DNA of 23,626 nucleotides from a virus. Shown piece after piece: positions 1 to 23,626 of this stretch. Below the pieces are notes generated by a model. The model was given only the letters and a program-made list of their open reading frames with translations, had not been told where the DNA came from and searched no databases. Location of the stretch: IMG/VR virus record IMGVR_UViG_3300045135_001265, positions 1-23,626 of that record. One strand, written 5' to 3'. Position 1 is the stretch's first letter. Every line of letters begins with the position of its first letter. Made by a program: the position numbers and the translations under genes.

Positions 1-487
1 TGGATTGAGAAGTGATGCCATTATCAGTCATGATATCTCTTATCATCTCTGGGGTAGCTTGAGATGGTACATCAAACTTAACAACAAACTTAACTGAATT
101 ATCTTTGAGTAACTTGGCATTTGCTTTGCTCATATTACATTCATTAACCAAGTCTTCGCTGATTGCTCTGGTATCTGCTTTAGTTAGATTGCCAGAAGCT
201 GAAAGTTTTAATGGTGCTATGTGAGTTATTAACCCTACATACTGATCAATTTTCAGCTCATTAACGAGCTTTGTATTATCTGAATTAGTTGCTTTCAATC
301 CAGATATTTCAGCTTCACTACCTCTGATCTGATCAACTAGATCATTAGTAAATCTGGGGTCTTTTTTAATTTCTGTATCCAATTTTTGCTCCTCTATTAT
401 TGGGGTTACATTGTTAAAGTTAATTGATTTGATTGATTTAATATTGTCTTCTTTGTTGCTAACAACGATTTTTTTTGCATTAGTCAT
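1..487 (-). CDS. Hypothetical protein, C-terminus cut by window edge
   Basis: Reading the minus strand from the ATG at 487-485 gives 162 codons without a stop up to base 1, so the gene continues outside the window. A good Shine-Dalgarno (AGGAGT on the minus strand, plus 495-500) lies about 7 bases ahead of the start. The protein begins MTNAKKIVVSNKEDNIKSIK and is hydrophilic, with a lysine/asparagine-rich N-terminus, a likely helical middle (around residues 45-85) and no membrane segment. A single cysteine is visible. I do not recognise the family. It follows the 67-aa gene at 704-501 after a 13-base gap on the same strand, so the two probably share a transcript running away from the structural genes. 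Absence of frame breaks and the strong ribosome site make it a real gene; the function is unknown. Confidence 0.8.
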   Translation of the reverse strand, partial: MTNAKKIVVSNKEDNIKSIKSINFNNVTPIIEEQKLDTEIKKDPRFTNDLVDQIRGSEAEISGLKATNSDNTKLVNELKIDQYVGLITHIAPLKLSASGNLTKADTRAISEDLVNECNMSKANAKLLKDNSVKFVVKFDVPSQATPEMIRDIMTDNGITSQS

Positions 488-500
488 TTTGTTTACTCCT

Positions 501-704
501 TTAAGCTATTTTTAATTTGTTTTTTTGTTCAACAATCTTATTAAAAAGATTACCTAGCTTTTCGCTACGAACATAAAGATCAGTTAATGTCCTCTTTTTG
601 TATTCATCTAGAGGAAAGTTATTCTTGTCGCAGATTTCATTTATTTCATATTCAACAATGCTTAACTGCAAGTCTAAGTCTTCTAATATTTTTTTATAAT
701 CCAT
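501..704 (-). CDS. Small hypothetical helical protein (67 aa)
   Basis: A 67-residue protein starts at ATG 704-702 with GGAGT on the minus strand about 6 bases upstream and ends in TAA at 503-501. It is rich in Leu, Glu, Lys and Asn, starts MDYKKILEDLDLQLSIVEYE, and looks like two amphipathic helices joined by a short DKNNFPLDEY turn, a shape common in small phage regulators and assembly helpers. There are no cysteines or membrane segments. It is the first gene of the minus-strand transcript. Its start lies 17 bases from a TTAACCCTTAAC motif (732-721), which may regulate it. I do not recognise a family. Confidence 0.72.
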   Translation of the reverse strand: MDYKKILEDLDLQLSIVEYEINEICDKNNFPLDEYKKRTLTDLYVRSEKLGNLFNKIVEQKNKLKIA

Positions 705-720
705 AATAGATACTCCAAAA

Positions 721-732
721 GTTAAGGGTTAA
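721..732 (-). promoter_or_regulatory. TTAAC-CC-TTAAC motif upstream of the minus-strand genes
   Basis: On the minus strand this reads TTAACCCTTAAC, two TTAAC units separated by CC, 16 bases before the ATG at 704. The identical 12-mer occurs again at 1309-1320, upstream of the plus-strand terS gene. Similar copies sit in the gaps at 8605-8616 and 10194-10205. Recurrence in intergenic positions suggests a protein-binding site; the binding protein is unknown. Confidence 0.4.
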
Positions 733-788
733 CTGTTTCACTCTTTTGAGATCATCAGATCAAACACACATTTGATTACAGTTCTGGG

Positions 789-813
789 AAAAGGGAGCAA
801 CCTAATTGCTCCC
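789..813 (-). terminator. Rho-independent terminator, minus strand
   Basis: GGGAGCAA (793-800) and TTGCTCCC (806-813) form a perfect 8-bp stem with a 5-base loop. Read on the minus strand the hairpin is followed directly by TTTT (792-789). It would end a minus-strand transcript arriving from about 988. It lies upstream of the minus-strand genes rather than after them, so it closes a separate short RNA or acts as an attenuator of their leader. Confidence 0.6.
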
Positions 814-988
814 ACTATCGATATTCGATAAGCCGTACAGATTTCTAATATGTCTCAAAAATTCCTAGCAATCACTACAAAGCTAAGTCCTCAAACCTTG
901 GCTTATCTGTTTCCATGGGGATAGCCTACTTCCTCCAAGACCTCGCCCTTTCACGAGAATGGGATTTTTTGGCAAACCTAGCCTTTCC
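793..988 (-). ncRNA. Candidate structured phage small RNA (or long regulatory leader)
   Basis: About 196 nt on the minus strand lie between a promoter-like sequence (1020-992) and a Rho-independent terminator (813-789), with no convincing reading frame. Several helices can be drawn by eye. GAUAAGCC (907-900) pairs perfectly with GGCUUAUC (834-827) over 8 bp. CUUAGC (887-882) pairs with GCUAGG (869-864), with one G-U pair. UAUCG and CGAUA form a small hairpin near 830-816. CUCG (957-954) with CGAG (945-942), crossed by CCC (963-961) with GGG (948-946), could make a small pseudoknot. The stretch is also visibly more GC-rich than the flanking sequence at 1021-1130. It does not match RNase P, tmRNA, 6S or a riboswitch class that I can identify. 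It could act in trans as a small RNA, or in cis as an attenuated leader of the genes at 704-1. The 5' end is an estimate. Confidence 0.5.
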
Positions 989-991
989 TAT

Positions 992-1020
992 TCATTACAC
1001 GAATAATAAAAACATGTCAA
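992..1020 (-). promoter_or_regulatory. Sigma70-like promoter candidate driving the minus-strand small RNA
   Basis: On the minus strand a perfect -35 box TTGACA lies at 1020-1015. A -10 candidate TAATGA (997-992) follows with a 17-base spacer; TGTAAT (999-994) with a 15-base spacer is the alternative. Transcription would start near 988-984. The -35 is strong and the -10 is weak. The next downstream signal is the terminator at 813-789, which makes a self-contained unit. Confidence 0.45.
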
Positions 1021-1341
1021 ACGTATAATAACAAATAATAATAAATAATAATAAACTATGTTCTTATTACTAATACGATTGAGGAGCTAGGATTATTCAA
1101 AAATAATTAAAAAAAATAGTTAATGTTAACTTTTACAGGGTGTATCTCCTGTAATGTAGAGCTGAAGCTAAAAACTCTGAAACAATAAAAAAGGTCTAAT
1201 GATACCCAATATAAGACAATAGCACTCTATGAGCTTCTATGAGCCATTAAACACTATTTCATGTTTTGTTCTCATGTTTACAATTCTGGTTTCATTATGG
1301 TAGTAATTGTTAAGGGTTAATTTATAGAAATTGGAAGACAA
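1021..1341. other. Non-coding region upstream of terS: AT-rich tract, hairpin, repeats
   Basis: No convincing gene is present. 1021-1060 is an almost pure A/T tract of AATAATAA units. GTTAATGTTAAC (1119-1130) is the reverse complement of a 12-mer at 14074-14085. TTACAGG (1133-1139) and CCTGTAA (1148-1154) form a 7-bp hairpin with no T-run, so an operator or an RNA stem rather than a terminator. TCTATGAGC is repeated at 1226-1234 and 1236-1244, exactly one helical turn apart. GTTAAGGGTTAA at 1309-1320 repeats the motif of 721-732 and ends 21 bases before the terS start. I could not pick a confident plus-strand promoter. Confidence 0.5.
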
Positions 1342-1869
1342 ATGACAAAAGATAAAAACAAGGATAAAAAACCTAATTTAAAATTAGTGTCTGGCAAAAC
1401 TGAAATAACAAAAGTTACAAAGGCAAAAGAACAACCATTGACTGCCAAACAACTTGAATTCGCACAATTAGTAGCTGATGGTTTTACTAAAGCTGATGCA
1501 TTTAGAAAAGCCTATGATGTGTCTCCAGATACAAAAGAAAAGTCAGTTCATGAAATGGCATCTAAAACTTTTGCGAATATCAAGGTTTTATCAAGAATAA
1601 AAGCTATACAACACCAAAAAGCTGAAGATCAACGCATGTTGGGTATTAAACAAAGTGAATTTATTATGAGACAATTAGAAAAAGAAGCAATGAACATGGA
1701 TAATAATTCAGCTTCTAGGATTAGAGCATTAGAGCTGATGGGTAAAACTCACATGGTTGGTTTATTTACTGATAAAGTAGAAGTGAAATCAGAAAATATA
1801 AATATGACTGCAGATGAATTACAAGATCAGTTAAAAGAGAAGCTACAAAAGTTAATTGGTAACAATTAG
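1342..1869 (+). CDS. terS: Terminase small subunit
   Basis: This protein would recognise the phage DNA and load TerL to start packaging. Residues 33-90 (LTAKQLEFAQLVADGFTKAD, then AFRKAYDV and a helix ending SRIKAIQ) match the DNA-binding helix-turn-helix domain of the Terminase_2-type small subunits. Residues 122-140 (SASRIRALELMGKTHMVGLF) match the central oligomerisation region seen in the same family. The N-terminal 30 residues are lysine-rich and the C-terminus is a charged helix. Length 175 aa is typical. The ATG at 1342 has GGAAG 7 bases upstream. The gene lies two genes before terL, and the intervening 233 bp carry unusual repeats that could be its target. The family call rests on remembered motifs; the order terS-terL-portal supports it strongly. 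Confidence 0.88.
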   Translation: MTKDKNKDKKPNLKLVSGKTEITKVTKAKEQPLTAKQLEFAQLVADGFTKADAFRKAYDVSPDTKEKSVHEMASKTFANIKVLSRIKAIQHQKAEDQRMLGIKQSEFIMRQLEKEAMNMDNNSASRIRALELMGKTHMVGLFTDKVEVKSENINMTADELQDQLKEKLQKLIGNN

Positions 1870-1901
1870 CCTAGTTTCGCTATTTTCGTTAGTTTAGTTA
1901 T

Positions 1902-1922
1902 CCCACCCAGTCCCACCCACCC
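1902..1922 (-). other. G-quadruplex motif in the terS-terL gap
   Basis: The plus strand carries five CCC tracts in 21 bases. On the minus strand these are five GGG tracts with loops T, T, ACT and T, a textbook intramolecular G-quadruplex pattern with very short loops and one spare tract. It stands out in an otherwise AT-rich non-coding region, about 80 bases before the ACTAGT palindromes. A role in packaging initiation, replication or transcription is inference. Confidence 0.6.
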
Positions 1923-2003
1923 GTGTATGCATAGCCCTGTCCATGCGTACTACAGTTGATTTTACGCATAAAATTTCATATTTTTTCCAAAAAAAATTAA
2001 AAA

Positions 2004-2037
2004 GGGGCTTGTCTACTAGTTATAACTAGTATATATA
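2004..2037 (+). promoter_or_regulatory. Promoter-like element, copy 1 (GGGGCTT / ACTAGT type)
   Basis: GGGGCTT (2004-2010) overlaps a -35-like TTGTCT (2009-2014). A 17-base spacer begins ACTAGT, and a -10-like TATATA follows at 2032-2037. The same arrangement recurs at 6687-6720 (GGGGCTT, TTTTCA, 17-base spacer beginning ACTAGT, TATATT). Conservation of spacing and of the GGGGCTT and ACTAGT blocks at two operon heads argues for a real phage promoter class. It would drive the 80-aa gene, terL, portal and following genes from about 2044. Confidence 0.55.
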
Positions 2038-2090
2038 TTTTGTTATACTAGTATAAATAACTAGTTATAACTAGTAATGTTATAACTAGT
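2015..2090. repeat. ACTAGT palindrome array between terminase genes
   Basis: Six ACTAGT hexamers lie in 76 bp, at 2015, 2025, 2047, 2060, 2070 and 2085. Two perfect copies of the 16-bp palindrome ACTAGTTATAACTAGT are at 2015-2030 and 2060-2075. Between them is a different palindrome, TTATACTAGTATAA (2043-2056), and a half copy, TTATAACTAGT, ends at 2090. The first palindrome falls exactly in the promoter spacer and the rest cover the start and leader of the transcript. This looks like a cooperative operator, or a terminase or replication-protein binding array. Confidence 0.7.
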
Positions 2091-2102
2091 AGGGAAAACG
2101 GT

Positions 2103-2345
2103 TTGTCAGACAACGTAGTAAAACTAGATAAATTCAGAAAATCCAGAGAAATTGATTATATGACTGATGAGGATGTGCCACAGTTGTATAATGAGATTAA
2201 AATAGGTTGGGTTGATGATGACGATGGCACTAAATCCTTACATATTGTTTCTTCAGTAGATACAGATGAATGTTTGTGGATGATTGACTTAGCGCAAAAG
2301 ATAGTTGATAGTCGACCTGCAACTACATTGAATGAACATGAATGA
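2103..2345 (+). CDS. Small acidic hypothetical protein upstream of terL (80 aa)
   Basis: The 80-residue protein uses a TTG start at 2103, with AGGG 8 bases upstream directly after the last ACTAGT repeat. The first in-frame ATG would remove 19 residues that look native (MSDNVVKLDKFRKSREIDYM). It is acidic, with a DDDDG run (residues 38-42) and an ECLWMIDLAQKIV helix (57-69). There is no metal site or membrane segment. Its last 14 bases overlap terL, so the two are translationally coupled, which suggests a packaging- or regulation-related role. I do not recognise the family. Confidence 0.75.
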   Translation: MSDNVVKLDKFRKSREIDYMTDEDVPQLYNEIKIGWVDDDDGTKSLHIVSSVDTDECLWMIDLAQKIVDSRPATTLNEHE

Positions 2346-3858
2346 TTTAGCTAAATTATTAGATGATGCATATCAGAACTTAGATAACTTTCCTTTAGAC
2401 AAGCAGAAAGAAATACTTGAGCTTGTTGAAAAGATTTCAGAAACAAGAGATAAAGAAAAAGCAAGACAGGAATTTCTTCCTTTTGTTCGTGCCATGTGGC
2501 CATCATTTATTCATGGGCGGCACCATGAGATTATGGCGGAGGCATTTGAGAGAGTGGCCCGGGGTGAATTAAAAAGATTGATTATTAACATGCCACCCCG
2601 TCATACCAAGTCGGAATTTGCCAGTTATTTATTTCCTGCATGGTTTTTAGGAATGTATCCTGATAAAAAAGTTATTCAAACTGCTCACACTGCAGAGTTG
2701 TCTGTTGGATTTGGCAGAAAAGTTCGTAACTTAATACAGAATGATGATTTCCAAAACATTTTTCCCGGCATAGAATTATCTACAGACTCAAAAGCAGCGG
2801 GAAGATGGAACACAAACAAGCGTGGTGATTACTTTGCTATAGGTGTTGGCGGTGCAGTGACGGGTAAGGGTGCTGATATTTTGATAATTGATGACCCCCA
2901 CTCCGAGCAGGATGCCACTATGGGTGCATACAACCCTGAAGTTTACAACAAAGTTTACGAATGGTACACATCAGGACCCCGACAGAGACTCCAGCCCGGT
3001 GGTGCTATCATAATTGTTATGACAAGATGGTCAAAAAGAGACCTAACAGGGCAAATTATTAGCAAATCTATTGAAAGAGAAGGCTCAAATGAGTGGGAAG
3101 TCATAGAATTACCTGCAATTATGCCTTCAGGTAAGCCATTATGGCCTGAATTTTGGAAACAATCAGAATTAGACGCTCTAAAAGCAGAATTACCAGTTTC
3201 AAAATGGAATGCACAGTACCAACAGGACCCTACATCGGAAGAAGGGGCATTAATCAAGCGTGAGTGGTGGCAGGAGTGGGATAAAAAAGATTTACCCCCT
3301 TGTGATGCCATAATTCAATCATGGGACACAGCCTTCTTAAAAACGCAAAGAGCGGACTATAGTGCCTGTACCACATGGGGAATATTCTACCACCCAGATG
3401 ATGACGGCAATGAGAGACCAAATCTAATATTGATAGATGCATATAAAGAAAAACTAGAGTTTCCTGAACTGAAACGTGCAGCGTATGACAAATACTGGGA
3501 ATTTGAGCCAGATCAGATGATTGTTGAGGCAAAAGCTGCAGGGTCTCCATTAATTTTTGAACTTAGATCTATGGGAATACCGGTTACGGAGTTTACACCG
3601 AGCCGTGGACAGGATAAGATAGCGAGAGTAAATAGTGTTACAGATTTGTTTGCAAGTGGTGTTGTTTGGTGTCCACCGACTAGGTGGGCTGAAGAAGTTG
3701 TAGAAGAATGTGCAGCATTTCCATCAGGTGATCATGATGACTTGGTTGACTCAACTACACAGGCACTGTTAAGATTTAGACAAGGTGGTTGGATAAGAAC
3801 AACCATGGATGACTGGGATGATGAGCCTAAATACAGAAGGCCTGTGGAGTATTATTAA
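2332..3858 (+). CDS. terL: Terminase large subunit (packaging ATPase and nuclease)
   Basis: TerL pumps DNA into the prohead with its N-terminal ATPase and cuts it with its C-terminal RNase H-like nuclease. The deviant Walker A PPRHTKSE is at residues 88-95 and the Walker B ILIIDDPH at 183-190, with the coupling motif VMTRW at 229-233. Nuclease acidic residues are D332 (SWDTAF), E399 (VEAKAAG) and D469/D470 (GDHDDLVD). Length 508 aa is usual. The start at 2332 overlaps the previous gene; an in-frame ATG two codons later is equally possible. The stop TAA shares its last base with the ATG of the next gene. Parts encoding the ATPase motifs (around 2570-2640 and 2960-3010) are more C/G-rich than the rest of the gene. 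Confidence 0.97.
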   Translation: MNMNDLAKLLDDAYQNLDNFPLDKQKEILELVEKISETRDKEKARQEFLPFVRAMWPSFIHGRHHEIMAEAFERVARGELKRLIINMPPRHTKSEFASYLFPAWFLGMYPDKKVIQTAHTAELSVGFGRKVRNLIQNDDFQNIFPGIELSTDSKAAGRWNTNKRGDYFAIGVGGAVTGKGADILIIDDPHSEQDATMGAYNPEVYNKVYEWYTSGPRQRLQPGGAIIIVMTRWSKRDLTGQIISKSIEREGSNEWEVIELPAIMPSGKPLWPEFWKQSELDALKAELPVSKWNAQYQQDPTSEEGALIKREWWQEWDKKDLPPCDAIIQSWDTAFLKTQRADYSACTTWGIFYHPDDDGNERPNLILIDAYKEKLEFPELKRAAYDKYWEFEPDQMIVEAKAAGSPLIFELRSMGIPVTEFTPSRGQDKIARVNSVTDLFASGVVWCPPTRWAEEVVEECAAFPSGDHDDLVDSTTQALLRFRQGGWIRTTMDDWDDEPKYRRPVEYY

Positions 3859-4064
3859 TGGACATGACTCACATAATTGATATTTTGATAGGAGTTATCA
3901 TGGCAGGTGGAGGATGGTTTTTAGGTGCTCAGTCTAAAGAAATTAAAAGAATAGATATATTGTTAAATAAAACCAGAGAAGATTATGCAAAGCGTGATGA
4001 TGTAACCGTTGCAATAAATAGATTAGAAGAAAAGATAGATAGAATTTTAGAAAGAATAAAATAG
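3858..4064 (+). CDS. Small membrane-anchored coiled-coil protein (68 aa)
   Basis: Residues 5-23 (HIIDILIGVIMAGGGWFLG) form one N-terminal membrane helix. Residues 26-68 form a charged helix with heptad-like spacing (RIDILLNK, INRLEEKIDRILERI), a likely coiled coil. The gene starts on the last base of terL and ends 9 bases before the portal gene, so it belongs to the packaging operon. One membrane anchor plus a coiled coil resembles small i-spanin or pinholin-type proteins, but the place between terL and portal is not a usual lysis position. A role in lysis or in tethering assembly to the membrane are both open; no sequence motif decides. Confidence 0.8.
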   Translation: MDMTHIIDILIGVIMAGGGWFLGAQSKEIKRIDILLNKTREDYAKRDDVTVAINRLEEKIDRILERIK

Positions 4065-4073
4065 GAGAATCCA

Positions 4074-6500
4074 ATGGCTGTAGAAAAAATCATGACACCA
4101 AGGGACTTAGCTAAAGCAGAAGCCACTGAAGAAGAGGTTACTGTTGAGGTTCTAAATCCAGAAGCTGTTTCAGTGGAAACAGAAGACGGTGGTATGATCA
4201 TAGATTTTACAGGAGAGCAAGTAGAAGAGATTATGTCTGGTGGATTTGATGCTAATCTTGCAGAAGAAATAGAAGAATCTGAGTTGCAGGCAATGGCTAG
4301 TGAATTAATAGGAAACTTTCAGTCAGACAGGCAATCAAGAAATGAATGGGCTAAGAGTTACGTTAAAGGATTAGATCTTCTTGGTATGAAGATAGAAGAA
4401 AGACAGCAACCTTGGGCAGGTTCATCAGGTGTTTTTCATCCAATACTGACAGAATCAATAGTTAGGTTTCAAGCACAGGCAATGGGAGAAATATTCCCTG
4501 CATCAGGACCAGTAAGAACAAAGATAGTTGGTAAGATGTCTCTAGAAAAAACAGAGCAAGCTGCTCGTGTAGAAAATGAGATGAATTATCTGCTTACAGA
4601 AGAGATGACAGAGTATCGTGATGAAACAGAACAGATGCTTTTTAAATTACCTCTTGCTGGTTCTGCATTTAAAAAAGTTTACTATGACCCAATAATGGAA
4701 AGGCCTTGTGCCATGTTTGTTCCGGCAGAAGACTTTGTTGTTTCCTATGGTGCATCAGACCTTATGACATGTGAAAGATACACGCATGTTATGAAAAAAT
4801 CATCAAATGACATAGCAAAACTACAGGATAATGGATTTTATAGAGATGTAGAACTTCCTGATCCTGAGCCAGATATGTCAGATATACAGGAAAAATATGA
4901 TGAGCTTGATGGTGAGTCAGCCACAATAGAAGATGATGACAGGCATACCCTTTTAGAGATGCATGTTGAGATGGAAATGCCAGAACCTTTTGATGAAGAA
5001 GACGGTATAGCCAGACCATATGTAATCACCATAGACAAATCCTCAAGAACAATATTGTCTATAAGGAGAAATTATTATGAAGATGATAAAAAGAAAAGAA
5101 AGCGACAATACTTTGTCCACTATAGGTATCTCCCCGGGTTGGGCTTTTACGGAACAGGACTTATACACCTCATCGGAGGTCTTGCCAAAAGCGCAACATC
5201 AATACTCAGACAGCTTATCGATGCAGGTACGTTATCTAATTTACCAGCTGGTCTTAAAGCTAGGGGTTTGCGTATCAAAGGTGATGATTCGCCTCTCATG
5301 CCGGGTGAGTTCCGTGACGTTGATGTCCCGGGTGGTGCGATTCGTGACGCTATTACTTTCATTCCTTACAAAGAACCAAGTTCGGTCTTGTACCAGTTGC
5401 TCGGAAATATCGTTGATGAGGGGAGAAGGATTGGCTCCGTTGCGGATATACAGGTTGGAGACATCAACGCCCAAGCACCAGTAGGGACAACCCTTGCTCT
5501 CATGGAGAGATCCATGAAAGTTATGTCTGGTGTTCAGGCAAGATTACATGCAGCATTAAAAAATGAACTAAGGTTATTGGCAAATGTTATTCGTGATTAC
5601 ATGGATGGTGAATATGCTTATGAAATAGAAGGAGACTTTGATAGAACAAAAGATTTTGATGATAGGGTAGATGTTATACCAGTATCAGATCCTAATGCAG
5701 CAACTATGTCTCAAAGAGTTATGCAATATCAGGCAGCTTTACAGTTAGCTCAACAAGCTCCACAGCTATATGATATGGGTAAATTACATAGACAAATGCT
5801 AGAAGTTCTAGGAATACAGGATGCTAAAAACATAATAAAACTACCAGATGATATTAAGCCATCAGATCCTGTAACAGAAAACATGGCAATATTAAAACAA
5901 GAGCCGGTTAAAGCGTTTAAGTATCAAGATCATGAGGCACATATTAGAGTTCATATGGCAGCAGCTAATGACCCAAAGATAAAAGAAATGGTTGGCCAAT
6001 CTCCATTCGCTGGCGCAATACAAGCAGCTCTATCAGCTCATATAACAGAGCATGTAGCTTTTCAGTACAGGAAAGAAATAGAAAAGAATCTTGGTGTAGC
6101 AATGCCTAATGAAGAAAAGCCTTTACCAGAAGATGTTGAAGAAGAGCTTTCAAGAGTTACTGCAGAAGCTGCTGAGAAACTTCTAAAAGGAAATATAGCA
6201 GAAGCTCAACAGGCAGAAGCTCAAAAACAACAAGAAGATCCATTAACCCAAATACAACAAAGAGAGCTTGCAATAAAAGAAAAAGAGCTAGAACATAAAA
6301 AACAAATGGATATAGCTAAATTAGAGCTTGAGGCACAAAAGGCTAGAATGAATGAAAATTTGCAGAAAAACAGGCTTGAGTCTGAAGATAAAAGAGAAGG
6401 TGTAAGAATTGCCGCTAAATTAGCAACAGATGCTTCAAAAGAACAACAAGAAGAAGCTAAAATAGTTATGGAAGCAGCAAAGCAGCTACAAAATGAGTAG
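4074..6500 (+). CDS. Portal protein, P22-like, with long C-terminal coiled coil
   Basis: The portal forms the dodecameric ring at one head vertex through which DNA is packaged and ejected. The 808-aa length, the position after terL and segments such as GDINAQAPVGTTLALMERSM and the following VMSGVQARLH (about residues 461-492) fit the large P22-type portals. Residues 80-260 (RNEWAKSYVKGLDLLGMK, GSSGVFHPILTESIVRFQAQ) match the clip and wing start of this family. From about residue 690 a Glu/Lys/Gln-rich helix (ELAIKEKELEHKKQMDIAKL) resembles the extended barrel of P22 gp1. AGGAG precedes the ATG. Bases 5101-5520 average about 49% GC (205 of 420 by hand count) against 25-35% just outside, with many C-ending codons, which suggests mosaic origin. 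Confidence 0.93.
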   Translation: MAVEKIMTPRDLAKAEATEEEVTVEVLNPEAVSVETEDGGMIIDFTGEQVEEIMSGGFDANLAEEIEESELQAMASELIGNFQSDRQSRNEWAKSYVKGLDLLGMKIEERQQPWAGSSGVFHPILTESIVRFQAQAMGEIFPASGPVRTKIVGKMSLEKTEQAARVENEMNYLLTEEMTEYRDETEQMLFKLPLAGSAFKKVYYDPIMERPCAMFVPAEDFVVSYGASDLMTCERYTHVMKKSSNDIAKLQDNGFYRDVELPDPEPDMSDIQEKYDELDGESATIEDDDRHTLLEMHVEMEMPEPFDEEDGIARPYVITIDKSSRTILSIRRNYYEDDKKKRKRQYFVHYRYLPGLGFYGTGLIHLIGGLAKSATSILRQLIDAGTLSNLPAGLKARGLRIKGDDSPLMPGEFRDVDVPGGAIRDAITFIPYKEPSSVLYQLLGNIVDEGRRIGSVADIQVGDINAQAPVGTTLALMERSMKVMSGVQARLHAALKNELRLLANVIRDYMDGEYAYEIEGDFDRTKDFDDRVDVIPVSDPNAATMSQRVMQYQAALQLAQQAPQLYDMGKLHRQMLEVLGIQDAKNIIKLPDDIKPSDPVTENMAILKQEPVKAFKYQDHEAHIRVHMAAANDPKIKEMVGQSPFAGAIQAALSAHITEHVAFQYRKEIEKNLGVAMPNEEKPLPEDVEEELSRVTAEAAEKLLKGNIAEAQQAEAQKQQEDPLTQIQQRELAIKEKELEHKKQMDIAKLELEAQKARMNENLQKNRLESEDKREGVRIAAKLATDASKEQQEEAKIVMEAAKQLQNE

Positions 6501-6687
6501 AAACGAAACAGTTTACACGCCTATAATTAAAAAAATACAAGAAGAAATGGATACATTGTCAGACTATCTTGCTTCTGGAAGACCTAAGAATTTTGAAGAA
6601 TATCAAAGACTTGTAGGGAAAATAGAAGGTCTTTCTATTTCTCGTGAATTTTTACAAGAAATGGAAAAAAGATTTATTGAGGATTAG
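6493..6687 (+). CDS. Small hypothetical protein after portal (64 aa)
   Basis: The ATG lies within the last codons of the portal gene (8-base overlap), so it is coupled to portal translation. The 64 residues are mostly helical and charged, from MSRNETVYTPIIKKIQEEMD to LQEMEKRFIED, with no cysteine or membrane segment. It resembles the short helical proteins often found directly after portal genes in marine podovirus-like genomes, possibly assembly helpers. I cannot assign a function. It is the last gene before a promoter-like element, so it probably ends the packaging operon. Confidence 0.8.
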   Translation: MSRNETVYTPIIKKIQEEMDTLSDYLASGRPKNFEEYQRLVGKIEGLSISREFLQEMEKRFIED

Positions 6688-6720
6688 GGGCTTTTCAACT
6701 AGTCAATAGTTGTGTATATT
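6687..6720 (+). promoter_or_regulatory. Promoter-like element, copy 2, heading the head-assembly operon
   Basis: GGGGCTT (6687-6693), -35-like TTTTCA (6692-6697), a 17-base spacer starting ACTAGT (6698-6703), and -10-like TATATT (6715-6720), which matches TATAAT at five of six positions. It copies the layout at 2004-2037 but carries only one ACTAGT. Downstream, the leader contains a small stem, CAAGC/GCTTG (6736-6740 with 6747-6751), and AAGGA just before the cochaperonin ATG at 6793. It would drive the cochaperonin, scaffold and capsid genes. Confidence 0.6.
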
Positions 6721-6792
6721 TAAAATAACGATATTCAAGCGTTTCAGCTTGCAAGGTAACTGTGAACCTAAATCACTGCATAAGGATCAGAG

Positions 6793-7164
6793 ATGTACTC
6801 TGCAGAAAAAATTGAGTTAGACGAAGATACTACTCGTAAATTACCAGAACCAAAAGGTTATAAATTATTAATAGCAATACCTAAGTTAGAGGAAAAGACT
6901 CAAGGTGGTGTTATTATTCCAGATAAATTAAAAGGATTAGAACAAACCGCATCTATTATAGGTTTGGTTATTGCATTAGGAGACGCTGCGTACAAAGATG
7001 CAGATAAGTTTCCTGACGGACCATACTGCAAAGAAGGCGATTTTGTTATATTTAGATCATATTCTGGAACAAGATTTAAACTTAGAGGTGAAGAATTTAG
7101 ATTAATCAACGATGACACAGTTGAGGCTGTCGTTGATGATCCAAGAGAATATACGAGGGTATAA
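6793..7164 (+). CDS. GroES-like cochaperonin (Cpn10)
   Basis: Cpn10 caps the GroEL folding chamber. Phage versions let host GroEL fold the phage capsid protein. The protein shows the Cpn10 pattern: a first strand (KGYKLLIAIPKLEEKT, 21-36), the mobile loop that grips GroEL (QGGVIIPDKLKGLEQ, 37-51), a strand ending GLVIALGD, then EGDFVIFRSYSGTRFKLRGE (81-100) and the last strand EFRLINDDTVEAVV. At 123 aa it is longer than the bacterial protein (about 97 aa), with extra residues at the N-terminus and around 64-80 (DAAYKDADKFPDGPYC). No GroEL partner gene is visible. It directly precedes scaffold and capsid genes, as expected for its role. Confidence 0.93.
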   Translation: MYSAEKIELDEDTTRKLPEPKGYKLLIAIPKLEEKTQGGVIIPDKLKGLEQTASIIGLVIALGDAAYKDADKFPDGPYCKEGDFVIFRSYSGTRFKLRGEEFRLINDDTVEAVVDDPREYTRV

Positions 7165-8171
7165 TGGATAATACAGCAGAAAAATTAGATCAAGACGTTC
7201 AAATAGATGAAAATATTGAAGAGACAAAAGAACAAACAATATCTTTAAATAATGAGCCTGTTGAAGTTGAGGTTGTTGATGATACACCAATAGAAGACAG
7301 AAACAGACCAAAAAGATCTAAAGATACAGAGCCAAATATACCTGATGATGATGAAATCAACAGCTACAAAGGTGATGTGCAAAAAAGAATTAAACAGCTT
7401 AAGTATGAGTATCACGAAGAAAGAAGGCAAAAAGAAGAAGCCAAGAGAACAAGTGATGAAGCTATAGCTCATGCACAAAGGTTGGTAGAAGAAAACAAAA
7501 AATTAAGAAAAACCCTTAATGATGGCGAGTCAGTTCTTGTTGAGCAAGCAAAAGGTAGAGTTGAAGCAGAGCTTGCAAAAGCAAGGCAAGAATATAAAGA
7601 TGCTTATGAGTCAGGAGATCCAGACAAACTTGTAGAAGCACAAGAAAAATTAAATCAAGTGCAAAACGAGAGGTATAGAGTAAATAACTATAGACCTCAA
7701 GTTAGGGCAGAAGAGCCTGAGACTCCTCCACAGGCTACTTCTCGCTCACAGGTTAAAGAACCAACTGGTAAAGATAAAGAATGGCTACAAAAAAATAATG
7801 ATTGGTTTAATCAAGAAGGCTTTGAAGAGATGACAGGTTTTGCTCATGGGCTTCACGCAAAGTTAGTTAGAGCAGGTGTGAACCCATTATTAGAGCCAGA
7901 TGAGTATTATCGTAGAGTGGATAGTTCAATGAGAAAAGCTTTTCCTGAACATTTCCAAGATACAGATATAGAAAACAAGCAGAATACTGAGATAGAAGAG
8001 GTAGAAGCACCTCAGCGTTCTGCTGGTAACGTGGTTGCCCCGGTTAATCGAAGTGCAAAAAAACCACGCAAAGTGCAGTTAACCTCTACCCAAATCGGTC
8101 TCGCAAAGCGACTTGGGCTTACCCCAGAACAATATGCGCAACAATTATTGAAGGAATCATTAAATGGCTAA
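7164..8171 (+). CDS. Scaffolding protein (probable)
   Basis: Scaffold directs capsid protein into a correctly sized prohead and then leaves. The 335 aa are very acidic at the N-terminus (1-70), followed by a long charged coiled coil (about 72-170, QKRIKQLKYEYHEERRQKEE onward), a proline-rich link (about 180-195), and a basic C-terminal helix pair (KVQLTSTQIGLAKRLGLTPE, about 303-322). An acidic coiled coil plus a short basic C-terminus that binds capsid protein is the usual scaffold design. It overlaps the cochaperonin by one base and the next gene by 8, and sits three genes before the capsid protein. The call rests on architecture and position, not on a catalytic motif. Confidence 0.82.
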   Translation: MDNTAEKLDQDVQIDENIEETKEQTISLNNEPVEVEVVDDTPIEDRNRPKRSKDTEPNIPDDDEINSYKGDVQKRIKQLKYEYHEERRQKEEAKRTSDEAIAHAQRLVEENKKLRKTLNDGESVLVEQAKGRVEAELAKARQEYKDAYESGDPDKLVEAQEKLNQVQNERYRVNNYRPQVRAEEPETPPQATSRSQVKEPTGKDKEWLQKNNDWFNQEGFEEMTGFAHGLHAKLVRAGVNPLLEPDEYYRRVDSSMRKAFPEHFQDTDIENKQNTEIEEVEAPQRSAGNVVAPVNRSAKKPRKVQLTSTQIGLAKRLGLTPEQYAQQLLKESLNG

Positions 8172-8598
8172 TAGAGATCCACGCACTACAGATACAAGAG
8201 AAAGTTCAGAGCGTAAAGTTACATGGAAAAGACCGTCAGCTTTACCTGATCCAGCACCTCAAGAAGGCGTAGAGTACAGATGGATTCGTACATCTGCACT
8301 TGGTCAGTCTGACATGACTAATGTATCATCAAAATTTCGTGAAGGCTGGGAGCCAGTAAAATTAGAAGACCATCCTGAGTTGAAGGTTATGTCTGATGTT
8401 GATTCCAGATTCAAAGGTAATGTAGAGGTTGGAGGATTGTTACTTTGCAAGAACTCCAAAGAAAACATGGATGCCAGAAGAGACTATCAACAAGATACAG
8501 CTAAATCACAGATGCAAGCTGTAGATAATAGTTTCATGAAGGAATCTGACCCCCGTATGCCAGTTCTCAGACCAGAGAAAAGCACACGCACTTCGTAA
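8164..8598 (+). CDS. Conserved hypothetical head-region protein (144 aa)
   Basis: The gene starts inside the end of the scaffold gene with GAAGGA upstream. The protein is hydrophilic: a disordered, charged N-terminus (MANRDPRTTDTRESSERKVT), a compact middle (EYRWIRTSALGQSDMTNVSS, SKFREGWEPVKLEDHPELKV, GNVEVGGLLLCKNSKENM) and a polar C-terminus (SDPRMPVLRPEKSTRTS). I recall similar proteins between scaffold and capsid genes of marine phages, without known role. A head-assembly or minor capsid function is inferred from position only. Confidence 0.8.
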   Translation: MANRDPRTTDTRESSERKVTWKRPSALPDPAPQEGVEYRWIRTSALGQSDMTNVSSKFREGWEPVKLEDHPELKVMSDVDSRFKGNVEVGGLLLCKNSKENMDARRDYQQDTAKSQMQAVDNSFMKESDPRMPVLRPEKSTRTS

Positions 8599-8604
8599 TA
8601 AATA

Positions 8605-8616
8605 TTAACAATTAAC
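8605..8616 (+). promoter_or_regulatory. TTAAC-AA-TTAAC motif in the gap before a head gene
   Basis: TTAACAATTAAC lies in the 35-base gap between 8598 and 8634. It has the same two-unit TTAAC spacing as the motifs at 721-732, 1309-1320 and (one mismatch) 10194-10205. GAGG (8621-8624) behind it is the ribosome site of the next gene. Function unknown; chance occurrence in AT-rich DNA is possible. Confidence 0.25.
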
Positions 8617-8633
8617 CGAATGAGGTATAAAAA

Positions 8634-9233
8634 ATGAGTAGCACAGCAGCACCATTTGGACTAAACCCAATCGGCAGACTAGATTCAGGCTCTTTAGAGG
8701 TATTTAGACAATATCCTATTAAGTCTGGTGAATCTACAGCTATAGTCAAAGGTGATGTGGTTCAGCTTGTCAATGCAAGTAATGCAACAACTATTGCAAA
8801 GCAAACTGCGACAGGTGATGGATCAGCCATAGACATAGCAGGTATTTTCATGGGATGCCGTTATACAGACCCAAATACTAAACAGTTGACATTTAGTCAG
8901 CATTTCCCAGCAACTACAGTAGCTGATGATATCATGGCTTATGTAGTAGATGATCCACAGGTATTATTTACTATTCAAGCAGATGGATCTTTCGCTAATG
9001 AAAGAGATATTTATGGTAAAAATGCTCCACTAGTTCAAGGCACAGCAAATACTACATTAGGTATTTCAAGAGTCTCTTTGGATGCATCAGAAATATCAAC
9101 AGCAGCGGCAGATGCTATTAAAATAATCGACTATCTAGGCGGTGATTTAGGTGATGAAAAAGGAAGCAGCTATCCAATTTTAGTATGCAAGTTTAATTAT
9201 CATCAATTATCATCAACTAGCGGCGCATCCTAG
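8634..9233 (+). CDS. Virion structural protein, probable capsid decoration or head protein
   Basis: The 199-aa protein is mainly beta-strand, small-residue rich, starts MSSTAAPFGLNPIGRLDSGS, and contains strand pairs such as STAIVKGDVVQLV (about 34-46), IAGIFMGCRYTD and ILVCKFNYHQL. This composition and the place immediately before the major capsid gene fit a decoration or cement protein that stabilises the shell. GAGG precedes the ATG. There is one 12-base gap to the capsid gene. I recall related proteins as structural in virion proteomes of marine phages, but cannot name a family. Confidence 0.75.
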   Translation: MSSTAAPFGLNPIGRLDSGSLEVFRQYPIKSGESTAIVKGDVVQLVNASNATTIAKQTATGDGSAIDIAGIFMGCRYTDPNTKQLTFSQHFPATTVADDIMAYVVDDPQVLFTIQADGSFANERDIYGKNAPLVQGTANTTLGISRVSLDASEISTAAADAIKIIDYLGGDLGDEKGSSYPILVCKFNYHQLSSTSGAS

Positions 9234-9245
9234 GGAGATTGTAAT

Positions 9246-10151
9246 ATGGCTATATCAAGAGCGCAACTCCTTAAGGAGTTATTACCGGGTCTAAACGCAT
9301 TGTTTGGATTAGAGTATGAAAAGTATGAAGATGAACATACTGAAATATATGAAGTAGAAAACTCAGAGCGTAGTTTTGAAGAAGAAGTAAAGTTATCAGG
9401 CTTTGGGGCAGCCCCAGTGAAGCCAGAAGGCTCTGCTATTTCTTATGACACTGCACAAGAGTCATTTACTTCAAGATACAACCATGAAACTGTGGCTATG
9501 GGCTTTTCAATAACAGAAGAGGCAATGGAAGATAATCTTTATGATTCATTGTCAGCTCGTTATACAAAAGCACTAGCAAGAGCAATGGCATATACAAAGC
9601 AGACAAAAGCTGCTTCATTGCTTAACACAGGCTTTGATACATTTCAAAGTGGTGATGGTGTAACATTGTTTAACACAGCTCACCCAACAGTGGCTGGTGG
9701 CAGCAATAAGAACAGACTAACAACAAACGCTGATTTGAACGAGACATCTCTTGAGCAAGCAGTGATTGATATTGCAGCTTTCGTAGACGAAAGAGGCTTG
9801 TTAATCGCAGCGAGACCAAGAAAGTTAATCGTTCCACCAGCATTGATGTTTGTCGCAACAAGGTTATTACAGACTGACTTAAGGGTTGGTACATCAGATA
9901 ATGACACAAACGCAATCAAGACCAATGGATCAATTCCAGAGGGCTATTCTGTTAACCACTATTTAACAGATACAGATGCGTTTTTCTTAACAACTGATGT
10001 TCCTAACGGCATGAAGATGTTTGTAAGAACACCTATGTCAACATCAATGGATGGGGATTTCAACACAGGTAATGTAAGATACAAAGCCCGTGAGAGATAC
10101 TCATTTGGTGTGTCAGATCCTCTCGGTATGTTTGGTTCACCGGGAGCCTAA
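9246..10151 (+). CDS. Major capsid protein, Mu gpT-like HK97 fold
   Basis: This protein builds the icosahedral shell. The 301-aa sequence has the signature stretch of Mu gpT-type capsid proteins: GFSITEEAMEDNLYDSLSAR (about 86-105), then YTKALARAMAYTKQTKAASL, LNTGFD, and GDGVTLFNTAHPTVAGGSNK. The likely A-domain follows (ARPRKLIVPPALMFVATRLL) and the end is YKARERYSFGVSDPLGMFGS. There is no obvious N-terminal prodomain, so scaffold is supplied separately by the 335-aa gene. A GGGAG ribosome site lies before the ATG. The gene is followed by a hairpin that could cap or reduce transcription, common after capsid genes. Confidence 0.92.
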   Translation: MAISRAQLLKELLPGLNALFGLEYEKYEDEHTEIYEVENSERSFEEEVKLSGFGAAPVKPEGSAISYDTAQESFTSRYNHETVAMGFSITEEAMEDNLYDSLSARYTKALARAMAYTKQTKAASLLNTGFDTFQSGDGVTLFNTAHPTVAGGSNKNRLTTNADLNETSLEQAVIDIAAFVDERGLLIAARPRKLIVPPALMFVATRLLQTDLRVGTSDNDTNAIKTNGSIPEGYSVNHYLTDTDAFFLTTDVPNGMKMFVRTPMSTSMDGDFNTGNVRYKARERYSFGVSDPLGMFGSPGA

Positions 10152-10159
10152 AACCCCTT

Positions 10160-10189
10160 AGAGGGAGCTGTACCTTTCCGGCTCCCTCT
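10160..10189 (+). terminator. Hairpin after the major capsid gene
   Basis: AGAGGGAGC (10160-10168) pairs perfectly with GCTCCCTCT (10181-10189) over 9 bp with a 12-base loop. It starts 8 bases after the capsid stop codon. No T-run follows, so it is either a weak terminator or an mRNA 3' stabiliser that keeps capsid transcript abundant relative to downstream genes. Confidence 0.55.
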
Positions 10190-10243
10190 CACATTAACCC
10201 TTGACTGCATTAGCAGACATTTGCCACGACAAGGAGATTAATC

Positions 10244-10861
10244 ATGGCTAATTCAACTTTTTCAGGTCCAGTCCGATCTAAGGGCGGATTTAATGTAATT
10301 AATGAAAACGCAACAACTGGCGTAATTACAGAAACTGGCTTTTCAATAAATTCAACAGGTCAGTTAATATCTTTAGGTTCAAGAAAAATACAAACTTTTG
10401 TTGGAACTCTTGCTGCCACAGACACTGGTACAGCTTATGCTGATAATGATTGTCTAGTTGAGCTTGGAACACTAAATACAGATCATCCAGATGATTTGGT
10501 AACAGCATCAAAGTTTTTTATTCACAAAGCTGTTATTGGCATTACAACTGCTGCTGGTCAAACTTTAGTAGGTAACTTGGCTTTAAGTTCTACAAGTGGA
10601 ACAGCAACAAATGCGGCTGTATCAGGAACAGAAATAGTTGGCGCAGGCGTAACAGCTTTCTCACCAACATTATCTGCAGCACTTTCTGTAACAGAGATTG
10701 ACATTAACTTTAATAATACAGCTGGTAACTTTCATGTATTTGAGCCAAATGTGTCTGCTCCAATAGCAAATACATTTTTATATGCAAGAACAACAACTAC
10801 TTTAAATGCAGATGCATCAGCCGGTAGATTTACAGTTGAATTAGAATATTCTGTATACTAA
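10244..10861 (+). CDS. Virion structural protein, beta-rich (205 aa)
   Basis: The protein is rich in Thr, Ser, Ala, Gly and short beta-strands. It starts MANSTFSGPVRSKGGFNVIN, an N-terminal pattern (FSGPV..KGGF) that I recall from several marine phage virion proteins, and ends with a strand-rich half (AGRFTVELEYSVY). There are no cysteines beyond one in DNDCLVEL. AAGGAG precedes the ATG. It follows the capsid gene and its hairpin, so a head decoration or fiber role is likely, but which of these cannot be told from sequence. Confidence 0.75.
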   Translation: MANSTFSGPVRSKGGFNVINENATTGVITETGFSINSTGQLISLGSRKIQTFVGTLAATDTGTAYADNDCLVELGTLNTDHPDDLVTASKFFIHKAVIGITTAAGQTLVGNLALSSTSGTATNAAVSGTEIVGAGVTAFSPTLSAALSVTEIDINFNNTAGNFHVFEPNVSAPIANTFLYARTTTTLNADASAGRFTVELEYSVY

Positions 10862-10871
10862 GGAGGTTTAA

Positions 10872-11156
10872 ATGAGTAGTCGCTCAGATGTAAAAGCCTT
10901 CAATTTTGATCAAGGTGACAGCGCCGCTGTTGTTGGTCCAGATAGATCCAGAATAAGACAAGTTGTAATCTTTGGTAATGCTGCGGGAGCATTAACTATA
11001 AAAGATGGTTCAGGTGGTGCAGATTTGTTGGTTCAAAGTTTTCCAACAGGTTTGCATACCTTAAACATCCCAGACCAAGGAATATTAGCTGAAAATGGCG
11101 CTTATATACATGCGTTTACTGGATCTGGTAACAAGATAACTGTGTTCTTGTCATAA
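10872..11156 (+). CDS. Small beta-sandwich virion protein (94 aa)
   Basis: A strong AAGGAGG lies 6 bases before the ATG, implying high expression, as for an abundant virion part. The 94 residues alternate short strands and turns (RIRQVVIFGNAAGALTIKDG, TLNIPDQGILAENGAYIHAF, TGSGNKITVFLS), typical of a small jelly-roll or Ig-like domain. The stop shares a base with the next start. A head decoration or spike component is plausible; no named family is recognised. Confidence 0.75.
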   Translation: MSSRSDVKAFNFDQGDSAAVVGPDRSRIRQVVIFGNAAGALTIKDGSGGADLLVQSFPTGLHTLNIPDQGILAENGAYIHAFTGSGNKITVFLS

Positions 11157-11446
11157 TGGCTGCAAAAAAAGGCACTATGAAAGGTCATACAATCGGAGGT
11201 GGGCATAAGCGGCCCACCAAATCCGGTGCTGGTATGACTGCTAAAGGTGTTGCTAAGTATCGTAGAGATAATCCCGGATCTAAACTTAAAACAGCAGTAA
11301 CAGGCAAAGTAAAGCCCGGCAGTAAAGCGGCAAAGAGGCGTAAGTCTTTTTGTGCTAGATCAGCAGGGCAAATGAAGAAGTTTCCTAAAGCAGCAAAGAA
11401 TCCTAATAGTCGTTTAAGACAAGCTAGAAAAAGGTGGAAGTGTTGA
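11156..11446 (+). CDS. Small, highly basic phage protein (DUF6321-like)
   Basis: Thirty of 96 residues are Lys or Arg (20 and 10 by hand count) against a single Asp and no Glu. The core GMTAKGVAKYRRDNPGSKLK, TAVTGKVKPGSKAAKRRKSF and CARSAGQMKK is strongly conserved in a marine phage family that I recall as DUF6321-like. The charge suggests binding to the packaged DNA or to RNA. It begins the run of lysine-rich small proteins that extends to 15839. The function is not established. An abundant internal head protein or an ejected DNA-binding protein are the main options. Confidence 0.8.
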   Translation: MAAKKGTMKGHTIGGGHKRPTKSGAGMTAKGVAKYRRDNPGSKLKTAVTGKVKPGSKAAKRRKSFCARSAGQMKKFPKAAKNPNSRLRQARKRWKC

Positions 11447-11487
11447 TTAGTAGAGCTTCAATGAAGCAACAGTTGAAAGGTAATAAA

Positions 11488-11880
11488 ATGCCAGATTATA
11501 AAACTAAAGGTGGGGGAAAAATATCCACTGTAAAATCTATATCTAAAGCAGGTCAAAAAATATTAGGTATGAAAAATATTAAAAAACCTGTTCAAAAGAA
11601 AAATGTAGGAAAGTTATTAGAAACATTTTCACCTGCATATAGCATTATGAAAGGCAAAGGACCTGCTAGTAAAATAGCCTCTGCGTTAGGTAAGGCGGCT
11701 GGACCAATGAGTCCAATCGGTCAACTTGCTCAAGATAGAAGAAAAGAAGCTCAAAGAAGAAGAGCTGAAATGCTAGGATCAAATAGGATGACCGAAATGC
11801 CAAGAATGATGGCAGGAGGACCTATTAAAAGAAAAAGACCTATTGACGGCTGTGCTTTAAAAGGAAAAACCAGAGCTTAG
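11488..11880 (+). CDS. Small basic phage protein with C-terminal GG / GKTR motif (130 aa)
   Basis: I place the start at ATG 11488 (MPDYKTKGGGKIS), which has GAAAGG 7 bases upstream. The open frame extends back to a GTG at 11434, and an ATG at 11461 is possible but has no better ribosome site. The protein is rich in Lys, Gly and Ala, with a central helix (QDRRKEAQRRRAEMLG) and a C-terminal tag MMAGGPIKRKRPIDGCALKG followed by KTRA. GG-hydrophobic-Lys motifs like this end several neighbours here. I recall the IDGCA..GKT ending from other marine phage proteins. Function unknown, probably virion-associated. Confidence 0.75.
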   Translation: MPDYKTKGGGKISTVKSISKAGQKILGMKNIKKPVQKKNVGKLLETFSPAYSIMKGKGPASKIASALGKAAGPMSPIGQLAQDRRKEAQRRRAEMLGSNRMTEMPRMMAGGPIKRKRPIDGCALKGKTRA

Positions 11881-11882
11881 TA

Positions 11883-12050
11883 ATGATAGACATTATATGC
11901 CCTAAATGCAAAACAGCATTAAACGAAACAAAAGAAAATTCTATACAATGCAAGGCTTGTAAAATGATTATTTCAGATCATGTGTGGGAAAGTAAGTTTG
12001 GTTATGAATGGGTAAAAGAACTAGAAGAGCTTCAAAATGCCAAGTCGTAA
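11883..12050 (+). CDS. Small zinc-ribbon protein (55 aa)
   Basis: The frame ATG 11883 to TAA 12050 encodes MIDIICPKCKTALNETKENS and so on, with two CxxC knuckles (C6/C9 and C23/C26) 13 residues apart, a classic zinc ribbon. The C-terminal half is acidic/aromatic (DHVWESKFGYEWVKELEELQ). It starts two bases after the previous stop and overlaps the next start by 14 bases, so it is well embedded in the operon. Zinc ribbons this small usually bind nucleic acid or protein partners; no specific partner can be named. Its compactness makes it easy to miss. Confidence 0.8.
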   Translation: MIDIICPKCKTALNETKENSIQCKACKMIISDHVWESKFGYEWVKELEELQNAKS

Positions 12051-12297
12051 CTATCGTGGTGAGTATGACAACTACCACAAAAAACCAGAGCAGAAGAAAA
12101 GAAGAGCCAGTAGAAACACAGCTCGATCTGTAATGAAAACTGCTGGTAAAGTTAAAAAAGGCGATGGTAAAGACGTAGCTCACAAGAATGGCAATCCTAG
12201 AGATAACAAAAAAAAGAATCTTGCAGTAAAGCCTAAATCAGTTAACAGATCTTTTGCTAGAACAAGCAAAGCAAAGAAAGTAAACAGGAGGTCTTGA
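12037..12297 (+). CDS. Basic protein with degenerate HNH-like motif (86 aa)
   Basis: The protein is very basic. The segment GDGKDVAHKNGNPRDNKKKN (42-61) followed by LAV resembles the HNH motif core, in which an HxDGN..DN...NL pattern binds metal. Here the second key position is Asn rather than Asp and no C-terminal His follows, so nuclease activity is doubtful. The N-terminus MPSRNYRGEYDNYHKKPEQK is a pattern I recall from many marine phage genomes. It overlaps the zinc-ribbon gene and abuts the next gene. Likely a nucleic-acid-binding virion or packaging accessory protein; whether it cuts DNA cannot be told. Confidence 0.8.
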   Translation: MPSRNYRGEYDNYHKKPEQKKRRASRNTARSVMKTAGKVKKGDGKDVAHKNGNPRDNKKKNLAVKPKSVNRSFARTSKAKKVNRRS

Positions 12298-12938
12298 TGC
12301 CAGAAAAAACAAAAAAAAGAAAACTTATTGGCAAATATAAAATGATAGACGGAAAACTAGTCTATGATACTAGAGCAGATAAACTCAGGAGAGATGTTTT
12401 AAGCTTTTTGCCTCAAAAAGAGCCGTTTCACAATGATGGTTTTCAAAGCCTTCAAGGATCTGATTCGATGAATAAAGATTCTGATAAGAAAAAAGCTGAT
12501 ATTTACACAGGTAGAACAATAAAAACAAAAAAATCAAAAATTACACAAAAACAAAGAAGTTATAATCCAAGGAACCCATCTCAATCAGCACATCCCAGCG
12601 CACTTAAAGAATTAAAAGCAAAATCAGGAGGCATTATAAAAGTTAAAAGACTAAAAAGCGGTGGCTTTGTGTCTTCAGGCTCTGATGCTGGTGATCTTAA
12701 AATATTAAGAACAGCAAGAAATATAGACGATGGAAGTGCTACTGGCATGAAATCTGGTGGTAAGGTTAAAAAAAGTAGAGTTAATGAAGCAGGTAATTAC
12801 ACTAAACCCGGACTTAGAAAAAGAATATTTAATAGAATAAAAGCAGGTGGCAAGGGAGGAAGACCCGGTCAATGGTCTGCTAGAAAAGCACAGATGATGG
12901 CCAAAGCTTATAAGAAACAAGGTGGCGGCTATAAATAA
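12297..12938 (+). CDS. Basic phage protein with C-terminal DUF5872-like domain (213 aa)
   Basis: The ATG at 12297 is chosen because AGGAGG (12286-12291) lies 5 bases before it; an in-frame TTG three bases earlier is too close. The N-terminal half is polar and lysine-rich. The middle carries GG motifs (KAKSGGIIKVKRLKSGGFVS), and the last 55 residues (NEAGNYTKPGLRKRIFNRIK, then AGGKGGRPGQWSARKAQMMA and KAYKKQGGGYK) match a domain that I recall as DUF5872, common in marine phages and other large viruses. Function of that domain is unknown; its strong positive charge suggests nucleic-acid contact. Stop is 11 bases before the next gene. Confidence 0.82.
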   Translation: MPEKTKKRKLIGKYKMIDGKLVYDTRADKLRRDVLSFLPQKEPFHNDGFQSLQGSDSMNKDSDKKKADIYTGRTIKTKKSKITQKQRSYNPRNPSQSAHPSALKELKAKSGGIIKVKRLKSGGFVSSGSDAGDLKILRTARNIDDGSATGMKSGGKVKKSRVNEAGNYTKPGLRKRIFNRIKAGGKGGRPGQWSARKAQMMAKAYKKQGGGYK

Positions 12939-12949
12939 AGGATTAATTT

Positions 12950-13678
12950 ATGGTTGTTGCCGAAATATTAACTGGAATTGCTTTAGTAAAAAAAAGTGTT
13001 GATTTCATAAAAGAAAATATATCTACCGTTCAAGATATACAAGGCATAGCCAAACAAATAGATGGCTTCTTTCTTGGTGAAGAACAAATGAACAAAGGCC
13101 AAGGTAAAGGTATGGGCCTTAAAGAGCAGTTTGGGATAGAGTCAAGTGCAACAGATTTTATAGATAGAAAGCTTCTTGAAGAAAAACGTCAGGAATTAAA
13201 ACAAATAATAAATCTTAGATTTGGACCAACTGCTTGGGATACAATATTAGCTGAAAGAGCAGAAAGAATAAATCAAGCCAAAGAAGCCCAAAGACAAGCT
13301 AGAATAAAAGCAAGACAACAAAGAGATGAAATATTAGAGGTTCTTAAATGGGTGGCATATGGGTTTATTATCATTGGTTTAGTGATGGCAGCGTTGGTTG
13401 TAGGTGTAAAAGTCTTTGCGAAAGAGTACACAAGAGATCAAAAAATAAGAAATGGTACTTTGGTTCTTCCAAAAATGACTACTTGCAGGTTAATGAAGCA
13501 AAAAGTTTTCAAAGATAAAATGGCTTGTATTTATAGAGGCGCAAATAAAACCTACGAATTAGAATTTACGGATATTAGGGTAGGTTGTCCTAAGCAGTAT
13601 AAATGTGTTTTAAATCCTAATGGCGAAGAGCCATCAATAGACAAGGTTATGGAGAGCTTAAGGAGCATTGCAAAATGA
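12950..13678 (+). CDS. Single-pass membrane protein with long helical N-terminus (242 aa)
   Basis: Residues 1-20 are moderately hydrophobic, followed by a helical region (DFIKENISTVQDIQGIAKQI) and a charged coiled coil (about 75-130, LLEEKRQELKQIINLRFGPT, RINQAKEAQRQARIKARQQR). A clear membrane helix (WVAYGFIIIGLVMAALVVGV, about 133-152) separates it from a C-terminal domain of about 90 residues with four cysteines (TTCRL, MACIY, GCPKQYKC), which could make disulfides if periplasmic. I recall such proteins in late operons of marine phages, without a known role. Lysis, ejection or membrane tethering are possible. It ends inside the start of a 36-aa gene. Confidence 0.8.
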   Translation: MVVAEILTGIALVKKSVDFIKENISTVQDIQGIAKQIDGFFLGEEQMNKGQGKGMGLKEQFGIESSATDFIDRKLLEEKRQELKQIINLRFGPTAWDTILAERAERINQAKEAQRQARIKARQQRDEILEVLKWVAYGFIIIGLVMAALVVGVKVFAKEYTRDQKIRNGTLVLPKMTTCRLMKQKVFKDKMACIYRGANKTYELEFTDIRVGCPKQYKCVLNPNGEEPSIDKVMESLRSIAK

Positions 13679-13785
13679 GTCCTTGTATAGGTGTTTGTAA
13701 GTTAGATAATAATAAAACTTGTATTGGTTGTAAAAGAACAATAGAGGAGATTAAAAGAGCTTATGAAGAAACTACAAAAAAATAG
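13675..13785 (+). CDS. DUF1289-like cysteine microprotein (36 aa)
   Basis: The frame ATG 13675 to TAG 13785 reads MSPCIGVCKLDNNKTCIGCK and then RTIEEIKRAYEETTKK. The pattern SPCIGVC-x7-CxGCxRTxxEI is the hallmark of DUF1289, a small cysteine-rich domain of proteobacteria. Its four cysteines (4, 8, 16, 19) suggest a bound metal or Fe-S centre. The start overlaps the previous stop (ATGA) and the end overlaps the EF-hand gene by 23 bases, which shows tight coupling. It is complete although much shorter than bacterial DUF1289 proteins. The biological role is unknown. Confidence 0.8.
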   Translation: MSPCIGVCKLDNNKTCIGCKRTIEEIKRAYEETTKK

Positions 13786-14071
13786 TAAGTACGAAGAATA
13801 TGATGAAGACGGCGATGGCATTGTAACAGATGAAGAGCTGTCTCATGTAAAAGAAATAAAAAAAACAGAAGATGAGTTGAGAAAACATTTAGCTCAACTT
13901 AGAATGGCAAGATATACTTTAATATCTATGGGTGTATTTACAGTTGCTATGTTTTTTATAGATTTAGAAAGAGTTAAAGCGTTATCAGATATAAGCAATT
14001 TGTTTTATTTGTCAGGTGCTGGTATAGTAGGCGCATACATGGGCACAACAGCATGGATGAGTAGAAAGTAA
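13763..14071 (+). CDS. EF-hand membrane protein, holin-like (102 aa)
   Basis: Residues 14-25 (DEDGDGIVTDEE) form a complete EF-hand calcium loop with acidic residues at positions 1, 3, 5 and 12 and Gly at 6. A charged helix follows (KEIKKTEDELRKHLAQLRMA), then two membrane helices (about 51-66, YTLISMGVFTVAMFFI, and 80-98, NLFYLSGAGIVGAYMGTTA). Two short membrane helices and small size are holin-like; a calcium-binding head before them is unusual for holins. I recall similar genes in marine phages. It might respond to calcium, which is plentiful in seawater, but that is inference. No endolysin gene is visible nearby. Confidence 0.82.
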   Translation: MKKLQKNSKYEEYDEDGDGIVTDEELSHVKEIKKTEDELRKHLAQLRMARYTLISMGVFTVAMFFIDLERVKALSDISNLFYLSGAGIVGAYMGTTAWMSRK

Positions 14072-14098
14072 AAGTTAACATTAACATTTAGGGTTGTT

Positions 14099-14362
14099 AT
14101 GGGCGGATTAAAAAAACCACAAAGGAGTTTGAAGGCGTGGGGTAAACAGAAGTGGCGAACAAAAAGTGGTAAACCTAGTACACAGGGGCCAAAAGCTACC
14201 GGTGAGCGTTACCTACCTGAGAAAGCAATTAAGGCTCTATCAGCCTCTGAATACGCCGCCTCTACGGCTGCTAAACGAAAAGCAACTAGAGCAGGTAAAC
14301 AAGTATCTAAACAGCCCAAAAAGGTTGCACGAAAGACGAAAGCTTATAGAAAGGTCACATAA
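14099..14362 (+). CDS. Small basic phage protein (87 aa, DUF5872-related type)
   Basis: A lysine-rich protein with the motifs WGKQKWRTKSGKPSTQGPKA (14-33), TGERYLPEKAIKALSASEYA (34-53) and KQVSKQPKKVARKTKAYRK. I recall this arrangement from many marine phage and giant-virus proteins, often alongside the NYTKPGLRKRI domain found here in the gene at 12297. Spacing to the next gene is zero. The gap before it (14072-14098) holds GTTAACATTAAC and a weak TAGGG ribosome site. Probably a nucleic-acid-binding virion protein; function not established. Confidence 0.8.
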   Translation: MGGLKKPQRSLKAWGKQKWRTKSGKPSTQGPKATGERYLPEKAIKALSASEYAASTAAKRKATRAGKQVSKQPKKVARKTKAYRKVT

Positions 14363-15046
14363 ATGGCAGTAGTAGTTCCAGATATACCTGATTTATTTGA
14401 GGAAGCTTATCAAAGAGCTGGTCTAGAGCTTAGAACAGGAAATGATTTAAGAAATGCTAGACGTAGTTTTAATATATTAACTATGGAATGGCAGAACAGA
14501 GGCCTTAATCTTTGGACAATAGAGGCAGGAACTCTTTCTCTTTCGTCTGGTACAGCAACATACACATTACCAACAGACACAGTAGATCTTGTAGAGCACC
14601 AAATAAGAACTGGTACAGGCACTAGTCAAGTTGATACTAACCTAACAAGAATTAGTGTTTCAACATATGCACAGCAATCAGCAAAGAACTCCACTGGTAA
14701 ACCCACACAAATATTTATACAAAGACTTGCAGATTCAACAACTGCTACATTATGGCCTGTTCCAGATAGCGCAGACACATATACTTTGTCTTATTATAGA
14801 ATAGCAGGAATAGATGGTATATCATCTGGTATAGACGGAACAACAACATCATTTGTGCCACCAAGATTTGTTCCTTGCTTGGTCTCTGGTTTAGCTTATT
14901 ACATAGCTATGAAAAGACCAGAGGTTGCAAACAGAGTTGCTCCCCTAAAACAAGAATATGAATATCAATTTGAACTAGCAGCAGGGGAGGACACAGAAAG
15001 TGCATCTGCTAGATTTGTACCTTATGACACATTTTACGGAGCTTAA
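14363..15046 (+). CDS. Head-tail adaptor, P22 gp4 / tail-tubular-A-like (first copy)
   Basis: Adaptor rings sit under the portal and connect it to the tail. The 227-aa protein has a helical N-terminus (DIPDLFEEAYQRAGLELRTG, NDLRNARRSFNILTMEWQNR) and strands ending in the signature TATYTLPTDTVDL. The body contains TGKPTQIFIQRL and LWPVPDSADTYTLSYYRIAG, with a C-terminal helical part (PCLVSGLAYYIAMKRPEVAN). These features match the gp4-like adaptor group. A second protein of the same design is encoded at 17009-17656. It follows basic virion genes and precedes two more, which is a usual neck location in these phages. Confidence 0.85.
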   Translation: MAVVVPDIPDLFEEAYQRAGLELRTGNDLRNARRSFNILTMEWQNRGLNLWTIEAGTLSLSSGTATYTLPTDTVDLVEHQIRTGTGTSQVDTNLTRISVSTYAQQSAKNSTGKPTQIFIQRLADSTTATLWPVPDSADTYTLSYYRIAGIDGISSGIDGTTTSFVPPRFVPCLVSGLAYYIAMKRPEVANRVAPLKQEYEYQFELAAGEDTESASARFVPYDTFYGA

Positions 15047-15048
15047 TT

Positions 15049-15465
15049 ATGCCTATAAAAATAGTACCAGCTAAGAAAAAAACACCAATGCCTAAAGCTA
15101 GACCTAAGAGTTTGAAAGCTGACAAAACACAATCTTTAAACAAAAAGTTTAGTGCAGGCGTTACTGCAGCCAATAAAAAAGCTATGGATAATGTTAAGAA
15201 AAAAGCTGGTGGCGGCAAGGTTACAGGAAAAGTAAAAAATCCTTTTGATATAAAATTAACAGACAATAGAACAAAAAAAGAAAAACATTACAAAAGTAAA
15301 TATAAAAGTTCTAGCCCCGGCGTGATGATTAAAAAGGCCGATGGCGGTACATTAAAATCAGTACCTGAAGGCAATAAAGGTTTAAGTAAGCTTCCAACAG
15401 CTGTTAGAAATAAAATGGGATACATGAAAAAGGGTGGTAAAGTTACCAAGAAAGGTAAAAAATAA
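15049..15465 (+). CDS. Lysine-rich phage protein with GG motifs (138 aa)
   Basis: Strongly basic and probably disordered (PAKKKTPMPKARPKSLKADK). It has repeated GG-hydrophobic tags: AGGGKVTGKVKNP (around 64-76), DGGTLKSVPEGNKGLSKLPT (99-118) and MKKGGKVTKKGKK at the end. The element between, TAVRNKMGYM, is shared with other marine phage proteins that I recall. It overlaps the next gene by one base (TAATGG). No enzyme motif is present. A DNA- or RNA-binding virion protein is likely from charge and place. Confidence 0.78.
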   Translation: MPIKIVPAKKKTPMPKARPKSLKADKTQSLNKKFSAGVTAANKKAMDNVKKKAGGGKVTGKVKNPFDIKLTDNRTKKEKHYKSKYKSSSPGVMIKKADGGTLKSVPEGNKGLSKLPTAVRNKMGYMKKGGKVTKKGKK

Positions 15466-15839
15466 TGGCTGATTATGAAAAAGAAAAAGATAAAATAAAA
15501 AAGAAAACAGAAAAATTATCCATTATGGGTGCTGGCCCTTCCCCTATGCGTATGGTTGCAAGGCATATGGAAAATAAACGTAGAAAAAAACAAAGAGATA
15601 AAGAGCTTGCTGCTTTACCTATGAAGGTTGATGATTTTAAAAAAGATCACCAATCTAATAAAAGCAAGAGTGAAGTAGAAGAATTTGCTAGAATGGTTAG
15701 AAAAAAAGTTGGTATAAAAGAACCAAAATCTAAAGGTATGAAGTTTGAGACTGTTAAGTTGAAATCAAAAGGTGGCGTTGTTAAAATGCGTGGTGGTGGC
15801 GCTGCTACAAGAGGTTTGAATTTTAACAGAGGATATTAA
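15465..15839 (+). CDS. Basic phage protein with GGGAATRG C-terminal tag (124 aa)
   Basis: The N-terminal two thirds are a charged helix (MADYEKEKDKIKKKTEKLSI, ARHMENKRRKKQRDKELAAL). The C-terminus ends KSKGGVVKMRGGGAATRGLN then FNRGY. I recall the GGGAATRG ending from several otherwise unrelated marine phage proteins; it parallels the GG tags of neighbouring genes. It starts on the last base of the previous gene and is followed directly by a TTG-start gene. Function unknown; virion association is inferred. Confidence 0.78.
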   Translation: MADYEKEKDKIKKKTEKLSIMGAGPSPMRMVARHMENKRRKKQRDKELAALPMKVDDFKKDHQSNKSKSEVEEFARMVRKKVGIKEPKSKGMKFETVKLKSKGGVVKMRGGGAATRGLNFNRGY

Positions 15840-16487
15840 TTGTCGCAACTTATATGCAATCTTCCTGCAGTTCATGTATGGGTTCGCAAAGAATATCTAA
15901 GAGATCATCAAGATGGTCATGGAGAGTTTGTAAAAGGAGTTTGGGTATCTTGCAAATCTATGCCGGGTAGAGCATTTTATTTTGAAACATACCTACCTGA
16001 TTATGGAGCAATGTTTGACAAGTTGCCAATAAGTGCTTTTACGCATGAAGACAAAACACCGAGTAAAGATTTATCTCTTCCTAATCTGCAGTTTTGGAAT
16101 TGTATGGATTATGGTGTTGTAGCTATACATAAACAGTTTATATCTTCTATGAGCTTTGAGGTTATGACTCGTAATGCAGGAACCCTTAAAGGAAAATATA
16201 TAGCTACTATAGATAATTATCATTCAGATATTAATACTATTGATTACAGTACGGCAGAAACGCCTGCAGAACATAAATCACATAATCTCATAGAGTTAGA
16301 AAATGGTCAGTTTGGTCTTTATCCAAACAACAGAATGAGAATATATGACAATAGCTTAACACCAGACAAGCCCTTGATGCCTGACTTCAAAGTGAGTACA
16401 ATAGAGTATGAAGTAGAAAATGAAAAATATTTATCAAGGTATGGTGATACAGATGATTATTTTTATAAAAGCAAGGATGAAATATAA
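15840..16487 (+). CDS. Conserved hypothetical neck/tail-region protein (215 aa)
   Basis: The start is TTG at 15840, immediately after the previous stop, with AGAGGA 6 bases upstream. The next ATG would lose the characteristic MSQLICNLPAVHVWVRKEYL. The protein has a well-folded aromatic-rich look (VWVSCKSMPGRAFYFETYLP, DYGAMFDKLPISAFTHED, LELENGQFGLYPNNRMR-like strands near 150-168) and an acidic end (YGDTDDYFYKSKDEI). I recall close relatives in many marine podoviruses, always annotated hypothetical and placed near adaptor genes. A neck or stabilisation role is inferred from context only. Confidence 0.82.
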   Translation: MSQLICNLPAVHVWVRKEYLRDHQDGHGEFVKGVWVSCKSMPGRAFYFETYLPDYGAMFDKLPISAFTHEDKTPSKDLSLPNLQFWNCMDYGVVAIHKQFISSMSFEVMTRNAGTLKGKYIATIDNYHSDINTIDYSTAETPAEHKSHNLIELENGQFGLYPNNRMRIYDNSLTPDKPLMPDFKVSTIEYEVENEKYLSRYGDTDDYFYKSKDEI

Positions 16488-17008
16488 TGGCATATAGCAG
16501 TGGTAAATACGCATATGGCATCTGTGACAGAACTGGGTTTCGCTATAAACTAAAAGATCTTGTATTTGAGGTGAGAAATGGCGTTAGAACGGGCCTGAGA
16601 GTAGGTTATGACGTTGCAGATAAAGATCACCCACAAAACTTTTTAGGTAGGCTTAAAATCGATGATACGCAAAGTTTATTAGATGCAAGACCTGACAGAG
16701 TAGAACCAGCAACAGAAAGAATTTTATTAATTGATCCTTTCAAAACAGCTGCGGCAGACAGCGGATCAACAGAAATAACAGTAACAGAAAAGAGTCACGG
16801 AAGATCAACATCTGATAGGGTAAGATTTAGAAACTCATTAGGATTTGATGGAATTACTGCTTCCACCTTTAATTTAGCTACAGGATATGTTATAACTAAA
16901 CTAACAGATGATACATATAAATTTACTGTTTCTGCAGAGTCAACAACGGGTTTAATAACTGGTGGCGGTGTACAGGTTACAGTAGGGCCGGTTACTTTGG
17001 AGGCTTAA
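16487..17008 (+). CDS. Conserved virion protein with degenerate zinc-ribbon N-terminus (173 aa)
   Basis: The N-terminus AYSSGKYAYGICDRTGFRYK (2-21) resembles phage proteins that begin with ..ALCDRCGF.Y and carry two CxxC pairs. Here only the first cysteine (C13) is left, so zinc cannot be bound in the usual way. A second domain (about 80-173) is beta-rich: STEITVTEKSHGRSTSDRVR, TASTFNLATGYVITKLTDDT, GGGVQVTVGPV, like a small tail-spike or neck appendage domain. It overlaps the previous gene by one base and abuts the second adaptor, which suggests a neck or tail location. Confidence 0.78.
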   Translation: MAYSSGKYAYGICDRTGFRYKLKDLVFEVRNGVRTGLRVGYDVADKDHPQNFLGRLKIDDTQSLLDARPDRVEPATERILLIDPFKTAAADSGSTEITVTEKSHGRSTSDRVRFRNSLGFDGITASTFNLATGYVITKLTDDTYKFTVSAESTTGLITGGGVQVTVGPVTLEA

Positions 17009-17656
17009 ATGAGCTTTACATTTGCACAGTTAAAGACAGCAATACAAGATTATACAGATAATACAGAGACATCATTTGTAAACCATTTGTCTGATTTTAT
17101 AAAAGCAGCAGAAGAAAGAATATTTAAGAATGTTGATCTAGAGATATTCAGAAAGAATGTTACATCATCATTAACATCAAGTGACAAGTTTTTAACAATA
17201 CCATCAGATTATTTAGCATCCTTTTCTTTACAGATAACAACATCTGGTAGTGAATCCTTCCTATTACAAAAAGATGTAAACTTTATACAAGAAGCATATG
17301 ATGCTTCATCTTCCACAGCAAAGCCAAGATTTTATGCGCAGTTTGATGCAAATAATTTTATTATTGGACCTACCCCAGACTCAAATTATGCAATAGAATT
17401 ACATTATTACTATAGACCTGACAGTTTAACTGCGGGTGCAGATAGTGGCACAACGTGGTTAAGTACAAATGCACCATTTGCATTACTGTTTGGGTCATTG
17501 GTAGATGCTTACATTTTTATGAAAGGTGAGCCTGACTTAATACAACAATATGAAAAAAGATTTATGGATCAATTAACAAGACTTAAAGATTACGGAGAGG
17601 CAAGAGAAAATACAGATGCCTACTCTGAGGGTCTACCTAGAGCGCCAAGAACATAG
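17009..17656 (+). CDS. Phage adaptor protein, tail-tubular-A-like (second copy)
   Basis: It has the same layout as the adaptor at 14363: a helical N-terminus (FAQLKTAIQDYTDNTETSFV, LSDFIKAAEERIFKNVDLEI), a strand ending in KFLTIPSDYLASFSLQI, then AKPRFYAQFDANNFIIGPTP and DSNYAIELHYYYRPDSL, and a C-terminal helical part (FALLFGSLVDAYIFMKGEPD, then a helix ending EARENTDAY). The LTIP.DY and P.PDS..Y.L.YYRP segments are typical of phage adaptor / tail tubular A proteins. Length 215 aa is usual. The gene follows the neck genes and precedes the fibers, so it probably forms the ring nearest the tail hub. Confidence 0.86.
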   Translation: MSFTFAQLKTAIQDYTDNTETSFVNHLSDFIKAAEERIFKNVDLEIFRKNVTSSLTSSDKFLTIPSDYLASFSLQITTSGSESFLLQKDVNFIQEAYDASSSTAKPRFYAQFDANNFIIGPTPDSNYAIELHYYYRPDSLTAGADSGTTWLSTNAPFALLFGSLVDAYIFMKGEPDLIQQYEKRFMDQLTRLKDYGEARENTDAYSEGLPRAPRT

Positions 17657-17665
17657 GAGTAGAAT

Positions 17666-18139
17666 ATGGCAACAGCAAACGCAGCAACCACCTATTTAGA
17701 AAACAGAATTTTAAGTTTTATATTTAAAAATAATGCAGCATCATTTAGCACACCCGGAGATAGCATATATGTTGGTCTTGCGACCGCAGTGTCTAATTTT
17801 AATGATTCAACAGGTGAATCTGGAGACCCTGTAATAACAGAAGCTACTTTTACAGGATATGGAAGGAAAAACGTAACAGCAGCTAATTGGACTTTAACTG
17901 CTGAATCAGCAGATACGCAAACAATAAAAAATACAAATAATATAGAATTTAATCCTTCAACTGGCTCAACAGAAACAATAACTCATGTTTTTATAACAAC
18001 CGAAGAAACTGCTAGTTTAGATGTAGTTGGTTCTGGTGGTAATGTGTTATTTATAGGTGCATTGGATGCAAGTAAAACAATAGCATCTGGTGATATATTT
18101 AGGATTAACGCAACTAACTTAACGGTAGAGTTGAAGTAA
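17666..18139 (+). CDS. Tail structural protein, fiber-base type (157 aa)
   Basis: The N-terminus [20 protein letters not shown] then SIYVGLATA, a strand with [17 protein letters not shown], and late strands [20 protein letters not shown] and [20 protein letters not shown] fit a widespread phage tail protein pattern (LL..IF.N...lyvgLhTA....Y.GYaR). It lies between the adaptor and the main fiber gene and overlaps the latter by one base. It probably forms part of the tail tip or fiber attachment. The role is inferred from family resemblance and place. Confidence 0.75.
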
Positions 18140-19404
18140 TGGCATTAGTAATATCAGACAGAGTAAAAGAAACCACTACAACAACTGGTACTGGCGCTCT
18201 TACACTAGGGGGTGCTGTTACTGGTTTTGAGACTTTCACTGCTAATCTAAGTGATGGAGATACAACTTATTACTGTTGTACTGATAATACAGATTTTGAA
18301 GTAGGTCTGGGGACATTCACTGCTTCTGGCACAACTTTAGCAAGAACAACAATATTAGCCAGTTCTAACTCTGGTAGTGCTGTTAACTGGAGCGCAGGTA
18401 CAAGAACAGTTTTCTGTACATTACCAGCTGCAAAGACAGTTTTTCTAGATGCTAGTGGTAACACAACTATTAGTGGTTCTGTAACAGCAAATAATTTTAT
18501 TATTGGTAATGCTAATATAAATGAAAATGATTTAGAGTCTATAGATGATGTTACTGCAGGTACAATATCAGCATCTAAAGCGGCTGTTGTTGATGTAAAC
18601 AAAGATATAACTGGTTTTAGAAATATAACACTAACTGGCGAACTTGATGCCGCAACTTTAGATATATCCGGAAATGCAGACATAGACGGAACATTAGAAG
18701 CGGATGCAATGACCTTAAACGGTGTTGCCATAACAACCACTGCTACTTTATCAACTGGCATATCTAATGGTAATGTTTTAGTGGCCGATACTACCGTATC
18801 TGATAATGATTTTTTAAGAATAAATGGAACAAGTGTAGAGGGTCGTAGTTCTTCTGAAGTTCTTTCTGACATAGGGGCTATTGATGGCTCTTCTTTAAAT
18901 GCTGATAATTTGTCTTCTGGAACGGTTCCTAATGCGAGGCTAGATGCTCAACTACAAGATGTAGCTGGATTAGCGGTAACTGACGGAAACTTTATTGTAG
19001 GTGACGGAGCAAACTTTGTGGCAGAATCAGGAGCCACAGCTAGAGCTTCTCTTGGCTTAACTATTGGAACAGATGTACAAGCTTACGATGCAGAGTTAGC
19101 AGCGATAGCAGGATTAACTTCAGCAGCAAACAAAGGTATTCAGTTTACTGGATCAGGCACTGCAGCAACATATGATTTAACAACAGCAGGTAAGGCTCTG
19201 TTAGATGATGCAGATGCTTCTGCACAACGTACAACTTTAGGTCTTGGGACATCAGCTACATTAAATGTTGGAACATCAGCTAACAATGTTGTACAGCTAG
19301 ATGGCTCAGCTAGGTTACCTGCAGTAGATGGGTCTCAATTAACAAATATAACTGTGACTGAGACAGATCCATCTGCTTTAGCATTTGCAATAGCTCTAGG
19401 TTAA
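18139..19404 (+). CDS. Tail fiber protein (421 aa)
   Basis: The N-terminal domain ([20 protein letters not shown] then [20 protein letters not shown], up to about 100) is a module that I recall at the start of marine phage fibers, probably the attachment domain. A Thr/Ala/Asp-rich beta-repeat shaft follows ([20 protein letters not shown]). C-terminal repeats include [40 protein letters not shown] and [19 protein letters not shown], the usual fiber shaft signature. Composition is small-residue rich with few charged residues. It heads the fiber region and likely carries other fiber modules encoded downstream. Confidence 0.86.
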
Positions 19405-19420
19405 ATAGAAGGAAAAAGAA

Positions 19421-19765
19421 ATGGCAAACGCATTTTTATCAGAAACAGATACAGCAGTCGGAACATCAGCGGCTACTATTCTAACATGTGGTGCTTCAAC
19501 TGAAACAACAATCATTGGACTAAGCATTGCTAACATAGTTACTAGCCAAATCACTGTAGATGTACAACTTGATGCTTCAGGTCGTACTAGTGGTGCAGAG
19601 GATAGTGTTTACCTTGTTAAAGATGCACCCATACCTGTTGGAAGTTCATTAGTCGTTGTAGGTGGAGATCAAAAGGTTGTTTTAGAGCCGGGTGATGCAA
19701 TTAAAGTTACATCAGATACTGCATCTTCTGCTGATGTTGTTTTGAGTCATTTAGATATTACATAA
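19421..19765 (+). CDS. Small beta-rich tail protein (114 aa)
   Basis: The 114 residues form alternating strands (TETTIIGLSIANIVTSQITV, DSVYLVKDAPIPVGSSLVVV, DQKVVLEPGDAIKVTSDT), with a conserved VLEPGDAIKV segment seen in small phage tail proteins. It has one cysteine and no charged clusters. AGAAGGAAAAAG lies before the ATG. It belongs to the fiber cassette region. A structural role in the tail or fiber is inferred; no specific family name is certain. Confidence 0.72.
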   Translation: MANAFLSETDTAVGTSAATILTCGASTETTIIGLSIANIVTSQITVDVQLDASGRTSGAEDSVYLVKDAPIPVGSSLVVVGGDQKVVLEPGDAIKVTSDTASSADVVLSHLDIT

Positions 19766-19775
19766 GGAGTAACTC

Positions 19776-20225
19776 ATGGCAATGATAGGTAATCCTATAG
19801 CAGTAGCGTTTCAACAACCACCTGCTGTTGTAAGATTTAATGGTGACGGAACTGATACTACATTTGCTCTAGGAAGAACTATAAGCTCTGTACAGGAGAT
19901 ACTTGTAAGTGTAGATGGTGTCGTACAAGATACATCTGCTTACACTGTACCTGATGGTTCTACGTTGACTTTTACAGCAGCACCTTCAAGTGGTACTAAC
20001 AATATCTTTGTATACTTCCTTGAGTCTACTAGAGGTTCTGTAACACCAGCAGCCGAGAACAAAGGTAACTTTAAGACAGGTGGTATGTTCAGAACTAATG
20101 CACAGAACTTAACAATAGACACAACAATATTAGCCACAGAAAATGCACAGGTAACAGGAACAATAACTGTAGATAGTGGTGTTACATTGACAGTGAACAG
20201 TGGTGGAAGGTTGGTGATATCGTGA
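19776..20225 (+). CDS. Tail fiber module protein (149 aa)
   Basis: The middle FNGDGTDTTFALGRTISSVQ, EILVSVDGVVQDTSAYTVPD and STLTFTAAPSSGTNNIFVYF is the fiber repeat pattern (tF.L...v..i.VsvDGV.Q....Y.v.g.tltFt.APssG..i.V.yl) common in phage tails. The C-terminus is a beta-helix-like tail (QVTGTITVDSGVTLTVNSGG, RLVIS), probably for trimer formation. AAGGAG precedes the ATG. The stop overlaps the GTG of the next gene, so it is coupled to the adhesin-like paralogues that follow. Confidence 0.8.
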   Translation: MAMIGNPIAVAFQQPPAVVRFNGDGTDTTFALGRTISSVQEILVSVDGVVQDTSAYTVPDGSTLTFTAAPSSGTNNIFVYFLESTRGSVTPAAENKGNFKTGGMFRTNAQNLTIDTTILATENAQVTGTITVDSGVTLTVNSGGRLVIS

Positions 20226-20677
20226 GTACAATTAAGGTAGATACATATCTAACTCGTGGTGGTGCATCAGAGATAGCTATTGATAAGTTAAAGGGTGCAT
20301 CAAGTGCATCATCTATATCTGTAGTAGGAGAAGGTGGCACAACGACCACTAATCTGCAACAAGGGTTAGTAAAATCATGGATTAGTGCAAATTTTTCATC
20401 TCAAGCATATAATGATAGCTTTAATCAATCTTCTTTATCTGACGAAGGGGTAGGTTCTTTTAGATTTACATTAACTAATAATTTTGCAAATGTTAATTAT
20501 GCTCTAGGAACTGAAGCTTCTCATGTTACTGCTAATGGCACTAATACTCAAGTACAAGACCAACTTTTTTCAAGAACAACAGCAGCTTATCAAGCATACG
20601 TTTCTAATGATGGTTCGTCTGTAACAGGTGCAGATACAACTTATTATACTGCATTATTAGCAGGAGACTTAGCATGA
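20222..20677 (+). CDS. Fiber tip paralogue A, ending GDLA (151 aa)
   Basis: The start is GTG at 20222, overlapping the previous stop (GTGA), with GGAAGG 11 bases upstream. It begins MSTIKVDTYLTRGGASEIAI and contains GEG..TTTNLQQGLVKSW, the DSFN motif at 65-68, and the segment SSLSDEGVGSFRFTLTNNFA then NVNYAL. It ends LLAGDLA. The next two genes share this plan, including DSFN at the same residue in gene B. The pattern (W...DSFN.SS..D...G.....T..FA..NYA) resembles the receptor-binding tip domains of marine phage fibers. AGGAG inside its GDLA codons serves gene B. Confidence 0.8.
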   Translation: MSTIKVDTYLTRGGASEIAIDKLKGASSASSISVVGEGGTTTTNLQQGLVKSWISANFSSQAYNDSFNQSSLSDEGVGSFRFTLTNNFANVNYALGTEASHVTANGTNTQVQDQLFSRTTAAYQAYVSNDGSSVTGADTTYYTALLAGDLA

Positions 20678-21138
20678 GTGAAATAATACTAGACACCATA
20701 ACAGGCAAGTCCACTGCAACAACCATAACCATTGGCTCAACACCTGTAGTTAGTGCAAGTGCAAACTCTATGACTATTAGAGGTGAGGGTAGCAATCAGA
20801 CAAGTATTCAGCAAGGGTTATCAAAACTATTTGTAAAGTTTCAAGGTGACAATGCTTCTGTAAATGACAGTTTCAATGTTAGCTCTGTTGATGATGATAA
20901 TACTGGATATAATGGTGTAAATTTTACAACTAACATGGCTGCAATCCACTATGCGACTCATTCTACTACAGCACATAACTATGGTGTATCAAATGATGGT
21001 GTGTCTAGTGCAGTTGCATCTAGTGATGGTGAAGCAGGTATGACAACATCTTCAGTGCAATTAAGTCATTTGCAATCAGGTGGAAGTAATGGAGACCCAA
21101 CTGCTGTTCATGTTACAATAGACGGAGACCTCGCATAA
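20674..21138 (+). CDS. Fiber tip paralogue B, ending GDLA (154 aa)
   Basis: Overlaps gene A by ATGA. N-terminus MSEIILDTITGKSTATTITI, then MTIRGEGSNQTSIQQGLSK, aligns with gene A (I.GEG..T..QQGL.K), and DSFN lies at residues 65-68 exactly as in A. The middle (NVSSVDDDNTGYNGVNFTTN then MAAIHYA) keeps the shared frame but the surface-exposed segment after it differs fully, as expected of receptor-binding variants. It ends VTIDGDLA. A GGAG within GDLA lies 10 bases before the ATG of gene C. Confidence 0.8.
   Translation: MSEIILDTITGKSTATTITIGSTPVVSASANSMTIRGEGSNQTSIQQGLSKLFVKFQGDNASVNDSFNVSSVDDDNTGYNGVNFTTNMAAIHYATHSTTAHNYGVSNDGVSSAVASSDGEAGMTTSSVQLSHLQSGGSNGDPTAVHVTIDGDLA
21124..21136 (+). repeat. 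Cassette joint repeat (GGAGACCTCGCAT), with copies at 21522 and near 20663
   Basis: GGAGACCTCGCAT at 21124-21136 is identical to 21522-21534 and close to GGAGACTTAGCAT at 20663-20675. Each copy encodes the C-terminal GDLA of a fiber paralogue and also supplies the GGAG ribosome site for the following ATG. It therefore marks the boundary of each fiber-tip gene. Confidence 0.65.
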
Positions 21139-21536
21139 TGGCAAACGGAACAATAGCATTTGATACATTACAGACAAGTGGACAGATAACAGGCACAGCT
21201 AAGTCTGTGGATACAGATTATGTTGTGAATGGTAGTGCGAAGGCTTGGTTAAATCAGAGTGATGGAACTACTATTAGAGATTCGTTTAATATTGCAAGTA
21301 TAACAGACACATCAACTGGAGTGCATAGGAAGACAATGACAAATGCAATGAGTAATGCTAATTACTCTGGTGGTGGTAGTGGTGCTGCTTCAATAAACTC
21401 TGAAACTAGTGGTAATAGAATGATGTCAGCTAATCCTAGTACCACAACTCTTGTATATATTGTATGTTTTGACACTAGTGGAAACAAGGCTGATTTAGGC
21501 TATATTGGTTCAAACATATTTGGAGACCTCGCATGA
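21138..21536 (+). CDS. Fiber tip paralogue C, ending GDLA (132 aa)
   Basis: The shortest of the three. It has a different N-terminus (MANGTIAFDTLQTSGQITGT) and lacks the GEG/QQGL segment, but keeps KAWLNQSDGTTIRDSFNIAS (35-54), ITDTSTGVHRKTMTNAMSNA then NYS, and ends SNIFGDLA. DSFN is at 48-51. It starts on the last base of gene B and its stop overlaps the next gene by ATGA. The 13 bases GGAGACCTCGCAT at its end (21522-21534) are identical to those ending gene B (21124-21136). Confidence 0.8.
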   Translation: MANGTIAFDTLQTSGQITGTAKSVDTDYVVNGSAKAWLNQSDGTTIRDSFNIASITDTSTGVHRKTMTNAMSNANYSGGGSGAASINSETSGNRMMSANPSTTTLVYIVCFDTSGNKADLGYIGSNIFGDLA

Positions 21537-22021
21537 CAATAGAAACACCAGAATTTCAAGGCACACATCTTTGGGATAGATTGTGTTGGGCAAAAGAAAA
21601 GCTAGAGCCACACAGAACAGAATATTGTGTTGTATGGGAAGACCCAGAGACACCTGATGAACCTGCAAAGGTTACACATCCTGACCCTAATTGGATGGCT
21701 TGTGCATTGCAAGGTGGCATATTACCACCAGTTGAAGTATACTGGGAGTTAAAGAAAGACGAAGATAAGCCTGACTTTGTAAAGCATACAAGAGGATACT
21801 TGCTACATAACACAAAACCTATTGAAGCAATGACAGAAGAACAGGCAATAGAATACCTAATCATGAAAGACATACCACAGCATGTATGGAGAGATTACGA
21901 CAAGGCAAACAAACCTAGAATGGTTATTTGTACTAAGTCACAGTTACCAAGCACGAGAGTGTGGCGAAATGCTTGGAGAATAAACGAAGACATAACCACG
22001 CATAACGAAGAAGCTGCTTAA
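21533..22021 (+). CDS. Hypothetical tail-region protein with PxxRxWRNAW motif (162 aa)
   Basis: Unlike the surrounding fiber genes, this protein is globular in composition: Trp- and Pro-rich, many charged residues (LWDRLCWAKEKLEPHRTEYC, VVWEDPETPDEPAKVTHPDP, LPPVEVYWELKKDEDKPDF). The C-terminus TKSQLPSTRVWRNAWRINED resembles the P.dR.fR.AW element of phage tail-associated proteins, the same element that opens the next protein. It is coupled to paralogue C by ATGA. Possibly a fiber chaperone or tail component. I cannot name a family with confidence. Confidence 0.75.
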   Translation: MTIETPEFQGTHLWDRLCWAKEKLEPHRTEYCVVWEDPETPDEPAKVTHPDPNWMACALQGGILPPVEVYWELKKDEDKPDFVKHTRGYLLHNTKPIEAMTEEQAIEYLIMKDIPQHVWRDYDKANKPRMVICTKSQLPSTRVWRNAWRINEDITTHNEEAA

Positions 22022-22032
22022 AGGAGAAACTA

Positions 22033-22404
22033 ATGGCAACAACTAATATCGTAGACAAGGATGGCAACATTATATCTGCTTCAGATGCTACTGTTCCATC
22101 TGACAGGCACTTCAGAGGTGCATGGACATTATCAGGTACAACCATATCTGAAGACTTAGCAACAGCTAAAGAGATATTCAAGGACAAGGTAAGAGAAGTA
22201 AGAAAGCCTTTACTTGAAGCTGAAGACGTAGTGTACATGAAGGCACTAGAAGCTGATAATGCAACTGCTAAAGCTGCAAGTGTAGCTAAGAAAACTAGCC
22301 TAAGAGATGCACCTGCTGCAAGTGCAATAGCAGATGCTACAACAATAGCTGAACTCAAGGCTGCTTGGGATTCTGATTTGTTAGGTGACAGTCCATACGC
22401 ATAG
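22033..22404 (+). CDS. Tail-region protein with PSDRHFRGAW element (123 aa)
   Basis: The N-terminal ATVPSDRHFRGAWTLSGTTI (19-38) is followed by SEDLATAKEIFKDKVREVRK, a helix with AEDVVYMKALEADNATAKA, KKTSLRDAP and a final AELKAAWDSDLLGDSP. This P.DR.FR.AW ... A..i..D..R..R ... D...m.A.E ... K...LRD.P pattern is common in small proteins encoded next to phage tail fibers. I recall them as putative fiber-assembly or tail proteins. AAGGAG precedes the ATG. It follows a gene ending with the same element. Confidence 0.78.
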   Translation: MATTNIVDKDGNIISASDATVPSDRHFRGAWTLSGTTISEDLATAKEIFKDKVREVRKPLLEAEDVVYMKALEADNATAKAASVAKKTSLRDAPAASAIADATTIAELKAAWDSDLLGDSPYA

Positions 22405-22413
22405 GAGTAAAGC

Positions 22414-22971
22414 ATGGCTTTAACTAAAGTAAGAACTGGTGGTATAACTGCTGATGCTGTAGACAATACTATATTAGATTTAGCAGATGACTTTGCTTTT
22501 ACTGGTACTATAACTGGTGCAGGTGGTGTAAACACTCCATATTTCTATGGACAAAAAGCAAGCAACCAAACAATTACAAGAAATACATCTACTAAAGTTA
22601 CTGGCTTCACTACTGCTGAATTGGATAGTGATAATGCTTTTGATGGCACAACATTTACTGTGCCAAGTGGTAAAGCAGGTAGGTATTATTTTCATGCTAA
22701 TATACTCAGTGATTGGTCTGCCGTAGGAGGTGATGGAGAAAGAGCTTTTATAAAGTTTTACAAAAATGGCTCATCTACAAATCAACCACAACATGAATTT
22801 TTTAAAATTAGTGGATATAATATATATCAACTTTCTAATGCTTTTTCAGTTTTAATGGATTTAAGTGTTGGAGATTATGTAGAAATTTATGTTTATAATA
22901 AAGATGGTAATGCAAGTGGTAATGCAAGAGTTACAACATTATCAAATATGTTAGGGTATAGGTTAGTGTAA
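22414..22971 (+). CDS. C1q-like tail fiber protein (185 aa)
   Basis: The N-terminus MALTKVRTGGITADAVDNTI then LDLADDFAFTGTITGAGG is a fiber leader module. The remainder is a C1q/TNF-like jelly roll: FDGTTFTVPSGKAGRYYFHA (about 73-92), ERAFIKFYKNGSSTNQPQHE, LMDLSVGDYVEIYVYNKDG and the closing MLGYRLV. C1q-type heads form trimers and bind receptors at fiber tips. Bases 22800-22970 are notably A/T-rich with many Asn and Tyr codons, unlike the N-terminal part, which may reflect module exchange. It overlaps the next gene by one base. Confidence 0.83.
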   Translation: MALTKVRTGGITADAVDNTILDLADDFAFTGTITGAGGVNTPYFYGQKASNQTITRNTSTKVTGFTTAELDSDNAFDGTTFTVPSGKAGRYYFHANILSDWSAVGGDGERAFIKFYKNGSSTNQPQHEFFKISGYNIYQLSNAFSVLMDLSVGDYVEIYVYNKDGNASGNARVTTLSNMLGYRLV

Positions 22972-23300
22972 TGGCAGATTTACCAACAAAAATAGAGCTT
23001 TATTGTAAAGCAAATAGTAAGACAGCAATTTTTGGTGAAGATGGAAACATACAACTTAGAGATGATGGAGATGGTGCTTTTATAGAAACATGGTCAGTAG
23101 ATGGTTTAGATAAGCCAACAGATGAGCAATTAGCATCATATGAAACAGCAGGTAATACTGAAGAAGCTAATAATGTTGTACGAAATACTAGACGATTAGC
23201 CTATGGGGATATAGGTGACCAGTTAGATGAGATATATCATGATATTGATGCTTGGAGAACTCGTATACAACAAATTAAAGAAGATAATCCAAAAGGTTAA
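22971..23300 (+). CDS. Small tail-associated protein (109 aa)
   Basis: The C-terminal segment RRLAYGDIGDQLDEIYHDID then AWRTRIQQIKEDNPKG fits a widespread phage signature (R..aYp.igdQLD.lyh...W...I..vK..yP) found in small tail or fiber-associated proteins. The N-terminus (DLPTKIELYCKANSKTAIFG, EDGNIQLRDDGDGAFIETW) is a beta-domain. Direct overlap with the C1q fiber gene suggests a chaperone or assembly partner. A named function is not established. Confidence 0.78.
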   Translation: MADLPTKIELYCKANSKTAIFGEDGNIQLRDDGDGAFIETWSVDGLDKPTDEQLASYETAGNTEEANNVVRNTRRLAYGDIGDQLDEIYHDIDAWRTRIQQIKEDNPKG

Positions 23301-23303
23301 ACA

Positions 23304-23626
23304 ATGGCATATATAGGCAAGAGTCCACAAAACGGAGTAAGAAACAGATACCAATATCAAGCAAGTGCAGGCCAGACTAGCTTTAGTGGTTCTGATGCAA
23401 ACTCATTGACACTTAACTACACAGATAGCTTGTACATGGATGTGTATCAGAATGGTATCTTGCTTGTTCCGGGAGATGACTATACTGCAACTACAGGTAC
23501 AACTGTTGTACTTGTTCAAGCAGCGAGTTTAAATGATATTATTGAGATGGTTGTGTATGATGTGTTTGCAGTTTCAAACAGCTACACTAAAACTGAAGCA
23601 GATACACGTTATCCATTCAAAGGTAA
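23304..23626 (+). CDS. Tail fiber protein, N-terminal part, cut by window edge
   Basis: The ATG at 23304, 3 bases after the previous stop, opens 107 complete codons to the window edge without a stop. The protein begins MAYIGKSPQNGVRNRYQYQA and contains LTLNYTDSLYMDVYQNGILL then VPGDDYTATTGTTVVLVQAA and LNDIIEMVVYDVF, the repeat pattern of phage fiber attachment domains (v.vnGv.l...Dy..t.g..v.l..a....d.i.v..y..f). It then enters a shaft signature (SYTKTEADTRYPFKG) typical of fibers. The fiber region therefore continues beyond the window. Confidence 0.85.
   Translation, partial: MAYIGKSPQNGVRNRYQYQASAGQTSFSGSDANSLTLNYTDSLYMDVYQNGILLVPGDDYTATTGTTVVLVQAASLNDIIEMVVYDVFAVSNSYTKTEADTRYPFKG

Follow-up and report, generated by a model that had tools for sequence, protein, structure and literature searches.

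A structured leader RNA and a hammerhead ribozyme at an exchangeable locus ahead of a phage operon

Introduction

The question raised by this locus is what a marine phage makes from a promoter that is followed by about 210 nt of minus strand without a gene. The window, by which the whole analysed stretch of 23,626 nt is meant, carries a sigma-70-like promoter at this place, including the perfect TTGACA named in the original prediction, and transcription is expected to start near position 985. The region from 1020 to 785 had been taken for a self-contained small-RNA gene closed by a terminator hairpin at 813-789 or, alternatively, for an attenuated leader of the genes at 704-1. A functional structured RNA of the minus strand is upheld here by covariation and conservation, whereas a self-contained unit with its own terminator is not. 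A hammerhead ribozyme (783-731) that had been missed lies directly downstream, and because it adjoins the earlier 3' boundary (785), the element extends to the gene start at 704. Most probably a hammerhead cut between 777 and 776 produces the 3' end of the RNA, with transcription continuing into the genes at 704-1. The minus-strand order is promoter, structured RNA, type III hammerhead, Shine–Dalgarno sequence and ATG at 704:

1020-992 (-): sigma-70-like promoter, with TTGACA (1020-1015), a 17-nt spacer and TAATGA (997-992)
985-777 (-): class A structured RNA, with a length of about 209 nt once cut as predicted (alignments A2/A4, covariance models, pair counts)
964-941 (-): 5' pseudoknot 964-962/948-946 with hairpin 958-954/945-941 (covariation)
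937-916 (-): hairpin H2, 937-931/921-916, with loop AGUAGGCUA (pair counts)
907-827 (-): long-range helix P1, 907-900/834-827 (compensatory changes)
within 907-827 (-): A / GUAC internal loop between P1 and P2
within 907-827 (-): helix P2, 898-893/844-839, and hairpin P3, 885-882/869-866 (column-pair scan, pair counts)
813-793 (-): covarying 3' hairpin H3, upstream of the ribozyme
783-731 (-): type III hammerhead ribozyme (core match, covarying stems, 73.2 bits with a type III covariance model whose training set included this copy)
783-778/736-731 (-): stem III, with A17 at 777 and stem I at 776-771/764-759
758-752 (-): CUGAUGA, followed by stem II (750-748/743-741) and GAA (739-737)
751 and 740 (-): U10.1 and U11.1, unpaired
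777/776 (-): predicted self-cleavage site after A17, placed by the hammerhead register
716-713 (-): Shine–Dalgarno GGAG, 8 nt upstream of the ATG; the ribozyme-to-start spacing is stereotyped
704-501 (-): first gene of the putative processed mRNA, 67 aa
487-1 (-): second gene, 162 aa, running off the end of the contig

The 67-aa first gene has no match in PHROGs. The nearest named relatives of the terminase include Pelagibacter phages (51-53% identity).

A conserved structured RNA

Homologues of the leader (class A) were drawn from IMG/VR contigs, which are fragments, and 13 distinct sequences could be aligned across about 190 nt. The structure named by hand coincides with the top-ranked covarying helices of an unbiased column-pair scan. 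In 518 cells, 99.4% are paired, and 19 of the 41 pairs have changed on both sides; double-change cells number 71 against 21 in shuffles, a value equalled by none of 500 shuffles, and all slid controls are far lower. A divergent member, L190, was found by the covariance model (72.6 bits), and with its addition both-side changes are seen in 22 of 33 pairs. The predicted 8-bp helix P1 is kept by compensatory changes in every homologue: it reads GATAAGCC/GGCTTATC in the window and GAAAGGTC/GACCTTTC elsewhere, and in L190 several of its positions are altered with all pairs retained. The pseudoknot, previously only a possibility, now has a defined place at the 5' end, where C-G/U-A/C-G is exchanged for G-C/A-U/G-C between sequence types; the adjoining hairpin has both-side changes in four of its five pairs, and the pairs of both flip together. 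A hammerhead lies directly 3' of the class A RNA in L190 as well.

Taken alone, the folding energy of the leader is not significant (z = -1.21; 26 of 200 shuffles are as good), and the case for a conserved structured RNA is built on covariation. The suggested covariance-model search was run against Rfam 15 (4227 families) and gave no match for class A, in agreement with the earlier failure to assign it to a known RNA class; nothing was matched when the intergenic DNA was searched against named phages. Covariation and conservation in homologues, on which the original prediction had staked itself beforehand, are both present, and its reading as a functional RNA survives.

Several resemblances were considered and set aside. 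By eye, the 3' part looks RNase P-like (GCUUAUC, GAUUGCUAG) and GGAAGUAGG is a string known from glutamine riboswitches, but neither likeness gained support from Rfam. A pairing of the invariant leader segment UUUUGAGA with UCUCAAAA of ribozyme stem II is seen in the window and is attributed to chance, because it is lost in homologues with another stem II. In the class A RNAs, the last hairpin is followed by a kept tail, CUUGUCCUAG (window 792-782), and the two together look like the 3' half of the type I hammerheads present in these operons; the tail is degraded in the window to TTTTCCCAG; since the 5' half is missing, it is only a possible relic of a type I hammerhead. The contigs of three relatives (L030, L044 and L053) end inside the class A RNA, as is expected for a sequence common to otherwise different phages.

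The 3' hairpin and the hammerhead ribozyme

The hairpin that had been read as a terminator is present and covaries (813-793), but its tail is not conserved: it is no more than TTTT in the window and is CTTGTCC in the homologues, so that the combination of a GC hairpin with a U-tract is not conserved at 813-789, and the terminator scan did not report this site. We read H3 not as a terminator but as the kind of 3' hairpin usually found ahead of these ribozymes.

The ribozyme (783-731) reads ACUGUA/AUCAAA-UGUGUG-UUUGAU-CUGAUGA-U-CUC-AAAA-GAG-U-GAA-ACAGU, the slash marking the predicted cleavage site. All core elements (C3 U4 G5 A6 N7 G8 A9, G12 A13 A14, A15.1-U16.1 and H17) are present and invariant across 41 relatives, the helices follow the type III order, and covariation is seen in stems I and III and in the inner three pairs of stem II. 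In this diverse set of 41, pairing reaches 100% of cells in stem I, where all six pairs show both-side changes, and 97% in stem III, and the inner three pairs of stem II are always formed; double-change cells number 221 against 61 in shuffles. Positions 10.1 and 11.1 lack a standard pair in 35 of the 41, nearly always as U-U, and stem II is thus completed across a mismatch reported to support cleavage (PMC3088659). Strong conservation is also seen in loop I (U-G-N-G-U) and in loop II (NAAA), between which a tertiary contact may form. A strict scanner requiring the core letters and three stems gave no match in 1.7 Mb of shuffled loci.

The best Rfam match is Hammerhead_3 (RF00008, sTRSV-like type III), which agrees with the window ribozyme in stem order, core and register (734-780) and differs in that the window copy scores 13.2 bits, below the curated threshold of 48.5; in the eleven loci scanned with Rfam, no hammerhead reached the gathering score. 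The UGUG-like loop I and short loop II of the window are like those of sTRSV. That the hammerhead is genuine is held to be nearly certain. A17 together with U-U at 10.1/11.1 is not what the usual consensus has, and cleavage may be slow.

Exchange of the leader at one locus

Class A loci with enough sequence have the divergent terS on one side and, on the other, a leftward operon in which nearly all carry homologues of the 162-aa gene; L190 is the exception, its contig having no match to these window proteins. The first ORF behind the class A RNA belongs to at least six unrelated families. Conversely, five relatives (L003, L006, L008, L015 and L028) keep the promoter and carry a different RNA of about 215 nt (class B) behind it:

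L003:332-118 (-): class B leader RNA, also in L006, L008, L015 and L028; covarying and unrelated to class A

The promoter region of L003 is 91% identical to that of the window, the shared stretch stops at window 986, the expected transcription start, and the likeness resumes at the ribozyme. The class B fold, from five sequences, has 57 pairs, nine of them with double changes, and 2 of 275 cells unpaired, as counted on the predicted fold itself; class B has no match in Rfam. Two facts show that the leader does not depend on the gene that follows: at least six unrelated first ORFs stand behind class A, and in L003, L006, L015 and L028 class B fills the slot between the same promoter and ribozyme. 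The two classes are new families of structured RNA that replace each other at a single locus, which suggests that the RNA as such is under selection. In other contigs, hammerheads are preceded by several further types of leader.

Two further observations concern this locus. In L007 and L010, the first 50 nt are class B and the rest is divergent, in the manner of a modular exchange. Between terS and the next gene of the window (2015-2092) lies a cluster of palindromic TTATAACTAGT repeats, possibly a binding or packaging site.

The hairpin-hammerhead module in other phages

Among type III hammerheads, 158 of 189 have a Shine–Dalgarno-led ORF beginning at most 60 nt away, as do 54 of 62 among type I, compared with 32 of 251 random positions, and many hammerheads lie 28-50 nt past the stop codon of the previous gene. 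For the 40 nt upstream of 164 type III copies, the median folding energy is -14.25 kcal/mol versus -4.5 kcal/mol in controls, and the strong upstream hairpin usually abuts stem III. In L130:2016-8607 (+), about 13 hammerheads, mostly type I, each preceding AAAGGAGGAAAAATG or a similar sequence, stand one apiece before nearly every gene of a 7-kb operon. Contigs of 30-65 kb have one to four type III model matches each, often clustered. At the locus itself, the type III ribozyme is absent in 12 of 29 terL loci, and in at least four of these 12 the operon contains a type I hammerhead. No convincing hammerhead, only sub-threshold matches, was found in the first 50 kb of the named terL relatives HTVC027P, HTVC023P and 023Pt_psg01, and the scanner found none in phiV10 and STsAS, which were blastn matches.

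The U-U form is also present ahead of the first gene in the PaP3-like phages Pa223 and DL54. In Pseudomonas phage Pa223 (L222:1115-1171), the start codon annotated for the first gene (1167) falls within stem III, and cleavage could free it for translation; the same phage has a second hammerhead, of type I, at 2471-2546. Several hammerheads per few kb were seen in L216:1859-5724, L209 and L213, metagenome-assembled contigs binned as bacteria that are probably prophage or phage.

Coupling of U10.1-U11.1 to base 17

The U10.1-U11.1 mismatch is rare among described hammerheads and dominant here. In an earlier report it was called a surprising variant that yet supports cleavage, 10.1-11.1 mispairs were rejected unless activity was shown, and hammerheads of phage PaP3 were among those tested (Perreault et al., 2011, PMC3088659). 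Among the present U-U copies, base 17 is A or U in 147 of 149, against C17 in 59 of the 80 copies with a Watson-Crick 10.1-11.1 pair (Fisher p about 4e-34), and within type I the counts for A/U17 are 12 of 12 U-U copies versus 15 of 50 for the rest (p = 8e-6); these p-values overstate independence because the copies are related. The search pattern forced U-U in many type III copies while leaving base 17 free, and the type I copies were selected for neither. Within the literature that could be searched, the coupling of U10.1-U11.1 to A/U17 in both ribozyme types is a new sequence rule.

Discussion

Promoter-like boxes, a conserved fold, a ribozyme core with covarying stems, a fixed order of hairpin, ribozyme, Shine–Dalgarno sequence and ATG, and exchange of the leader are all legible in the DNA; we infer transcription from the promoter, cleavage in cells, protected ends and a leader that works in its own right. 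A host-type promoter (1020-992) would start a leftward transcript whose first about 209 nt fold into a compact RNA closed by the strong hairpin at 813-793, and the type III hammerhead directly downstream would cut between 777 and 776 while transcription runs on into the genes at 704-1. The freed leader is expected to have a hairpin-protected 3' end with a 2',3'-cyclic phosphate, and the mRNA of the 704-1 genes would bear a 5'-hydroxyl and start exactly with the hairpin of stem I, 72 nt ahead of the ATG; both cleavage products might be stabilised. The leader may then act on its own and not on the downstream gene, presumably as an early trans-acting RNA that is directed at the host or counters its defence. 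That the hammerhead matures RNA and mRNA in cells is considered highly likely, and the overall reading, in which the leader is freed by the hammerhead and the downstream mRNA is trimmed, is considered likely; the trans role of the leader is an even bet.

The leader, folding as soon as the transcript begins, might instead act in cis on RNA polymerase, so that later terminators are ignored and nothing but a subsequent trimming of the mRNA is left to the ribozyme. HK022 put RNA, which is likewise structured, promoter-proximal and part of an early phage operon, offers an analogy for such a role, and a leader that begins at the expected transcription start right behind the promoter, goes with the operon and not with any particular gene, and can be replaced by alternative leaders in the same slot would suit it. 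The ribozyme, however, would detach the leader from the mRNA, and put elements differ in fold and are much smaller than a leader of about 200 nt with several helices, which leaves this explanation doubtful. Control of the downstream gene by a riboswitch or attenuator would account for a structured 5' leader with a hairpin ahead of a gene, but no Rfam riboswitch matched even at E up to 5, and a ribozyme separates the leader from the gene; the earlier proposal of an attenuated leader for 704-1 is weakened because the U-tract is missing in homologues and at least six unrelated first genes stand behind the same RNA, and regulation of this kind is quite improbable.

A small-RNA gene ending in an intrinsic terminator at 813-789, next to an unrelated or dead hammerhead-like sequence, would be suggested by the strong hairpin and TTTT of the window; with CTTGTCC in the homologues, a silent terminator scan and covariation of every stem I pair, it is very improbable. 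Release of a circular RNA, as by retrozymes or viroid-like RNAs, is brought to mind by type III hammerheads that are sometimes paired a few hundred nt apart (L006, L007). Retrozymes have a ribozyme on both sides of the RNA; the window has a single one, and the paired copies flank protein genes rather than the RNA, so that such a release is extremely improbable. Liberation of the leader and trimming of the mRNA by the hammerhead is the preferred reading.

In T7, early mRNAs are cut intercistronically by RNase III to give hairpin-ended mRNAs. The present arrangement is a functional analogue in which the cut would be made by an RNA in cis, with no need for a host enzyme. Theta ribozymes of gut phages are likewise small, self-cleaving, phage-borne and RNA-processing, although they have an HDV-like fold and are linked to suppressor tRNAs (PMC10879173). 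Hammerheads of phages and prophages are known, including those of Pseudomonas phage PaP3, which are listed as active variants of the core, and it has been proposed that they process long phage transcripts (Perreault et al., 2011, PMC3088659). The hammerheads of that set have the same catalytic core, are of types I and III, flank genes in several copies and include an active U-U variant; here, in contrast, U-U is the main form and is tied to A/U17, a strong hairpin abuts the ribozyme, which has a stereotyped site before a Shine–Dalgarno-led start, and an exchangeable structured RNA precedes the first ribozyme. No description of the hairpin-hammerhead module was found in the searchable literature, and relative to it the ribozyme-matured, swappable leader RNA and the use per gene look new.

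The role of hammerheads in phages has been open since their description in 2011. It is conceivable, and put forward tentatively, that ribozymes, and not terminators and host nucleases, punctuate the operons of these phages, a hairpin-hammerhead module cutting out every gene as well as the exchangeable early RNA at the head, and that the leaders are unrelated trans-acting RNAs swapped at a single locus in an arms race with the host. The fixed order of hairpin, ribozyme, Shine–Dalgarno sequence and ATG, repeated for nearly every gene in one operon, gives the ribozymes a testable role, namely the production of separate mRNAs with protected ends, and because the same ribozyme form occurs in cultured PaP3-like Pseudomonas phages, this role can be tested now.
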